Shown one piece after another: positions 1-64,000 of a DNA stretch of 64,000 bases; the stretch's first letter is position 1; the number at the start of each line of letters is the position of its first letter. Under the pieces are notes generated by a model. The model saw nothing but the letters and a program-made list of their open reading frames with translations. It had not been told where the DNA came from and did not search any database. The DNA comes from Epilithonimonas zeae. GTDB taxonomy: Bacteria > Bacteroidota > Bacteroidia > Flavobacteriales > Weeksellaceae. A program made the translations under genes and the position numbers. The DNA is taken from the NCBI RefSeq assembly GCF_900141765.1, contig NZ_FSRK01000001.1, positions 1,860,001 to 1,924,000 of the forward strand, in the 5' to 3' direction.

Positions 1-637
1 AATCATTATGGTTAATATCGGCTGTTAATGTGAATGAATCGGAAATCCGGTAACCTAAATTAAGACTTTGAATATGCCTTCCATAGCCTTTCTTCTTCCA
101 ATCATAATCCTTACCAACAGTTTCTTCTTGAAGAGAAGCATTGATAGTAACCTTTTTTTGATAATTTTTTTTAGTAATAATATTGATAACACCTGCCATT
201 GCATTATTACCATATTCTACGCCCATAGCACCTTTTACAATTTCTATTCGCTCTATATTATTGACATTAATTTTTGTAAGATCTACCAAATTCCCCATTC
301 CTTTATCGCTAACTACAGGAATATTATCAATCAATATCTTTGTATATTCCCCGCTGAGTCCCATAATATTTGCATTAGAATCTCCAGAACTAGAATTGGG
401 GGTAATCAAAATGTTTAGATTTTGGTTAAGGACATCTGCCACATTTGTAGCAGCCATATTTTTGATTTGGATTGCATCTATTATTTCTACTTTATAAATA
501 GATTTATTGATAGACTGGGGAGTATATTGTCCAGTAATGACGACTTCTTCAATATTTTTTTGATTAAGAGTATCCTTTTGTGCATATGCAAAATTCAAAA
601 TCGCTAATGATAAAAGGCTCATCGTTCGCTTCTTCAT
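1..637 (-). CDS. TonB-dependent receptor, N-terminal part (cut by left edge)
   Basis: An open frame runs leftward from an ATG at 637 and leaves the window without a stop, so about 212 residues are visible. It begins with a short signal peptide (MKKRTMSLLSLAILNFAYAQ). A TonB-box-like stretch (EEVVITGQ) follows, then a plug domain with the typical signatures of this family: ADVLNQ, a GLSGEYTKILIDNIPV segment, VNNIERIEIVKG and a GVINIITKK end. The start of the outer-membrane barrel follows. Such receptors import siderophores, haem, vitamin B12 or sugars using TonB energy. There is no carboxypeptidase-like N-terminal extension, which resembles BtuB/HmuR-type receptors more than SusC. It is divergent from two T9SS genes, the second HmuY-like, so haem or iron uptake is the favoured inference. 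The substrate itself cannot be read from this part. Confidence 0.9.
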   Translation of the reverse strand, partial: MKKRTMSLLSLAILNFAYAQKDTLNQKNIEEVVITGQYTPQSINKSIYKVEIIDAIQIKNMAATNVADVLNQNLNILITPNSSSGDSNANIMGLSGEYTKILIDNIPVVSDKGMGNLVDLTKINVNNIERIEIVKGAMGVEYGNNAMAGVINIITKKNYQKKVTINASLQEETVGKDYDWKKKGYGRHIQSLNLGYRISDSFTLTADINHND

Positions 638-652
638 TGAAAAAAATTTTTG

Positions 653-683
653 CGAAGATAAGATTTTATTTAGAATCATTAAA
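653..683 (-). promoter_or_regulatory. Putative promoter and imperfect operator of the TonB receptor
   Basis: On the minus strand, TATCTTCG (653-660) matches the Bacteroidota -7 box TAnnTTTG at 7 of 8 positions. Just upstream, 671-683 (TAGAATCATTAAA on the plus strand) matches the palindrome TAGAATnATTCTA found at the two divergent genes except at two positions. This suggests shared control of the receptor but is weaker than the other two sites. Confidence 0.4.
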
Positions 684-693
684 AACAATTTTG

Positions 694-714
694 TACTTTT
701 GTAGAATAATTCTA
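694..714 (+). promoter_or_regulatory. -7 promoter box fused to a 6-1-6 palindrome (Fur-family-like operator)
   Basis: TACTTTTG at 694-701 is a perfect match to the Bacteroidota -7 box TAnnTTTG. It is followed directly by the perfect inverted repeat TAGAAT-A-ATTCTA at 702-714. The repeat covers the expected transcription start, where a bound repressor would block RNA polymerase. Its geometry resembles the 7-1-7 sites of Fur/PerR-type regulators. The regulator identity is inferred from the HmuY-like and TonB-receptor neighbours. An almost identical arrangement lies at 1678-1698. Confidence 0.65.
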
Positions 715-741
715 AATAATAATAAAATCTGAACAAGACTT

Positions 742-1533
742 ATGAAAGCAAAACTACTTCTAGCTGCATCACTTTTCGCAGTAGTTGCACAAGCACAATT
801 ATCGACTATTAATGAAAACTTTGACGGATTTACAGCTGGAAATGCAACCTTTCCTCAAAACGGCTGGTCAGCAATTTTACCAACAGCTCCTTTCCCGCCA
901 CAACCTATGATGCTAGTTGTAGCTGCAGATGGAGCAAACAAGGTAATCCAAGCTTATCCTGGAAGCAGCTCGAACCAACCATTATACTTAATAACACCTC
1001 AGATTGTAGCGCCTGCTGGAGATAAGGCTATTTCTTTTGACACTGGTTTGGTAGCTTCTTCGCCTGGTACTACAACCATTCAGATTGGTGTAGCGACCAA
1101 TCCAGCGGATATGACAACGTTTACAGCTGTTGGAGATCCAATACAAATCACTTCTACTGTGATTCAGAATGTTAAGGTTAATGTACCTGCATCTGCTGGA
1201 ACTTATCTTGTTATAAAACATACCCCTACTGCAGCGCACACGGCTCTACAAATCGACAATGTAAAGTATGATACTAACCTAGCTGTTAATGAAAGCGCTT
1301 TCAACACAAATAATGTAAAATTTGCAGTTTCTGCAGATAATAACTCTTTGAAGTTTGTTTCTACAACTACGCTTTCTAGCGCAAAAATCTATTCTGCTGC
1401 TGGACAGATTGCAACTGAAGGTAAAATTTCAAACAACACTTTAAACATTTCTACATTGAAATCCGGTGTTTATTTTATTGCTATAGAAGACAATGCTGGA
1501 CAAACAGTTAAGTCTAAGTTTATTAAAAAGTAA
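742..1533 (+). CDS. T9SS-secreted adhesin-like protein
   Basis: 263 residues. A signal peptide (MKAKLLLAASLFAVVAQAQ) is followed by a beta-rich domain opening with NENFDGF and, later, NGW. This is the usual start of choice-of-anchor J / cleaved-adhesin type domains. The last ~75 residues form a T9SS type A sorting domain (AKIYSAAGQIATEG, then LKSGVYFIAIED, ending FIKK), so the protein should be exported through the type IX system and attached to the surface or released. The ligand is unknown. The gene is divergent from a TonB receptor and 190 bp before an HmuY-like gene. It shares the latter's promoter/palindrome, so co-expression under iron or haem limitation is inferred. Its own terminator follows at 1557. 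Confidence 0.85.
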   Translation: MKAKLLLAASLFAVVAQAQLSTINENFDGFTAGNATFPQNGWSAILPTAPFPPQPMMLVVAADGANKVIQAYPGSSSNQPLYLITPQIVAPAGDKAISFDTGLVASSPGTTTIQIGVATNPADMTTFTAVGDPIQITSTVIQNVKVNVPASAGTYLVIKHTPTAAHTALQIDNVKYDTNLAVNESAFNTNNVKFAVSADNNSLKFVSTTTLSSAKIYSAAGQIATEGKISNNTLNISTLKSGVYFIAIEDNAGQTVKSKFIKK

Positions 1534-1556
1534 ATAAACTCATTTATAAAAATTGA

Positions 1557-1587
1557 AAGCCTTTCAGAATTCTGAAAGGCTTTTTTT
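1557..1587 (+). terminator. Rho-independent terminator
   Basis: A perfect inverted repeat with 13-bp arms (AAGCCTTTCAGAA and its complement, 1557-1582) runs directly into seven T residues. It closes transcription of the adhesin-like gene and separates it from the next promoter. Confidence 0.9.
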
Positions 1588-1677
1588 GTTGATTATAAAG
1601 ACGATTTAAACCAATATGATATTTATCATTTGATCAAAAATATTAATTTTTAATAATTCTAAATAAGAATAATTTAA

Positions 1678-1698
1678 TAGTTTTGTAGAATAATTCTA
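1678..1698 (+). promoter_or_regulatory. -7 promoter box fused to the same 6-1-6 palindrome
   Basis: TAGTTTTG (1678-1685) is a perfect TAnnTTTG box and is followed at once by TAGAATAATTCTA (1686-1698). The flanking bases also match those at 698-731, apart from a 3-base indel. A degenerate extra copy (AAGAATAATTTAA, around 1665-1677) lies just upstream, which would allow co-operative binding. The match of both box and operator in two neighbouring genes argues for joint control. Confidence 0.65.
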
Positions 1699-1722
1699 AA
1701 TAATAAAATCTATTTATAAATT

Positions 1723-3009
1723 ATGAAAACAAAACTATTTTTTGCAAGTATGCTGACACTGGCTGTTAGCCAAACAGTTTTATCGCAAACAGATGAATTC
1801 GGGTATACTTCGGTTAATCTAAGTATGGGCGCTCAATATCAAAATCAAGTTTATTTTGATTTCTCTTCTAACAATATTATTTCACAGCCTGCTACAGGAT
1901 GGGATATTGCTTTTTACAGAAATTCTAGTATGTCGTTTGGAGAGAGAGTAAATGATGCTAATAATGTGAAAGTTTATCAGGTTTCTGCTGATCCTGTCGC
2001 GTTTGACACTGTAGTTCCGGGAGATAAAGCTAACTGGGGCGAGCCATTATACAATCCTGACAAAACTGAAGCTTTGGAAGATGGCGTCTTCGACAATGCA
2101 ACATTATTGCCATCAGGGGGTCTTAATTTCAGCTGGGGAACTTATGACATCACCACACACAAAATTACAGGTAAAGTAGTTTTCGTACTAGAATATGGTA
2201 ATGGAGATTATTACAAATTCTTTATTAATGAATACTCTGCTGGATATACATTCAAATATGCCAAATGGAACGGAAGCTCTTGGGATGCAACACAAACCAG
2301 AACTATTGCTAGTGGAACAGATGATGCATACTTCAACTATTTCTCGTTCGCAACAGGAGCAAAAGTTAATAATATCGAGCCTCCAAAAGCAAATTGGGAT
2401 CTGATGTTCACAAGATACTGGACTTTCTATAACAATATTATGATGTATCTGATGTCCGGAACAATCCAATCTCCAAATGTGAGTGTTGCATACGTAAGAC
2501 CAGAAACTCAGGCTACTTCTACCTATACAGCTCCTGCAAGCAGTTCTTACTCTAAAGAAATTACTACTATTGGTCACTCTTGGAAAGGAACAACAGGATC
2601 ATATACAGATGCAGTTTATTACGTAAAAGAAGGAAGTAACTATTACAGAATGTATTTCACTTCCAATGGCGGTGCTACTACAGGTAATATGTATTTCAAA
2701 TATAAAAACATCACGGGAGAACTTGCTGTTGCAGACTTTGGTAAAAAGGGAACATTCGGAATTTATCCAAACCCAACTAAAGAAGACAAAAAAGTTAACA
2801 TCTTGTTTGATGTAAAAGAAGCAGCTTTTAAGAACGGAAGCATTGAAGTATTTGATTTCTCTGGTAAAAAAGTATATGAAACTTCTATTATAAACAAGTC
2901 AGGATTCTCTACACAACAAGTTGATCTTAATAGACTTTCGTCAGGAGTTTATGTCGTGAAAATCACTTATGGAGGACAGACAGAAACAAAAAAGCTTGTC
3001 GTAAAATAA
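1723..3009 (+). CDS. HmuY-like protein with T9SS sorting domain
   Basis: 428 residues. A signal peptide ends near VLSQ (residue 22) and has no lipobox cysteine. The body carries features I associate with the HmuY haem-binding family: VYFDFSS then GWDIAFYRN (43-67), AYFNYFSFATGAKV (202-215), PKANWDLMFTRYW (221-233) and IGHSWKG (283-289) followed by YYVKEGSNYYRMYFTS. From about residue 343 (GTFGIYPNPT) to the end is a T9SS type A sorting domain. Known HmuY proteins are outer-membrane lipoproteins that bind haem and pass it to a TonB receptor. Here export would be by type IX secretion instead. The neighbouring TonB receptor and the operator-like palindrome fit haem or iron acquisition. Haem-ligating residues could not be assigned by eye. 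Confidence 0.8.
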   Translation: MKTKLFFASMLTLAVSQTVLSQTDEFGYTSVNLSMGAQYQNQVYFDFSSNNIISQPATGWDIAFYRNSSMSFGERVNDANNVKVYQVSADPVAFDTVVPGDKANWGEPLYNPDKTEALEDGVFDNATLLPSGGLNFSWGTYDITTHKITGKVVFVLEYGNGDYYKFFINEYSAGYTFKYAKWNGSSWDATQTRTIASGTDDAYFNYFSFATGAKVNNIEPPKANWDLMFTRYWTFYNNIMMYLMSGTIQSPNVSVAYVRPETQATSTYTAPASSSYSKEITTIGHSWKGTTGSYTDAVYYVKEGSNYYRMYFTSNGGATTGNMYFKYKNITGELAVADFGKKGTFGIYPNPTKEDKKVNILFDVKEAAFKNGSIEVFDFSGKKVYETSIINKSGFSTQQVDLNRLSSGVYVVKITYGGQTETKKLVVK

Positions 3010-3056
3010 GCCATATTTCATGGGTAAATATTGATTGATTTTTATAAATCCTATGC

Positions 3057-3107
3057 AATCGCCATTTCGCCGTTGGTGATTGTCATCAAATATTTATCGT
3101 GGCGATT
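3057..3107 (+). other. Nested hairpin in the 3' region of the HmuY-like gene
   Basis: An outer 8-bp stem (AATCGCCA 3057-3064 with TGGCGATT 3100-3107) encloses an inner 7-bp stem with one G-U pair (TTGGTGA 3073-3079 with TCATCAA 3083-3089) and a 3-base loop. It lies between the stop codon and the terminator at 3129. It may be a structured 3' UTR or a 3'-derived small RNA; no T-run follows it. Confidence 0.4.
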
Positions 3108-3128
3108 TCAGATTTTATTCTTTATAAG

Positions 3129-3149
3129 ACCACCTTCGGGTGGTTTTTT
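3129..3149 (+). terminator. Rho-independent terminator
   Basis: ACCACC-TTCG-GGTGGT forms a 6-bp stem with a stable UUCG tetraloop and is followed by five T residues. It ends the HmuY-like transcript before lipB. Confidence 0.85.
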
Positions 3150-3177
3150 GCTTGTTGTGATTTGCTTAAATAATGAG

Positions 3178-3185
3178 TAAATTTG
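3178..3185 (+). promoter_or_regulatory. -7 box of lipB
   Basis: TAAATTTG is a perfect TAnnTTTG box 19 bases before the GTG start. A TTG at 3155-3157 lies about 20 bases upstream, in the -33 range. Confidence 0.55.
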
Positions 3186-3204
3186 TAGAAATAATTCGAT
3201 TACA

Positions 3205-3918
3205 GTGAATTCCATTATCAATAAAAAAGTAGAATTTCAGGATTTGGGAACCAAAGATTACCAACCATCCTGGGATTATCAGGAAGAATTACTGAAAAAA
3301 AATCTCGAAACTAAAATCTTTAATCGGGAAAATCCAGACCATCAAAAAGCGACCAATAATTATCTTCTTTTAGTAGAACATCCACACGTTTATACACTTG
3401 GAAAAAGTGGTCACGAGGAGAATCTCCTGGCTAATGAAAACAAGCTGAAGGAAATCAATGCTACTTATGTCAAAGTGAATCGTGGTGGTGATATTACCTA
3501 TCACGGATTTGGACAGATTGTTGGCTACCCTATTTTGGATTTGGAGAATTTTTATACAGACATCCACCGTTATATGCGCGATCTGGAGGAAGTCATTATC
3601 CGAACTATTGCAGAATATGGACTGAAAGGAGAACGTTCCAATGGCGAAACGGGCGTTTGGCTGGATGTGGGAAAACCTTATGCCAGAAAAATCTGCGCAA
3701 TGGGCGTAAAAGCTTCGCGTTGGGTTACCATCCACGGATTTGCTTTGAATGTGAACACCGATATGCGCTATTTCGAATATATCATCCCTTGCGGAATTAC
3801 CGATAAACAAGTCACCTCTTTGAAAAGAGAATTAGAGCGAGAAGTTGATTACGAAGAAGTAAAGCAAAAAATCAAAAAACATTTTGTAGATGTATTTGGC
3901 TGTGAACTAATTTCATAA
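3205..3918 (+). CDS. lipB: Octanoyl-[acyl-carrier-protein]:protein octanoyltransferase LipB
   Basis: 237 residues from a GTG start. The enzyme moves octanoyl from acyl carrier protein to lipoyl domains of 2-oxoacid dehydrogenases and the glycine-cleavage H protein, the first step of lipoate synthesis. Diagnostic segments are VEHPHVYTLGKSG (57-69), RGGDITYHGFGQ (93-104), the lysine motif RKICAMGVK (Lys162) and the catalytic-cysteine motif PCGI (Cys196). The GTG start is supported by a promoter box 19 bases upstream and by the lack of a better ATG. Length is normal for the family. It fits functionally with gcvP at 18-21 kb, since the glycine cleavage system needs lipoylated H protein. Confidence 0.95.
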   Translation: MNSIINKKVEFQDLGTKDYQPSWDYQEELLKKNLETKIFNRENPDHQKATNNYLLLVEHPHVYTLGKSGHEENLLANENKLKEINATYVKVNRGGDITYHGFGQIVGYPILDLENFYTDIHRYMRDLEEVIIRTIAEYGLKGERSNGETGVWLDVGKPYARKICAMGVKASRWVTIHGFALNVNTDMRYFEYIIPCGITDKQVTSLKRELEREVDYEEVKQKIKKHFVDVFGCELIS

Positions 3919-3926
3919 ATGATTAA

Positions 3927-3978
3927 TGGTAATTGATAGATCATATTAAAACTTCGATAAATCATTTATCAATTATCA
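3927..3978. repeat. Inverted repeat between convergent lipB and dgt
   Basis: TGGTAATTGATA (3927-3938) and TATCAATTATCA (3967-3978) are complementary over 12 bp with one G-U pair. AAATGATT/AATCATTT segments also lie beside them. The position between two convergent genes fits a bidirectional end-of-transcript hairpin, although T-runs are poor. Confidence 0.45.
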
Positions 3979-3991
3979 AATATTGGTTATC

Positions 3992-5347
3992 TTACATCGT
4001 CATCCCAATATCAATTCCCTTAATTTTTCTATAAAGATCGGTTGCGAAATTATCCGTCATTCCGGAAACAAAATCAATTACGCCAAGCACTTTCTGATAA
4101 TCGGTTCCATCTTCATAAAAGAATTGCTTTGGAAGAAGCTTCAGGGCTTTTTTATCATAAGATTTTCTTTCATCAGCAGCTTTCAAAATGGATGGAATAA
4201 AATGATCTAGCAACTCGTACATTACGTTGTAACCAGCATTTTCGATTTCCACAACGGCTTTGTGATTATAAATTTTTTCAATAGAGAAGGTTTCAATATC
4301 CTGCAGCGTTTTGTTTTCAGATTTATAAATGTCCAAAAGACCTTTATCAAGATTACCTTCCAAAATTGTATTGAAATTACTTTTATAAAGCTCAACAGAT
4401 TTATTAATTAAAGCATTGATAACCTTTGCTCTCAGGTAAGAAATTTGCTCATTTTCATTACTGATAGAATTTAGTTTTTGCTCTACTCTATTGATATCGT
4501 CTGTTTCAGATTTCACCAATTCGAAGAACAGATTTTTACAATCTGCCGTAGAAACAATTCCCAATCTGTGCGCATCTTCCATATCAATGATATTGTAACA
4601 AATATCATCCGCCGCTTCTACGAGCCAAACAAATGGATGTCTTTTGAAAATATAAGGATTTTCGTTCTCCTGAATCATTGATGTTCCTTTTGCAATCTCC
4701 AAGAAAATATCTTTCTCATTCTGGAAAAACCCAAATTTTTTACGATGGATAAAACCTTTCTTTTTAGCAATCGCTTCACAAGGATATTTTGCAATACTTG
4801 CCAATGTCGCAAAAGTCAATTGGATTCCGCCAGCATCTTTTCCTTGTTGTTGCTGTGCTAAAACTCGGATTGCATTGGCATTTCCTTCAAAATTAACCAG
4901 ATCCGCCCACTCTTTTTCATTGAATTTCGATTTCAAATCACTTTCATTCCTGTCAAAATAACTCGCAATCGCATCTTCTCCAGAATGTCCAAAAGCAGGA
5001 TTCCCAACATCGTGACAAAGACAAGCTGCAGCAATAACATTTCCAAGGTTATGGAGATAAAAACTCTTGGATTCTTCGTTGAGATCATTAGTGTAATTAT
5101 CGTAAATAAATTCTCCCATCACGCTTCCCAAACTACGACCGACAGACGAAACTTCCAAAGAATGCGTCAATCGGTTGTGTACAAAAACACTTCCCGGGAG
5201 TGGAAAAACCTGAGTTTTATTCTGCAACCTTCTGAATGCCGATGAGAAAATGATTCTGTCAAAATCTCTCTGAAAATCGGTTCTGGAAGCTTTGGTATGC
5301 GGATTATTTCCTGTGCGTTGATTGGTAAAAATTGAATTCAAATCCAT
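3992..5347 (-). CDS. dgt: dGTPase (deoxyguanosinetriphosphate triphosphohydrolase)
   Basis: 451 residues. This HD-domain enzyme cleaves dGTP to deoxyguanosine and triphosphate. Family hallmarks are RRLQNKTQVFPL (39-50), the metal-binding His62 in RLTHSLEVSSVGRSLG, and the His-Asp pair H112-D113 in CHDVGNPAFGHSGEDAI. Further along, WLVEAADDICYNIIDMEDAH supplies the downstream Asp-rich helix. A perfect -7 box lies 8 bases before the ATG, so the start is well fixed and the leader is very short. The gene is convergent with lipB and divergent from the glycosylase gene. In Bacteroidota such enzymes adjust dNTP pools, and some act in phage restriction, but nothing here points to a defence context. 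Confidence 0.95.
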   Translation of the reverse strand: MDLNSIFTNQRTGNNPHTKASRTDFQRDFDRIIFSSAFRRLQNKTQVFPLPGSVFVHNRLTHSLEVSSVGRSLGSVMGEFIYDNYTNDLNEESKSFYLHNLGNVIAAACLCHDVGNPAFGHSGEDAIASYFDRNESDLKSKFNEKEWADLVNFEGNANAIRVLAQQQQGKDAGGIQLTFATLASIAKYPCEAIAKKKGFIHRKKFGFFQNEKDIFLEIAKGTSMIQENENPYIFKRHPFVWLVEAADDICYNIIDMEDAHRLGIVSTADCKNLFFELVKSETDDINRVEQKLNSISNENEQISYLRAKVINALINKSVELYKSNFNTILEGNLDKGLLDIYKSENKTLQDIETFSIEKIYNHKAVVEIENAGYNVMYELLDHFIPSILKAADERKSYDKKALKLLPKQFFYEDGTDYQKVLGVIDFVSGMTDNFATDLYRKIKGIDIGMTM

Positions 5348-5355
5348 AATGGATT

Positions 5356-5363
5356 CAAAAATA
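5356..5363 (-). promoter_or_regulatory. -7 box of dgt
   Basis: On the minus strand TATTTTTG matches TAnnTTTG perfectly. It sits 8 bases before the dgt ATG, which implies a leader of about five bases. Confidence 0.5.
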
Positions 5364-5418
5364 AGGGATATTTTATTTTTAAAGGAATAATATTTGAGTT
5401 TTTATCAAAAAAGTAATT

Positions 5419-6150
5419 ATGCCAGAAGGTCCTGTAATATTATTAATGAAAGAACACCTCCAAAAATTTGTTGGGGAAAAAGTGATTGCTGTTAGCGGAT
5501 CCGAAATAGAAGGAAGTCTAATTAAAGGTAAAACTTTGAAAGGAATCAAACTTTATGGGAAACAGACTTATTTGATTTTTGATGAAATTAATATTAGAAT
5601 TCATTTATTAATGTTTGGTTCCTATGAAATTGATAAACAAACAAAACCTACTGACAATCTAAAACTTGGATTAAGTTTTAAAAGTGGAAAGGCGTTTTTC
5701 TATACTTGTTCCGTCAAACTTTTACCAAATAGCTTTCTCGAAACTATCGATTGGGAAGCAGATGTAATGAGTGAAGTTTGGAATCCTGAAAAAGCAAAAA
5801 CGAAAATGAAAAAAAATCCGAAAATGATGGTTTGTGATGCCTTGATGGATCAGGATATTTTCTCTGGTGTTGGCAATATTATTAAAAATGAGGCTCTTTT
5901 CAGAACTACAATTCAGCCGGAAAGTTTAATTGAAAACATTCCAATAAAAAAACTGAATGATCTAATTTCTGAGGCAAGAAATTTTAGTTTTGACTTTTAT
6001 AAATGGAAGCGAGAAGGTGTCTTAAGAAAAAAATTTCAGGTATATGAGCAAAAGAATTGTCCAACTTGCAGAAAACCTTTGACCAAGAAAATGACCGGAA
6101 AATCTAAACGCGCAAGTTTCTATTGTGAAACAGACCAAAAATTATTCTAA
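5419..6150 (+). CDS. Fpg/Nei-family DNA glycosylase with altered zinc finger
   Basis: 243 residues beginning MPEGP, so Pro2 and Glu3, the nucleophile and acid of Fpg/Nei base-excision glycosylases, are in place. An H2TH-type segment (MDQDIFSGVGNIIKNEALF, about 148-166) follows. The C-terminal zinc finger has Cys214, Cys217 and Cys236, with the conserved Arg231. The expected fourth cysteine is Asp239 (YCETD in place of YCxxC). It should remove oxidised bases and cut the abasic strand; whether it prefers purines (Fpg) or pyrimidines (Nei) cannot be told. It is slightly shorter than E. coli Nei (263). It is divergent from dgt, which also acts on nucleotide quality. Confidence 0.85.
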   Translation: MPEGPVILLMKEHLQKFVGEKVIAVSGSEIEGSLIKGKTLKGIKLYGKQTYLIFDEINIRIHLLMFGSYEIDKQTKPTDNLKLGLSFKSGKAFFYTCSVKLLPNSFLETIDWEADVMSEVWNPEKAKTKMKKNPKMMVCDALMDQDIFSGVGNIIKNEALFRTTIQPESLIENIPIKKLNDLISEARNFSFDFYKWKREGVLRKKFQVYEQKNCPTCRKPLTKKMTGKSKRASFYCETDQKLF

Positions 6151-6251
6151 ATAAAATTCATTTTAACGAAAACTTACAATCAAAAGGCTTTTACTAAGAA
6201 TAATGATTTGATTTGAGTTTTATTTTACCTATAATTGGCGAAATTTAATTT

Positions 6252-7169
6252 ATGAAAAACAAATACTTATTAATTCTATCTCTAGTTTCTTCATTTGCTT
6301 TTGCGCAACAAACCATTTCTTTTGAAGCTTCAGAGGGCTTTGTGGCTGGAGATATCAACGGACAAAATGGATGGGAAGTTACCCTAAACAGTGATGACGA
6401 GCCAATCAAAAATCAAGTTATCACTACTGAAAAAGCATCAGAAGGAACTCAGTCTATAAAAATAGATGTTGATTTGGACGAAAACTTTCTCTTCTTTCCC
6501 ATTTTTGGTGCTGCAAAATTGTTTGACAATGTGTACGACTACAAGAATACTACTGTAGAAATGGATGTTTTTATCACAGAAAAAGAAGCGTCAAATTTTG
6601 ATTTTGGAACTTTTGGAATTGTTGACACAGACGAATATATGCCTGTTGCTATTTTCGCTTTTAATTCTTTAGGTATTTTGGAAGTTGTGAAAAATGAAGA
6701 TTATCAATACGAAAGTACCAATTTCAACTGGGAAGCCAACAGATGGTATAAACTGAAATCTGTCACTTCTGAAAATGAAATCAAATTCTATGTTGATGGT
6801 GCTTTGGTTCATACAATACCTAACTTCTCCAAAACCAATATTACAGGAATCAATCTTCTTCATGACAATTTCTCTGGTGGTGCTTATATCGACAATATCA
6901 AAATCAATGATGAAGTAATGGCGGTTAATGATGTGAAGAAAGCCAACATCAAATTATATCCAAATCCAGTCAAAGATATTTTAAAAATCAATCTTTCAAA
7001 TAACGAAAACATCAGCGAAATCAACATCTATAATGTTGCTGGACAAAAACTGAAAACAGTTTCTAAGCAAACTGAAATTAATGTGGAAAGTCTATCAAAA
7101 GGTGTTTATTTGATTGATATCAAAACAGATAAAAACAAAACTTACAATTCCAAATTCATTAAACAATAA
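6252..7169 (+). CDS. T9SS-secreted protein with lectin/LamG-like domain
   Basis: 305 residues. The signal peptide is MKNKYLLILSLVSSFAFAQ. The central part, with ISFEASEGFVAGDINGQNGW, then WYKLKSVTSENEIKFYVDGALVH and GAYIDNIKIN, looks like a concanavalin-A/LamG-type jelly roll. The VDG turn and the final DNIKI strand are typical of that fold. Residues from about 228 (ANIKLYPNPVKD) to FIKQ form a T9SS type A sorting domain. It should be exported across the outer membrane; the ligand is unknown, perhaps a glycan or surface polymer. It stands alone between the glycosylase gene and its own strong terminator at 7174. Confidence 0.8.
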   Translation: MKNKYLLILSLVSSFAFAQQTISFEASEGFVAGDINGQNGWEVTLNSDDEPIKNQVITTEKASEGTQSIKIDVDLDENFLFFPIFGAAKLFDNVYDYKNTTVEMDVFITEKEASNFDFGTFGIVDTDEYMPVAIFAFNSLGILEVVKNEDYQYESTNFNWEANRWYKLKSVTSENEIKFYVDGALVHTIPNFSKTNITGINLLHDNFSGGAYIDNIKINDEVMAVNDVKKANIKLYPNPVKDILKINLSNNENISEINIYNVAGQKLKTVSKQTEINVESLSKGVYLIDIKTDKNKTYNSKFIKQ

Positions 7170-7173
7170 ATTG

Positions 7174-7202
7174 AAAATCCTGCCACAGCGCAGGATTTTT
7201 TA
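7174..7202 (+). terminator. Rho-independent terminator
   Basis: AAAATCCTGC (7174-7183) pairs with GCAGGATTTT (7190-7199) over 10 bp around a 6-base loop. The T-rich 3' arm continues into the tail. It ends the T9SS gene. Confidence 0.85.
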
Positions 7203-7229
7203 TTTAATTTTATACAAAATCTTATACTG

Positions 7230-7895
7230 ATGAAAAATCTTATCCATCCGGAAACACTTAACTTTCTTTCAACTCTGGAAATCAATAACAACAGAGAGTG
7301 GTTTAATGAGAACAAACAGCTTTATCTACAGGCCAAAGAGAATGTTGAAAATGTGGTGAATGAAATTATTTCCGGTGTTTCAGAATTCGATAAAAGTGTG
7401 GAACGACTGGAAGCTAAGAATTGTATTTTCAGAATTTACAAAGACACCAGATTTTCTAAAGATAAAACGCCCTACAAAACGAATATCGGAGCTTCTTTGG
7501 TAGAAAAAGGTCCAAAAACTTTGAATCACGCAGGTTACTATGTCCATTTGGAACCGAGCAAATCTTTTCTGGCCGGCGGCGTTTATATGACCGAACCAAA
7601 AAATCTGAAAGCCATCCGTGAAAAAATCAGTTCTGAAGGCAAAGATTTCCTGAAAATCCTCAACAAAAAATCATTCAAAGATCATCTGGAATTACGAGGC
7701 GAAAGATTGATAAAAGTGCCACAAGGTTTTGATAAGGAAAATCCAATGGGTGATTATCTCAAATTCAAACAATTTACGGTATTTCATCTGCTTTCTGACG
7801 AAGCTGTTTTGGATGAAAATTTTGTTAAGAATGCGGTTAAAGTTTTCAAAGAAATCTATCCTTTCAACCAGTTTTTGAATGACGCAATTCAATAA
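7230..7895 (+). CDS. DUF2461 domain-containing protein
   Basis: 221 residues, the usual length for DUF2461 (TIGR02453). Visible hallmarks are NNREWFNENKQLY near the N-terminus, FRIYKDTRFSKDKTPYKTNIG (about 70-90), GYYVHLEPSKSFLAGGVYM and a C-terminal KVFKEIYPFNQFLNDAI. No signal peptide or membrane segment is present, so it is probably cytoplasmic. The biochemical function of the family is not established. It heads a run of closely spaced plus-strand genes reaching to 10534. Confidence 0.85.
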   Translation: MKNLIHPETLNFLSTLEINNNREWFNENKQLYLQAKENVENVVNEIISGVSEFDKSVERLEAKNCIFRIYKDTRFSKDKTPYKTNIGASLVEKGPKTLNHAGYYVHLEPSKSFLAGGVYMTEPKNLKAIREKISSEGKDFLKILNKKSFKDHLELRGERLIKVPQGFDKENPMGDYLKFKQFTVFHLLSDEAVLDENFVKNAVKVFKEIYPFNQFLNDAIQ

Positions 7896-7899
7896 TCGG

Positions 7900-8331
7900 A
7901 TGAGAAAAATTGTATTTAAATTTTGGATAATTAATGTTCTGATAAGTTTCGTTTTATTTGTGGCTTACCGAATCATTATTTCCGAGACAGAAACAGCTGA
8001 TGAAAATTGGCTGGGCTTGCTGTTGGAGATTTTAAAAATATTGACGAGCTTAGGTTTTTCTTTGATTTATCTGGGCGCAATGGTTATTTGTTCGTTATCA
8101 ATTTTTTTGAATCTGAATAAAAACATCAGAAACAATTTCTATTATTCACTATTAACATTTGTGGGACTGGCTTCTCTTTTTACTGTTTATTGGCTAATCA
8201 TCGTAATTGCAGAAAATTTCATTCACAATGAAAACCCATTGATACTATTCTCAATATTTTGCATCACATACGTCATCTTTTCAGCAATCGAATTCAAAAT
8301 ATTCAGAAAGAAAATTAAATCCATCCAATGA
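7900..8331 (+). CDS. Small membrane protein of unknown function
   Basis: About 143 residues from the ATG at 7900 (MRKIVFKFWIIN), four bases after the stop of the DUF2461 gene. An ATG at 7879, overlapping that gene by 17 bases, would add seven residues. There are four hydrophobic stretches (about 8-25, 41-66, 84-105 and 113-130), suggesting a four-helix inner-membrane protein. Its stop overlaps the start of the nitronate monooxygenase gene (ATGA at 8328-8331), indicating translational coupling. I do not recognise the family. Confidence 0.7.
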   Translation: MRKIVFKFWIINVLISFVLFVAYRIIISETETADENWLGLLLEILKILTSLGFSLIYLGAMVICSLSIFLNLNKNIRNNFYYSLLTFVGLASLFTVYWLIIVIAENFIHNENPLILFSIFCITYVIFSAIEFKIFRKKIKSIQ

Positions 8332-9389
8332 ATTGGGAAAATGAATTAACACAAAAATTAGGAGTCACCTACCCGATTATCCAGGCACCAATGTTTGGTG
8401 TTACAACTCCGGAGATGGTTGCTGCAGCTTCAAAGGCTGGTTGTTTAGGTTCTTTGGCTTTAGCAGATTTAAACGCAGAACAATGTTTAGAATTAATTAA
8501 AAAGACAAAGCAATTAACGGACAAAGCTTTTGCTGTTAATATTTTTGTCCACGAGATTCCGGAAGTTACGGATGAACTAAGAGAGAAATATTCTAAGACC
8601 AAAACCTTTTTAGAAGAATTAGCCAAACAAAATCAAATCGAGGTTAATCTTCCAGAAATTAATGAAATCAAGGTTAATTCCTATCATGAACAACTTGATG
8701 TGATTATTTCTGAAAATTGCAAAATCGTCAGTTTCACATTTGGAAACCTTGACAATCAAAGCATTGAAAAATTAAAGAATAACGGAACAATCCTTATTGG
8801 AACCTGTACATCTGTAAATGAAGCTTTGATTTTGGAACAATCAGGGATTGATATTATTTGTGTTCAAGGGATTGAAGCTGGTGGACACAGAGGAAGTTTT
8901 ACTAATGAAAATATCCCTCAGATTGGTGGCTTATCTCTTTTATCACAAGTCCGCGATTCTGTAAAAGTTCCAATCATTTATGCGGGCGGAATTTATAATG
9001 CGAGAACAATTTTGGCTGCAAAAACTTTGGGCGCAGAAGGATTTCAAATCGGAAGTCTGTTATTAAATTCTGAAGAAAGCGCTTTGAAAGATTTCGAGAA
9101 AGAACGATTAAAAAAGCTAAAAGAAGATGAAATTATTCTGACCAAAAGTTTCTCCGGAAGATACGCGAGAGGAATCAAAAACACTTTTATCGAAGCTGTT
9201 GAAAATTCGGATTTCATACTTCCCTATCCTTATCAGAATAAATTGACAGGTGAATTTCGTAAAGCTGCGAGAATTCAAAATAATTCAGAATTTGTCAATC
9301 TTTGGATAGGACAATCGATTGGCAAACTCAGTGAAGAATCTACGACTATTATTTTAAAAAATCTGATTGAAGAAGTCGATAAAAATTAA
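8328..9389 (+). CDS. Nitronate monooxygenase (2-nitropropane dioxygenase family)
   Basis: 353 residues. This FMN enzyme of the TIM-barrel NMO family oxidises alkyl nitronates such as propionate-3-nitronate. Features are YPIIQAPMFGVTTPEMVAAASKAG at the N-terminus, the catalytic-histidine motif GIEAGGHRGSF (about 184-194), and the phosphate-binding end PIIYAGGIYNARTILAAKTLGAEGFQIGS. The start overlaps the stop of the preceding membrane-protein gene by four bases. NMO homologues are widespread and many have no proven substrate, so a detoxification role is inferred from the family only. Confidence 0.88.
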   Translation: MNWENELTQKLGVTYPIIQAPMFGVTTPEMVAAASKAGCLGSLALADLNAEQCLELIKKTKQLTDKAFAVNIFVHEIPEVTDELREKYSKTKTFLEELAKQNQIEVNLPEINEIKVNSYHEQLDVIISENCKIVSFTFGNLDNQSIEKLKNNGTILIGTCTSVNEALILEQSGIDIICVQGIEAGGHRGSFTNENIPQIGGLSLLSQVRDSVKVPIIYAGGIYNARTILAAKTLGAEGFQIGSLLLNSEESALKDFEKERLKKLKEDEIILTKSFSGRYARGIKNTFIEAVENSDFILPYPYQNKLTGEFRKAARIQNNSEFVNLWIGQSIGKLSEESTTIILKNLIEEVDKN

Positions 9390-9397
9390 AAACAGAA

Positions 9398-9898
9398 ATG
9401 ATAACATTAAGATTCAAAGCTTTAACCAAAAAAGAATACAAAATTGCAATTGTAATGATTGTTTTAGCGATTCTGATTCCTGTTTTGCTTTTTATGTCGT
9501 TTGTTATTATCAATAACCTCAACAAAATTCCAAGATCTTTTCTCGTAGTCATTTTAGGAGTATTAGGAATCATCTCGTTTTTCATTTTAGCTTTAATTGT
9601 CAGTAAAACGCTGGGCAAAAAGTATGAATTGACATTTAAAGAAACAGAATTAGTGATTAAGTCCGACAAAACCGAAGTAATCAATTATTCTGAAATCAAT
9701 TCCATCAGAATCCATAACAATACAGATTATTCCAAAATTGTCATCCATAAAAAAGATGAATCGGACTTTAAGTTATTCGTTGGGATGGCGAATCTTTTAA
9801 ACAATAAAAACATTCTCGAACCTGCAAATATTTTAGATACTGCTTTGGAGAAAAAATTCAGAAAACAAATAACAAAACGAAAAGATATTGATGTATAA
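9398..9898 (+). CDS. Membrane protein of unknown function
   Basis: 166 residues. A short basic N-terminus (MITLRFKALTKKEYK) is followed by two hydrophobic helices (about 17-40 and 47-70). The hydrophilic C-terminal half contains the strands YELTFKETELVIKS, VINYSEINSIRIHNNTDYSKIVIHKKD and FKLFVG. That strand pattern resembles bacterial PH-like (YcxB/DUF304-type) domains, but I would not assign it. It begins 8 bases after the nitronate monooxygenase stop and is probably in the same operon. Confidence 0.7.
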   Translation: MITLRFKALTKKEYKIAIVMIVLAILIPVLLFMSFVIINNLNKIPRSFLVVILGVLGIISFFILALIVSKTLGKKYELTFKETELVIKSDKTEVINYSEINSIRIHNNTDYSKIVIHKKDESDFKLFVGMANLLNNKNILEPANILDTALEKKFRKQITKRKDIDV

Positions 9899-9913
9899 TC
9901 TGATTCTTACAAC

Positions 9914-10534
9914 ATGAAAGAAAAATTTAACAATATTATAAATGGAACTGTAAAACCACTTTTGAAATCCAATGGTTTTTCAAAAAAAGGTTTGGATTTT
10001 CTTAAAAAGAAAGATGATTTGATTTTCATAATTAATTTTCAAAAAAGCCGCGGCAATTCTTTTGACGAGAGCAAATTCTATATCAATTGCGGAATCCATT
10101 CAACTATAATAGATCAAATTATTGGGCGAAAAAAAACTTTGGATCCCAAAGAATATGAATGTCATTTCAGATCCAGAATTTCAACAATAATCCAATCGGA
10201 AACAGACAGATATTCTATTGTGGAAGAAACTGATCTGGAAATTTCAGCTGAAAACATCAGTTCAGACTTAAAAGCAGTTATCAATCTATTTGACTCGATA
10301 AAAAATACCAATGATTTAACAGATCTGATGATTGCTAAAAATGGCTTGAATAATTATGAAGAATTGTTTGAATTCTTACTTCTAACGGATAATTGGAAAG
10401 AATTAAAGCGCTATATACAAAAACTGTTTTCAACTTTTGGCCAAGAACAGCGTTGGACAATCTTTCAAAATCGTTTATCTAATATTTTGCTGAAACATAA
10501 CAGAAGAGAAACGATTTCGGATCTGTTAAAATAA
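9914..10534 (+). CDS. DUF4304 domain-containing protein
   Basis: 206 residues, soluble and without a signal peptide. The N-terminal part (VKPLLKSNGFSKKGLDFLKKKDDLIFIINFQKS, then KFYINCGIH) follows the DUF4304 pattern of a beta-rich domain beginning with a 'full-length, difficult-to-lift, new' helix and strand pair. The C-terminal half is helical (NYEELFEFLLLTDNWKELKRYIQKLF). No enzymatic motif is visible and the family has no proven function. It is last in the plus-strand run that starts at 7230, 15 bases after the previous gene and convergent with the antiporter. Confidence 0.75.
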   Translation: MKEKFNNIINGTVKPLLKSNGFSKKGLDFLKKKDDLIFIINFQKSRGNSFDESKFYINCGIHSTIIDQIIGRKKTLDPKEYECHFRSRISTIIQSETDRYSIVEETDLEISAENISSDLKAVINLFDSIKNTNDLTDLMIAKNGLNNYEELFEFLLLTDNWKELKRYIQKLFSTFGQEQRWTIFQNRLSNILLKHNRRETISDLLK

Positions 10535-10556
10535 ATTCAAAAATAATTTCAGCCTT

Positions 10557-12680
10557 TCACCCGAAAATCTTCTTGATAACATTACCAATTTCCATAAAAT
10601 CGTCGTGATTTCCAACAGAACGTTTCTCCAGATTGCTGTTATCAAATTCTGAAAACGGAAAGACAAGCAAGTAATTTTTATCATTCACATATTTATTCAG
10701 AAGTTCCGGAATCAGCCTCATTTGCGGGATGTAAGATTTCATTCCTCTTTTCGCCATCATTATGATGATTGCCTCGTCCTGTTTCAGTTGCGAAGCGATT
10801 ATCTCGCCATCTTTCCAGGATTTTGTTGCAATAAACTCCGCTTCTATCGTTGCTTTTTTACTAATACGTTTTAGGATTTCCAGAATTCTCTCCGGCGCAT
10901 AAAAAGTCATTGTCGCTCCAGAATTACGAGCAATGTTCCAAACCCTGAGCAGAGCGTGGAAAAATCCGGCTTCTTTTTGCGCATTTTCAGGAATCATCAC
11001 TGCATATTTTTTAATTGTCGATAAAGGCTGAGCAGTATGATAAATGAGTGTATTTACATTATCATTTTGCAAATAACCGTTATACAAATTATAAGCAAAA
11101 GAAGGTGTAAATCCTTTGTCCTCATCTAAACCAATAATCAAATCCGTGATATTTTGTTCCTTTATAACATTCTTGATTCCGTTGATCACATCATTATCAT
11201 AACGTTTTAGTGATTGCAGTTTTACATCAGCCGCCGCTGCTGCAGTTGTAGCGTGGTGCAAAAGTTTCTCTGCATTTTTGATAGAAGATTCATTTTTATC
11301 TTCATTAATAATATTGAGCCCAAATAAATGTTCTGTGTTAGAATGCGCTTTAATCAGAATCCCAAGATTAACCATTCTGTCAACTGTAGCTTCGTAGTTA
11401 AGAGCCAGTAAGATATTCTCCTGCTCGTGGCTGTTTCCGGAAACGGTTTCTTCATTGTCTTTATCCGCAATCTGCTGCGCATTGGACATCGAAATAAAAG
11501 ACGAAATAGTACACGAAATCAGAATCAATAAAATACTTCCGTTCAAGACGTGTTCGTTTAAAAGTCTTATTGGCTCTCCGGTTTCAGTTTCGGAAAGAAT
11601 GATGTTATAACCTACCATTACAGAAGCTAATGTTGCAGCAGCCGAAGCAGAACTCAATCCGAAAATCAATTTGCCCTCTTCTTTAGAAAGCCTGAAAGTT
11701 TTCTGTGTTGCAATAGCAGAAATATATTTTCCACCAATGGATGCTACCAGCATAATACCTGCAACTTCGAGCGTTTCCCAACTTTTGAAAAAGACTTTAA
11801 AATCAATAAGCATCCCCACACTGATCAGGAAAAACGGAATAAAAATCGCATTTCCCACAAACTCAACTCTGTTCATCAAAGAAGAGGTATGCGGAATCAA
11901 TCTGTTCAAAGCCAAACCAGCAAAGAAAGCTCCGATAATAGCTTCTACTCCGGCTAACTCGGCCAACAAGGCTGCAAGATAAATCATCACTAAGACAAAA
12001 ATATATTGCGATATCTTATCCTCAACTTTTTTGAAAAACCATCTGCCTATAATCGGAAACACCACCAAAACAATCAATCCGAAAATGATAAATGATAACG
12101 ACAACCTAACCCAAAACTCGGTTCCGACATCACCTTGTGACATCCCAACAATAATCGCTAAAACCAATAATGCGAGAACATCCGTAATCATCGTACCCCC
12201 AACAGTAATGTTCACAGCTAGATTTTTGGCAATTCCCATTTTACTTACCAGCGGATACGCAATAAGGGTATGAGAAGAGAAAAGGCTGGCAAAAAGTACC
12301 GATGTTAATATCGAAAAATCTAGAATATAATAGGCGCCCAGATAGCCTAAAACAAAAGGAACAACAAAGGTGTAGATACCAAATGTCAAACTCTTCCATT
12401 TGTTTTTCTTAAAATCGCCCATATCAATTTCCAGTCCTGCCAGAAACATAATATAAAGCAATCCTGTTGTTCCGGTGACCACAATACTACTGTCCCTCGC
12501 CAGAACATTAAAACCATTTGGACCAATGACCGCACCTGCGATAATGAGTCCTAACAGATGTGGTACTTTGATTTTGTTTAATAAAAGCGGTGCAGCCAGA
12601 ATAATAATCAGCACCAACAGGAACTTGAGAACCGGATCTTCGATAGGAAGTTCCAGATTATGAATACTCAGTAAAATCAT
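10557..12680 (-). CDS. Kef-type cation:proton antiporter with C-terminal USP-like domain
   Basis: 707 residues. The first ~390 hold about 12 transmembrane helices of the CPA2 Na+/H+ exchanger fold, with GLIIAGAVIGPNGFNVL, MFLAGLEIDMGDF, and a later EAIIGAFFAGLALNRLIP segment typical of KefB/NapA relatives. The remaining ~300 residues are cytoplasmic. They read as two universal-stress-protein-like halves (NILLALNYEATVDRMVNLGILIKAHS; KKYAVMIPENAQKEAG), not a TrkA-N domain. It should exchange K+ or Na+ for protons across the inner membrane. Seven bases separate it from the upstream lipoprotein gene, so they are co-transcribed. Ion preference is unknown. Confidence 0.9.
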   Translation of the reverse strand: MILLSIHNLELPIEDPVLKFLLVLIIILAAPLLLNKIKVPHLLGLIIAGAVIGPNGFNVLARDSSIVVTGTTGLLYIMFLAGLEIDMGDFKKNKWKSLTFGIYTFVVPFVLGYLGAYYILDFSILTSVLFASLFSSHTLIAYPLVSKMGIAKNLAVNITVGGTMITDVLALLVLAIIVGMSQGDVGTEFWVRLSLSFIIFGLIVLVVFPIIGRWFFKKVEDKISQYIFVLVMIYLAALLAELAGVEAIIGAFFAGLALNRLIPHTSSLMNRVEFVGNAIFIPFFLISVGMLIDFKVFFKSWETLEVAGIMLVASIGGKYISAIATQKTFRLSKEEGKLIFGLSSASAAATLASVMVGYNIILSETETGEPIRLLNEHVLNGSILLILISCTISSFISMSNAQQIADKDNEETVSGNSHEQENILLALNYEATVDRMVNLGILIKAHSNTEHLFGLNIINEDKNESSIKNAEKLLHHATTAAAAADVKLQSLKRYDNDVINGIKNVIKEQNITDLIIGLDEDKGFTPSFAYNLYNGYLQNDNVNTLIYHTAQPLSTIKKYAVMIPENAQKEAGFFHALLRVWNIARNSGATMTFYAPERILEILKRISKKATIEAEFIATKSWKDGEIIASQLKQDEAIIIMMAKRGMKSYIPQMRLIPELLNKYVNDKNYLLVFPFSEFDNSNLEKRSVGNHDDFMEIGNVIKKIFG

Positions 12681-12686
12681 ATGTGT

Positions 12687-13256
12687 TTATTTTTTAGTGC
12701 GAACAAGCTCTACAGAGAACTTGGCAATACAATTATCAACGGTTATCGTTCTGGTTCCTCTCATCTTATTTACGGAGATGTCATTCAGTAAAACATTCAT
12801 ATCCACTTTCTTTTTAGCGGTTGAATCTGTCTTGAAATTAAGCCTAACCTCATTGTTTTCAAGCTTACCGTTGTAGAGCCTAACCAGATTATTATTGTTG
12901 ATAATTTTGGTAAATAATTGAGTAGAATCGCTGTCAAATTCCCAGACATCGGTTCTTTGATCACCAACCACATAATCACTACAATTGGATTCTGTACAAA
13001 CCACTTTTCCGATCCACGAACCAATGACCTCATCTGGCCATTTGGTAATAATTTGCATAGAATCTGTTACGGGTTTTGCAAAGATACTGTCTCTCATTTT
13101 CAGAAGAGATTGATATTCGGATTCTTTAAGAGCAAAGGATTTTTCTTTATCCAGAAGTTGCTGCTCTCTTTCTGCGAGTTCTTTTGCCTTGTCTTTATCT
13201 TCGCAGCTAAGGCATAGCAGAAAAGTAAATAATAGTATAAAATATCTCATAAGCAT
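12687..13256 (-). CDS. Putative lipoprotein, unknown function
   Basis: 189 residues. A lipoprotein signal peptide ends LLCLSC, with lipidation at Cys18 (or Cys16 if the second ATG at 13250 is used). A charged helical region (about 20-55, KELAEREQQLLDKEKSFALKE) likely forms a coiled coil. It is followed by a small beta-rich domain with EVIGSWIGKVVCTESNCSDYVVGDQRTDVWEF, where the two cysteines may form a disulfide. It lies seven bases before the antiporter gene, in the same operon. I do not recognise the C-terminal domain. A periplasmic or envelope role linked to the antiporter is only suggested by position. Confidence 0.75.
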   Translation of the reverse strand: MLMRYFILLFTFLLCLSCEDKDKAKELAEREQQLLDKEKSFALKESEYQSLLKMRDSIFAKPVTDSMQIITKWPDEVIGSWIGKVVCTESNCSDYVVGDQRTDVWEFDSDSTQLFTKIINNNNLVRLYNGKLENNEVRLNFKTDSTAKKKVDMNVLLNDISVNKMRGTRTITVDNCIAKFSVELVRTKK

Positions 13257-13304
13257 TTTTATTAATCTTAATATATAAGGAGAATAGCTCTAAAATATTG
13301 TTTT

Positions 13305-14075
13305 TTAAGAAAGTGTACTTTCGGTTTCCTTGAAAAAATAAGGTCTCAGAATATCTTCAAAATTATAAAGACCTCTGGATTTGTCCCTTATATTCTTCGC
13401 TACAAACAATGCGCCAGTCCCGAAAGCTTCCCGAGAAATAGACTCGTGAACCAAACGCACCGTCTGGAAAGGAAAACCAAAAATGACTTCGTGTTTACCT
13501 ACAATACCTCCTGCTCGCACAGAATTAATATTTTCAGTTTCGATATCAAGCGTCTCAGCAATTTTCATTGCAGTTCCGGAGACACCTTCTTTAGCTTTAA
13601 AATGTTCCTCAATCACTTCTATATCTACATCCGGTGCGAGATCTTTTAAAAGAGATGATGCAAACAACAGATAATTGACACCCAAAGTAATATTGGGAGA
13701 CCAGAAAACCACAGTATTTTTTGATAATTGTTTCAACAGCGCTTTTTCGTCATCGCCGTAATGCGAAATAGCTGAGATAATTTTAATCCCTCTGTCAGAA
13801 ACTGTTTTACCATAAGCGTGGATATTTTCTGTTGTGGAAAAATCGATGATGATATCTACAGAATGCTGATCCAGCAAATCATCAATATTTGTATTTTGTT
13901 TAGATATAATTAATGCCTTATCAGGAGAAGAAACACCTAAAAAATCTTTGGCAGTAATATGATCCATTGTTTTACTGTTTTTAAAAACCCATTCCAGCGA
14001 AAAATCAGGATGTTGTAAAATAACATTAGCGACTGCTTTTCCAGCTTTACCGAAGCCCATTAAACCTACTTTCAT
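13305..14075 (-). CDS. DapB-like oxidoreductase with altered active-site motif
   Basis: 256 residues. The N-terminal Rossmann motif GLMGFGKAG (4-12) and the later IIDFSTTEN (76-84), SPNITLGVNYLL (126-137) and GIVGKHEVIFGF (190-201) follow 4-hydroxy-tetrahydrodipicolinate reductase (DapB). DapB reduces the tetrahydrodipicolinate precursor in lysine and diaminopimelate synthesis. The catalytic loop differs: residues 156-169 read EEHFKAKEGVSGTA where true DapB has HHxxKxDAPSGTA. The first histidine is therefore Glu157, the lysine position is Ala161 (lysines flank it at 160 and 162), and the Asp-Ala-Pro is Glu-Gly-Val. It may be a divergent DapB or a paralogue with another substrate. It stands alone. 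Confidence 0.75.
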   Translation of the reverse strand: MKVGLMGFGKAGKAVANVILQHPDFSLEWVFKNSKTMDHITAKDFLGVSSPDKALIISKQNTNIDDLLDQHSVDIIIDFSTTENIHAYGKTVSDRGIKIISAISHYGDDEKALLKQLSKNTVVFWSPNITLGVNYLLFASSLLKDLAPDVDIEVIEEHFKAKEGVSGTAMKIAETLDIETENINSVRAGGIVGKHEVIFGFPFQTVRLVHESISREAFGTGALFVAKNIRDKSRGLYNFEDILRPYFFKETESTLS

Positions 14076-14301
14076 AATATTTTTTTTTAAGTTAATTAAT
14101 TTTCAAATAGTGTAACCAATTCACACAATCCCATCATATAATAACTAATTGTGGTTAAGATACGAAAATATATTTTTAAGCCTTCCGCAGAGGAATTGTA
14201 TGACATGATGTTCTTAAAACAAATCCGATGAGTGTTAGTTAAATCTAATTAATAGAATACTTAAAAAAATCTTGACTAAATTTATCACTTCAATTAAACC
14301 A

Positions 14302-14634
14302 ATGAAAAATTACTTCTTTCTTGCTGCCGCTATCATCTGCGAAACCATTGGCACATCATTTCTCAAGAAGACAGAAAACTTCAGCAAACCTTTACCTACA
14401 ATTATTTTTGTTGTGGCGATGGCTTCTTCTTTTTATTTATTGACTTTTGCGCTTAGAAGCATTCCTATTGGGATCGCTTATGCGATTTGGTCTGCTGTAG
14501 GTATTGTTCTGATTTCCACCGTTGGCTATTTTGTTTATAAACAAGCTTTGGATTGGCCTGCTATTTTGGGAATTGTCTTCATTGTAATTGGTGTTGTGAT
14601 TATTAATCTTTTCTCCAAATCTTCTGCACATTAA
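14302..14634 (+). CDS. Small multidrug resistance (SMR/EmrE-type) transporter
   Basis: 110 residues from the ATG at 14302; an in-frame TTG at 14272 would add ten unlikely residues. The protein has four transmembrane helices. Glu14 in IICETIGTSF is the essential proton/drug-binding carboxylate of EmrE, and Tyr60 and Trp63 (IAYAIWSAVG) also fall exactly on the EmrE substrate-site residues. SMR dimers export quaternary ammonium compounds or guanidinium in exchange for protons. Family members cannot be separated into Gdx and Qac types with certainty here. The next gene begins three bases after the stop, so the two form an operon. Confidence 0.9.
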   Translation: MKNYFFLAAAIICETIGTSFLKKTENFSKPLPTIIFVVAMASSFYLLTFALRSIPIGIAYAIWSAVGIVLISTVGYFVYKQALDWPAILGIVFIVIGVVIINLFSKSSAH

Positions 14635-14637
14635 CCA

Positions 14638-15273
14638 ATGGTCAACAAAAAAATTATTGAAAAACTCAGCGACAGAGAACTGGAAAACTATATCAAACCT
14701 GACAGTCGATTTGTTGCAATGGCTGTCAGTTACGCTTACGAGATTCTGAAATCCAGAGGAAAAATATTTAACGATGTGGAAAAGCTGAGAATAGAACAGA
14801 TGATCAGTGATAAAAAAGCAGCTGAAGAAGCAGAAAAAATAGATTTTTCAAAAGACTGGGACGAAAATATGACTGCAAATAAAACGGCTATAGAATTATA
14901 TTCCAATCGGTTGATTTGGATCTTTAGTCTTATTTTTGGAGTAATTTTCGGGGCAGTTTTGCAGGCAATGAATTTCTCACGTTTACAAAATAAAAAAGGA
15001 CTTTACCTCTCGCTCCTATTTGGAATTTTATATACGATAGCTCAGATTTATTTGCTTACTTGGATAGAACAATTAGATTATCAATTCCCGTCAAAATTTA
15101 ATAATTCTAAAACATTTTTATTTTCCGCATTGGGTGCTTTGATACTGGGATTGATCCGCGAACAGCTAATTCCAAAAGGTCTGGAATACAGAAGCCGTTC
15201 TTTTGTATCACCTCTTATTATTGCAATATTGATTTATATTCCGATTGTTTATATAATTATTTCAGGGATCTAA
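14638..15273 (+). CDS. Membrane protein of unknown function
   Basis: 211 residues. The N-terminal ~85 residues are charged and helical (KIIEKLSDRELENYI, EILKSRGKIFNDVEKLRIEQMISDKKAAEEAEKIDF). Four hydrophobic segments follow (about 98-117, 124-143, 159-176 and 190-209). There is no signal peptide. The spacing of three bases after the SMR gene indicates co-transcription. I do not recognise the family; a helper role for the transporter is possible but rests only on position. Confidence 0.7.
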   Translation: MVNKKIIEKLSDRELENYIKPDSRFVAMAVSYAYEILKSRGKIFNDVEKLRIEQMISDKKAAEEAEKIDFSKDWDENMTANKTAIELYSNRLIWIFSLIFGVIFGAVLQAMNFSRLQNKKGLYLSLLFGILYTIAQIYLLTWIEQLDYQFPSKFNNSKTFLFSALGALILGLIREQLIPKGLEYRSRSFVSPLIIAILIYIPIVYIIISGI

Positions 15274-15293
15274 ATTTTAAAATCAAATCTATA

Positions 15294-15371
15294 ATGAAAA
15301 ATACCAATCCTGTTATCGAGATTCCTGTCAATGATTTGAGTAGGGCAGAAAACTTTTATGACAGTTTCTAA
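15294..15371 (+). pseudogene. Stub of a VOC/glyoxalase-family gene
   Basis: A 25-codon frame reads MKNTNPVIEIPVNDLSRAEN followed by FYDSF and a stop. This is the standard first strand and helix of vicinal-oxygen-chelate proteins (glyoxalase/bleomycin-resistance fold), which normally run to 120-140 residues. No continuation is seen in any frame downstream before the terminator at 15458. It is best read as a truncated remnant left by a deletion. Confidence 0.65.
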
Positions 15372-15457
15372 TGTTAAATAGACTATCTCCAATGTTCATT
15401 AGACAGTCTGCAAACACTCTCGAATCTGGAATAAATATTTTAGATAAATACTCTTTG

Positions 15458-15486
15458 AAACCTCTCAATCACTTGAGAGGTTTTAA
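15458..15486 (+). terminator. Rho-independent terminator
   Basis: AAACCTCTCAA (15458-15468) pairs with TTGAGAGGTTT (15473-15483) over 11 bp around a four-base loop, with a T-rich end. It probably served the SMR operon or the lost VOC gene. Confidence 0.8.
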
Positions 15487-15511
15487 TTTTATAAGCCTTG
15501 ATATTAATATA

Positions 15512-15540
15512 CAAAAAAAGACTGCCATTACTGACAGTCT
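15512..15540 (-). terminator. Terminator of the OmpA-family gene
   Basis: On the minus strand AGACTG pairs with CAGTCT (15535-15540 and 15519-15524) and is followed by seven T residues (15512-15518 read as A on the plus strand). It lies just past the OmpA stop. Confidence 0.75.
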
Positions 15541-15560
15541 AAAAAATAGAAAATTAGGAT

Positions 15561-16991
15561 TTATTTTGCTTGAAAATACACTCTTCTATTAGCTTTATTT
15601 TTCCATTCAGGGCACTTGGATGCAGGATCGCACTCTGGATATTTTAGATCCAGTTTACCATTTCCTTTAGCTTCTAATTTTGCAGAATTAGCCCCGTTGG
15701 AAATTAAATATTGTTTCACATTATTAGCTCTTCTTTCAGATAGAGTTTGGTTATAACTTTCTGTACCTCTTGTATCTGTAGCACCTACAACCACATAAGA
15801 ACCGTTGTTAGAGTTGATGTAGCTGATAGCACTATTTAGTATTGGCGTATTATTAGGTAAAATTCTGTCAGAGTTAAGATCGAATTCGATACCGCTCATT
15901 GCTGTTTCGTCTGCAGACACGACACCATTACCAGTATTGTTTACTGGGCAACCATTGTTTTCTACAGGTCCTGGAACCGTTACACATTTGTCATAAAGGT
16001 CAATTACACCATCAAGATCTACATCCAATGCAACACCAGAACCATCTACTCTGGCACCAGCCGGAGTGTCTAGCTGTCTGTCCCAGTCATCGCAAACACC
16101 ATCATTGTCTGCATCTCCTGCTTTACACAATTGGATATTATCGATTTTAGTTTCCAGTTCATCTATTTTAGAATATACTTCCTGCAATGGATCGTGCCAC
16201 ATCAGACTATTGCTGTGTTTACCAAGATGAACAGTCAGACCCAACGTACCATTGAAGAAGTTATCAGAAGTCTTAGCACTGATTCTGTTAACAGCGCTAT
16301 ATTGGTCGCTTCCACCACCGTCAAACGCATCATCACCAGTTACTACATACATCAATCTTCCTTCGATATCTACTCGGTTACTGATTTTATATTTCAATCC
16401 GGCTCCAGCTTGTCCAAACAAAGAGTTAAATTTAAATGGTTTATTCTCTGTCATCAATCTTTGACCAAATTCATCTTTCTGATAAGCGCGGTAAGCCAAA
16501 ACTCCTACACCAGCATATCCGTGGATTGCCCATCTGTAGTCTGCTTTGCTGTCTACTCTTCTTAGCAGGTTAGAAAGATTGATATCTCCCAAAAGAGAGA
16601 TCGCATCATACTGTGTTCTTCCGGCAACTTGCAAATTAGCTGCAGCATTTGCAGTCGCAGCATCTTTTGTATTGAAGTATCCTTGTCTTGTTTCCCCACG
16701 GTCGTATTGCAACTTCAATCCAAATGTATGAGAAAGCGCTTTGTCAATACTGAAATAAGCGGAGTAACCTACCAATGTATTACCGCTTTGGATCGATTTA
16801 AGATCTGCATTCTGCATCAACGGAACACCACCACCAAAGGAAATAGACCAGCTGTTAAACCTCGGACCTTCAGATTTTAAAGAAGTAGTTTCAACAGGAT
16901 TAGTACTACTTGTTGTCTGCACCATTTCTTGCGAAAACATCACAGCCGGACACGCCAAGGCCAATGACAAAATTGTTAATTTTGATTTCAT
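15561..16991 (-). CDS. OmpA-family outer-membrane protein with TSP3 repeats
   Basis: 476 residues. After the signal peptide (about 1-20) comes an N-terminal beta-barrel domain (residues ~45-265: WSISFGGGVPLMQNAD, YSAYFSIDKALSHTFGLKLQYDRG, LGLTVHLGKH). A calcium-binding thrombospondin type 3 segment follows (GDADNDGVCDDWD, VDLDGVIDLYDKC, with NNGCPV). The C-terminal OmpA domain contains the peptidoglycan-binding pattern GATDTRGTESYNQTLSERRANNVKQYL. It anchors the outer membrane to the cell wall and is usually abundant. A candidate -7 box lies about 150 bases upstream, implying a long leader, as is common for OmpA mRNAs. It stands alone with its own terminator. Confidence 0.93.
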   Translation of the reverse strand: MKSKLTILSLALACPAVMFSQEMVQTTSSTNPVETTSLKSEGPRFNSWSISFGGGVPLMQNADLKSIQSGNTLVGYSAYFSIDKALSHTFGLKLQYDRGETRQGYFNTKDAATANAAANLQVAGRTQYDAISLLGDINLSNLLRRVDSKADYRWAIHGYAGVGVLAYRAYQKDEFGQRLMTENKPFKFNSLFGQAGAGLKYKISNRVDIEGRLMYVVTGDDAFDGGGSDQYSAVNRISAKTSDNFFNGTLGLTVHLGKHSNSLMWHDPLQEVYSKIDELETKIDNIQLCKAGDADNDGVCDDWDRQLDTPAGARVDGSGVALDVDLDGVIDLYDKCVTVPGPVENNGCPVNNTGNGVVSADETAMSGIEFDLNSDRILPNNTPILNSAISYINSNNGSYVVVGATDTRGTESYNQTLSERRANNVKQYLISNGANSAKLEAKGNGKLDLKYPECDPASKCPEWKNKANRRVYFQAK

Positions 16992-17138
16992 AATAATAAA
17001 TTTAAATTGTTTTACTTATTAATTATACAATTAGAAAAATCATATAAACCTATCGTGAATACCGTCGTATTTGAGAGGTGCGTTCCATTATCCAATTACC
17101 ATACCAATAAAAATATTTATTTATTATTTTGAATTATT

Positions 17139-17146
17139 CAAAAATA
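17139..17146 (-). promoter_or_regulatory. Candidate -7 box of the OmpA-family gene
   Basis: TATTTTTG on the minus strand matches TAnnTTTG perfectly but has no clear -33 TTG at normal spacing. It would give a leader of about 145 bases. Confidence 0.35.
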
Positions 17147-17277
17147 GAAATCATTTAATTCTTAGGCTCGTTTTCCTGAAAATCCTTGATGAATTATAGA
17201 AATCACACAAAAACATTTTATTTTAATTAATATTTGTTAAATAATTAAAAATATTCACAAACTTAAAAAAGGAGGAA

Positions 17278-17400
17278 ATGCTATCTAAACTTAACTCTGA
17301 TCAACTTAAAAAGAGAAAGTTATTATTACGGTATAATAATTTTACAGATATTATTAGCAATAATTTAATTCTGCCTTTAACTTCCTTGCATAAATTTTAA
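17278..17400 (+). CDS. Possible 40-residue small protein behind a strong SD sequence
   Basis: The frame begins MLSKLNSDQLKKRKLLLRYN and continues to LTSLHKF, giving a basic, partly hydrophobic 40-residue peptide. The start is preceded by AAAGGAGGAA, a near-perfect anti-SD complement but with only two bases between AGGAGG and the ATG. Bacteroidota genes generally lack such sites, so it stands out. No homologue is recognised and chance occurrence in AT-rich DNA is quite possible. The next gene begins 25 bases later, so it could be a leader peptide. Confidence 0.25.
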   Translation: MLSKLNSDQLKKRKLLLRYNNFTDIISNNLILPLTSLHKF

Positions 17401-17424
17401 TCCAAAGAAAAAAAATATGATACG

Positions 17425-18195
17425 ATGAAAAGATATATTTTACTGAGTCTAATTACTTTCGGCATTCTTATATTTTCACAGACTGCGAAAAATTATAATG
17501 TCAATGGATTAACACGTAAAGCAATCCTTTATGAACCGACGATAAAATCTGACAGAGTTCCAGTAGTATTTGTTTTTCACGGTCATGGAGGCAATGCCAA
17601 TTTTGTAAGCAGAAGTATTGACGTCCAGAATTATTACAAAGAAGCTCTGGTCATTTTTATGGAGGGTCTGCCTGGCAGGGCAGTTCCCGGCCTGGATCCG
17701 AATGGTACAATGAATGGCTGGCAAATTTTCACAGACGATCTCGAAGGAAGAGACATCCAGTTCTTCGACAAAGTTTTCGCAGATATCCATCAGAAGAATT
17801 ATACTATTGATGACAAAAAAATCTACCTGATTGGTCATTCCAACGGTGCCAGATTTGCGAATGTCCTTTGGAAAACGAGAGGTGACAAAATCTCAGCCAT
17901 CTGTTCAGCCTCAGCACAAGGCGGCAATATGATTTCTGAAGCAGTCCCAATCTCAGTTTGGATGTACATTGGTAAAAATGACCGCATCGTTTCCCCAAAG
18001 AGTCAGGAAGAGTCCATCCCAATCGTCAAAACTAACCTTGGAATCACAGATAATGGAAAAACAGAAGACGATAAAACTATTTTCTCAGGAAAAAACAACA
18101 CAGAACTCGTTCTCCAGCAAAGCAATTCCGGTCACGAATTCCCAAAATCCTCACTTCCAGAAATAATAAGCTTCTTCAAAAGACACACAAAATAA
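17425..18195 (+). CDS. Secreted esterase/polyhydroxybutyrate depolymerase-like hydrolase
   Basis: 256 residues with a signal peptide (MKRYILLSLITFGILIFSQ). It has an alpha/beta-hydrolase fold of the LpqC / PHB-depolymerase / feruloyl-esterase group. Visible elements are VVFVFHGHGGNANF (oxyanion region), the nucleophile elbow GHSNGAR (Ser near residue 139), the acid region YIGKNDRIV and a late His in SGHEFPKS. It probably hydrolyses polymer-linked or side-chain esters in the periplasm or outside the cell. Substrate is unknown. A terminator-like hairpin follows immediately, and gcvP converges on it. Confidence 0.8.
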   Translation: MKRYILLSLITFGILIFSQTAKNYNVNGLTRKAILYEPTIKSDRVPVVFVFHGHGGNANFVSRSIDVQNYYKEALVIFMEGLPGRAVPGLDPNGTMNGWQIFTDDLEGRDIQFFDKVFADIHQKNYTIDDKKIYLIGHSNGARFANVLWKTRGDKISAICSASAQGGNMISEAVPISVWMYIGKNDRIVSPKSQEESIPIVKTNLGITDNGKTEDDKTIFSGKNNTELVLQQSNSGHEFPKSSLPEIISFFKRHTK

Positions 18196-18197
18196 AA

Positions 18198-18228
18198 AAC
18201 CTCTCCAGATTGGAGAGGTTGTCATTTT
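18198..18228 (+). terminator. Probable terminator
   Basis: AACCTCTCC (18198-18206) pairs with GGAGAGGTT (18212-18220) over nine bp around a five-base loop. A short T-run follows after four bases, so termination may be partial. Confidence 0.65.
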
Positions 18229-18273
18229 TATATTATCAATGAATAACAAAACAATTCATAATTAATCATTGAT

Positions 18274-21132
18274 TTACATATATGCTTCAATCGGCTCGCA
18301 AGTACAAACCAGATTTCTGTCACCATACGCTTCATCTACTCTTGCAACCGTCGCAAAGAATTTGTGTGTTCTCACCCATTCCAATGGATAAGCAGCTTTC
18401 TCTCTACCGTAAGGTTTATCCCAATTATCAGAGATGACCAATTGCTCAGTATGAGGCGCATTTTTCAATACGTTGTTTGTAGCATCCGCTTCACCATTAG
18501 CAATTTCCTCAATTTCTTTTTTGATATTGATTAAAGCCTCAGCAAATCTGTCAATTTCTTCTTTATTTTCAGACTCAGTTGGTTCTATCATCAATGTTCC
18601 AGCCACAGGGAAACTCACCGTCGGAGCGTGGAAACCATAATCCATTAATCTTTTTGCAACATCTGCTACTTCAATCCCTAAAGATTTGAACTGACGGAAA
18701 TCTACGATACATTCGTGCGCCACTCTGCCTTTATCATTAGCATAAAGGATCGGGAAATGCTCTGCCAAGATTTCTTTCAGATAATTAGCATTTAGGATAG
18801 CGTGTTCAGTAGCTTTCTTCAACCCTGAAGTTCCCAACATTTTTATGTAAGCATAAGAGATATTAAGAATCAATCCAGAACCATAAGGTGCTGCAGAAAT
18901 ACCTTCAATTGCTTCTTTTCCTCCGGTTGAGATATTAGCATTGGTTGGCAAGAAAGGAACCAAATGTTCAGCCACACAGATTGGACCAACACCAGGACCA
19001 CCACCTCCGTGAGGAATAGCGAAAGTCTTATGAAGATTCAGGTGGCAAACGTCTGCTCCGATATTTCCAGGGCTTGTAAATCCAACCTGAGCATTCATAT
19101 TTGCACCATCCATATAGATTTGTCCACCGTGTTCGTGCGTTAGTTTCGTAATTTCTTTAATATTAGCATCGAAGAAACCGTATGTCGATGGATAAGTAAT
19201 CATCACACAAGACAAGTTCTCAGAATGCTCTTCTGTCTTCGCTTTGAAATCTTCAAAATCGATTTCTCCATTCTCAAGATTCTTCACAACTACGATTTTC
19301 ATTCCCGCCATTGCAGCAGAAGCAGGATTAGTTCCGTGCGCAGATTGAGGAATTAATACAATATTTCTGTGTCCTTCGCCTCTGTTTTTATGGTATTCAC
19401 GAATAACCATTAGACCCGCATATTCACCTTGAGCACCAGAGTTTGGTTGAAGAGAAGTTCCTGCAAAACCTGTGATTTCTGCCAAATCTTTCTCCAACTC
19501 TTTAATCATTGCTTGATAACCGCCTGCTTGCTCTGTTGGTACAAATGGATGTACACCACCCCATTCTCCCCAAGAAAGAGGAATCATTTGAGTTGCAGCA
19601 TTCAGTTTCATTGTACAAGAACCCAACGAAATCATTGAATGTGTTAATGATAAATCTTTTCTTTCAAGACGTTTGATGTAGCGCATCAATTCTGTCTCAG
19701 TATGATATTTGTTGAAAACTTCTTCATCCAGAATACTATCAGTTCTCAATAATTCTTCTGGAATCGAATATTCTTCTTTAAGGCTTACTTTATAACCTTG
19801 TTTTCCTTTGAACTGAGCAAAAGCTTCAATCAAATGATTTAATTTATCAACCGTCGTAGTTTCGTTAATAGAAATACTTACAATACCTTGAGAGAAATAA
19901 TTCAGATTAATTTTCTGGTCTCTCATTTTCATCCTCAAAGACGCTTTCTCCTCCTCGTGTAGTCTGAATTTAACCGTATCAAAAACCGGTTCCGATACGA
20001 TATCATAACCTAAAATCTGTAATGCATCTCCAAGTGCATTAGTCTTATAATGGATTTGGTCAGCAATGAAATTTAAACCTTTAGGTCCATGATAAACAGC
20101 ATACATTCCAGCCATTACCGCCAAAAGAACTTGAGCTGTACAAATGTTTGAAGTTGCTCTTTCTCTTTTGATGTGCTGTTCTCTGGTTTGCAAAGCCATT
20201 CTCAATGCACGTTTGCCGTACATATCCTGAGAAACACCGATGATTCTACCAGGGATGTCTCTCTTATAATCTTCTTTACAAGTAAAAAATGCTGCGTGAG
20301 GACCACCGTAACCCATAGGAATCCCGAATCTCTGCGTGGTACCAACAGCACAATCTGCGCCCATATCGGCAGGAGATTTTAGTTTTACCAAAGCCATCGG
20401 GTCACAAGCTACAACCACTTGCAAATCGAATTCTTTATAATTAGTAATATTATCTGTATAATCCAGAACGATTCCGTTTTTTCCCGGATATTGCAGCAAA
20501 ACACCAAAATAAGAATCATTGAACTGATGATTGATATGATTGCCTACAATCACATCGATTCCTAAACCTTCTGCTTTGGTTTTAAGAACAGAAACCGTTT
20601 GTGGAAGAACTAAATCTGAAATAAAAAACTTCGTCGCATCCGCTTTCTTTTGGTCTTTAGTTCTGTTGTTGAAGAACATATGCATCGCTTCTGCCGCAGC
20701 CGTAGATTCGTCTAGAAGAGAAGCGTTGGCCAATGGGAAACCTGTCAAATCAGAAACTACAGTCTGGAAATTGAGCAAAGCTTCCAATCTTCCTTGTGCG
20801 ATTTCCGCTTGGTAAGGCGTATAAGCTGTGTACCAGCTTGGATTTTCAAGAATATTTCTTTGGATTGGCGAAGGCAGAATGGTATCGTTGTAACCAAATC
20901 CGATATAGGTATCGAAACCTGCATTTTTAGAAGCTAAATCTTTGGAATGTAAAAGCATCTCATACTCCGAAAGTGGCTCCGAGATGTCCAGATCTTTTTC
21001 TAACCTGATAGAATCAGGAATGGTTTGTGAGATTAATTCTTCTATGCTTCCAGCCCCTACTTTCTTCAGCATTTCCGCTTTATCAGACTCATTAAGACTG
21101 ATGTGACGATTTACGAATTGTTGTGTATTCAT
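18274..21132 (-). CDS. gcvP: Glycine dehydrogenase (decarboxylating), P protein
   Basis: 952 residues, the full single-chain form of the P protein of the glycine cleavage system. This PLP enzyme decarboxylates glycine and passes the aminomethyl group to the lipoyl arm of H protein. The N-terminal half has YIGFGYNDTILPSPIQRNILENPSWYTAYTPYQAEIAQGR in the usual place, and the C-terminal half carries the PLP-lysine motif HLNLHKTFAIPHGGGGPG (about residues 697-714). The homologous halves correspond to GcvPA and GcvPB of other bacteria. It is a stand-alone gene; gcvT and gcvH are not in the window. Lipoate for the H protein depends on lipB at 3.2 kb. Confidence 0.97.
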   Translation of the reverse strand: MNTQQFVNRHISLNESDKAEMLKKVGAGSIEELISQTIPDSIRLEKDLDISEPLSEYEMLLHSKDLASKNAGFDTYIGFGYNDTILPSPIQRNILENPSWYTAYTPYQAEIAQGRLEALLNFQTVVSDLTGFPLANASLLDESTAAAEAMHMFFNNRTKDQKKADATKFFISDLVLPQTVSVLKTKAEGLGIDVIVGNHINHQFNDSYFGVLLQYPGKNGIVLDYTDNITNYKEFDLQVVVACDPMALVKLKSPADMGADCAVGTTQRFGIPMGYGGPHAAFFTCKEDYKRDIPGRIIGVSQDMYGKRALRMALQTREQHIKRERATSNICTAQVLLAVMAGMYAVYHGPKGLNFIADQIHYKTNALGDALQILGYDIVSEPVFDTVKFRLHEEEKASLRMKMRDQKINLNYFSQGIVSISINETTTVDKLNHLIEAFAQFKGKQGYKVSLKEEYSIPEELLRTDSILDEEVFNKYHTETELMRYIKRLERKDLSLTHSMISLGSCTMKLNAATQMIPLSWGEWGGVHPFVPTEQAGGYQAMIKELEKDLAEITGFAGTSLQPNSGAQGEYAGLMVIREYHKNRGEGHRNIVLIPQSAHGTNPASAAMAGMKIVVVKNLENGEIDFEDFKAKTEEHSENLSCVMITYPSTYGFFDANIKEITKLTHEHGGQIYMDGANMNAQVGFTSPGNIGADVCHLNLHKTFAIPHGGGGPGVGPICVAEHLVPFLPTNANISTGGKEAIEGISAAPYGSGLILNISYAYIKMLGTSGLKKATEHAILNANYLKEILAEHFPILYANDKGRVAHECIVDFRQFKSLGIEVADVAKRLMDYGFHAPTVSFPVAGTLMIEPTESENKEEIDRFAEALINIKKEIEEIANGEADATNNVLKNAPHTEQLVISDNWDKPYGREKAAYPLEWVRTHKFFATVARVDEAYGDRNLVCTCEPIEAYM

Positions 21133-21268
21133 TTATAAAACTTCAAATTAGATTCTTATTAATAAGGTTTGTAAATTTAATCAATTTTTAAAAATAATTA
21201 TTAAGTGTAGAATTTGATAAAATCGATCGACATCATTTTATTTGATACAAAAAATTTATTTTTAAAGG

Positions 21269-23029
21269 CTATTTATTATATATCGTATCAATTTTATCCG
21301 AATATTTTTGGAGAACGATATTTCGTTTAATTTTTAAGGTCGGTGTAATTTCTCCGTTTTGGATTTCAAAATCTGCAGGCATCAGGATAAATTTTTTTAT
21401 TTTCTCAAAACTCGAAACATTGCTTTGAATACCGTCTATGAGTTCCTGATAAAACTTCTGAACTTTTTCATTCTCCACTACTTCTTTCCAGTTGGTAAAA
21501 GTCACACTTAAAGTTTTAAGTTTCTCTTCCAATGTTTCAAAATTCGGAACAATCAAAGCAGAAACAAATGGTTTATCTTCCGCAATCAACATAATTTGGT
21601 TGATGTAACTGTTGTTGGAAAACATATTCTCAATTGGTTGAGGTGCAATGTACTTTCCGTTAGACGTTTTCATCAAATCTTTGATTCGGTCTGTGATGGT
21701 TAGGTTTCCCTCGTTATCAAAAATACCGGCATCGCCCGTTTTCATCCAACCATCTTCTGTAAAAACTTTGGCCGTTTCTTCAGGATTTTTGTAATAACCT
21801 TTCATTATTCCGCTTCCTTTCACAAGAATTTCGTTATTTTCTCCGATTTTGATTTGAGAATCTCCCAACAGTTTTCCCGCACTTCCGTATTTATATTTGG
21901 TGAATGGAAAAGCTGTTACAGTCGCCGTCGTTTCTGTCATTCCATAACCAACGGTAATGTGAATTCCCATTGCATCAAAGAATTTCGTTACTTCTTCAGA
22001 AATCGATGCGCCACCGCAAGGCATGAACCACAATCTTCCGCCTAATTTGGTTTTGATTTTATTGAAAACCAAAGCATTGGCAATTTTATATTTTTGATTT
22101 AATAAGAAAGGAACATCTTGTTGATTCCGTTTTAATTCCGAAACCTGACTTCCATTTTCAATCGCCCAAGCGAAGATTTTTTTCTTGATTGGAGAAGCAG
22201 CAGATAGCATTTCGTGGATGCCTGCGTAGATTTTTTGATAGAATCTAGGCACCGAACACATCGTGGTTGGACGAACTTCTACCAAAGCACTTGCAATCAA
22301 TTTTGGATTCTCCAAGAAACTGACTTTGGCGCCTTGAGAAAAACAGAACAATGTCCAGCTTCTTTCGAAAACGTGACTGAGTGGCAGAAATGCCAAAGAA
22401 TGTTCACCTTCAAAATTCTTAAAATTGAAAAATTTAACGTGTTTATCAAAAGTGTCTTGGAAATTGCCGTGCGTAATCATCACGCCTTTCGGAATTCCGG
22501 AAGTTCCAGATGTGTAAATGATGGTTGCAACATCTTCATTCGTTCTTTCGACAATGTAAAATTTATCCGAAGTATTCTCAATAAAATCCTGAAGCGTAAT
22601 GGATTTATCTTTTAATTTAAAACTACTTTTTGCTGAAATAATGAGTTCGACATTTTGCGATTTGCTTAATAATTCGTGGCAAATATCATATTGTTCCTCA
22701 TTTCCTGCTAAGATAATTTTCGGTTCAGCATGATTGATAATATACTCCACTTGTTCCGTTCCGTTGGTCGAATAAATCGGAACCGTGACCGCGCCAAGAC
22801 ATAACGTTGCCAAATCCATCATCATCCATTCCGGCGAGTTGTCCGCAAAAATTGCGACTTTGTCATCCTTTTGAACTCCGGCTTCTGCAAGTGCGTTGGC
22901 TGTTTTGAAAACTGTTTTTTGGAATCTCGCCCAAGTCAGTTCCTTCCACTCATTATTTTTTTTGAATCCTACAGAGGCTTTCTGTGGAAATCTTTTGACG
23001 TTCTTATTCAGAAATTCCGCAATGTTCAT
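21269..23029 (-). CDS. Long-chain acyl-CoA ligase (AMP-forming)
   Basis: 586 residues. The adenylate-forming signature IIYTSGTSGIPKGVMITHG (about 168-186) and the downstream GYGMTETTATVTAFP and GWMKTGDAGIFDNEGNLTITDRIKDLMKTSNGKYIAPQPIE motifs identify a FadD/LACS-type enzyme. It activates long-chain fatty acids to acyl-CoA through acyl-adenylate, on the cytoplasmic side of the membrane. The ATG overlaps the stop codon of the upstream SDR gene by one base, so translation is coupled. The operon order (small membrane protein, SDR, ligase) suggests a linked lipid or reductive step, but the exact fatty acid is unknown. Confidence 0.92.
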   Translation of the reverse strand: MNIAEFLNKNVKRFPQKASVGFKKNNEWKELTWARFQKTVFKTANALAEAGVQKDDKVAIFADNSPEWMMMDLATLCLGAVTVPIYSTNGTEQVEYIINHAEPKIILAGNEEQYDICHELLSKSQNVELIISAKSSFKLKDKSITLQDFIENTSDKFYIVERTNEDVATIIYTSGTSGIPKGVMITHGNFQDTFDKHVKFFNFKNFEGEHSLAFLPLSHVFERSWTLFCFSQGAKVSFLENPKLIASALVEVRPTTMCSVPRFYQKIYAGIHEMLSAASPIKKKIFAWAIENGSQVSELKRNQQDVPFLLNQKYKIANALVFNKIKTKLGGRLWFMPCGGASISEEVTKFFDAMGIHITVGYGMTETTATVTAFPFTKYKYGSAGKLLGDSQIKIGENNEILVKGSGIMKGYYKNPEETAKVFTEDGWMKTGDAGIFDNEGNLTITDRIKDLMKTSNGKYIAPQPIENMFSNNSYINQIMLIAEDKPFVSALIVPNFETLEEKLKTLSVTFTNWKEVVENEKVQKFYQELIDGIQSNVSSFEKIKKFILMPADFEIQNGEITPTLKIKRNIVLQKYSDKIDTIYNK

Positions 23030-24039
23030 TAATTAGATTTTTGAATGCTTTCGGCATAATTTTTCAGATGAAAATCAACACTTTCATCGATGGGAATGAA
23101 TTCGTAATTCAAAGTTTCACGAATTTTTTTATTGGTAATTTTAGAATCTGATTTAACAGTTTCTACATTGGTCTTGTTCGCCAATTTGAGAATCGGAATC
23201 AACCAACCAAGCAAAGTTGAAAATACTGGTAAAATATCAAGAACCGAATCCGGGATGATTTTTACAGGTTTCTTTCCAAAAACTTTTCGGACTTTATCAG
23301 AAATCGTTTTATACTTCACATTTTCAGAGGTCACGATGAATCTTTGTCCGAAAATTGATTTTTCCATCAATTCAATCGCAACATTCGCAACATCCCGAAC
23401 ATCGACATAAGCTGTAGAACCTGGAAACGTAAAACCGTTCGACAATTCTTTGAACAATTTTCCACTGCTGTGATTCCAGTTTCCGGAACCGATGATTAAG
23501 CCTGGATTGATGATGACCGTATCCAAACCTTCGTATTGCGCGCGCCAAACTTCCATTTCTGAAACATATTTGGAAATCGCATAATCCGAATGGTGAAGCT
23601 TCTCATTAAAATCAGAATTTTCATCCATTTCCCCTTTTTCATTATATCCATCCAAAACAGCGATAGAACTCACGAAAAGAAACTTTTTTACTTGATTAGA
23701 ATCTATGGCGAAGAGTAATTTCTGAGTCACTTCAGAATTATTTCTGTATAATTCCTTCTCATCTTTGGGATTGAAACTTACTTTAGCAGAACAATGGTAA
23801 ACTTCTTCAACATCTTTCAAAACATTCTCCAATGATTCTGAATCTTCAAAATCAACATTAACCCACTCAATTTGATTGAAATAAAAATCAGGCTGGTCGG
23901 TATAAAATCGATAAGATTCTAAAACATCTTTCAGGTTACTGGATTTTCTTTTGGTGGCACGGACTTGCTTGCCTTTTTTCAAAAGCTCGAGAACGATAAC
24001 TCTTCCCAAAATTCCTGTTGCGCCAGTTACTAAAATCAT
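23029..24039 (-). CDS. Extended SDR (NAD-dependent epimerase/dehydratase family)
   Basis: 336 residues. The Rossmann motif is TGATGILG at the N-terminus. The catalytic Tyr-x3-Lys is DYAISKY (about 152-158), with an upstream VSSIAVLDG strand. The fold and sequence resemble dihydroflavonol-4-reductase / 3-beta-HSD-like extended SDRs, so it probably reduces or oxidises a hydroxyl/ketone on a lipid or small molecule. It starts inside the stop of the upstream small gene (ATGA, 24036-24039) and shares one base with the acyl-CoA ligase start. The three are therefore one tightly coupled operon. Substrate cannot be assigned. Confidence 0.88.
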   Translation of the reverse strand: MILVTGATGILGRVIVLELLKKGKQVRATKRKSSNLKDVLESYRFYTDQPDFYFNQIEWVNVDFEDSESLENVLKDVEEVYHCSAKVSFNPKDEKELYRNNSEVTQKLLFAIDSNQVKKFLFVSSIAVLDGYNEKGEMDENSDFNEKLHHSDYAISKYVSEMEVWRAQYEGLDTVIINPGLIIGSGNWNHSSGKLFKELSNGFTFPGSTAYVDVRDVANVAIELMEKSIFGQRFIVTSENVKYKTISDKVRKVFGKKPVKIIPDSVLDILPVFSTLLGWLIPILKLANKTNVETVKSDSKITNKKIRETLNYEFIPIDESVDFHLKNYAESIQKSN

Positions 24040-24296
24040 TCTATGTCAGGTGTTTGATGTCCGATATCGGATGTTTTTTTGAAAAGATTAATAATGAAAA
24101 TGGAATTAACAATGGTATAAGCAACAATAACTCCGATAAAATACCACAAACTTTTGCCTTCCAAAATCAAAAAGTAATTTCCTGTTCCGGAAAGTGAATC
24201 CCGAAGTACAAAAAACAAAAGTACTAAAAGAAAAAGATTGATTAAACCTGAAAAAATTAAAATAATCTTGTAAATAGTTTCCTGATATTTCCTCAT
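24036..24296 (-). CDS. Small two-helix membrane protein
   Basis: 86 residues from the ATG at 24296 (MRKYQETIYKIILIF). An in-frame ATG at 24323 lies upstream of the predicted promoter box and is rejected. Two hydrophobic helices (about 9-32 and 47-69) are followed by a charged tail. It is first in the operon with the SDR and acyl-CoA ligase genes, overlapping the SDR start by four bases. I do not recognise the family; a membrane-recruitment role for the next two enzymes is only a guess from position. Confidence 0.65.
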   Translation of the reverse strand: MRKYQETIYKIILIFSGLINLFLLVLLFFVLRDSLSGTGNYFLILEGKSLWYFIGVIVAYTIVNSIFIINLFKKTSDIGHQTPDIE

Positions 24297-24309
24297 TAAG
24301 AGATTTTTA

Positions 24310-24317
24310 CAAAGATA
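24310..24317 (-). promoter_or_regulatory. -7 box of the small membrane protein-SDR-ligase operon
   Basis: TATCTTTG on the minus strand is a perfect TAnnTTTG box 13 bases before the ATG at 24296. It decides the start of the first gene by ruling out the ATG at 24323. Confidence 0.6.
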
Positions 24318-24368
24318 ATTCAATTCGGGAAAAAATCGTTTATACTTTTCTTGAAATCTATCAGTAAA

Positions 24369-25310
24369 TTAATGGGTATTTTCTTTGATAAAATTGAAGG
24401 TTTTCTCGAACATCAATTCATGATCAGATTCTTTGTTAAGCCCGTGATTCCCTTTTTTGATGGAAATCATTTCATTTTTAACTTGGTTTTTATCCAAAAC
24501 TTCTTTCAAGATCTCAGCTTGGGAATAAGGAACTATTTTATCCTTCGTCCCATGAATAATCAATGTTGGAACAGAAGAATTGCTGATGTAAGTGATTGGA
24601 GAATATACCTTCAGACGATCGACAGCTTCATCTTTTTGTTCTTTTACATTATAACCTGTGAATCCAAAAACCAGTTTGTTTCTGATGTCATAAATCTTTG
24701 GAAAAATCAGTTTAAAAATAAAAATCATAAAACCTGGCGCTTCTGTACGGAACAATTTGTTCATATCCGCTGGTCCAAAATAATCGATAAAATAATTGAT
24801 TTTCGATGAATAATTGGAGAGATTGCTATTTTCAGAAAATAGAGAATCATTGGAGTAAGCTGCAATCATACCAATCTGTCCACCTGCCGAAGCTCCCAAA
24901 ATGCCAATATTCTCCGTATCGAAATTATATTTCTCAGAATTTGCTCTAATCCAACGAATGGCCTCTTTTGTATCTTCAATTGGTGTCGGAAAATGAGTTT
25001 TTTCATTGAGCAATGTATAATTGATGCTTACCACAGCATAACCTTCTTTTATAAATTTTAAGAAAAAATCACTTAGGTAATAATCATCGCGAAGCGCTTT
25101 ATCGCCTTCTGCCCAACCTCCGCCGTGGACAAAAACAAGAACCGGAGATTTTTTAGCTGTATTTTTAGGAAGATAGATATCAAGCTTCTGCTGAGCCGTG
25201 TCTTTTATTTTATAAGTAACATCTTTGAAATTTAAAGTTTCTGAAAGCTTTTCCTGAGCAGCGGAAATTGTCAAAATAAAGATCAGAATAAAAGAAATCG
25301 GCCATTTCAT
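24369..25310 (-). CDS. Secreted alpha/beta hydrolase (BD-FAE/carboxylesterase-like)
   Basis: 313 residues from the ATG at 25310, which begins a clean signal peptide (MKWPISFILIFILTISAAQ). An upstream in-frame start at 25346 would bury it. A TTAATTTG box (one mismatch) just upstream supports the shorter form. Motifs are the oxyanion loop VFVHGGGWAEGD, the nucleophile GASAGGQ, and a C-terminal region PTLIIHGTKDKIVPY and KKGNHGL carrying Asp and His. HGGGW with GxSAGG is typical of hormone-sensitive-lipase and feruloyl-esterase-like enzymes acting on acylated sugars or small esters. It probably works in the periplasm or at the surface. It is not overlapped by neighbours. Confidence 0.85.
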   Translation of the reverse strand: MKWPISFILIFILTISAAQEKLSETLNFKDVTYKIKDTAQQKLDIYLPKNTAKKSPVLVFVHGGGWAEGDKALRDDYYLSDFFLKFIKEGYAVVSINYTLLNEKTHFPTPIEDTKEAIRWIRANSEKYNFDTENIGILGASAGGQIGMIAAYSNDSLFSENSNLSNYSSKINYFIDYFGPADMNKLFRTEAPGFMIFIFKLIFPKIYDIRNKLVFGFTGYNVKEQKDEAVDRLKVYSPITYISNSSVPTLIIHGTKDKIVPYSQAEILKEVLDKNQVKNEMISIKKGNHGLNKESDHELMFEKTFNFIKENTH

Positions 25311-25392
25311 AGAGTCACAAATTAAAATATGGATTCGGTAATACAAGGCTTATACCATTAACAAATCCATATTGAATTATATTTTAAACCGA

Positions 25393-26166
25393 CTAAAGAA
25401 GAAAATCTTTCACAGCCGCATTGAAATCGACAGGATTATTTGCCTGAACCCAATGTTCTGCATTTTTGATTTTAATGATTTTAGAATCTGGAAATTGCTG
25501 TTTAATCAGGAATTCATCTTGAGGTAAAATATAATTGGAATTTGCGCCGCCAATGAACAAAGTTGGACCTTTGAAAACGCCGAATCTAATGGCATTTGAA
25601 ACAAACTCTGTATATTTTTCGGCTAATGTTTTTAGATTAAATCTCCAAGCTAGCTTTTTATCATCTGTCCAATACAGATTCTTCATGAGAAACTGAATCA
25701 CAAATTTTTCGTGAATATATTCGCCTAAAACGGCTTCTACATCTTGTCGAGATTCCACTTTTTCGAAATCCACACTTTGTAAAGCCTTGATAATCCCTTG
25801 ATGATGTGGCGGATAGGCTTTTGGCGTAATATCTACAACAATCAGTTTTTCCAATCTTTCAGGGAAATTAATCGCAAATTGCATCACTGCTTTTCCTCCC
25901 AGAGAATGTCCCAAAACATTAGCTTTCTGAATGTTATGAGCATCCATATAATTAGCAATATCCTGAGCCAAATCATCGTGCGACATAGAATCTGAATGAA
26001 AACTTCTACCGTGATTTCTCAAATCTAAGATGTGAGTCGGCATCAATTCTCCAAATTCTTTTCCAAAACTTCCCCAATTATCGAGCATTCCAAACAATCC
26101 GTGAAAAACCAAAAGTGGTGTCTCCGTTCTCTCTTCTCCGTATATTTTTGAATGTAAAATTTCCAT
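25393..26166 (-). CDS. Alpha/beta hydrolase (YbfF-like esterase)
   Basis: 257 residues without a signal peptide, so cytoplasmic. The N-terminus LLVFHGLFGMLDNWGSFGKEF, the DLRNHGRS segment and the nucleophile elbow GHSLGGKAVMQFA match the YbfF / MhpC-like esterase group. The late His lies in KNAEHWVQANNP. These enzymes cleave short-chain acyl esters or thioesters, and physiological substrates are mostly unknown. It begins 17 bases after the pdxJ stop on the same strand and may be co-transcribed with pdxJ. Confidence 0.87.
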   Translation of the reverse strand: MEILHSKIYGEERTETPLLVFHGLFGMLDNWGSFGKEFGELMPTHILDLRNHGRSFHSDSMSHDDLAQDIANYMDAHNIQKANVLGHSLGGKAVMQFAINFPERLEKLIVVDITPKAYPPHHQGIIKALQSVDFEKVESRQDVEAVLGEYIHEKFVIQFLMKNLYWTDDKKLAWRFNLKTLAEKYTEFVSNAIRFGVFKGPTLFIGGANSNYILPQDEFLIKQQFPDSKIIKIKNAEHWVQANNPVDFNAAVKDFLL

Positions 26167-26182
26167 TAATAATAAAATATAA

Positions 26183-26902
26183 TTACCATTTCGCCAATCT
26201 CTTCAAATAAGCCTGAACTGTATTTTCCAAACCTAGATAAAGTGCTTCCGAAATCAAGGCGTGACCAATAGAAACTTCCAAAAGATTAGGAATATTATCT
26301 GCGAAATATTTTAAGTTGTCTAATGACAAATCGTGCCCGGCATTGATTCCCAAACCAAATTCACTTGCAACTACAGCCGTTTTAAAATATGATTCTATAG
26401 CTAATTCCTTATTATCAAAATAATGTTTGGCGTAAGCTTCTGTATAAAGTTCGATTCTGTCTGTTCCCGTTTCTGCAGCAAACTTCACCATTTCAGGATT
26501 TGGATCAAGGAAAATAGACGTTCTGATTCCAGCATTTTTGAATTCCGAAATAACAGATTTCAAAAAATCTAAATTCTTTTCACAATCCCAGCCGGCGTTG
26601 GATGTTATCGCATCATCAGCATCAGGAACCAACGTCACTTGTTCTGGTTTTACTTCCAAAACCATATCGATAAACGGACGATGTGGATTTCCCTCGATAT
26701 TGAATTCCGTAGTTACCAAAGGTTTCAAATCGTACACATCTTTTCTCGTGATATGTCTTTCGTCTGGTCTTGGATGGATTGTAATTCCCTGTGCTCCGAA
26801 TCTTTCCAAATCCAAAGCGACTTGAGTTACACTTGGAACATCGCCACCTCTGGCATTTCTCAGCGTTGCGATTTTATTGATATTGACACTAAGTTTGGTC
26901 AT
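26183..26902 (-). CDS. pdxJ: Pyridoxine 5'-phosphate synthase
   Basis: 239 residues, normal for PdxJ. The enzyme condenses 3-amino-1-hydroxyacetone phosphate with 1-deoxy-D-xylulose 5-phosphate to form pyridoxine 5'-phosphate, the ring-closing step of DXP-dependent vitamin B6 synthesis. Diagnostic segments are [21 protein letters not shown] at the N-terminus, [13 protein letters not shown] (about 38-50), [11 protein letters not shown] and the phosphate-binding [13 protein letters not shown] with EVSIGHALI. Its product, after oxidation, is the cofactor of GcvP and the DegT-type aminotransferase in this window. It lies between the MscS and hydrolase genes on the same strand. Confidence 0.96.
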
Positions 26903-26925
26903 AATTTATAAATAATAATTGATTT

Positions 26926-28185
26926 TTATATTTTGTTTACCTGCATTATCTCTAGGTCAAATTCTTTGGAAGCCACCAAAAGATGGTCAAAAATATCAGC
27001 CTGAATCTGTTCAAAATTCACCCAATTAGAGTCATTGGCAAAACAATAGATCTCCAAGGGCATTCCTTGCGGTGTAATCTCCATTTGTCTCACCATTATT
27101 GTTCCTTCCTGGTCGATATTATGATTATTTTTCAGATAGTTCAAAGCGTAGATTCTGAAAGTTCCAATGTTGGTCAACTGCTGACCATTGATGATCTCAT
27201 CAGCGTTTTTCAGTGTACTTTTCTGAGCATCAATTTCTTTTTTCTTTTCCACCAGATAATCGTGAATCAGATTAATTTTCAACAATTCACTAAAAGCTTC
27301 ATCATTCAGAAATTTGAAAGATTTGATATTAAATACAATAGATTTTTTTATTCGTCTCGTATTCGTTTCAGACATCACCTGCATATTCTTGATTTCTGTG
27401 GTCAGCAAGTCATAGGTCGGAATAGTAGAAAGTGTTTTATCAAAGTTTCTGATTTTCGTCGTTAGCAAATCTATATCCTCGATATTACCTTCGATAGAAT
27501 ATTTTGGAATGGCAACCCAATCTCCTACTTTCAAATTCTTGGAAGTAGCAACGTGAATCCCCGTTACAAAACCTAAAATTGTATCTCTGAAAACCAAAAC
27601 AATTACAGCAGTTATTGCTCCTAAACTTCCCAAAACAGTAGTTCCACTAATACCGAACAAAACACAAATAGCTATAACTCCAAAAATAAATCCACCGAAA
27701 ATCCTAACGGTTTGAGAAATAGAATTAATAGCGATGATTTTATAATAATCCTGTTGAATCAGGTAATAATTCTGTAAAACTTTGATAAAACGAAAAGCCA
27801 TATTAGCAATCACCAAAACAATCAAAATCCCAATGAGCCTTTCCAGAAAAACAAAGCTTTTGGGATGTCTGTAAAAGATAGAAAACAAGGCATAATTCCC
27901 AAATCCTAAAGCCAAAATATTAGCCACAGAATTGGTGACTTTTGCTTTATAAATGGATTTCATTACAGGATATTTCTCCTTATCAAAAAAGAATTTGAAT
28001 ATAAGATTGATTCCGTTTTTTAGAAGAAAAGCAACAATAAAAATTAAGAATATCAGAAGTGCAAATTTTAGTGTAATCTGACCCGCTAAGACAAATTCAT
28101 CAGGAAAAAAATCTTTACAGAAGAAATGAATTTCGTCACTGATTCGTTGAAGAAAATCTTTGTAATCTATGAGTTCGTTTTTCAT
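26926..28185 (-). CDS. MscS-family mechanosensitive channel (YbdG-like)
   Basis: 419 residues. An N-terminal portion contains several hydrophobic helices (LKFALLIFLIFIVAFLL; FLERLIGILIVLVIANMAF). It is followed by the pore-lining helix and the MscS beta domain (GTTVLGSLGAITAVIVLVFRDTILGFVTG, then VGDWVAIPKYSIEGNIEDIDLLTTKIRNFDKTLSTIPTYDLL). The C-terminal extension and the YSIEGNIEDI wording resemble E. coli YbdG/MscM-type channels. These open under membrane tension to release solutes during osmotic downshock. A perfect -7 box lies 17 bases before the ATG, so it heads its own transcript, possibly including pdxJ downstream (23 bases away). Confidence 0.92.
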   Translation of the reverse strand: MKNELIDYKDFLQRISDEIHFFCKDFFPDEFVLAGQITLKFALLIFLIFIVAFLLKNGINLIFKFFFDKEKYPVMKSIYKAKVTNSVANILALGFGNYALFSIFYRHPKSFVFLERLIGILIVLVIANMAFRFIKVLQNYYLIQQDYYKIIAINSISQTVRIFGGFIFGVIAICVLFGISGTTVLGSLGAITAVIVLVFRDTILGFVTGIHVATSKNLKVGDWVAIPKYSIEGNIEDIDLLTTKIRNFDKTLSTIPTYDLLTTEIKNMQVMSETNTRRIKKSIVFNIKSFKFLNDEAFSELLKINLIHDYLVEKKKEIDAQKSTLKNADEIINGQQLTNIGTFRIYALNYLKNNHNIDQEGTIMVRQMEITPQGMPLEIYCFANDSNWVNFEQIQADIFDHLLVASKEFDLEIMQVNKI

Positions 28186-28202
28186 TGAGAGGAATTATTT
28201 CA

Positions 28203-28210
28203 CAAATTTA
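28203..28210 (-). promoter_or_regulatory. -7 box of the MscS gene
   Basis: TAAATTTG on the minus strand is a perfect TAnnTTTG match 17 bases before the ATG at 28185. No convincing -33 TTG was found. Confidence 0.5.
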
Positions 28211-28272
28211 AGGATAAAAAAAATCTTTTGGCATTACTTTGAATGTTGTATTTTTAAATAAATTTAAAAACT

Positions 28273-28761
28273 ATGGATTCTGTTTTTATCGACATTATCG
28301 CTTTGGTTCTACTTTTTGTAGGAATGCTGGGAACTTTTCTTCCTGTTCTGCCCGGATTGTTATTGAGTATCTGCGGATTACTGATATTCAAATTTGGAAC
28401 AGAAAATAATATGCCAATGATGTATGTCTGGATTTTCGTTTTTCTGACTCTTGTTTCCACAGTTCTGAATTACGTTATCCCCGCAAAAACCAACAAAAAA
28501 TACGGCGGAACACGTTACGGAAGCATTGGTTCTTTTATTGGAACATTGCTCGGTTTATTTTTCATCCCGATTCCTTTAGGGTTTTTGATAGGAATGTTAT
28601 TAGGTGTTTTTCTTGGAGAATTATTACACGATGTTAATGACAGAAAAAAAGCCTTTAACTCTATGAAAGGTGCTTTTATTGGATTTGTTTACGGCACCGG
28701 ATTTAGTTTGATGGTTGGACTGGCAATGTTTTTGGTTGTCGGTTATTATATTTTCTTTTAA
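28273..28761 (+). CDS. DUF456 membrane protein
   Basis: 162 residues. It has four to five hydrophobic helices rich in glycine, with the DUF456 pattern VGMLGTFLPVLPGLLLSICGLLIF in the first third, NYVIPAKTNKKYGGTRYGSIGS in the middle and IPLGFLIGMLLGVFLGELLHD near the end. The family is membrane-embedded and of unknown function. It is divergent from the MscS gene and nine bases before a lipoprotein gene, so the two plus-strand genes probably form an operon. Confidence 0.88.
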   Translation: MDSVFIDIIALVLLFVGMLGTFLPVLPGLLLSICGLLIFKFGTENNMPMMYVWIFVFLTLVSTVLNYVIPAKTNKKYGGTRYGSIGSFIGTLLGLFFIPIPLGFLIGMLLGVFLGELLHDVNDRKKAFNSMKGAFIGFVYGTGFSLMVGLAMFLVVGYYIFF

Positions 28762-28770
28762 AATTTATAA

Positions 28771-29181
28771 ATGATGAAGTTCAAAGTACTTTTATTTGCA
28801 CCTTTCCTGTTGTTGATGAGCAATTGCAAAACGCAATCTCAAACTTCAACATCAGACAATATTATTAAACTTGGAGTCAACAAAAAGGTTACGATTCCAA
28901 ATTCAAAGACGAGTTTAGAATTTAAAGAAATTACCGAAGACAGCCGTTGTCCTGCTAATGTAACCTGTGTTTGGGAAGGAATTGCGATTGTTAATTTAAA
29001 AGCAACTTCTGGAAATAACACTCAAGACATCCAAGTTGGAACAAGAGATTTCTTACCAAAAGAAGTTACCAAATCATTTAATTATGCAGGTTACAGATTT
29101 ACGGTGCAGGAAGTAAAACCTTATCCTGGAGAAAAAGAAGAATCTCCTTCTGTAACTATTAAATATGAGAAAGAAGAGTAA
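28771..29181 (+). CDS. Small putative lipoprotein with DSRCP/CVWEG motif
   Basis: 136 residues. The N-terminal signal ends LLLMSNC, giving a likely lipidated Cys19, although Asn before Cys is unusual. The mature part is beta-rich and carries SRCPANVTCVWEGIAIVNLKA (about 56-76). This DSRCP-x-x-V-x-C-x-W-x-G-x-A pattern recurs in many Bacteroidota hypothetical proteins, and the two cysteines likely form a disulfide. No function is known for that family. An alternative ATG two codons in (28774) is equally possible. It follows the DUF456 gene by nine bases and converges on ung. Confidence 0.75.
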   Translation: MMKFKVLLFAPFLLLMSNCKTQSQTSTSDNIIKLGVNKKVTIPNSKTSLEFKEITEDSRCPANVTCVWEGIAIVNLKATSGNNTQDIQVGTRDFLPKEVTKSFNYAGYRFTVQEVKPYPGEKEESPSVTIKYEKEE

Positions 29182-29212
29182 ATCTGTATGATAAATAAAC
29201 TATAAAACCCAA

Positions 29213-29857
29213 TTATCCCCAAACAATTGGATTCTTTCCCTTTTCCAAAAGATAATTATTGATTTTTGAAAACGGTTTGCTTCCGAAAAAACCTCTGTAA
29301 ACAGAAAAAGGTGAAGGATGCGCCGATTGAATAATAAAATGTTTAGTCTCGTCTATCAGCGAGGCTTTTTTTTGTGCAAATGCGCCCCAAAGTACAAACA
29401 CGACATTTTGTTTTCTATCAGAAATTTGTTTAATGATATAATCCGTAAATGTTTCCCAACCAAGGTCTCTATGCGAATTGGGCTCGTGCGCTTTTACGGT
29501 TAGAGTTGCATTAAGAAGGAGAACACCTTGTTTTGCCCAATCCTGTAAATCTTTATTTTTTCTCTCTATTCCCATATCTTCTTTCAGTTCAATAAAGATA
29601 TTTTTGAGAGAAGGCGGCGCAGTGACATTCTCAGAAACAGAAAAGCAAAGCCCGTTCGCTTGTCCGTCATTATGGTAAGGGTCTTGCCCGATAATCACAA
29701 CTTCCACATCGTCAAATTCCGTCAGTTCCAAAGCTCGGAAAATCTCATTTTTAGGAGGAAAACATTTAGTTGAATTATATTGAATTTTTACTTTCTCCCA
29801 TAGTTCATTAAAATAATCACTTTCCTTTATCGGCTTCAAAACTTCTTTCCAAGTCAT
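29213..29857 (-). CDS. ung: Uracil-DNA glycosylase, family 1
   Basis: 214 residues, standard for Ung. It removes uracil from DNA to start base-excision repair. The water-activating motif GQDPYHNDGQANGLCFSV, the Ser-Pro loop APPSLKNIF, the uracil-binding ALLLNATLTV-type strand (VLLLNATLTV) and the DNA-intercalating loop SAHPSPFSVYRGFFG are all present. The start is supported by a perfect -7 box 15 bases upstream. It is convergent with the small lipoprotein gene and stands alone. Confidence 0.97.
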   Translation of the reverse strand: MTWKEVLKPIKESDYFNELWEKVKIQYNSTKCFPPKNEIFRALELTEFDDVEVVIIGQDPYHNDGQANGLCFSVSENVTAPPSLKNIFIELKEDMGIERKNKDLQDWAKQGVLLLNATLTVKAHEPNSHRDLGWETFTDYIIKQISDRKQNVVFVLWGAFAQKKASLIDETKHFIIQSAHPSPFSVYRGFFGSKPFSKINNYLLEKGKNPIVWG

Positions 29858-29872
29858 TTTTCTGATTTTTTA

Positions 29873-29880
29873 CAAAATTA
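29873..29880 (-). promoter_or_regulatory. -7 box of ung
   Basis: TAATTTTG on the minus strand is a perfect TAnnTTTG match 15 bases before the ung ATG. Confidence 0.5.
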
Positions 29881-29895
29881 AATTTAAAAAACTAT

Positions 29896-30002
29896 AAACG
29901 CAAAGACGCAAAATATTTTTAGCCTACATAATTATAAGTTATTATAAGATTTGCCACTTTTATCAACGAAAATTAAAATTAAGCTTTTGCGACTTTGCGT
30001 TT
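29896..30002. repeat. CGCAAAG-type inverted repeat
   Basis: AAACGCAAAGACGCAAAA (29896-29913) and TTTTGCGACTTTGCGTTT (29985-30002) are complementary at 17 of 18 positions, with 71 bases between them. Similar wording (TTTTGCGACTT and TTGCGCCTTTGCGTTAAAT) recurs at 34869-34923, upstream of rsmA. This indicates a dispersed intergenic repeat and not a gene-specific signal. Confidence 0.65.
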
Positions 30003-30138
30003 AAATCAACAAAGCAAATTTGCTGACATTTCCTCCAAAATAAAGTTAATTATTCATAAAAGACCTTTGGCTTAATTTTTATTGTAATAAATTCGGGCGA
30101 AATTTTAAATTTTATCTAAAAATACAGTCCTCAATAGA

Positions 30139-31251
30139 ATGAAAATCTGGAATAGTTTTATTTTCTCAACAATATTTATGGCTAATTTATCTGCACAGAA
30201 TACGATTATCGTAGGAACTTACACCAACAGTGAAAAGTGCAGCAGTGGCGGAATTCACATTTTCGATTTTGATGAAAACACTTATAAATATAACCTCAAA
30301 TATCATACAGAAAATATTATCAATCCAAGTTTTGTAAGCCTTAGTCCAGATAAAAAATTTCTTTTTTCTGTCAACGAAAATGGCGACAAAAGTACAATCA
30401 CTTCTTTTTCTATTGACGAACAGAATGGAACTCTAATCAAAAAAGATGAACGTAAAACGCAAGGTGAAGACCCGTGTTTCTTGATTTCCGATGACCAAAA
30501 TTTAATTGTTGCGAATTATTCCGGCGGAAGCATTAATGTTTTCAAACGTTATACGGATGGAAAATTGTCCGATGTTTTTCAGAATATAAAATTCGAAGGT
30601 GTTGGCGTGAATCCAAAAAGACAGGAAAAATCGCACATTCATCAGGTTCAGTTTTCTCAGGATGGAAAATATGTTTTGGCAACTGATTTAGGTTTGGATA
30701 AAATTTATGTTTTCAAATACAACAAAACTGGCGAAAAAGTTCTGGAAAAAGTTGGAGAATTTGATACAAAGAAAGGTTCTGGACCAAGACATATTGCGTT
30801 TGATAAAAGTGGAAAATTAATTTATCTTGTTCAGGAATTGAGTGGTGATTTATCTGTTCTAAGTTTTAATGAAGGTAAGATTGAATTAATTCAGGAAGAA
30901 ACTTTGTTATCCAGAAAAGTTAGGTTCAATTTCAGAGCGGCGGATATTCATTTATCGGACAATGAAAAATTTTTATACGTTACCAATCGTGATGATGCCG
31001 ACGATATTACGACTTTCAAAATCTTGGAAGATGGAAAAGTGAAGAAAATTCAGCAAAGTAAAACAACTGGCAGAAACCCACGGAATTTTGCCATCAGCCC
31101 CAATAACAAATTGGTTTTGATAGCTAACCAAGACACCAATAGAATCAATATTTTCAGTAGAGATTTGAAAACCGGCGAATTGACTCCAACTAATAAGTCG
31201 ATTCCCGTTTGTGCTCCTGTGAACGTCATTTTCTATGAAAAAGGTAAATAA
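30139..31251 (+). CDS. Secreted lactonase-family beta-propeller (copy 1)
   Basis: 370 residues. The signal peptide ends near ANLSAQ (residue 20). The rest is a seven-bladed propeller of the PF10282 'lactonase' family. Recurrent blade motifs include IIVGTYTNSEKCSSGGIHIFDFDE, FVSLSPDKKFLFSVNE, DPCFLISDDQNLIVANYSGGSINVF, HIHQVQFSQDGKYVLATDLGLDKIYVF, GPRHIAFDKSGKLIYLVQELSG, AADIHLSDNEKFLYVTNR and GRNPRNFAISPNNKLVLIANQD. Cytoplasmic members hydrolyse 6-phosphogluconolactone, but this one is exported and a cytosolic Pgl is present at 41.4 kb. An extracytoplasmic sugar-lactone substrate is therefore more likely. A paralogue follows at 33686, beyond a DUF5686 gene. Confidence 0.88.
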   Translation: MKIWNSFIFSTIFMANLSAQNTIIVGTYTNSEKCSSGGIHIFDFDENTYKYNLKYHTENIINPSFVSLSPDKKFLFSVNENGDKSTITSFSIDEQNGTLIKKDERKTQGEDPCFLISDDQNLIVANYSGGSINVFKRYTDGKLSDVFQNIKFEGVGVNPKRQEKSHIHQVQFSQDGKYVLATDLGLDKIYVFKYNKTGEKVLEKVGEFDTKKGSGPRHIAFDKSGKLIYLVQELSGDLSVLSFNEGKIELIQEETLLSRKVRFNFRAADIHLSDNEKFLYVTNRDDADDITTFKILEDGKVKKIQQSKTTGRNPRNFAISPNNKLVLIANQDTNRINIFSRDLKTGELTPTNKSIPVCAPVNVIFYEKGK

Positions 31252-31306
31252 TTTTACAGCTAAACAATATTTTAAACAAAACACAGTTCTAATAGATTAA
31301 TGCTTG

Positions 31307-33622
31307 ATGAAATCGATGCTTGATAAAAAATTTATCCTTACCTTATTTCTGATTTTAATAAATGGTTTACTTTTCTCACAAAATGAAAAAGAAAACCAAA
31401 TCGAAGACGTCGTTATCAAAGGCGTTAAAAAATATAAGAACAAAAAAGAAAATCCGGCTTATGCTATTATGCAGCAAGTCTGGAAAAAGAAAAAATCAAA
31501 CGGACTTCTGCTCCACAAAGATTATCAATACAAAACTTACGAGAAAATCGATTTTCGTCTTGATAATATCGACAGTGCTTTTACCAAGAAAAAAGCGTTT
31601 CGCGGAATGGATTCTATCATTTTCAAATACAATGATTCTTCCGAGATTGCGGGAAAAGCGGTTCTTCCTATCTTCATAACAGAAAGCATTTTCAATGTCT
31701 ATGGTAAAAATGGTCCAAAGAAAGAACGTAAAGATCTGGTTGCAACGAGACTTTCTGGTTTGAAGAATAATCAAATTGTTTCCAAAACAATACAAAATAT
31801 GTATCAGGACATCAATATTTATGACAACACGATTAATTATCTGAATATTGGTTTTGTAAGTCCAGTTTCTACCGATGGTTTTGGTATTTTCGATTATAAT
31901 ATTACGGATACGATTGAGGTTAATACTGTTCGTTCTTACGAGATTCGATTCACGCCTAAAAATCCTGATGCATTGGCTCTGAAAGGACGACTTTACATTT
32001 CTATGGACAAGTACAATGTAATGAAAGTGGAGATGGAAACGAATAAAAAAATCAATATTAATTTCGTAAAAAACATTGCCACAGATTTGGAATTCGATAA
32101 TCCAGACGATTCTACTTTTATCCCAATCAGAAACGAAACGACCTTGCAATTGGTTCTTAATGATAAGGAAAAAGCAAAATATGTGCTTGCAAAAAGGGTT
32201 GCCAACTATTCCGATTATCAGTTTGATAAAGGATTAACAGATGATTTCCTCAACAAAATTGTTGTTCCCGAAGACGAAATGGTTGCTAAGGACGAAGAGT
32301 ATTGGCAAGTTAATAGAACTGAACCGCTAACAACTAGTCAACAGAATATATACAAAATGTACGACGAATTAGAACATAATCCGAAGTACAAAAAAGTTGT
32401 TAAAATCATTGAAATAGGAAACTCGGGTTACATTCCTATTGGAAAAAGTGGCATTGATTTCGGGAATATTTTCCAGTCTTTTGGTTATAATGATATAGAA
32501 GGAACCAGGCTTAGAGGCGGTTTCAGAACTTATCGTGGAAAGAACGATATGTGGCGAATCCAGGCGTACACAGCTTACGGTTTCCGAGACCAAAAATGGA
32601 AATTTGGTGGTGAAGCAAAATATATGTTCAATAAAACCGATCGTTTTCAGGTTGGTGCGGGTTTTAGAAAAGACGTTTTACAATTAGGCGTTCAGTTGAC
32701 TACGGACGAGGGAATTATGACAAGATCTTTCGCTTCCTCTTCTGTCCTTAACAGTGGAGAAACGACTTCTATGAGTTCTGTGAAACAAAGTAATATCTAT
32801 ACGAGTATCGAACCTTGGAAAAACATCCAATTACGTCTGGATGCGACCCAACAAAGCATCGAATCTGCAGATTCTAACTTGTTCAACATCAATTATTACA
32901 GAGGCGGCGTTTTACGATCAGATTTGAATGACACGAGATTCACAGCAACAATTATTGCAAGACCTGGAATCAAATTTTCCACTTATGGCGTTGATCGTTA
33001 CGAAATGACGGCTTTAGCCACTAATCCAACTTTGATTTTAAAATACACAAAAGGAGTTGGTGGTGTTTTTAATTCTGATTTTAATTATAACAAATTACAA
33101 TTCTATTATTATCAACCCGTTATTTTAGGAAATTGGGGAAGATTATTTGCGAATGTGGAGGCCGGTAAAAACTTTGATGCACTTCCACTCGCTTTGCAAA
33201 ATGTGATGCCTGCCAACCAATCTTATGGATTAGTTCGCGGTGTTTTCTCTTTGATGAATTATTATGAATTTGTAGCAGATTCTTATGCTGTTTTGTTTTT
33301 GGAACATCACTTCAATGGGAAAATTTTATCACAAATTCCTTTGATTAAAAAGCTTAAATTAAGAGAAGTTGCGTTTTTCCGTTCTGGCGTTGGAAGTCTG
33401 AAGCAAGAATCCATAATGATGAATGCTGGAAATATGAGCCTAAGCGCTCCTGAAAAACCTTACTACGAATATGGTTTTGGAATTGAGAATATTGGTTGGG
33501 GCAATTTCAGAATATTGAGAGTCGATTTTAACTGGAGAGGAAATTACTTAAATCATAAAACAACCGCAAATACCGATGTAAGAAAATTTGGTGTTCAGTT
33601 TGGTTTCCAGATGAATTTTTAG
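31307..33622 (+). CDS. DUF5686 family outer-membrane protein
   Basis: 772 residues counted from a TTG at 31304, 771 from the ATG at 31307 used here; ATG 31316 is also possible. A signal peptide ends near LLFSQN. The N-terminal part (IEDVVIKGVKKYKNKKENPAYAIMQQVWKKK) and the middle (FGIFDYNITDTIEVNTVRSYEIRFTPKN, GRLYISMDKYNVMKVEMET) follow the DUF5686 pattern, but the carboxypeptidase-regulatory-like domain that precedes it in many relatives is absent. The C-terminal ~370 residues alternate aromatic strands ending FGVQFGFQMNF, a terminal Phe signature of outer-membrane beta-barrels. Function is unknown. It lies between two lactonase-type genes, 53 and 64 bases away. Confidence 0.85.
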   Translation: MKSMLDKKFILTLFLILINGLLFSQNEKENQIEDVVIKGVKKYKNKKENPAYAIMQQVWKKKKSNGLLLHKDYQYKTYEKIDFRLDNIDSAFTKKKAFRGMDSIIFKYNDSSEIAGKAVLPIFITESIFNVYGKNGPKKERKDLVATRLSGLKNNQIVSKTIQNMYQDINIYDNTINYLNIGFVSPVSTDGFGIFDYNITDTIEVNTVRSYEIRFTPKNPDALALKGRLYISMDKYNVMKVEMETNKKININFVKNIATDLEFDNPDDSTFIPIRNETTLQLVLNDKEKAKYVLAKRVANYSDYQFDKGLTDDFLNKIVVPEDEMVAKDEEYWQVNRTEPLTTSQQNIYKMYDELEHNPKYKKVVKIIEIGNSGYIPIGKSGIDFGNIFQSFGYNDIEGTRLRGGFRTYRGKNDMWRIQAYTAYGFRDQKWKFGGEAKYMFNKTDRFQVGAGFRKDVLQLGVQLTTDEGIMTRSFASSSVLNSGETTSMSSVKQSNIYTSIEPWKNIQLRLDATQQSIESADSNLFNINYYRGGVLRSDLNDTRFTATIIARPGIKFSTYGVDRYEMTALATNPTLILKYTKGVGGVFNSDFNYNKLQFYYYQPVILGNWGRLFANVEAGKNFDALPLALQNVMPANQSYGLVRGVFSLMNYYEFVADSYAVLFLEHHFNGKILSQIPLIKKLKLREVAFFRSGVGSLKQESIMMNAGNMSLSAPEKPYYEYGFGIENIGWGNFRILRVDFNWRGNYLNHKTTANTDVRKFGVQFGFQMNF

Positions 33623-33685
33623 GAAATTTGTGACTAAGCAGATTAAGTCTGTAATAAATCTAATTTCTCAATCAAAATTTCATCA

Positions 33686-34813
33686 ATGAAAATCCAAAAA
33701 ATCGCTCTACTCTTAAGTTTCTTAATTTTCACAAATTTATATTCTCAAAGAGAATTTGTATTTTTTGGTTCATATAATTGGGAGAAAGGTTCAGAAGCGG
33801 TTTATGTTTACGAACTTAATACAGAAACAGGAAAGCTGACCAAAGTTGCGTCGTCTTCTGATGTCATCAATCCTGGTTACATCACAATTTCTAACGATGG
33901 AAAATATGTTTACGCCTCATCCGACGCAAAAACTCCGAACTACGGAACAGTGAGTGCTTTTGCTTTTGATGCTGACAAAAAATCATTAACATTCCTTAAT
34001 CAACAAAAAACAGGTGGCGAAAATCCGGTTTATGTGAATGTTGATAAAAGTGGAAAATGGTTGATTAATGCGACTTACAATATTCCAACGATTTCGGTTT
34101 TTCCAATTCTTGAAAATGGAAAAATAGATTCGATAGCGCAACATTTTACATTCACAGAAGGAAGTGGTATAAATCCTAAAAGACAGGAAAAAGCACATAC
34201 ACATTCTGTCGTTTTTTCACCAGATTACAAGACTTTGCTCGTTGCAGATTTGGGCGCTGACAAAATTTTACAATATCCTTTCGATGCCAATCAGAAACAA
34301 CCTTTGATAGATAGCCAAAGTACTTTCATTAATACCAAACCCGGAAGCGGCCCAAGACACATCATTTTTAGCAAAGATGGAAAACTGACTTATTCTATTG
34401 AGGAATTGGCTGGGATGATTTCGGTTTATGATTTTTCTGATAACAGGCTGAAAGAAATCCAGAGAATTGCGACGCATCCTGATAAAATCAAAGAAGGTTT
34501 TGAGAGCTCGGATGTTCATATTTCGCCAGACGGAAAATTCCTATATGCGACTAATAGAGGAAATGAAAACAATATTGCGATTTTCAAAGTTTTAAATGAT
34601 GGAAAACTAGAATCTATCGGCTATCAAAAAACAAAAGGAAAACATCCAAGAACTTTTGCGATAGATGAAACTGGGAAATTCATTATTGTGACGAATGTTA
34701 TTTCGCAAGATGTAACCGTTTTCAAAAGAAATTCAGAAACCGGAATGTTGAAGAAAGTGGGAAAACCAGTGAAAATCAAAAATGTGACTTGCGTGAAGAC
34801 GAAGATGTATTGA
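33686..34813 (+). CDS. Secreted lactonase-family beta-propeller (copy 2)
   Basis: 375 residues, a paralogue of the protein at 30139 with the same blade order: FVFFGSYNWEKGSEAVYVYELNTETGKL, GYITISNDGKYVYASSD, NPVYVNVDKSGKWLINATYNIPTISVF, AHTHSVVFSPDYKTLLVADLGADKI, GPRHIIFSKDGKLTYSIEELAGMISVY, SSDVHISPDGKFLYATNRGNENNIAIF and HPRTFAIDETGKFIIVTNV. It has its own signal peptide (to about residue 21, LYSQ). The shared GxNPKRQEKxHxHxVxFS segment in both copies marks a recent common origin. It is probably an extracytoplasmic sugar-lactonase or a propeller with another role. It ends at a hairpin terminator. Confidence 0.88.
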   Translation: MKIQKIALLLSFLIFTNLYSQREFVFFGSYNWEKGSEAVYVYELNTETGKLTKVASSSDVINPGYITISNDGKYVYASSDAKTPNYGTVSAFAFDADKKSLTFLNQQKTGGENPVYVNVDKSGKWLINATYNIPTISVFPILENGKIDSIAQHFTFTEGSGINPKRQEKAHTHSVVFSPDYKTLLVADLGADKILQYPFDANQKQPLIDSQSTFINTKPGSGPRHIIFSKDGKLTYSIEELAGMISVYDFSDNRLKEIQRIATHPDKIKEGFESSDVHISPDGKFLYATNRGNENNIAIFKVLNDGKLESIGYQKTKGKHPRTFAIDETGKFIIVTNVISQDVTVFKRNSETGMLKKVGKPVKIKNVTCVKTKMY

Positions 34814-34852
34814 TTATTTGATAGCAATTGGCTACTTGCCTTTAGCCTAAAT

Positions 34853-34886
34853 AAGTCGTAAAGGAAAACTTTTGCGACTTCTTTTT
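34853..34886 (+). terminator. Probable terminator within a repeat-like hairpin
   Basis: AAGTCGTAAAG (34853-34863 region) pairs with CTTTTGCGACTT (34869-34880), leaving a four-base AAAA loop and one bulge, and is followed by CTTTTT. It ends the second lactonase gene. The CTTTTGCGACTT wording matches the repeat at 29985. Confidence 0.65.
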
Positions 34887-34930
34887 ACCCGTTAGAAACT
34901 ATTCTTGCGCCTTTGCGTTAAATATAATTC

Positions 34931-34938
34931 TATCTTTG
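34931..34938 (+). promoter_or_regulatory. -7 box of rsmA
   Basis: TATCTTTG is a perfect TAnnTTTG match 14 bases before the TTG start at 34953. TTG triplets at 34905 and 34913 lie 23 and 15 bases upstream, so the -33 element falls inside the CGCAAAG-type repeat. Confidence 0.6.
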
Positions 34939-34952
34939 CAAAAAAATCGGAA

Positions 34953-35726
34953 TTGGACGTTAGAGCAAAAAAACATCTTGGTCAGCATTTTCTTACAGAC
35001 CAGAATATCGCACGAAACATTGTAGATTCGCTTTCTTTAGAAGGTTATAAAAAAGTTTTGGAAGTTGGTCCAGGAATGGGTGTTCTTACAAAATTCCTTC
35101 TGGAAAAAGACGTTGAAACTTACGTTGCGGAGATTGATAACGAGTCCATCGATTATCTTAAAAAACATTATCCGAAATTAGAAGAACAGCATTTCGTTGG
35201 CGATTTTCTGAAAACTGATATTCCGATGGTTTTTGGTGGCGAGGAATTGGCTGTGATTGGGAATTTCCCTTATAATATTTCGTCTCAGATTTTGTTTAAA
35301 ATCATTGACAATTTCCAATATGTTCCGGAAATGAGCGGAATGTTCCAGAAAGAAGTGGCGGAAAGAACCGCTGCAAAACCAAGAACAAAAGATTACGGAA
35401 TCTTGTCAGTTTTGGTTCAGGCTTATTACGATGTGGAATATCTTTTTACGGTTCACGAAAATGTGTTCAATCCGCCTCCAAAAGTAAAATCCGGTGTCAT
35501 CCGAATGACGCGAAATCTGAAAGAAGGATTGGCTGGAAATGAAGTTCTCTTTAAACAAATCGTGAAAGCTGGATTTGGACAAAGACGGAAAAAAATGAGC
35601 AATGCTTTGAAAGTTCTTGGTATTCCTGAAAATATTAAATCTCATCCTTTCCTTGACATCCGAGCGGAAGAATTGTCTGTTGCTGATTTTATTGCTTTTA
35701 CGAATGAGTGGAAAAGTAGTTTGTAG
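34953..35726 (+). CDS. rsmA: 16S rRNA dimethyladenosine transferase
   Basis: 257 residues from TTG at 34953, read as Met (MDVRAKKHLGQHFLTDQNIA). The longer frame reaching up to 34905 would extend above the promoter box and is rejected. The enzyme dimethylates A1518 and A1519 near the 3' end of 16S rRNA. SAM-binding and catalytic motifs are LEVGPGMGVLT, AEIDNESIDYL and the NFPYN motif in VIGNFPYNISSQILFKI. The C-terminal helical domain includes VFNPPPKVKSGVIRM and a FGQRRKKMSNALK segment, both family signatures. It has its own promoter and stands between hairpin-rich intergenic regions. Confidence 0.95.
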   Translation: MDVRAKKHLGQHFLTDQNIARNIVDSLSLEGYKKVLEVGPGMGVLTKFLLEKDVETYVAEIDNESIDYLKKHYPKLEEQHFVGDFLKTDIPMVFGGEELAVIGNFPYNISSQILFKIIDNFQYVPEMSGMFQKEVAERTAAKPRTKDYGILSVLVQAYYDVEYLFTVHENVFNPPPKVKSGVIRMTRNLKEGLAGNEVLFKQIVKAGFGQRRKKMSNALKVLGIPENIKSHPFLDIRAEELSVADFIAFTNEWKSSL

Positions 35727-35737
35727 AATTCTATTTT

Positions 35738-35771
35738 CTCGCAGATTGAGCTGATTCGGCTGATTTCATTT
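35738..35771. repeat. CTCGCAGATT-type degenerate repeat
   Basis: TCTCGCAGATTGAGCTGATT followed by CGGCTGATTTCATTT shows a near 11-base periodicity of (C/G)xGATT units. A related unit, TCTCGCAAATCAAGCCGATT then TTGCAGATT, is at 36578-36609, and a fragment (TAAGCAGATTAAG) is at 33634. These look like copies of one dispersed intergenic repeat. Confidence 0.5.
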
Positions 35772-35799
35772 CAAATTTCTATAATAATTCAGCAGGAAT

Positions 35800-35850
35800 T
35801 TTGTCATTCCGCAGAAATCTAAACCGCTGAGATTCCTACGGAATGACAAA
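35800..35850. repeat. GTCATTCCG hairpin repeat
   Basis: TTTGTCATTCCG (35800-35811) pairs perfectly with CGGAATGACAAA (35839-35850). The stem continues inward with AATCT/AGATT after a small internal loop. The arms close a 51-base hairpin with no T-run, so it is more a palindromic repeat than a terminator. Confidence 0.65.
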
Positions 35851-35890
35851 CCTTGTGTTCTTGAGTAAATGTTCTAATAAAAAACAAAAC

Positions 35891-36000
35891 CCATAGCCCC
35901 GATTGCAGCGGCATCCTTTTTTGTCTTAACTGGAAACATTGTTTTGATGACAAGAACTTCTAAGACAAAAAAGATATAGCGGAAAGCGGGATTAAGCTCC
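35891..36000. repeat. Large hairpin element (AGCCCCGATT...AGCGGGATTAAGC type)
   Basis: The core arms CTTTTTTGTCTTA (35916-35928) and TAAGACAAAAAAG (35961-35973) are perfectly complementary over 13 bp with a 32-base loop. Outside them lie TAGCCCCGATTGCAGCGGC (35894-35912) and ATAGCGGAAAGCGGGATTA (35976-35994), which can pair partly (GC-rich CCCG/CGGG). The loop holds no obvious gene. I recall similar AGCCCCGAT...AGCGGG elements between genes in other flavobacteria, but could not verify this here. Confidence 0.6.
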
Positions 36001-36022
36001 TAAAAATTAATTCTAAAATTCT

Positions 36023-36030
36023 TATTTTTG
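36023..36030 (+). promoter_or_regulatory. -7 box of idi, four bases before the start codon
   Basis: TATTTTTG is a perfect TAnnTTTG box ending four bases before the ATG at 36035. The start site predicted from this box falls at or next to the A of ATG, so the mRNA should be leaderless. Confidence 0.55.
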
Positions 36031-36034
36031 TGGT

Positions 36035-36544
36035 ATGGAAAAAGTGGTATTGGTCAATCCTCAGGATGAAGTTTTGGGACAAATGGAAAAAATGCAGGCG
36101 CATGAAAATGGACTTTTGCATCGTGCTTTTTCGGTTTTTCTGTTCAACGAAAAGGGAGAAATGCTTTTGCAGAAGCGCGCTGAAGAGAAATACCATTCGC
36201 CCAACCAATGGACCAACGCTTGTTGTTCACACCCAAGATTGAACGAATCTTATCTGGATGCGGCGAAAAGACGGATCAAAGAAGAACTGGGAATTGACTG
36301 TGAGTTGACGGAAAAATTCCATTTTATTTATAAAGCGGATGTTGGAGAAGGACTTTGGGAACACGAGTTGGATTATGTTTTTACAGGAAACTTTGATGGA
36401 GAATTTGATTTGAATCCTGAGGAAGTTTCGGAAATTCGGTATGTTTCTATTGCTGATTTACAACAGGAAATTTCTGAAAATCCAGATCACTTTACGGAAT
36501 GGTTCAAAATCATTTGGGATGAATATCGTAATCAGCTGAATTAG
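36035..36544 (+). CDS. idi: Isopentenyl-diphosphate delta-isomerase, type 1
   Basis: 169 residues. This Nudix-fold enzyme interconverts isopentenyl and dimethylallyl diphosphate in isoprenoid synthesis. Catalytic features are the cysteine motif TNACCSHPR (about 65-73), the Nudix-like AAKRRIKEELGI (82-93) with metal-binding glutamates, and HEDY-type LWEHELDYVF. The N-terminus EKVVLVNPQDEVLGQMEKMQAHENGLLHRAFSVF is normal for the family and fixes the start at 36035, even though the promoter box is only four bases away. It is a single-gene unit flanked by repeats. Confidence 0.95.
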   Translation: MEKVVLVNPQDEVLGQMEKMQAHENGLLHRAFSVFLFNEKGEMLLQKRAEEKYHSPNQWTNACCSHPRLNESYLDAAKRRIKEELGIDCELTEKFHFIYKADVGEGLWEHELDYVFTGNFDGEFDLNPEEVSEIRYVSIADLQQEISENPDHFTEWFKIIWDEYRNQLN

Positions 36545-36577
36545 AAATTTAATCAAAAAAAATTATTGAATATTTTT

Positions 36578-36609
36578 TCTCGCAAATCAAGCCGATTTTG
36601 CAGATTAAA
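36578..36609. repeat. Second CTCGCAGATT-type degenerate repeat
   Basis: TCTCGCAAATCAAGCCGATT then TTGCAGATTAAA is a diverged copy of the unit at 35738, downstream of idi. Confidence 0.45.
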
Positions 36610-36698
36610 AAGTTTTGATGAATCGCTAGATCTTTGAGAAAATTATAATATTTCTAAACCCGAAAATATTGCTTAACTTTATTATCAAATCTCTATTT

Positions 36699-37355
36699 AT
36701 GAAAGCTTTGGTAATTGGTGCAACCGGCGCTACAGGAAATGACCTTGTGAATCAACTTTGTGAAGATGCTGACTTCGAGCAAATCGATATTTTTGTGAGA
36801 CGACGTTCTGATTTTCATAATGAAAAAGTCAAAGCACACGTTGTAGATTTTGACCATCCAGAAGAATGGAAATACCTTGTGAAAGGCGATGTTGCTTTTT
36901 CTTGTCTTGGAACAACTCTGAAATCTGCAGGAAGTAAAGAAAATCAAAAAGTAATTGATTATGATTATCAATTTAATTTTGCTAAAGCAGCAAAAGAAAA
37001 TCAGGTCGAAGATTACATTTTGGTTTCCGCATATGGCGCCAATCCTGATTCTAAAATCTTCTATTCCAGAATAAAAGGCGAATTGGAAGAAGCTGTAAAA
37101 AATCTGAAATTCGATAAAACTACTATCTTCAAACCCGGAATGCTGGAACGAAAAAACAGCGATAGAAGTGCTGAAATCACAGGTTTGAAAGCAATTAAAT
37201 TCCTTAATAAATTAGGGCTATTCAAAAGTCAACAGCCTTTACCAACTTCTGTATTAGCCAAAGCGATGATTGTTGCATCAAAGATTAAATCCAATAGTTT
37301 TTCGGAAATAAAACTTCATAATATTTTCAGTTTTGCCGAGAAGAAAACACAATAA
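36699..37355 (+). CDS. NAD(P)H-binding SDR-like oxidoreductase
   Basis: 218 residues from the ATG at 36699 (MKALVIGATGATGNDLVNQL); an in-frame TTG at 36669 would add ten poor residues. GATGATG is the nucleotide-binding loop of atypical SDRs of the NmrA/HTATIP2 type. Later parts are GDVAFSCLGTTLKSAGSKENQ and ILVSAYGANPDSKIFYSRIKGELEEAV, with a Tyr-x3-Lys at YSRIK. Such proteins bind NAD(P)H, and many act as redox sensors or modifiers. The actual substrate is unknown. It ends at a bidirectional terminator shared with galE. Confidence 0.85.
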   Translation: MKALVIGATGATGNDLVNQLCEDADFEQIDIFVRRRSDFHNEKVKAHVVDFDHPEEWKYLVKGDVAFSCLGTTLKSAGSKENQKVIDYDYQFNFAKAAKENQVEDYILVSAYGANPDSKIFYSRIKGELEEAVKNLKFDKTTIFKPGMLERKNSDRSAEITGLKAIKFLNKLGLFKSQQPLPTSVLAKAMIVASKIKSNSFSEIKLHNIFSFAEKKTQ

Positions 37356-37383
37356 AAAATCCAATCTGATTTGATTGGATTTT
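37356..37383. terminator. Bidirectional terminator
   Basis: AAAATCCAATC (37356-37366) pairs with GATTGGATTTT (37373-37383) over 11 bp around TGATTT. It has A-run and T-run flanks on both sides, and sits between the SDR gene and galE, which converge. Confidence 0.8.
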
Positions 37384-37387
37384 ATTT

Positions 37388-38407
37388 TTAATTATTTCTG
37401 TCTTTCAGATATTTCTGCCATTCCCAAGTGGTTTTGAGCGCTTCTTCCAAAGTTGTTTCTGATTTCCAATGGAGTTCTTTTTCAGCTTTGTCAGCATTAG
37501 CATATGCAATCGTAATATCGCCTTCTCTTCTTGGGCAAATCTGGTAAGGAACCGCTACATCATTTGCTAATTCAAAAGCTTTTACCACTTCTAAAACCGA
37601 AGAACCTTTTCCTGTTCCCAAATTATAAATATCCAAAACTGTTTCCTCGTCCGAATGCATCAGTTTTTGTAAAGCTGCAACGTGAGCTTTCGCCAAATCT
37701 ACAACATAAATATAGTCACGAATAGCTGTTCCATCTTCTGTAGGATAATCATCACCCCAAACGCTCAATTTCTCTCTGATTCCTGCAGCAGTCTGCGTAA
37801 CATAAGGAACGAGATTATTTGGAATTCCTGACGGCAATTCTCCTAATAATGCTGTTGGATGCGCGCCAATCGGATTGAAATATCTTAATAGAGTAACTCT
37901 TTTGTTATAGGCTCGAGAAAAATCTTTTAGGATATCCTCTCCCATTTGTTTGGTTTTTCCGTAAGAAGATTCGGCTTCTTTGAGAGGTGTATTCTCGTCA
38001 ATCGGCATTTGATCCGCTTGGCCGTAAACTGTACAGGATGAACTGAAAATAAAGTTAGAAATATTTCTTTCTTTAAATTCCTGAAGGACATTAATCAATG
38101 AAAACAAATTGTTCTCATAATATTTTAAAGGTTCAGTCATACTCTCTCCCACTGCTTTTGAAGCTGCAAAATTGATACAACCTTCGATATCGTGTGCTTC
38201 GAAAACTTGCTGTAATAGTTCTTTTCTTCTAAGATCAAAAGGATAGAAAATGGGTCTTTTCCCTGTGATTTCCTCGATATTATCAAGGATAAATTTTTCT
38301 GAATTTGACAAATCATCTACAATGATGACATCAAAATTATGATTAATAAGTTCTACAACCGTATGTGAACCGATGTAACCTAAGCCGCCTGTTACGAGTA
38401 TGGACAT
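37388..38407 (-). CDS. galE: UDP-glucose 4-epimerase
   Basis: 339 residues. This extended SDR interconverts UDP-glucose and UDP-galactose using bound NAD+. Features are TGGLGYIGSHTVVELI at the N-terminus, FSSSCTVYGQADQMPIDE with the catalytic Ser, SYGKTKQMGEDIL with Tyr-x3-Lys, and the family segment RYFNPIGAHPTALLGE and YIYVVDLAKAHVAAL. The length is standard. It follows the DegT-type aminotransferase gene by 22 bases, so they are likely one operon supplying sugar nucleotides for surface glycans. Confidence 0.95.
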   Translation of the reverse strand: MSILVTGGLGYIGSHTVVELINHNFDVIIVDDLSNSEKFILDNIEEITGKRPIFYPFDLRRKELLQQVFEAHDIEGCINFAASKAVGESMTEPLKYYENNLFSLINVLQEFKERNISNFIFSSSCTVYGQADQMPIDENTPLKEAESSYGKTKQMGEDILKDFSRAYNKRVTLLRYFNPIGAHPTALLGELPSGIPNNLVPYVTQTAAGIREKLSVWGDDYPTEDGTAIRDYIYVVDLAKAHVAALQKLMHSDEETVLDIYNLGTGKGSSVLEVVKAFELANDVAVPYQICPRREGDITIAYANADKAEKELHWKSETTLEEALKTTWEWQKYLKDRNN

Positions 38408-38429
38408 TTAATTAATTATAAGTTATGAA

Positions 38430-39560
38430 TTAGTTTTTCGCAAAAAATTCCAAAACAGAATCTGTAATATATTTCAACTGCTCCTCATCCAATTCTGTGT
38501 GCATTGGCAAAGAAATTACTTGGTCAAGCAATTTATCAGTATTCACAAAATCTGCAGGATTACTATCTTGGAAATAAGCTTTCTGTTTTCTAAGCGCTAC
38601 CGGATAATAAATCATTGCAGGAATTTCTTTCTCTGTTAAGTATTGTTGTAATTCATTACGTTTTCCATTTGTTATTCTTAATGTATACTGATGAAAAACG
38701 TGTGTTGAATTCTCTGCTCTTTTTGGAGTCAAAATATTTTCATTGCCAGCAAAAGCTTCATCATAATAATCTGCCGCTTTTCTTCTAGCTTCGTTGTAAG
38801 AATCAAGATTTGGCAATTTTTTTCTCAAGATTGCAGCCTGAATACTGTCTAACCTGGAATTAACCCCAACTTCGTCGTGGTAATAACGCTCGTACATCCC
38901 GTGGTTTACGATTCCTCTCAGTCTGTGGGCTAATTCGTCATCATTAGTAAAAATAGCGCCTCCGTCTCCGTAACAGCCTAAGTTTTTAGATGGAAAAAAT
39001 GACGTAGTTCCGATGGTTCCGATGGTTCCAGATTTTTTTTCAGTTCCGTCAGAAAAAATAAAATCTGCACCAATTGCCTGAGCATTATCTTCAACAACAT
39101 AAAGATTGTGTTCTTTAGCAATTTTCAGGATTTCTTCCATATTCCCACATTGTCCGAAAAGGTGAACAGGAATTATGGCTTTAGTTTTTGGTGTAATTGC
39201 TTTTTTGATTGATTCTGTGTCGATGGTAAAAGTATCATAATCTACATCTACCAAAACGGATTTCAATTTCAATAAATGAATGACTTCTACGGTTGCAGCA
39301 AAAGTAAAATCTGCAGTGATAATTTCATCACCTTCTTTCAAATCCAAAGCCATCAAGGCAATTTGAAGTGCATCTGTCCCGTTGGCACAAGGAATCACGT
39401 GTTTTACATCCAAATAAGTTTCCAAATCTGATTGGAAGGATTTGACTTCCGGACCATTTATAAAAGCCGCAGAATCCATCACATTTAAAACTGCATTGTC
39501 AACTTCACTTTTGATTTTATAATATTGGCTTTGTAAATCGACCATTTGGATTTTCTTCAT
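38430..39560 (-). CDS. DegT/DnrJ/EryC1 family aminotransferase (sugar aminotransferase)
   Basis: 376 residues from the ATG at 39560 (MKKIQMVDLQSQYYKIK); a TTG two codons earlier is possible. PLP enzymes of this fold transaminate nucleotide-linked keto-sugars. Motifs are HVIPCANGTDALQIAL, DDEIITADFTFAATVEVIHLL-type cofactor ring, VVEDNAQAIGADF and the PLP-lysine region TSFFPSKNLGCYGDGGAIFTND. The relatives WecE, FdtB and QdtB make amino sugars for O-antigen and S-layer glycans. Paired with galE, it probably supplies an amino sugar for a surface polysaccharide. The exact sugar is not identifiable. Confidence 0.92.
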   Translation of the reverse strand: MKKIQMVDLQSQYYKIKSEVDNAVLNVMDSAAFINGPEVKSFQSDLETYLDVKHVIPCANGTDALQIALMALDLKEGDEIITADFTFAATVEVIHLLKLKSVLVDVDYDTFTIDTESIKKAITPKTKAIIPVHLFGQCGNMEEILKIAKEHNLYVVEDNAQAIGADFIFSDGTEKKSGTIGTIGTTSFFPSKNLGCYGDGGAIFTNDDELAHRLRGIVNHGMYERYYHDEVGVNSRLDSIQAAILRKKLPNLDSYNEARRKAADYYDEAFAGNENILTPKRAENSTHVFHQYTLRITNGKRNELQQYLTEKEIPAMIYYPVALRKQKAYFQDSNPADFVNTDKLLDQVISLPMHTELDEEQLKYITDSVLEFFAKN

Positions 39561-39703
39561 AATCAAATATTTATTATTAAAAGCATCTGAAAATCATTAT
39601 CAATATTAGTTTTAATAATTCTTGAATGCGATTTCAAATGCAAAAACATTATTTTGTAAATTTACATTTATTTATCAGTTTAAAAAATCTAATTCCCCTA
39701 AAC

Positions 39704-41311
39704 GTGAGAAAAATCTTTACAATTTTGTCAGTCTGCTTTTCGTTAGTTGCAACTGCTCAAACCGAATTGGTCTTTGTTTTCTTCAAAGACAAACCGAATA
39801 AAGCTTCTTTTTATTCCAACCCTTTATCAGAATTAACTCAGAAATCTCTTAACAGGAGAATCAATCTTGGAATAAGTTTAACAGATCAAGACGCTCCGAT
39901 AGAGCCAACATATATTCAGAATATTAAAAATCTTGGATTTACGGTTACTGATTATTCTAAATGGCTGAATGGTGTTGCTGTGAATGCTACTTCTGCTCAA
40001 ATCCAAACTTTATCTCAACAGTCATATGTAGATCATGTGGAAAGTTTTGTCAAAAATCCGAATGGTAGAAAACGTAGTGAAAAGATTGAAAAATTTAAAG
40101 AATTTGATATAGAGAATACGGAGAAAAACATTTTAACAACTTATAATTATGGAGATGGTCTAGCTCAAATTAATCAGGTTAATATTAGAGCTCTTCACGT
40201 AGCTGGTTTTACAGGAACCGGGATAACCATTGCAGTAATTGACACTGGTTTTCCAACTGTAGATACTGGAAGTGCATTCCAAAGACTTCGTGATAATGGT
40301 CAAATCAAAGGTGGATATAATTTTATCAATAAAACCAATGATATATATAGTAGTTCTCTGAATTCACATGGAACAATTTGCATGGGGACTATTGGTGGAT
40401 ATCTGGATAATCAATTTGTTGGAACTGCTCCAGACGCTAACTTTTATCTGTATGCGACCGAAGATGCGGCAAACGAAATCCCTGAAGAGGAACTTTATTG
40501 GATAGAAGCGGCAGAAGAAGCTGACAGAAAAGGTGTTGATGTAATCTCAACCTCGTTAGGTTATACTGAGTTTGATGATAGCAGATATGATTACACTTAT
40601 GCTGATATGAACGGAACAACTTCTTTCATTGCAAGAGGTGCTCAAATTGCTACAGAAAAAGGCATTTTTGTAACCGCTTCTGCTGGAAATAGCGGACAAC
40701 AAAATTGGAAATACATAGGAACTCCAGCAGATAATGAAAGGGTATTTTCAATTGGAGCTGTAAATGATCAAGGAAGCGCCGCCGCTTTTTCTTCTTATGG
40801 ACCCAACTCAATAGGTGTAATAAAACCTGATGCCAGTGCAAGAGGTTTTTCTACTTATACTGTTTATGCTGACGATGTTACGCAAGCAAGTGGAACTTCT
40901 CTTTCAAATCCACTTGCTGCCGGCGGTGTTGCTTGTCTCTTACAATCCTTATCAAACAATATATCCAGAGAAGAAATTAAAATAAAATTAAGACAAAATG
41001 CTTCTCTGTATCCGAACTATTCTGCACAAAGAGGTTATGGAATTCTGAATTTCTATAAAACTTATCAGACTTTAGGTTTAAAGGATATCACTAAAACTAA
41101 TATTAAAGTTTATCCAAACCCAGTGAAAGACTTTATTAATATTACTTCTGATAAATCCATAAAGTCTGTCGAAATCTATGATGCTTTGGGAAGATTAATA
41201 AAAAAAGATACTTATACTAAGATTAATGTTTCTCAATTATCAAAAGGAAATTATCTTCTAAAAATAAAGACTGATTCTGGAGACATTATTGAGAAATTTA
41301 TTAAAGAATAA
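39704..41311 (+). CDS. T9SS-secreted subtilisin-like serine protease (S8 family)
   Basis: 535 residues from the GTG at 39704, which starts a clean signal peptide (MRKIFTILSVCFSLVATAQ). The frame continues upstream to 39626 but without a signal. The catalytic triad is Asp180 in VIDTGFP, His222 in SHGT and Ser399 in GTSLSNPLAAG, with oxyanion Asn329 in ASAGNSG. An N-terminal region before residue ~170 acts as a prodomain (inhibitor-like). The C-terminal ~75 residues (IKVYPNPVKDFINI, then LSKGNYLLKIKTD, ending FIKE) form a T9SS sorting domain. It should be exported and degrade extracellular proteins. It is a single-gene unit with a strong terminator. Confidence 0.92.
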   Translation: MRKIFTILSVCFSLVATAQTELVFVFFKDKPNKASFYSNPLSELTQKSLNRRINLGISLTDQDAPIEPTYIQNIKNLGFTVTDYSKWLNGVAVNATSAQIQTLSQQSYVDHVESFVKNPNGRKRSEKIEKFKEFDIENTEKNILTTYNYGDGLAQINQVNIRALHVAGFTGTGITIAVIDTGFPTVDTGSAFQRLRDNGQIKGGYNFINKTNDIYSSSLNSHGTICMGTIGGYLDNQFVGTAPDANFYLYATEDAANEIPEEELYWIEAAEEADRKGVDVISTSLGYTEFDDSRYDYTYADMNGTTSFIARGAQIATEKGIFVTASAGNSGQQNWKYIGTPADNERVFSIGAVNDQGSAAAFSSYGPNSIGVIKPDASARGFSTYTVYADDVTQASGTSLSNPLAAGGVACLLQSLSNNISREEIKIKLRQNASLYPNYSAQRGYGILNFYKTYQTLGLKDITKTNIKVYPNPVKDFINITSDKSIKSVEIYDALGRLIKKDTYTKINVSQLSKGNYLLKIKTDSGDIIEKFIKE

Positions 41312-41335
41312 ATTCGGTATTTAACTAAATAAAAT

Positions 41336-41366
41336 GGTCAATAGTATTTCTATTGACCGTTTTTTT
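41336..41366 (+). terminator. Rho-independent terminator of the subtilase gene
   Basis: GGTCAATAG (41336-41344) pairs with CTATTGACC (41350-41358) around a five-base loop and is followed by G and seven T residues. On the minus strand the trailing T-run is weak, so it mainly serves the plus strand. Confidence 0.85.
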
Positions 41367-41381
41367 ATGTAAATAAATTGA

Positions 41382-42092
41382 TTAATTCAAGGCTTTTTCA
41401 TCTGTAAAAACCTGAAATGTTTCTTTTTTATTGATAAGTTGAAGCGGATATAATTGCGGATTATATTCTCCGTTCAAAACTTCATTTAGCGCGTGTTTTT
41501 TGGATTCTCCAAATGCTACAACCAGAATGTTTTCTGCTTTATTAATAATTGGTTCTGTCAAAGTGATACGGTACATTTCCTGAGATTTCAGATAATAAGC
41601 ATCAACCCATTTTTCTTTTTCATTCAAGATTTCTTCGCCTGGAAATAGAGATGCTGTATGACCATCATCTCCCATTCCCAAAAGAATAAAATCGAAAACA
41701 CCTTCATTTCCTAAAACATTTCTGATTTGCAGTTCATATTCTTTCGCAAATTCCTGAGGTTCTACTCCATCTTTGTACATTGGAAAAATCCGACTTTTAT
41801 TTACCGGAACTTGATTCAACAATGTTTCAAAAGTCATTTTCGCATTGCTTTTATCATCGTCTAAAGATACCCACCGTTCATCAACCCAAAAGAAATAGAT
41901 TTTGTTCCATTCTATTTTATCAGCATATTCTTTGGTTGCTAATAATTTAAAAATAGCTTTTGGAGAAGAACCACCACTTAAAGCAACTACAAATTTGCCG
42001 TGTTTTTGAATTGATTTTTCAGCAAGTTCAACAAATGTATCAGCCGATTTTTGATATAATTCTTCCAGATTTTTAAATACTGTAATGTTCAT
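41382..42092 (-). CDS. pgl: 6-phosphogluconolactonase (DevB/Pgl type)
   Basis: 236 residues. It hydrolyses 6-phosphogluconolactone to 6-phosphogluconate, the second step of the oxidative pentose phosphate pathway. Motifs are FVVALSGGSSPKAIFKLLA, YFFWVDERWVSLDDDKSNAKM and LLGMGDDGHTASLFPG, all standard for the DevB/NagB-like fold. It is last in the operon gnd-zwf-pgl, 16 bases after zwf. It belongs to a different fold from the two secreted PF10282 propellers in this window. Confidence 0.96.
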   Translation of the reverse strand: MNITVFKNLEELYQKSADTFVELAEKSIQKHGKFVVALSGGSSPKAIFKLLATKEYADKIEWNKIYFFWVDERWVSLDDDKSNAKMTFETLLNQVPVNKSRIFPMYKDGVEPQEFAKEYELQIRNVLGNEGVFDFILLGMGDDGHTASLFPGEEILNEKEKWVDAYYLKSQEMYRITLTEPIINKAENILVVAFGESKKHALNEVLNGEYNPQLYPLQLINKKETFQVFTDEKALN

Positions 42093-42108
42093 TCTCGTCA
42101 GTTAAAAA

Positions 42109-43590
42109 TTAAACCCATTTGTGCCCCTGTCTTTTGACTAAAGCATCGCTACCTTCTGGCCCCCAGCTTCCTGCCTGATAATTCGGGAAAGACAGTTCTT
42201 TATTATTTTCCCAATATTCCTGAATTGTTTTCACAACATCCCAAGCTTCTTCTACCTGGTCAGATCGCATAAACAAAGTTAGATCACCTAAAAGTGCTTC
42301 CAGTAAAAGTGTTTCATAAGCTTCCGGACTATCTTCCTGACAAGCAAAATCATTAAAGACCATTTCCACAGGCTTCAATTCCAAAGAAAGTCCCGGCTTT
42401 TTGCTCATAAACTGAAGACGAATATCCATAGAAGGCTGAATGTTGATAATCAATCTGTTTGCTGATAATTCAAACGGACTGTTAGAGAATGTAGATGTTG
42501 GGAGTGGACGGAATTGGATGGTAATATAAGAATGTTTCTTTTCCATTTTTTTCCCCGTTCTCACATAAAAAGGGACGTTTTGCCATCTCTCATTATCCAG
42601 ATAAAATTTCATTGCCACAAAAGTCTCTGTGTTAGAATCTTCAGCAATTCCATTTTCCTGACGGTAACCTTTTACCTCAGTGCCATTAATCATTCCTGGT
42701 CCATATTGTCCTCTGACTGCATAATGCGAAACTTTATCTGGTGTGATTCTGCGAATCGATTTCAGAACATCTACTTTTCTGTCTCTTATTTCTCCCGATT
42801 CCAAGGAAGCCGGTGGTTCCATCGCCACCATACAAAGAATTTGAAGCAAATGATTCTGAACCATATCTTTCAGCGCACCAGTTTGTTCGTAAAAAGCGCC
42901 TCGAGTTTCAACGCCAACTTCTTCAGCTACAGTTATTTGAATTGATTCAATATATTTCTGATTCCACAAAGGCTCGAAAATCGAATTTCCAAATCTGAAT
43001 GTTAGGATATTTTGAACCGTTTCTTTTCCTAAATAATGATCAATACGATAAATTTGTTCTTCTTGAAAAGTCTGTGACAAAAGTGTATTAAGTTCAATCG
43101 CAGAAGCTTTGCTATGTCCGAAAGGTTTCTCAATAATAATTCTATCCTTACTTGCGTCAGAAGCCAGAAAAGTATTTTTGATATGATTGGAAATCGTTTC
43201 TATAAAATTAGGCGCAATCGAAAGATAAAATAATCTGTTGGCTCTGGTGCCATAATCAATATCGAAAGTCTGCAATTTTTGACTGAGGTCTTGGTAAGAT
43301 TGCTGCTCATCCAATTGATGTTGGAAGTAGGTCAAATGCGACTCAAAACCTTTCCAATCTTCTGACGTCACATCTTTTCGGGAAAATTCATTCAGATTTT
43401 CTTTGATGTAATCTCTGAATTTTTCGTCCGTATTTTCTGCTCTTCCCAAAGCTACAATATTGAAACGCTCAGGCATTCTGCCATCGATATACAAATTGTA
43501 AAACGCAGGAAACAATTTTCTTTTAGCTAAATCTCCGGTTGCACCAAAAATGATAATCGTAGTTGGTTGCAGGATTTTATTTTCACTCAT
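42109..43590 (-). CDS. zwf: Glucose-6-phosphate 1-dehydrogenase
   Basis: 493 residues from the ATG at 43590 (MSENKILQPTTIIIFGATGD). The longer frame to 43686 would overlap gnd by about 80 bases and is rejected. It oxidises glucose 6-phosphate to 6-phosphogluconolactone with NADP+, the first oxidative pentose phosphate step. The dinucleotide motif IIIFGATGDLAKRKLFPAFYNL, the catalytic RIDHYLGKETVQN and the lysine-bearing RIIIEKPFGHSKASA are all present. It sits between gnd and pgl, 13 bases after the gnd stop. Confidence 0.97.
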   Translation of the reverse strand: MSENKILQPTTIIIFGATGDLAKRKLFPAFYNLYIDGRMPERFNIVALGRAENTDEKFRDYIKENLNEFSRKDVTSEDWKGFESHLTYFQHQLDEQQSYQDLSQKLQTFDIDYGTRANRLFYLSIAPNFIETISNHIKNTFLASDASKDRIIIEKPFGHSKASAIELNTLLSQTFQEEQIYRIDHYLGKETVQNILTFRFGNSIFEPLWNQKYIESIQITVAEEVGVETRGAFYEQTGALKDMVQNHLLQILCMVAMEPPASLESGEIRDRKVDVLKSIRRITPDKVSHYAVRGQYGPGMINGTEVKGYRQENGIAEDSNTETFVAMKFYLDNERWQNVPFYVRTGKKMEKKHSYITIQFRPLPTSTFSNSPFELSANRLIINIQPSMDIRLQFMSKKPGLSLELKPVEMVFNDFACQEDSPEAYETLLLEALLGDLTLFMRSDQVEEAWDVVKTIQEYWENNKELSFPNYQAGSWGPEGSDALVKRQGHKWV

Positions 43591-43603
43591 TTTTTTCCTG
43601 AAT

Positions 43604-45022
43604 TTATTGATTTGAAGAATTCCAAGTTGTGTGAAAAACGCCTTCTCTATCCACACGTTGGTAAGTATGCGCTCCGAAATAATCACGCTGAGCCTGAATC
43701 AAATTCACCGGAAGAGATTCTGTAGTATAAGCATCAAAATAACCTAAAGCTGTTTGAAGTCCTAAACTTGAAATTCCGCTTTCAACAGCGAAACTTGCCG
43801 TTTTTCTTAGAGATTGAATTCTCGATTTTACGATTTCAGAAATCTCTTGATTCAATAAAATATTTGATAAATTCGGGTCTGCAGAATATGCAGTATAGAA
43901 TTTCTCTAACAATACAGAGCGGATGATACAGCCACCTCTCCAGATTTTAACCACATCTTTTAATGGAATTTCAAAGTTGTATTCTTCAGAAGCTTTTACT
44001 AATAATGCCAGACCTTGAGCATAACTAATCAATGTCGCTAAATACAAAGCATCCCCAACTTCTTGGATAAATGATTCTACATTTTCCGGAATTGAAATTT
44101 CCTTTTCAGAATATAATTTGGAAGCCAAAACCCTCTCATCTTTATACGCAGACAAAATTCTGGAAGTTACCGCAATATCTATCGTCGGAATAGAAACTCC
44201 GATTTCCATCGCTTGTTCAGAAGTCCATTTTCCGGTGCCTTTTGCGCCAGCTTTATCTAAGATTTTATCAACCAAATAAGCATTGGTCAAATCATCTTTT
44301 TGTTGGAAAATATCTCTTGTGATTTCAATCAAGAAAGAATTCATTTCACCTTCATTCCATTTTTTGAAAACTTCATAAAGTTGTTCGTTGTTAAGATTGG
44401 CGCCTTTTCTTAAAAGGTCGTATGCTTCGCTGATGAGTTGCATAATTGCATATTCGATGCCGTTGTGAACCATTTTTACATAATTTCCAGCAGAACCTTT
44501 GCCCATATACGCTGTACAAGCTTCTCCGTCTACTTTTGCTGCGATAGCTTCCAGCATTGGTTTCAGAAGTTTGAACGCTTCCAAATCTCCGCCAGGCATA
44601 ATACTTGGCCCTTTTCTTGCGCCTTTTTCACCGCCTGAAACGCCCATTCCTACAAAATGTAAATCTTTTGCAGCTAGGTCAGAAATCCTTCTGTTTGTAT
44701 CTTCAAAGTAAGAATTTCCTGCATCGATAACGATATCACCTTTGCTCAAAAGTGGCGTGATATTTCCTAGAACCGCATCAACAGGTTTTCCTGCTGGAAC
44801 CATTAGAATTATTTTTCTTGGTGTTTCTAAAGCAGTCACAAATTCCTCCAAAGAAACTGTTCCTTTGACTTTCATTTTAGAAGTTGCACCATCCTGCAAA
44901 TGTTTTACTTTTTCATCATCGAGGTCAAATCCCGCGATAGAAAAACCATTTTCAGCAATATTGTAAAGAAGATTTCTCCCCATCACTCCGAGACCAATCA
45001 TCCCGTAATTATACTTTTCCAT
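43604..45022 (-). CDS. gnd: 6-phosphogluconate dehydrogenase (decarboxylating)
   Basis: 472 residues. It oxidatively decarboxylates 6-phosphogluconate to ribulose 5-phosphate with NADP+. Motifs are MIGLGVMGRNLLYNIAENGFSIAGFDLDDEK, MLVPAGKPVDAV-type (ILMVPAGKPVDAV), GMGVSGGEKGARKGPSIMPGG and the substrate-binding KMVHNGIEYAIMQLISEAYDLLR, ending with the family tail YQRVDREGVFHTTW. It is first in the gnd-zwf-pgl operon, an order giving the third enzyme first. Together the three enzymes form a complete oxidative branch. Confidence 0.97.
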   Translation of the reverse strand: MEKYNYGMIGLGVMGRNLLYNIAENGFSIAGFDLDDEKVKHLQDGATSKMKVKGTVSLEEFVTALETPRKIILMVPAGKPVDAVLGNITPLLSKGDIVIDAGNSYFEDTNRRISDLAAKDLHFVGMGVSGGEKGARKGPSIMPGGDLEAFKLLKPMLEAIAAKVDGEACTAYMGKGSAGNYVKMVHNGIEYAIMQLISEAYDLLRKGANLNNEQLYEVFKKWNEGEMNSFLIEITRDIFQQKDDLTNAYLVDKILDKAGAKGTGKWTSEQAMEIGVSIPTIDIAVTSRILSAYKDERVLASKLYSEKEISIPENVESFIQEVGDALYLATLISYAQGLALLVKASEEYNFEIPLKDVVKIWRGGCIIRSVLLEKFYTAYSADPNLSNILLNQEISEIVKSRIQSLRKTASFAVESGISSLGLQTALGYFDAYTTESLPVNLIQAQRDYFGAHTYQRVDREGVFHTTWNSSNQ

Positions 45023-45165
45023 TTTTAAATTTAGATTGATTTAAATTTTACAAAGCATAAATTTACGGAATTGAAATCGACCGAAAACAATAAAAGAATG
45101 GAAAATCCCATTCTTTTACATATCCAATATCTATTATTGAATTTATTTTGTGTTAAATCATTTAT

Positions 45166-47535
45166 TTAGAAAGGATAACCAATCGCAATATTCAGGATCA
45201 GATTATCTTTTCGCCAGGAACTGTCACCGAATTTGATTCTGTCCAGAACCCAACGATCCCCTTTTTCATAATAAGGAACTCTTAAAGGCATTGCCAAATC
45301 CAATCTCAAAATTAATATCGAAAAATCTAACCTTAATCCAACTCCTGCTCCAACGGCTAACTCATTCAGGAAATCTTTTGAAAATTTTCCTCCTGGTCTT
45401 GTAATTTGTCCTTGTGCATTGATCTCATCATTGATTAACCAGATATTACCAGCGTCCACAAAAGCAGCAACATTTAGGAATTTAACAATATTAGCACGGT
45501 ATTCTGCATTCATTTCCAATTTGACATCGCCTGCCTGATCAAAATAGAAACTGGCATTCTGAGTTCTCGGATCATAACTTCCAGGCCCAAGAGTTCTTGC
45601 ACGGAAAGCTCGGATACTGTTACTTCCACCTACAAAAAACTGTCTGGAATAAGGTACAAATTCTGAATTTCCGTAAGGATATGCTAAACCGGCAATAATT
45701 CTGGATGCAAAAGACGTTTTCTCATTGAATTTATGATAGAATCTGAAATCGTGTTCCATCTTCGCATATTGACTGAAAGGAACTCCGAAAACATCTTTCT
45801 GATCGCCCTTTTTCGCATTGGCTCCGGTTACAAGTCCAGTGATGTTCCCTGCCAAATCCAGCATTCCTCTATAGTAAAACGTATTGGTTTGAGGTGAAGT
45901 TGTATTGGTATAAGTGTAAGTATAAGTTGGTCCAAATATCAATTGTTTCTCTACTACTCTTCCCAAAGTTGGGTTCGGTGGAATGCCTTTTTCCGGATTA
46001 CCATCAATTTGTTCTCTATACTTATCTGTAATTGTCTGAGGTGCAACCATTGTGATATCAATAACCTTAAGATCGTGTTCTTTCCGTACATTTTCTTTCC
46101 AAACATAGCCAAAAGATGCATTGAAATTATGCAAAGTGTACAACTCCGTACGGCTTTGGTATTCGTAACCTAATGCGATATTGGTTCTTGGCACAAACGC
46201 ACTGGAAGAATTGAAACGGAAAGGCGCAACGATTCTCGGAATTGAAAGTTGAGTTTTCGCGCCAACACGGATGATATTATTCGCATCTTTTGCGCCACCC
46301 ATCTGAACATCAAAAGCGCCATAAACCGAAGCTTTGAACTGTTCTGCTCCGCGGAAAAAATTCCGGTGTGTCCAGTTGAGATTGACTTCTCCTCCACCGT
46401 AATTGGCGGAATTGGTTCTTCCTAGCGTTTCTAATCTCAAAGACTGAATTTGTCTCGGGGTCAAAGAATAATAGGCATCAAATTTATGATTCAGAGAATC
46501 GGAAACGATAAAGTCATTTTTTACAAATTTGAAAACACCTAAACTGATCAGTCGGTTTAAAGTCAGATTGTGGTCTGCTCTATTATAAATATCTCCTTTT
46601 TTAAAGTACAAAGCACGGTCGAAAATCTTTGGTTTGAATTTATGTTCGGAATCGATGACATAGATATCGCCGTAGGCATATTTGGAAAGAGAATCTTTAT
46701 CCATCGGGATTTGGTATTTCCCTTCCTTAACATCACGGATATTGTAATTAGGAAAAACGATGACATTATCAATCGAAAATTGTTCTTTTGCTAAATCTGG
46801 CGTCTGATCTTTTAATTTGACATTCAGTTCTACTTTATGATTTTTCGCCACGGTGCTATCTGCCTGAATAATCAAATTATCTGGACTGAAATAATAGAAA
46901 CCTTTCTCCTTCAACCCATTATCAATCCTTTCTCTTTCGGCTTTGATTACACCTAAATCAAATGGATTTCCGACTTTCAAAAGGGACTTGTCTTTCAAAT
47001 TCTGAATTTCCTTATTAATCAAAGTAGAATCTTCCTGAAATTTTACCTGACTGATCAGATATTGACTTTTGGGATTTAAAGTATAAATAACACGAGCTTT
47101 CTTATTTTTCGAAATCGTATCGTACTTCGCCTGAGCATTGAAATAACCTTTGTTCTCAGAATAATTGACAATAATATCTTTATTAAATTCCTTATCAACA
47201 TCACCCAACAAAACTGGTTTTTCCCCAAATTTGTACTTTAGCCAATAGTTAAATCCTTTATCTTTCTTAGGTTCTTTGGCAATATTATAAGCGTACAATT
47301 TTGGCCTTAATCCGAGAAAACTGGAGTTCGGTTTTGGTGTCAGTTCGTCCTCTAATTCTGCTTTCAAAGCTTTTTTCTGTTTTTTGGAAATACTGTCTCC
47401 TTCCACTTTCACTTCTGCGCCAGTATAGAGCATTTGGCCTTCTTTCAGAAATTTGGTATTACTGCAGGAAGAAAATATTGCCAAAGTTGAAACAGCAATT
47501 ACGGATTTGAACTTGATATTATTCTTAATCATCAT
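45166..47535 (-). CDS. tamL: TamL, lipoprotein member of the BamA/TamA family
   Basis: 789 residues. A lipobox (STLAIFSSC, Cys24) marks it as a lipoprotein, the Bacteroidota form of TamA called TamL. Next come POTRA-like repeats (GAEVKVEGDSISKKQKKALKAELEDEL; IVNYSENKGYFNAQAKYDTI; LINKEIQNLKDKSLLKVGNPFDL; VFKFVKNDFIV). The C-terminal 16-strand barrel of the BamA/surface-antigen type contains the VGGSNSIRAFRARTLGPGSY loop, homologous to the VRGY/F motif region. It inserts proteins into the outer membrane together with TamB. Its ATG shares a base with the tamB stop codon, so translation is coupled. Confidence 0.92.
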   Translation of the reverse strand: MMIKNNIKFKSVIAVSTLAIFSSCSNTKFLKEGQMLYTGAEVKVEGDSISKKQKKALKAELEDELTPKPNSSFLGLRPKLYAYNIAKEPKKDKGFNYWLKYKFGEKPVLLGDVDKEFNKDIIVNYSENKGYFNAQAKYDTISKNKKARVIYTLNPKSQYLISQVKFQEDSTLINKEIQNLKDKSLLKVGNPFDLGVIKAERERIDNGLKEKGFYYFSPDNLIIQADSTVAKNHKVELNVKLKDQTPDLAKEQFSIDNVIVFPNYNIRDVKEGKYQIPMDKDSLSKYAYGDIYVIDSEHKFKPKIFDRALYFKKGDIYNRADHNLTLNRLISLGVFKFVKNDFIVSDSLNHKFDAYYSLTPRQIQSLRLETLGRTNSANYGGGEVNLNWTHRNFFRGAEQFKASVYGAFDVQMGGAKDANNIIRVGAKTQLSIPRIVAPFRFNSSSAFVPRTNIALGYEYQSRTELYTLHNFNASFGYVWKENVRKEHDLKVIDITMVAPQTITDKYREQIDGNPEKGIPPNPTLGRVVEKQLIFGPTYTYTYTNTTSPQTNTFYYRGMLDLAGNITGLVTGANAKKGDQKDVFGVPFSQYAKMEHDFRFYHKFNEKTSFASRIIAGLAYPYGNSEFVPYSRQFFVGGSNSIRAFRARTLGPGSYDPRTQNASFYFDQAGDVKLEMNAEYRANIVKFLNVAAFVDAGNIWLINDEINAQGQITRPGGKFSKDFLNELAVGAGVGLRLDFSILILRLDLAMPLRVPYYEKGDRWVLDRIKFGDSSWRKDNLILNIAIGYPF

Positions 47536-50500
47536 TATTTAAATTCTACAGCTTGGTTATTGTTTTTTTCTCTTCTTCTCTTTTCCTTTTTGGCACTCTG
47601 GAAAATCTCACGGAATTTATCATAATCCAAAGTGATGATAAAACCTAATCCTGTTTCTACAATCTGCCCTTGCAACGCCACCTGATATTCGTTTTTACGA
47701 TACGCCCTCAACATATATCTGCCATCTTTGGAAAGGCTGTAATCTACGGTAACATCGCCTGCGATATTGGTCGTATTTTCGTTTTGTCTGGCATCGCCTT
47801 CCAACCCGAAGTTACTTCCAACAGAGACTTTCAATCGGTCATTCAATAATTTTTTACTGATATCGACATTCAAGTCTGTTCGGGTATTTTTGTTTCCTGT
47901 GGAATAATCTTCAGAAGATTCTAAATCCAAATTAAGATCAACACCTTTTACCAAATCCGAAGCCAGATTATTCAGTTGTTGAGATAGGATTTTACTCACA
48001 CTTTGTCGCGCCATTGCTTCCGTAGAAAGTCCTGCGCTGTTTTCAAATGGATTTTCACCGATGAATCTATTCAATAAAAGCAAAGCAAAAACCTGCTTGT
48101 TCATTTCGTTTTCGTCCGTTCTTAGTTGAGTCAGTTTTTGGTCCACAACATCTTTCACATTAGATGAAATCGAATTATTTTTCTCGGCTGTCGTAATATC
48201 AAAAGAAATGACTGGTTTCAACAATTCGCCATTCATTTTAAGCAGAGTATTGAACTCCATTCTTTGTTTGTATTGATTCAGATTCGCCGCACTTTCACCG
48301 CTTATTTGTTGCTGAACCAAATCCAAAGGCGCCGTTTCAGTCTTATAAACGGCGGTAATGTTGAGCGTTGCCGCAGTCGGTTCGCCAGTCCAAGTAATCG
48401 TGCTACCTTTTTGAATTTCGAACTTGCGTTTCAACAAACTTACCGTCATATCGTAGCTTCCTTTTTCAACTTCATAAACGCCGACCAAAGTTACCTTTCC
48501 GGAAGGATCAATTCCGCCAGTCAACTCTGCATCACCTTGAATGTTTACAAAATCACCGTTGGCTTTGTCAATTACCACAGACATTTTCGCTTCTTTGCTG
48601 ACTTCGATATTCACGCTCACATCCATTCCTTTGATTTTATTTTCGGTTTTCAAAGAATCTGCGACAATGGTTTTGTTCAATGCAATCTGGTCTCGGTCGA
48701 TAAATTCTACAATCCCATCTCTATCTTGCAAAGCCGGACTAGATTGTGGAAGAACAAATGTAAAATCTGTATCATCAGAAACCGCCAATCTTCCGTCCAC
48801 TTTTGGAAGGTCTAAGTTTCCACGGACTTTCAAAGCAGCATCAATTGACAAGATTCCGTACATCATTGCATCATTCGATTTTTCAGAATTCACAACTTTA
48901 AAATCTCTTGCATTAACATCAAGATTGAAAGCAAAATCCCTGTAAGTCTGCGTTAAAACTTGTCCATCAATTTTTAAAGAATTACCATCTTTATCATTGA
49001 TTTTGAAATCATCAAACTCAATTCCTCTATTGGTGAATGAAATTTTATCATCAATTTTTCTGAAATCACTTCCAGTTTGCGCAATCATTAATCCAACGTT
49101 ATTCATTTTAATATCGCCAAGAATTCTTGGTTCAGTAGCTATTCCTGTAATTTTAAGATCTCCGGACAGATAACCTTCCGTATTGGTAATCGCGTTCATC
49201 GTGAAACCTTGGAGCGTTTTCATCTGAAGCTGATTCATTGCCAGATTCATATCAAAAGAACTTGCGGAAGTATTATAATTTCCTGTAATTTTCACATCAT
49301 TATCATTGCCAGAAAGGGCAATATTCGCATTCAGAATATCGGCAGTTTGATTGTCAACTTTGATATCAAGATTCCCAACCGGACTTCCAAAGACGAATAA
49401 ATCAGTCACATCAATATCAGAAGTGAAAGTCATTTTTTTGGTCAAATTCTTCAACTGCGCTGTTCCGTTAATCGTTCCTTTTGCTAACAATGAATCTTTC
49501 TTGATGATTTCTGTAATCGTTTCTATCTTAAAATCCTTTAGCGAAACATTTAGCGGACTGTTTTGAGAATTACTTTCCGATTGTAGTAAAATCTCGCTAC
49601 CAGCATTAGATAATCTGAAATTGTCCGCAAAAATTCCCTGACTTCCTATTTGGATTTTGTTATCTTCAGCAACAGTCCAATCCATATAGTTCAGTTTCAA
49701 ACCGTTTGGATTGAGTGAGATTTCCGTGATGTCGTTAAGCGATTTTGCATTTCCGGCAATCAGAAATTGTGTTGCATCTTTTTCGTCTTTTGTCGTGATG
49801 TTATAATTGATGATATTATCCGCAACATCGCCGTTTATATTGACTTTATTGACGGCAAAACTTTCACTTTTGAGAGCTGCAACATCCAGATTATACTGCA
49901 AAGCCTGATTTTGATTGGTCACCTTCAAGTTTGTATTTTCCAAAGTATTAGCTCCATAAACCACTTGCGGAATTTTCGCATCCAATTCTATAACTTGAGA
50001 ATCTGCATTATAATTTCCTGTGATATTAATCGTTTCAAAACTTTTCAAATCCGGAACAAATTTCCTTATCAAGTCATCATTTTTAATGGTTGCATTCAGC
50101 GTAAAATATTGTCCTGCATCTATTTTTGATATTTTGTCAGGTTTCTGGAATTGATAATATTGATTAATTGTCTGAGACAATGCTCCGAAAATTTGAGTCA
50201 GCTTATATTTTCCATTCAGTTCAAAATCTGCAATCTGAGAATTGAATTGAATCTTGGTTGAATCCGCAGTAGAAATAGCATTCAGTTTAATTTCCTGAAT
50301 CGGATAGATTTCTTTGGTATCAGAAATTGCAAAGTCCTGCAGATTGAGATAACCGTTGAGATTATCTGGATCAAGACTTTTGAAATCGCCGTCAATTCCA
50401 CCCGCGATAATCATTGGTGAACTGTAAAACCCTAATTTATTTAAATCTAATTTATTAATGTTTCCATTGATTTTAACTGTCGGATTTTTATCATCATAAA

Positions 50501-52562
50501 TACCTGAAGCTGTGAGATGAAGATTCGCATTCGGATCTTTTGAAACTAAGTTGATATTGTAAGCGCCACGGTTAATTTTTCCAACCAAATTCATATTTTG
50601 GTAGCGGTAACCTTTATAAACCGCAGATTGAACATTGCCTTTCAAATCCGCATTTGCATTTTTGAAATCAAAACTTTCACCTTTGGCAGCAACCTGAGCT
50701 GTGATTGGGCCTAAATCTTTATTCTGAATAATTTTTCCAATTTGCAAATTCTGAAGATTGGCTTTTACATCATACAATTCACGATTTTTTCTGCGCATAT
50801 CGACATTCGCAATAATTCCGGCATTTCCCAAAGTCGAATATAAAGTCAGATTCGTATTCACAACTTTCGTCGTGCCTTTTGCAAAACCTTTGATGCTGAA
50901 ATGTGAAGGCAAAGAAATGTTGGACGGAATAGTTCCTTTCGGTACCAGATTGAAAACTGTTTTTCCGGATGAAGCCAGTTCGCCAATTTTCAAATCGTAA
51001 TACAAATTATCAGGATTCATCGCATTTTTGATTCTGCCGGAAGCCGCAACTCGCAATTGATCTAAACCGGAAACTTTCAAATCGTTAATCAATAAATCAT
51101 TAACAAGACCTTTCACATTAGCATTGACATTGAGAACTGCATTGGGATATTTGTTAAACGGTGCTGTATTTCTAAGCGTCGGAACGAGATTCAGAATATC
51201 AGAAAATCCGATTTTGGAATTTTCTATATTGGCTGAAATTTTCACAGCGCCAGGATTAGCTGATAATTGCTCAATGGAATTATAATTAACAACAACTTCG
51301 TCTCTCAAAATAGTTTTTGATGTTTGCAGATAAAGATTTTTCAGATAAACTTCTTTCTCGGCATACACAAAATCTGTATTGAATTTCTGAACATCCAAAC
51401 CTCTCGCTTCCTGAATTTCTGCAGATTTTACAGTTCCTGCAAAACCATTGTTTTCCATTTTGAAATCACGGATATCAAGATTGAATTTTCCAAAATTAAG
51501 ATGATTGAAATCCATCCCGCTTTTGGTTGGTGCAACAGCTGTGTTATTATAAGCGACTTTTACATCATCCAGAATCAGTTTTCCAAGAAGGACTTTCATT
51601 GCTTTTTCCTTGTCAGAACCTTTTGAAACTTCAGGTTTTTCTTCTTTTTGAGAATTTGCATTAGAAGCTGGAAGAAATAAATTGGCATTGATATTGGCAC
51701 CTGTCAGATAAACATTCCCAACGTCATAATTATTATTGTCAAGATCGATACTGTTCACTTTGGTACTTAATTCTTTGAAAAGAACCTTTGCAAATGTCTT
51801 CGTATTATCATCGCCATAATCGATATTGAAATTAGTCAGTTTTATTCCATTCAGACCTAATTTCATCGGCTTTTTCTGGTTGAGGGAATCAACTTTTTTC
51901 TCCACATTTTTAGAGACTTCTTCTATCAAATCCTGCTTTAGTTTTAATTTTAAACCATCAAGATTGATGTCATTAACAGCGTAGGAATTATTTTGAAGGT
52001 CAAATGTTTTAACTCTTGTATCAAAAGATTTGAAGTAAAGATTGATATCATTTTTGGATTGCTGATCATTGAATGATAATCCAATATCTTTCAATTTAAT
52101 TTTATCCAAAGAAATAATGAAAGGCTTAGATGGACTTTCTTCCTTTTCCGAAGTTGCAAAAGCATCAATAATATAATCGAAATTGAATTTTCCTTGTGGA
52201 TTACGGACAACATTCGCACGAACGCCTTCCAAATCAATTGACGTAAGATCAGCTTTAGACTTAATCAACTGCCACATATCGAGTCCTACATCTAGCTTCT
52301 TTGCTGATAAAAGCGTATCCACATCCTGGCCTTGCAAATACAGATTTTCCATGACCAAACTGTTTGGAAAGCCTATGTAAACTTTTTCAAGGGAGACTTT
52401 AGTTTTGATTTTTCCTTCCAGATAAACGATTAATCTATCCTTTATCATATTCTGAAAAAATGGAAGCCTGAGACTAAAAATAAGTACAATAAAAAAAACC
52501 AATATGGAAATAATGGTTACAAGAATGCGTTTAAGAATTTTTCTTTTGTTGAGTTTTTTCAA
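47535..52562 (-). CDS. tamB: TamB, translocation and assembly module subunit
   Basis: 1675 residues, long but normal for TamB. One N-terminal transmembrane helix (about 11-33) anchors it in the inner membrane. The rest is a very long, repetitive beta-rich body of AsmA/DUF490-like repeats (many INGNI/LxGxxxL segments). It ends with the C-terminal TamB domain from about residue 1240 on, including VTLVGVYEVEKGSYDMTVSLLKRKFEIQKGSTITWTGEPTAATLNITAVYKT, which interacts with the TamA-type partner. It forms a hydrophobic groove across the periplasm, moving phospholipid or nascent outer-membrane proteins. It is followed directly by tamL. Confidence 0.95.
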   Translation of the reverse strand: MKKLNKRKILKRILVTIISILVFFIVLIFSLRLPFFQNMIKDRLIVYLEGKIKTKVSLEKVYIGFPNSLVMENLYLQGQDVDTLLSAKKLDVGLDMWQLIKSKADLTSIDLEGVRANVVRNPQGKFNFDYIIDAFATSEKEESPSKPFIISLDKIKLKDIGLSFNDQQSKNDINLYFKSFDTRVKTFDLQNNSYAVNDINLDGLKLKLKQDLIEEVSKNVEKKVDSLNQKKPMKLGLNGIKLTNFNIDYGDDNTKTFAKVLFKELSTKVNSIDLDNNNYDVGNVYLTGANINANLFLPASNANSQKEEKPEVSKGSDKEKAMKVLLGKLILDDVKVAYNNTAVAPTKSGMDFNHLNFGKFNLDIRDFKMENNGFAGTVKSAEIQEARGLDVQKFNTDFVYAEKEVYLKNLYLQTSKTILRDEVVVNYNSIEQLSANPGAVKISANIENSKIGFSDILNLVPTLRNTAPFNKYPNAVLNVNANVKGLVNDLLINDLKVSGLDQLRVAASGRIKNAMNPDNLYYDLKIGELASSGKTVFNLVPKGTIPSNISLPSHFSIKGFAKGTTKVVNTNLTLYSTLGNAGIIANVDMRRKNRELYDVKANLQNLQIGKIIQNKDLGPITAQVAAKGESFDFKNANADLKGNVQSAVYKGYRYQNMNLVGKINRGAYNINLVSKDPNANLHLTASGIYDDKNPTVKINGNINKLDLNKLGFYSSPMIIAGGIDGDFKSLDPDNLNGYLNLQDFAISDTKEIYPIQEIKLNAISTADSTKIQFNSQIADFELNGKYKLTQIFGALSQTINQYYQFQKPDKISKIDAGQYFTLNATIKNDDLIRKFVPDLKSFETINITGNYNADSQVIELDAKIPQVVYGANTLENTNLKVTNQNQALQYNLDVAALKSESFAVNKVNINGDVADNIINYNITTKDEKDATQFLIAGNAKSLNDITEISLNPNGLKLNYMDWTVAEDNKIQIGSQGIFADNFRLSNAGSEILLQSESNSQNSPLNVSLKDFKIETITEIIKKDSLLAKGTINGTAQLKNLTKKMTFTSDIDVTDLFVFGSPVGNLDIKVDNQTADILNANIALSGNDNDVKITGNYNTSASSFDMNLAMNQLQMKTLQGFTMNAITNTEGYLSGDLKITGIATEPRILGDIKMNNVGLMIAQTGSDFRKIDDKISFTNRGIEFDDFKINDKDGNSLKIDGQVLTQTYRDFAFNLDVNARDFKVVNSEKSNDAMMYGILSIDAALKVRGNLDLPKVDGRLAVSDDTDFTFVLPQSSPALQDRDGIVEFIDRDQIALNKTIVADSLKTENKIKGMDVSVNIEVSKEAKMSVVIDKANGDFVNIQGDAELTGGIDPSGKVTLVGVYEVEKGSYDMTVSLLKRKFEIQKGSTITWTGEPTAATLNITAVYKTETAPLDLVQQQISGESAANLNQYKQRMEFNTLLKMNGELLKPVISFDITTAEKNNSISSNVKDVVDQKLTQLRTDENEMNKQVFALLLLNRFIGENPFENSAGLSTEAMARQSVSKILSQQLNNLASDLVKGVDLNLDLESSEDYSTGNKNTRTDLNVDISKKLLNDRLKVSVGSNFGLEGDARQNENTTNIAGDVTVDYSLSKDGRYMLRAYRKNEYQVALQGQIVETGLGFIITLDYDKFREIFQSAKKEKRRREKNNNQAVEFK

Positions 52563-52759
52563 ACCTTAATAGTTTTATAGATACAAGATAGCAAATACTG
52601 TACTATTATTAAGTTCACATCAAAAACCCTTACTAAAACCAGTTAACAAATAATAGCTTAAATGCTGATAATCAATACAAATGGGATTTTAAATTAATAT
52701 TAAATTCAAGCAAAAAAATATTGATTAGATAATCATAAATGATTTTCATAAATAATATC

Positions 52760-53575
52760 TTAATCCAATTGCTGTGTTATGACAGTGCTTCTTTTTCTTA
52801 CGGTATGTGCGGAAAAGTAACCCAACGCACCATTGCTTATGTTACTTGGCGGATTCGCTGGTGTAACGCCACCATTGGCTCCACCGTTTGAAAGCTGTAA
52901 AAGCGCAGAGTAAAAAGTATAAACGTTTTGGTCGATACACTGCATTTCTACATTAATCGTATCGCCTACTTTAACTTTCACACTTCCGTCTTCATCATCG
53001 TTAGGTAATATCAAAGGTCTTTGATTAGGCAAACCATTATTAACATTATCAGAAAACTCCTGAAAATTACTCTTTGAACGATTGTTGACATTATAAATAA
53101 AAAGATAACGGTCTCCTAAAGCTTCAGGATCAGTAAAAAGCGGTAAAAGTGTATAACTTGTTTCTCCACCGACGATGAAAGAATCCTGCTCCAGACCGTC
53201 AAAAGTTACAGCTTCAGGCATTGTACTTGTTGAAGTGTATTCTTTTCCTTCCGCCTGAATTTTTAAAGTATATGTTCTACCAGGTTGTCCTACAAAAGTT
53301 GATGTTTGATATCTTCCGTTTCCAATATATTGTAAAGTTTCGGTTTGACCTGTGTTGTCGCTTAAAACAACCTGTGCATTTTCGATTGCAGGATATTGAT
53401 TAGCCTGAGTAAAAGCAACCGACTTTGTAATATTCACGTAATATGGACCTGCTTGATCAGTTACATTTCCTTCAATCACAATTTGTCCACTTTGGTCTTC
53501 TAAATCTAAATCTATCTCTTTTTCACAAGAATTTAATAAAAATAAAGAAAATATGATTATTAATAAATTTTTCAT
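52760..53575 (-). CDS. DUF4249 lipoprotein
   Basis: 271 residues. A lipobox (LFLLNSC, Cys17) is followed by EKEIDLDLEDQSGQIVIEGNVTDQAGPYYVNITKSVAF, typical of the DUF4249 family. That family consists of surface lipoproteins in Bacteroidota that occur with a TonB-dependent receptor. Further strands (NAQVVLSDNTGQTETLQY; RTYTLKIQAEGKEYTSTSTMPEAV) form an Ig-like start. It begins two bases after the receptor stop at 53578, so the two genes are one operon. Ligand is unknown; the receptor pair suggests a protein or small-molecule uptake role. Confidence 0.88.
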   Translation of the reverse strand: MKNLLIIIFSLFLLNSCEKEIDLDLEDQSGQIVIEGNVTDQAGPYYVNITKSVAFTQANQYPAIENAQVVLSDNTGQTETLQYIGNGRYQTSTFVGQPGRTYTLKIQAEGKEYTSTSTMPEAVTFDGLEQDSFIVGGETSYTLLPLFTDPEALGDRYLFIYNVNNRSKSNFQEFSDNVNNGLPNQRPLILPNDDEDGSVKVKVGDTINVEMQCIDQNVYTFYSALLQLSNGGANGGVTPANPPSNISNGALGYFSAHTVRKRSTVITQQLD

Positions 53576-53577
53576 AA

Positions 53578-55911
53578 TTAGAATTTAAAATTATAAGTAA
53601 TGTTCGGAACCCATTTGAAAAGTGAAGTCTGCATTGCTCTTGTTGTTCCCGGATTGTTCGGATTATCTTCAAAAGTAATCGTGTATGCATTTTCTCTTCC
53701 ATAAACATTATAAATCCCGAATGACCAGGAATCTTTCCAGCGTTTAGTAGAAACAGGTTCATAGGTTGCGCTCAGATCCATTCTGTGATAAGCCGGCATT
53801 CTGTCTGCATTTCTGTTGCTGTACTGGAAAACTGTTTGTCCGTTCAATTCATATTTTCCGGTCGGGAAAGTTACCGCATTTCCAGTGCTGTAAAGGAATA
53901 ATCCTGAAAAAGACCATTTCGGGTTCAGTTGATAAGTTGCGACAACAGAAAGGTCGTGTGTTTTATCCTGTCTTGCATCATACCATTGATTATCATTAAT
54001 TCCGTCGATTTTTCTTTCAGTTTTAGATAAAGTATAAGAAACCCAACCCGTCAGTTTTCCGCTTTTCTTTTTGGCGATTAATTCTAAACCGTAGGCTCTT
54101 CCTTTTCCGAATAACAGCTCGCTTTCAACATCTGCAGCGGTGTCAAAAGAGATTTGTGCCCCATTTTTATAATCGATCTGATTCTGCATTGATTTGTAAT
54201 AAATCTCAGCATTCAATTCATAATTATTGTTGTTGAAATTTCGGCTGTAACCTGCACTGACTTGGTCAGCAATTTCTGGCTTTACGGTATAGCTGCTTCC
54301 AATCCATTGGTCGGTCGGGTTTCCGCTTCCACTGTTGCTTAATAAGTGTAAATTCTGAGTGTTTCTGGAATAGCCTCCTTTCACGCTGCTTACTTCATTA
54401 ATTCTGTAATTTGCTGTAATTCTCGGTTCAAGATTCACATAGGTTTTCCCGAATTTTCCTTTTTCTAAAAATTCAGAGTCGGTTAAAACTCCATTTTGGT
54501 AGGTATTAAAAGTATCGCCACCCAAAACACTGAACATTGAAAGTCTTGCTCCGTAGTTAATGGTTAACTTTTCTGTTGCTTTATAATCATCATTAATGTA
54601 AACGGCGTTCTCCCAGGAATATCTCGGATTTCTCGGAAAACTGCTCACACTTGTTCCCGATGCGCTACTTGGAGTGATCGTATGATAAATTGACTGAAAA
54701 CCGAATTTAACGGAATGTTTATTTCCCGCAAACCAGGAGAAATCCTGTTTCAAATTCCAGTCTTCAATTTCAGAATCAAGCCCGAAAGTATTGTTGTTAC
54801 TGCTTAACGCAACATTATAATTGTAGTTGCTGTAAATGAATGACGTGTTGGAGAATAATTTGCTGTTGATAATGCTGTTCCAACGCAAAGTTGCTGTCGT
54901 ATTTCCCCAATCGGTTGAAAATGTATCACCCAAACCTAAAACATCTCTTCCAAAATATCCGGATAAATACAAACGGTTATTATCATTGATCTGATAATTG
55001 GCTTTTAAGTTTAAATCATAAAAATATAATTTACTGTCCTTAAAATCATCCGTTGCTTTTAAAAATACATCCGCATATGTTCGTCTTCCAGAAACAATAA
55101 ATGAAGATTTTTCTTTCTGAATCGGTCCTTCAACGCTTAATCTGCTGCTGATTAATCCGATTCCGCCGTTGACGTTGTAATCTTTATTGTTTCCGTCTTT
55201 CATTTTCACATCTAAAACTGATGAAAGTCGACCGCCATATTGCGCAGGACTATTCCCTTTAATGATACTCACATCCTTCAGTGCATCACTGTTGAAGGTA
55301 CTGAAGAATCCAAGTAAATGCGATGCATTATAAACTGCTGCTTCATCCAGTAAAATCAAATTCTGATCGGTCGCACCACCTCTTACAGAAAAACCGCTGC
55401 TTCCCTCACCGTTGCTTTTAATTCCGGGTAAAAGCTGAATGGTTTTCATCACATCTTTTTCACCAAACAGAACGGGAAGTTTATCAATCTGCTTAATGCT
55501 CAGAGTCTCGGTTCCCATTTGTGCAGATGAAAGATTTTTGTCTTTTTTCACGGCGGAAATTACAACTTCATCAATTTCTTTTACCCTTTCACCGTTTTCC
55601 TGACTAAGCTGAAGATTCAGCTTAACATCATCTTCAACATTCACGATTTGCTGAAAATCTTTGAATCCGGGATTTGAAACAACCAAAGTATATGAACCTT
55701 TGGGAAGTGAAAGCGAGTAAAATCCGTATTCGTTGGCAATAACTGAAATGGTAGGATCTTCTGCAACCTTTACGGAAACGCCGATGAGCAATTCACCATT
55801 TTTCTGATCTTTAACTGTACCACTTACCGAATATTTCTGCTGTGCAAAAACAATGGAACTAAAACAAATTGCCGCTACGGAGCTAGCAATTTTCAGGGAG
55901 GATGTCTGCAT
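53578..55911 (-). CDS. TonB-dependent receptor with carboxypeptidase-like N-terminal domain
   Basis: 777 residues. The signal peptide (to about residue 24) is followed by a CarboxypepD_reg-like domain (YSVSGTVKDQKNGELLIGVSVKVA; NPGFKDFQQIVNVEDDVKLNLQLSQ). A plug domain comes next (QIDKLPVLFGEKDVMKTIQLLPGI, GGATDQNLILLDEAAVYN, LKDVSIIKGNSPAQYGGRLSSVLDVKMKDG), then a long outer-membrane barrel ending ITYNFKF. The final aromatic residues are a barrel signature. The predicted promoter box is four bases before the ATG, implying a leaderless mRNA. With the DUF4249 lipoprotein it forms a receptor/lipoprotein pair of unknown substrate, comparable in layout to SusC/SusD but not homologous in the lipoprotein. 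Confidence 0.93.
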   Translation of the reverse strand: MQTSSLKIASSVAAICFSSIVFAQQKYSVSGTVKDQKNGELLIGVSVKVAEDPTISVIANEYGFYSLSLPKGSYTLVVSNPGFKDFQQIVNVEDDVKLNLQLSQENGERVKEIDEVVISAVKKDKNLSSAQMGTETLSIKQIDKLPVLFGEKDVMKTIQLLPGIKSNGEGSSGFSVRGGATDQNLILLDEAAVYNASHLLGFFSTFNSDALKDVSIIKGNSPAQYGGRLSSVLDVKMKDGNNKDYNVNGGIGLISSRLSVEGPIQKEKSSFIVSGRRTYADVFLKATDDFKDSKLYFYDLNLKANYQINDNNRLYLSGYFGRDVLGLGDTFSTDWGNTTATLRWNSIINSKLFSNTSFIYSNYNYNVALSSNNNTFGLDSEIEDWNLKQDFSWFAGNKHSVKFGFQSIYHTITPSSASGTSVSSFPRNPRYSWENAVYINDDYKATEKLTINYGARLSMFSVLGGDTFNTYQNGVLTDSEFLEKGKFGKTYVNLEPRITANYRINEVSSVKGGYSRNTQNLHLLSNSGSGNPTDQWIGSSYTVKPEIADQVSAGYSRNFNNNNYELNAEIYYKSMQNQIDYKNGAQISFDTAADVESELLFGKGRAYGLELIAKKKSGKLTGWVSYTLSKTERKIDGINDNQWYDARQDKTHDLSVVATYQLNPKWSFSGLFLYSTGNAVTFPTGKYELNGQTVFQYSNRNADRMPAYHRMDLSATYEPVSTKRWKDSWSFGIYNVYGRENAYTITFEDNPNNPGTTRAMQTSLFKWVPNITYNFKF

Positions 55912-55915
55912 TGAA

Positions 55916-55923
55916 CAAATTTA
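55916..55923 (-). promoter_or_regulatory. -7 box four bases before the TonB receptor start
   Basis: TAAATTTG on the minus strand is a perfect TAnnTTTG match. The box ends four bases before the ATG at 55911, the same spacing as at idi, so the mRNA should be leaderless. Confidence 0.5.
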
Positions 55924-56241
55924 CTTTATTTAAACGTTTAATTTGCTTCTTGATTATATTAATCAATTAAAAAACAGCATCAATAAAATTATCCAATATA
56001 TTTTAATGTTAAAATTATAGTTAATTAAATTCTAAATATATCAATTTTAATCGTTTCAATAATTAAGACTTTATGCTATGCAATATTTGAGATAGATAAT
56101 TCATTCGTAACTTGATTTAAAAGAATTACAGAATCAACAAAAGTGCTTGTGCAGATGTGCGTGTAAACTTTAATTAGTCGTAAAAGTATTTTCAGAAGTG
56201 CTTTTTTCTTCATTAGTTATTAATCAATATGATACTTGGGA

Positions 56242-56340
56242 ATGTCTAATTTAATTGAGGTTTTCGAAATGTTGTTTCCTGAAATTGTAGAGTCAAAATC
56301 AAAGACAGTACAACGTACTTCGTCCGATTATTTACTTTAA
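56242..56340 (+). pseudogene. Possible remnant of an ISAon1-type transposase N-terminus
   Basis: A 32-codon frame begins MSNLIEVFEMLFPEIVE and stops after DYLL. The opening resembles the N-terminal region of ISAon1-family transposases, which start with a LLPE-type helix. The resemblance covers only about 17 residues and no downstream catalytic part or terminal inverted repeat was found. This is a weak call. Confidence 0.3.
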
Positions 56341-56596
56341 TATGATAGTTTAAAGAGGTTTGGAATAATTTTTAAGACTTCATCAATCTTAGCTATTATA
56401 TCTATGTTTCACGAGATAGTTTTTGATTTTGCATAGCCATTCCAATATCTCAACCATACTTCCGAGCAGTACTATTTTTGTTGATTCATTTAAGATAAAA
56501 TAAATCGAACTTAACTTTGAAAATTCTTTTCAATAATAAGCAAAAGTTGATGTTAGATTTTCAGTACAGTACGGATTTTAATATTAACTTAAAAGC

Positions 56597-56626
56597 AAAA
56601 ACACCTTGTTTTCAAGGTGTTTTTTT
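56597..56626. terminator. Bidirectional terminator
   Basis: ACACCTTG (56601-56608) pairs with CAAGGTGT (56613-56620) around TTTT. Flanking A- and T-runs extend the stem and provide T-tails on both strands. It mainly ends the minus-strand T9SS gene that stops at 56663. Confidence 0.85.
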
Positions 56627-56662
56627 CTTAAAAATTTAGATTATAGTGAAATAATATACTTG

Positions 56663-58117
56663 TTATTTAATAACAATCTTTGTTACAAATTCAGTTTTAG
56701 AATCATCGGATAAAACTTTTAAGAAATAAGTTCCAGCTGTAACATTGGTTATAATTTTATTATTTGAAAATTTATCCTTTTTAACAATTCTACCAGTCAT
56801 ATCGGATACTTCAAAAGAGCCGAACTTTACTTTTGTTACAAATATTTCTCCTTTAGATGGATTTGGATATATTTTTGCGAATTCATCTTTTTCAGATACA
56901 GAGAGGGTTTCCTCTGGAAGATTTACCTTATAGAGTTCTGTACCAATAGTATCTGTACTTGAGATTCTAGCGACAACATAAAGTTTGTCATTATATGCAA
57001 CTAAGCTGGAGCCTGATGCTATAGACGCCAACATTTTAGTTCCGCTATCTGTTCCATCTGTTTCCCAAATCTGTTTTACATTACTTGCACTTGTAGCAAA
57101 AAAGTAAAGCTTGTCTTTAACTACCACAAATTTTTCAGGAAAAGAACCTGATGTTCCGGGAATTATATCCTTTAGCATTTTGGTGCCTTGCTCTGTTCCA
57201 TCTGTAACCCAAGGTTCTATTCCACTTGTTAAACCATCAGAAGCAGAAAAATAAACTTTCCCCTTGTACTCTGTAAAATTGTTGGGGTTAGATCCTGCTG
57301 TGCCACTAGAAATATTGATATCCTTCAAAATGACTGTTCCGGCCTCTGTTCCATCTGTAATCCAAGGCTCTCCTCCATTTCCTCCGTTGGCGTTAAAAAG
57401 GGTTTTACCCAAAGCAGGACTGTAAATCAGATACTGCGGGTAAGAAGATGTCGTTGGATTTACATTTTTAACGAGAGCTGTTGATGTACCGTCAAACCCG
57501 TAAAGTTGAGTCAAAAGAGGATTTGCCGCACTTGTCACTTGGGCATTAGCCAAAATTTTATTAGGACCAAGACCAATATTAAGAACATTAAGGTTATCAT
57601 CCGCAATAACTGCCTGACCTGAATTGTTCAGATAAAAAAGTCTTTGTGTGTTGGGCGTTACGTTTGCATTTGTAGCTTTGAAATATAATGTATTACCTAA
57701 ATTTGTAAGATTTGAACTAAATTTTGCTGTAGATGAAACCAGTTGCACACCATTGGTCTCATCATACGACATCAATACTCCGGAAGTAGTGGTTCCATTG
57801 ATAACCATACTTCCGCTGAAATATAATTTATTATTAAATGAATACAATGCATTTGGTGAAGAAGAAGAGTTACCAGGAACGATATCCGAAACCAATTTTG
57901 TTCCCGCCTCAGTCCCATCACTTTCCCATAGTTCAGAACCGATGGACGCACCATCTATTGTAGAGCTCGCAGAAAAATAAAGTTTGCCATTATAAATAGC
58001 AAAGTTGGAAGGTGTTGAATTCTGTACACCTGGAAGAATGTCCTTTACCAAAGTAAATGTGGTTTGCGCAGACATCAATCCGCATAATAAAAAAGCAAAA
58101 AAATTAATTTTTCTCAT
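56663..58117 (-). CDS. T9SS-secreted ELWxxDGT-repeat protein
   Basis: 484 residues. After a signal peptide (to about 18) the body contains at least four ELWxxDGTxxGT repeats: ELWESDGTEAGT, PWITDGTEAGT, PWVTDGTEQGT and IWETDGTDSGT, each followed by a K(L/M)xxDIxPG-type strand. These repeats build a beta-propeller-like structure of unknown ligand, common in secreted Bacteroidota proteins. The C-terminal ~75 residues (FAKIYPNPSKGEIFV, MTGRIVKKDK, AGTYFLKVLSDD, ending KIVIK) are a T9SS type A sorting domain. It is divergent from the AraC-type regulator at 58550, which may control it. Confidence 0.9.
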   Translation of the reverse strand: MRKINFFAFLLCGLMSAQTTFTLVKDILPGVQNSTPSNFAIYNGKLYFSASSTIDGASIGSELWESDGTEAGTKLVSDIVPGNSSSSPNALYSFNNKLYFSGSMVINGTTTSGVLMSYDETNGVQLVSSTAKFSSNLTNLGNTLYFKATNANVTPNTQRLFYLNNSGQAVIADDNLNVLNIGLGPNKILANAQVTSAANPLLTQLYGFDGTSTALVKNVNPTTSSYPQYLIYSPALGKTLFNANGGNGGEPWITDGTEAGTVILKDINISSGTAGSNPNNFTEYKGKVYFSASDGLTSGIEPWVTDGTEQGTKMLKDIIPGTSGSFPEKFVVVKDKLYFFATSASNVKQIWETDGTDSGTKMLASIASGSSLVAYNDKLYVVARISSTDTIGTELYKVNLPEETLSVSEKDEFAKIYPNPSKGEIFVTKVKFGSFEVSDMTGRIVKKDKFSNNKIITNVTAGTYFLKVLSDDSKTEFVTKIVIK

Positions 58118-58549
58118 ATTAGAAATTGTTAGTTAAATTTTATAATTATTCTCAGTCATAAAGCTGTCACTTGTTTAAAAATTCGAACCTTATTTTGTCC
58201 AACTAAAGTATAAAGAGCAGCCCTAAAACAGAAATGTTACACTGTCATAATTATAAAAACTTCCTCAATTTCGATACAAAAAAAATCAAAACAAAACATT
58301 AATAATCAATCATTTAAAAAAAAACATTTACCTCGTAATTATTGTAACAAACTGTAAGCTCAATTTCCTATTAATATTCCAGTTTTGATATGTTTATATT
58401 ATAATTTGATCTATTTTTTTATGAGTTGAATAATAGATCTTCGTTTAACGTAAAATAATTATCATTCTTTTATTTTACAATATCTATACTTAAAAAAACT
58501 ACCGAAAATGAAAATAAAAGCATAATTTTAACCACTAATTTATATTTTG
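58118..58549. other. Intergenic region upstream of the regulator with an inverted repeat
   Basis: This 432-base AT-rich gap separates divergent genes. It contains GATCTATT (58408-58415) and AATAGATC (58432-58439), an eight-bp inverted repeat with 16 bases between. It lies 111 bases before the regulator start and could be an operator or a small hairpin. No clear TAnnTTTG box was found for either gene. Confidence 0.45.
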
Positions 58550-59974
58550 GTGTCAAAGTCCGTTTTTCTTCTCTGTATGATTTTTTTCACTTTTATCTTT
58601 GGTAAACCCATTGATCCTGAAAAAAAACAACTGTTTCAAAAGGCAACTTATGATTTGACACTAAAACCGGATAAGACTTTGGAAACACTAGATTATCTGG
58701 AAAAAAACTTCGCTCTGGATACGGACGAGAAAGAAAAAATTGACTACCTTAGAATAAAATCACTTTTTTTTCAAAATAATCTGAATGAAGCTTTGAAAAA
58801 AATCGCAAGTGATGATGAAAATCTTTCGCCTGGCATTCTCATTCTCAAAAGAAGTATTTTAAACTATCTGAGTATCAAAACACCTTTTGCTAAAAAACAT
58901 GAAAATAACAGTGATATTAATTTTTCACAGCAAATAAATGAGTTAATTGATAAAATCGAGCAAAATAAAATTAGAAATCTATCGGTCTCACTCTCTGATA
59001 TATTAAAAAAAGCGACGACTTGTAATTTGCTTATTGAAAGAGAAAATCTTCTCAGCTTATTTACAATAGCAGGCTCAAAAGATTTCAAGTCATCCGAATA
59101 TTTTTTAAAGGAAATCCAAAAACTCTACAATTCCGATGTAGAATTTCAGATTATCTATGGTAAATTTCTCATTGATAATAGCCGTCAGGAAGAAGCAAAG
59201 ATTCTTATAGATTCGCTCCCAGAAGATTCTTTGGAACAATCTACCAATATCAATCTTAAATATGAATATTACGACCTGTTAGCCTCCTATTACTCCAAAA
59301 CATCTTCCAATATTGGTTACAAAGAGTACAGCGATAAAAGCGAATCTATTTTAAAACTTATAGATCAAGCAAAATTTTCTGCAAAGAACAAATGGTTCAA
59401 TATTATTGAGAACAATTATAAGGATGAAGAAAAATCTTTGTTGGAGAGCAGAAAAAGGATATTGATTTATATTACTGTTGCTGGATTAATTATCATTACA
59501 TTATTATTAATTAGATTTTTTCAAGTATCGACTCAGATAAAAGAATATCGAAGTTTCATAAACAAAATCAATGCTTTAAAAGAAAGGAAGGTAACACAAC
59601 CACAGTCGATTCCGGAAAAAACGGAAAACATTTTATTGGAAAAACTCCAAAATTTTGAAAAATCTGAGGATTGTATCGATCCCAATATGTCATTGCAAAA
59701 TCTTGCTAAAAAACTGGAAACCAATACAAAATACCTGTCAGAAGCAATTAATACACACAAGCAAAAAAATTTCAATGCTTATATTAATGAATTGAGAATC
59801 AATTACATCATCAATAAACTGAAAGAAAAGCCAATCTACAGAAGCTATAAAATCAAATATCTGGCAGAGGAAAGTGGTTTTTCCACGCACAGCGCATTTG
59901 CTGCAGTTTTCAAATCGGTTACAGGGATGTCACCAGCGAGCTACATCCAATTGTTAAAAGAGAAAGAAGAATGA
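58550..59974 (+). CDS. AraC-family regulator with TPR sensor and transmembrane helix
   Basis: About 474 residues. The start is GTG 58550 (or TTG 58547); the only upstream ATG is in another, quickly closed frame. An N-terminal signal/anchor (SVFLLCMIFFTFIFG) precedes ~290 residues of helical TPR-like repeats. A transmembrane helix follows (ILIYITVAGLIIITLLLIRFF, about 306-326). The C-terminal ~100 residues form an AraC-type helix-turn-helix (LAKKLETNTKYLSEAINTHKQKNFNAYINELRINYI; YLAEESGFSTHSAFAAVFKSVTGMSPASYIQLL). This one-protein design senses outside the cytoplasm and binds DNA inside. Its stop overlaps the next start (ATGA), so it is coupled to a second TPR protein. Confidence 0.88.
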   Translation: MSKSVFLLCMIFFTFIFGKPIDPEKKQLFQKATYDLTLKPDKTLETLDYLEKNFALDTDEKEKIDYLRIKSLFFQNNLNEALKKIASDDENLSPGILILKRSILNYLSIKTPFAKKHENNSDINFSQQINELIDKIEQNKIRNLSVSLSDILKKATTCNLLIERENLLSLFTIAGSKDFKSSEYFLKEIQKLYNSDVEFQIIYGKFLIDNSRQEEAKILIDSLPEDSLEQSTNINLKYEYYDLLASYYSKTSSNIGYKEYSDKSESILKLIDQAKFSAKNKWFNIIENNYKDEEKSLLESRKRILIYITVAGLIIITLLLIRFFQVSTQIKEYRSFINKINALKERKVTQPQSIPEKTENILLEKLQNFEKSEDCIDPNMSLQNLAKKLETNTKYLSEAINTHKQKNFNAYINELRINYIINKLKEKPIYRSYKIKYLAEESGFSTHSAFAAVFKSVTGMSPASYIQLLKEKEE

Positions 59975-61107
59975 AAAGATTTATTCTAATTACGATGTTG
60001 TTTTTTGGATTCTTCGGAGCTGCCAATGAGCCAACTGTGGATGTAATTCTGACTAAAGCACAAAAGCTGATGCTGCAAAACCCTATAGAAGCTTTTCGTC
60101 TTGCAAAAACAGCGTTTGATAAAAAAAATCTAAGTCACGAGCAAAAACTCCAGTCATTATTTATATTGACAAACACGTCTAATATGTTGCAAAAGCCGCT
60201 AGACGTTATAAAATATGGCAATAAAGCTTTGGATATTGCTGATGACAATGGTGACGCAATAACCAAAGTCAAAATATTAGGTATCCTTGGAAATACATAT
60301 CAGTCTTTACAACTCAATGAAAAAACGCGTGTTTACCTAGATCAGGCTGAGGCTCTTTTATCTTCACCAAAGATTTCGGATACGCTTAGTATGGTGAAAG
60401 GAAATATTTTCTATCTCAAGGCAATGAACTATTTCTATAGTCTTGACAGTGGAATCGCAATATCTTATTTCAACAAAGCAATCAATCAGTATCTGCAGTC
60501 CAAAAATCCTTTAGCAGAGATCAACATCAAAATGGCTTACCTGAACAAAGGATTTTCCTTGATTCAACAAAAGCAGACCAAGTTGGCACTGGAAAACCTC
60601 AATCTGGCGAGTATCAATATGATAGAGGCTTCCAATCGTTATCCTCCACAATTTGTAGAGTTACAACAGTCATTTATCGAACTTGGAAAGGCCAAAATTC
60701 TGGCTTTGGAAAATAAACCCGATTTATCAAACGTGATTCTTTTTGAAATTCTGAAGCAAAGAAAAAATCAGGTAGCCAGAGACGATATAGAAAATGACAT
60801 TTATGCACTACTTTCCAAAAATTTTCTACAGCAAAAAGACATTAAAAATCACCACTACTACGAATCTGTTTATAAAAAACGTGTTGCGGAAAGCAATCTA
60901 GCCTCAGCAAAATTAGTTAACCAATTAATTCTTCAGGAGGAATCAAACAGTGCTTTAGAAAAACAGTCAATCAATAAAAATTATATATTACTAATTATAT
61001 TTACTGCAACTTTTTTTACAATCATAATCGTATTTATGCTCATTAAAACAGTCAGAAAAGAGCAAATACGAAGGGTTTTAAGAAAAGAGGCCACCAGAAA
61101 TATATAA
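59971..61107 (+). CDS. TPR membrane protein, HTH-less relative of the AraC-type regulator
   Basis: 378 residues. The signal peptide is MKRFILITMLFFGFFGAAN. Helical TPR-like repeats cover about 20-330 (FRLAKTAFDKKNLSHEQKLQSLFILTN; VIKYGNKALDIADDNGDAITKVKILGILGNTYQSLQL; ISYFNKAINQYLQ). A transmembrane helix follows (ILLIIFTATFFTIIIVFMLI, about 338-357) with a short basic tail (KTVRKEQIRRVLRKEATRNI). Its layout repeats the upstream regulator up to the membrane helix, but no AraC domain follows in any frame downstream. It could be a partner sensor, a decoy, or a regulator that lost its DNA-binding domain. It overlaps the regulator's stop by four bases. Confidence 0.8.
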   Translation: MKRFILITMLFFGFFGAANEPTVDVILTKAQKLMLQNPIEAFRLAKTAFDKKNLSHEQKLQSLFILTNTSNMLQKPLDVIKYGNKALDIADDNGDAITKVKILGILGNTYQSLQLNEKTRVYLDQAEALLSSPKISDTLSMVKGNIFYLKAMNYFYSLDSGIAISYFNKAINQYLQSKNPLAEINIKMAYLNKGFSLIQQKQTKLALENLNLASINMIEASNRYPPQFVELQQSFIELGKAKILALENKPDLSNVILFEILKQRKNQVARDDIENDIYALLSKNFLQQKDIKNHHYYESVYKKRVAESNLASAKLVNQLILQEESNSALEKQSINKNYILLIIFTATFFTIIIVFMLIKTVRKEQIRRVLRKEATRNI

Positions 61108-61238
61108 TATTGACATTCAACTATTTATCAATAAAATCCCACTGTCAAAATCATAAATTTTCTATAATAAAGCTATTCAATACTTTGCTTTCTATTAAAA
61201 TCGGATATATTTTCGTCCTGTTTAAAATTTGAATAGAA

Positions 61239-63059
61239 ATGAAGAAACTTTATTATTTGATCATTGCATTTTTTGCTATTGCAAATGCTGATCTAAATGC
61301 CCAGACTTGTAATACTGTAAGCTCCTTTCCTTTTAAGGAAACTTTTGAAGCTGACAGCCCAAGCCGTTCTTGTTGGACACAACAGGTAATTGGTGGGCAC
61401 TACCCAAGTTATGATGGCTGGATCTATAAAAAAGGATCAGCAGGCGGTGTGGATTACAACATCGTGAATGCACACTCTGGGCAACTTAATGCTTGTTCTC
61501 AAATTGCAGCCAATTCCCCCGATGCAAAGGTTAGACTGATAAGTCCGACAATGGATATTACAGGATTACAAACGCCGACAGTTTCATTTTTCATGGGGCA
61601 GGAATCTTGGGGAATCTATCAGAATATCCTAAATGTTTATTACCGTGTCTCTCCTACTTCTGAGTGGAAAGTATTGAAAAATTTTATGTTCAATGTTCCA
61701 GAATGGAAACAAGCTGTTTTGAATCTACCAGAAAAATCGTCTGAGCTTCAGATTTGTTTTGAAGCGGTAATGAAGACTGGAAGAGCCAACGTTCTGGATG
61801 ACATTGTTGTTGGTAATAGTGACAGTGTTGAAAATTATCCATCTGCTTGTGCACCATCTACGCCAAGCAATAATTTTGAAACAGGAGCTGGAGACTTAAA
61901 GCTTCTTTACCTTGCCAATGATTTCAATGTTGGAGCACATACCAATCTAACTATTACAGATATTATTCTTAATACTATTGACAAAGGCGGAATCCAGTCT
62001 TTTGCTATTTACATTATGGCTAGAGATGGTTATGGTTTGCCAAGCGGAACTATCAAAGCTTATGAAGGAGTAACACCAAGCTCTGTTGCCGATTTGAATG
62101 TAAGAGATGGATTCACGTTCAGAAAAAACACTTTCAATCTTCCCGAGCCTGTGGTACTTTCAGGTGGTGCTACGGGATCCAGATATTGGATTGTTGTAAA
62201 AGTGATTAACAATGATGAGACTAATGCATCTTTCTGGGAATCAACTTCTATTAGAAACAGTGGAAAGGAAATGTATTACAGCGGAGACGGACAAACCAAC
62301 TGGAAACCGGTAACCAATGGTGCAGACGGGGTATTTACATTGATAGGAAGCTGTGTTGAAACCAATCCTACTGACAGTTATTGTCTTCCAAAATTCAATT
62401 TCCTCATGCCGATAGATAACGTGAAAATTGGAACTATCAACAACGCATCAACTGATAATGTTCCTTTTGAAGATTTTTCAGGAATCAAAACAGATCTTGA
62501 GAGAGGAAAGACCTATCCAATCCAAATCAATGCGCAAACTTATGACAGTACATCAAACCAAGCTATCACAGCATTTATAGACTGGAATCAAAATGGATTT
62601 CTGGGTGACGACGGAGAGATTTATCAACTTGGGCGAGTAAGAACATCTAATGGAAATACAATTACTTACCAACTTCCTGTTCCATTATCTGCTAATTTAG
62701 GTAATACAAGAATGAGAATCATCTCAGAAGCTGTTAATTATTCGACCTATTCTTGTGGAGTTTATGACCAAGGGCAGGCAGAGGATTATACCATAAATGT
62801 CCTTAAAGAAAGTCTTGCAGTATCTGAAACTGATAAAAAAATCAATACAATTATATTCCCAAATCCTACAAAAGATTTTGTAAATATCAAGAATGAGTCA
62901 AATCTGAAAATGGCTGAAATTTTTGATATGAACGGAAGAAAGGTTATGGAGTCTGCAACTAAAACAATTGATGTATCAAAGCTTACAACTGGTCAATATA
63001 TCATCAGAATGACTTTTGATAATGGAAGTCAGGATACTCAGAAATTAATCAAAAAATAG
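61239..63059 (+). CDS. T9SS-secreted adhesin with anchor-J and GEVED domains
   Basis: 606 residues. After a signal peptide (to about 21) there is a choice-of-anchor J type domain (FPFKETFEADSPSRSCWTQQVIGG; VRLISPTMDITG; NVLDDIVVGNS). A central beta-rich region follows (about 210-370), then a GEVED domain (AFIDWNQNGFLGDDGEIYQLG; TRMRIISEAVNYSTYSCGVYDQGQAEDYTINV). The T9SS sorting domain occupies the last ~80 residues (IIFPNPTKDFVNI, MNGRKVMESA, ending KLIKK). These modules bind surfaces, glycans or other proteins, but the target is unknown. It follows the AraC/TPR pair on the same strand, 131 bases downstream, which may regulate it. Confidence 0.9.
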   Translation: MKKLYYLIIAFFAIANADLNAQTCNTVSSFPFKETFEADSPSRSCWTQQVIGGHYPSYDGWIYKKGSAGGVDYNIVNAHSGQLNACSQIAANSPDAKVRLISPTMDITGLQTPTVSFFMGQESWGIYQNILNVYYRVSPTSEWKVLKNFMFNVPEWKQAVLNLPEKSSELQICFEAVMKTGRANVLDDIVVGNSDSVENYPSACAPSTPSNNFETGAGDLKLLYLANDFNVGAHTNLTITDIILNTIDKGGIQSFAIYIMARDGYGLPSGTIKAYEGVTPSSVADLNVRDGFTFRKNTFNLPEPVVLSGGATGSRYWIVVKVINNDETNASFWESTSIRNSGKEMYYSGDGQTNWKPVTNGADGVFTLIGSCVETNPTDSYCLPKFNFLMPIDNVKIGTINNASTDNVPFEDFSGIKTDLERGKTYPIQINAQTYDSTSNQAITAFIDWNQNGFLGDDGEIYQLGRVRTSNGNTITYQLPVPLSANLGNTRMRIISEAVNYSTYSCGVYDQGQAEDYTINVLKESLAVSETDKKINTIIFPNPTKDFVNIKNESNLKMAEIFDMNGRKVMESATKTIDVSKLTTGQYIIRMTFDNGSQDTQKLIKK

Positions 63060-63090
63060 TCTTCATAATTAATTATTTTATAATGATGAT

Positions 63091-63120
63091 AGCCCTGTCT
63101 GTCTAGATGGGGCTTTATCT
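63091..63120 (+). terminator. Weak terminator between two T9SS genes
   Basis: AGCCCTGTCT (63091-63100) pairs with AGATGGGGCT (63105-63114) with two wobble pairs, then TTATCTT. The T-run is short, so read-through into the next gene is likely. Confidence 0.45.
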
Positions 63121-63141
63121 TAACTAACATTTTCTACAACT

Positions 63142-64000
63142 ATGAAAAAACTTTATCTATTGGCAATGATGATGATGACTGCTTCATCATTTTTCGCACA
63201 AACAACAGTTCCTCCGTACACTCAGGAATTTACTACTTTTCCATTGACAAATTGGTATATCGGTTATGCCTTCAATGCCAATGTTGGAAATGGGCCTACA
63301 GGTACATCATCCAATTATTGGCAACAAAAACCTTTTCTCGGTAACACTTCTGCAAACGACCAATCATTATGTATGAATTTTTTCACAGCTAATGTTTCTG
63401 CTTGGGCTATTAGCAATGCTTTTGATTTATCTGGTGGTGAGTATGAAATATCCTTTGATTATGGTACTACCAACGGTCCATTTATGACCAATCCAAACGG
63501 ACCTGCTCCACAGGTTGTATCAACAGACAAATTCAAAGTTCTGATAACTACTGATAACGGAACGACCTGGCAAGAACTAAAAAACTGGGACAATCCCAAT
63601 ATGACTATTTCTAATGAAAGAAATAAAATAACAATTGATGTTTCTGCGTATAAAAGCAACAATGTAAAGTTTGCATTCTATGCTTCTGATGGTACTACGT
63701 TTGTAGCAGATGCGAACTATCGTATTTACGTCGATAATTTCAAAGTTCAGGCAAAACAATCAATGGCTGTTTCTCATAGTAATAAATCTATCTTACAAGT
63801 CTATCCCAATCCTACAACTGATAAAGTTTACATAAAAACAGACAAAGCAACACAGACTTTTCAGGTTTATGATTCTACAGGAAAAAAAATCCAATCGACA
63901 ACTTCAAAGAGTATCGATCTAAGCAAATATGTTAAGGGAACTTATCTCATTAAAATAATTTTCACAGATAATACTACATCTGTTCAGAAGGTTGTAAAGT
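63142..64000 (+). CDS. T9SS-secreted adhesin-like protein (cut by right edge)
   Basis: Open frame from the ATG at 63142 (MKKLYLLAMMMMTASSFFAQ) to the end of the window, 286 residues visible. After the signal peptide comes a choice-of-anchor J-like domain (YTQEFTTFPLTNWYIGYAF; AISNAFDLSGGEYEISFDYGTTNG; KFKVLITTDNGTTWQELKNW; VKFAFYASDGTTFVADANYRIYVDNFKVQ). A T9SS sorting domain follows (LQVYPNPTTDKVYI, STGKKIQS, VKGTYLIKIIF, VQKVVK). The sequence appears to end within a residue or two of the natural stop. The ligand is unknown. It probably forms a unit with the adhesin gene 82 bases upstream. Confidence 0.85.
   Translation, partial: MKKLYLLAMMMMTASSFFAQTTVPPYTQEFTTFPLTNWYIGYAFNANVGNGPTGTSSNYWQQKPFLGNTSANDQSLCMNFFTANVSAWAISNAFDLSGGEYEISFDYGTTNGPFMTNPNGPAPQVVSTDKFKVLITTDNGTTWQELKNWDNPNMTISNERNKITIDVSAYKSNNVKFAFYASDGTTFVADANYRIYVDNFKVQAKQSMAVSHSNKSILQVYPNPTTDKVYIKTDKATQTFQVYDSTGKKIQSTTSKSIDLSKYVKGTYLIKIIFTDNTTSVQKVVK

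Follow-up and report, generated by a model that had tools for sequence, protein, structure and literature searches.

Which regulator reads the palindrome that stands before two T9SS genes and beside a TonB-dependent receptor gene in Epilithonimonas zeae? The window, by which we mean the whole 64-kb stretch of DNA analysed (from a 4.08-Mb genome), holds the following genes and predicted control elements at this locus:

1–637, minus strand: 5′ part of the TonB-dependent receptor gene (ATG at 637–635; 709 aa, extending past the window edge), heading the haem operon
653–660, minus strand: predicted −7 element of the receptor gene, TATCTTCG (plus-strand letters CGAAGATA), one mismatch to TAnnTTTG
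669–685, no strand: box 2, TTTAGAATCATTAAAAA, predicted Fur operator common to two divergent promoters, 8 bp from each −7 element
694–701, plus strand: predicted −7 element of the adhesin-like gene, TACTTTTG, with the Bacteroidota consensus TAnnTTTG
700–716, no strand: box 1, TGTAGAATAATTCTAAA, predicted Fur operator over the predicted start site (core palindrome 702–714), overlapping the end of the −7 element
742–1533, plus strand: secreted T9SS protein of 263 aa with a Por_Secre_tail and a predicted jelly-roll fold (model pLDDT 84.7; Foldseek)
1647–1663, no strand: second box of the HmuY promoter, TTTTTAATAATTCTAAA, 14 bp before the −7 element and the counterpart of box 2
1678–1685, plus strand: predicted −7 element of the HmuY gene, TAGTTTTG (TAnnTTTG)
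1684–1700, no strand: box 1 of the HmuY promoter, TGTAGAATAATTCTAAA, predicted operator (core 1686–1698)
1723–3009, plus strand: HmuY-domain protein of 428 aa with a T9SS sorting tail (PF14064, E 4e-8; PF18962, E 5e-15)

The Palindrome Overlaps Both T9SS Promoters

A sequence-only reading of the window had reported a −7 motif followed directly by a palindrome at two places. Both lie where it put them, TACTTTTG with TAGAATAATTCTA at 694–714 and TAGTTTTG with TAGAATAATTCTA at 1678–1698, in near-identical flanks that differ by a 3-base indel. Each palindrome adjoins TAnnTTTG, and its core ends 27 bp (gene at 742) or 24 bp (gene at 1723) before the ATG, placing both box 1 operators across the promoter and within ~100 bp of the start codon. 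A further copy, TAGAATCATTAAA at 671–683, does carry the two mismatches described for it; far from being a weak stray copy, it is the core of a second predicted operator, which is strongly conserved and common to the divergent promoters. Two features had been overlooked: the full 17-mer at 669–685 around this core, 8 bp from the −7 elements on both sides, and the box at 1647–1663 upstream of the HmuY-like gene. The −7 elements that flank 669–685 stand back to back, and with a gap of exactly 8 bp on either side a single operator can act on the receptor and the T9SS gene alike. A terminator-like hairpin and its T run (AAAGCCTTTCAGAATTCTGAAAGGCTTTTTTT, 1555–1588) lie between the adhesin-like gene and the HmuY gene, in keeping with separate transcripts.

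How unusual is the palindrome? The exact 13-mer TAGAATNATTCTA occurs twice in the window and once more in the genome, before a ferredoxin-reductase-like gene. From the dinucleotide composition of the window, ~0.015 copies are expected per 64 kb and ~0.9 per 4.08 Mb; since the reversed control pattern occurs at 2 places, the genome-wide count of 3 is by itself unremarkable. The probability of finding one 13-mer in both adjacent 100-bp upstream regions is, by contrast with that count, very small (p ~3e-9, local composition). Copies with one mismatch are at background (33 versus 31 controls) and the majority lie inside genes; we therefore dropped a genome-wide regulon built on them.

The Boxes Match the Riemerella Fur Box

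The palindrome had been proposed as a repressor operator with Fur-type 7-1-7 geometry, and comparison with Riemerella anatipestifer sustains both points. According to the available text of PMC5609570, the Fur box of that species is ATTTAGAATTATTCTAAAT, with binding by EMSA and an effect of fur deletion on expression. The abstract of the same paper gives the box as GATAATGATAATCATTATC, which the accessible part of PMC7976709 repeats, and ATTTAGAATTATTCTAAAT is the form derived in its results. On a variant box at rhuB, R. anatipestifer Fur bound with a Kd of 4.3 nM in EMSA (PMC10986502), and PMC11967795 describes the analogous haem promoter with its Fur box mutated. We found that TAGAATNATTCTA matches the core of ATTTAGAATTATTCTAAAT. 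Against the 16 specified bases of the inverted repeat TTTAGAATNATTCTAAA, box 1 has one mismatch and box 2 has two, and box 2 differs from the published R. anatipestifer RAYM_00450 box in the centre only.

The cognate regulator is conserved as well. We took as reference an R. anatipestifer genome with an exact EMSA-primer match, whose fur gene has four exact matches to the knock-out primers. The Fur encoded on C3 of the window genome is 77.6% identical to this protein and lies among the same neighbours, as an orthologue would; the DNA-binding helix is near-identical, with KKYHVSKATIYN[S/T]IEIFLDAGLIRKHQFGEK common to both. Three further FUR-family proteins are encoded in the window genome, and they are the main uncertainty about the identity of the regulator. 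Two similar FUR-family paralogues carry CKICKQTTC (L157:655-1077, 141 aa; L158:708-1127, 140 aa). The gene on L157 adjoins a heavy-metal P-type ATPase-like gene, and its product may be Zur-like. A literature search for Chryseobacterium and "Fur box" returned a single unrelated review, and one for Chryseobacterium and HmuY returned nothing relevant by title and abstract.

The Two-Box Layout Is Conserved across the Family

In 197 genomes of the family Weeksellaceae, the composite TANNTTTGTAGAATNATTCTA has 53 occurrences, spread over 44 genomes, and its control has none. Among 34 sites that we read, 32 lie directly before a HmuY-T9SS or adhesin-like gene; the remaining two, at L130 and L142, fall next to the receptor inside a 310-aa frame on the expected strand, which we read as the adhesin-like gene with an overlong start. 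The more general arrangement of a box, 8 bp and TAnnTTTG gave ~149 matches (a hand count from the match table) in 83 of the same genomes, spanning 11 genera, whereas the reversed pattern gave 6. A single such site, 669–701, is present in the window genome. Among the 30 loci read, wherever a downstream gene could be called it belonged to this haem locus or was TonB receptor-like. In other genera, the arrangement precedes genes for TonB receptors, an HmuY-T9SS protein, AraC regulators and ankyrin-repeat proteins (the last two at L228, L232, L235 and L236 and at L229, L230, L231 and L233); one site stands 185 bp from a hisG-like gene, perhaps by chance. In genus g23, which gene order suggests is Elizabethkingia-like, a box 8 bp before TAATATTG heads the haem ABC operon.

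The spacing is constant as well. Of 47 orthologous HmuY promoters, 45 have box 1 after TAnnTTTG, the exceptions being L064, with half a box, and L074, with none; the distance between the two boxes is 31 bp in 32 of 33 divergent promoters. The second box of the HmuY promoter lies 8 bp from the −7 element in most relatives, versus 14 bp in the window. Where relatives have a consensus TAnnTTTG for the receptor on the minus strand, it starts 16 bp before box 2; in the clade of the window genome this element is degenerate. Some loci depart from this layout: (i) in nine species the intergenic region is wider, with box 2 at both promoters and no box 1 at the middle gene; and (ii) at four loci (L031, L033, L035 and L075) the middle gene is missing, and the divergent pair consists of HmuY and the receptor. 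Expanded divergent regions at L042, L047, L049, L050, L051, L055, L056 and L070, where the receptor and middle-gene promoters stand apart, contain GATAATGATAA-like repeats reminiscent of the hexamers in Fur sites of the E. coli type. At L047, L055, L056 and L070 the middle gene encodes 426–431 aa versus ~265, with a C-terminal end that differs as if fused or replaced.

The Boxes Probably Control a Haem-Acquisition Locus

Are the downstream genes linked to iron? The receptor (Plug domain, E 3e-20) is followed on the minus strand, outside the window, by genes for a HmuY lipoprotein, a periplasmic binding protein, a FecCD permease, a haem ABC ATPase (NF010068, above the NCBIfam cutoff), a methyltransferase-like protein and a HemS/ChuX protein. 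With HmuY, a TonB receptor, a haem ABC transporter and HemS, the gene content is that of a locus for haem uptake. In the window genome (L155:4770-5414) and in genus g23 (L190:10361-11011) alike, the methyltransferase-like gene is flanked by those for the haem ABC ATPase and HemS. In E. anophelis, low iron strongly raises expression of the hemin-degrading and permease genes, which are numbered as if ordered as in the g23 haem operon (PMC7221216). By comparison, the haem regulon proposed from the window holds up and extends past its edge, to the HmuY, haem-ABC and HemS operon. The exact palindrome marks essentially one locus and not a broad regulon, and it is not scattered widely without a tie to iron genes.

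The 1723–3009 product matches the HmuY Pfam family at 33.8 bits, above the curated cutoff of 27, and is 97% identical to an Epilithonimonas arachidiradicis protein. Its H146 and H285 are kept in 98–100% of 46 orthologues, which is only a hint of haem binding. In the 742–1533 product we found no Pfam domain beyond the T9SS tail. Its model resembles the cleaved-adhesin domains of gingipains, with Lys-gingipain (Kgp) of Porphyromonas gingivalis as the match (4itc, TM 0.70 by target length, Foldseek). Unlike the Kgp domains, the protein stands alone, identity to them is 14–18%, and jelly rolls of the carbohydrate-binding CBM4 and MAM types reach similar scores, so the likeness in fold need not mean a common function. 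All of its orthologues keep H166. Binding of haem or haemoglobin by this protein is a suggestion only.

One other gene is likely a second Fur target. The third copy of the 13-mer is part of a perfect 17-mer, TTTAGAATCATTCTAAA (G000:C3, 88796–88812), ~44 bp before a ferredoxin/thioredoxin-reductase-like gene (L160:2057-3106) that lies beside a 2Fe-2S-ferredoxin-like gene, and the box, reductase-like and ferredoxin-like arrangement recurs in many species of the genus. Recognisable boxes elsewhere in the window genome are few; thus the Fur sites of other iron genes are more degenerate or absent.

What Do the Boxes Do?

FUR-family binding sites share the 7-1-7 form. With three more FUR-family genes in the genome, a PerR- or Zur-like protein could therefore bind the boxes and make the genes answer to peroxide or zinc instead of iron. 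We consider this quite unlikely, as it is Fur that binds and uses the same motif in R. anatipestifer, the orthologue of that Fur is the C3 protein and none of the other three, and the genes downstream serve haem uptake. Nor need a regulator be involved at all if an AT-rich genome had produced a palindrome by chance and a duplication had copied it along with its promoter, the two promoters being nearly identical. The conservation footprint already argues decisively against this reading, to which we give next to no weight: the palindrome is kept at a fixed spacing in dozens of species, and 940 shuffled upstream regions yielded no proximal box with two mismatches or fewer. Hardly more credible is an RNA hairpin in the 5′ leader. 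Box 1 is palindromic and within the predicted leader, but the predicted folds (−1.5 and −1.1 kcal/mol) are no better than those of shuffles, and box 2 lies upstream of the forward start site; we dropped this reading for want of a stable predicted fold.

Could box 2 instead be mainly an extended −33 promoter element, leaving box 1 as the sole repressor site? It sits where the −33 region of either promoter is expected, and no other stretch is as well conserved; part of this conservation may reflect the −33 region. Yet its letters match a published Fur box and lack the usual TTG, and it occurs in both orientations at equal distance from the −7 element, which fits the site of a dimeric protein better than a directional promoter element. 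That nine species keep box 2 alone at the middle gene also speaks for an operator, although a core element would fit too and the point is not decisive. We regard a mainly promoter role as improbable, if less so than the other alternatives. The palindromes are thus very probably Fur operators at a haem-acquisition locus.

From the observed sites, spacing, conservation, gene content and orthologous Fur, we infer Fur binding, the start sites, an iron response and haem binding in E. zeae. With ample iron, Fe2+-Fur dimers would occupy box 1, which covers the predicted start site at both T9SS genes, as well as box 2, upstream of the −7 element. Occupied 669–685, midway between the back-to-back −7 elements, would block the receptor operon and the adhesin-like gene together. 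Iron starvation would free Fur from the operators, and the resulting derepression would let the cell make the receptor, the HmuY lipoprotein, the haem ABC transporter, HemS, the secreted HmuY and the secreted adhesin-like protein together, a co-expressed set that would serve haem capture at the surface.

This reading would widen the range of the Riemerella Fur box to Chryseobacterium and Epilithonimonas. It also yields a rule for the search for Fur targets (a 17-bp box, 8 bp, TAnnTTTG), usable in a family of which few regulators have been mapped, and it makes the two secreted proteins, one of them of unassigned function, candidate iron-regulated haem-capture factors.

Comparison with Known Systems

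The operator type is already known; its symmetric, shared layout at a haem locus does not appear in the portions of the literature on related systems available to us. Flavobacterium psychrophilum hfpR-hfpY pairs a receptor with a HmuY-type haemophore, as the window locus does; in the accessible text of PMC9331221 it is iron-repressed, Fur control is only proposed and a two-box divergent layout is not mentioned. T9SS secretion of HmuY is itself known from Flavobacterium columnare, where, in the available part of PMC9618737, the protein combines a HmuY domain with a Por_Secre_tail as here, in a different genus and at a different locus, with no mention there of a Fur box.

The closest likeness is to rhuH and rhuR-rhuA of R. 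anatipestifer, as far as the available text of PMC5609570 and PMC11967795 describes them: the same motif, an orthologous Fur, and a divergent promoter that sets a TonB haem receptor and a HmuY-type gene against a gene for a secreted protein. Over its first 197 residues our receptor shares only 31% identity with RhuR, which makes the loci analogues and not clear orthologues. The secreted partner differs too, being RhuH in R. anatipestifer and an unrelated T9SS adhesin-like protein here. BLASTP gave no match between RhuH and the 742–1533 product, which led us to reject homology, and a search with the first 120 residues of RhuH found no homologue in the window genome. It is possible, though we hold it only tentatively, that the single Fur operator 8 bp from both −7 elements forms one switch and that the jelly-roll T9SS protein replaces RhuH, as a new haem- or haemoglobin-capturing family of Chryseobacterium and Epilithonimonas. 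Finally, the two boxes are 46 bp apart in R. anatipestifer versus 31 here. Besides the published box, its rhuR promoter has a Fur-like sequence, TTTTTAACAATTCTAAA (L182:6984-7000), 8 bp from the −7 element TAGATTTG; it is absent from the Fur-box accounts in the available parts of PMC5609570 and PMC11967795, and it suggests that the rhuR promoter, too, may have a second Fur box.
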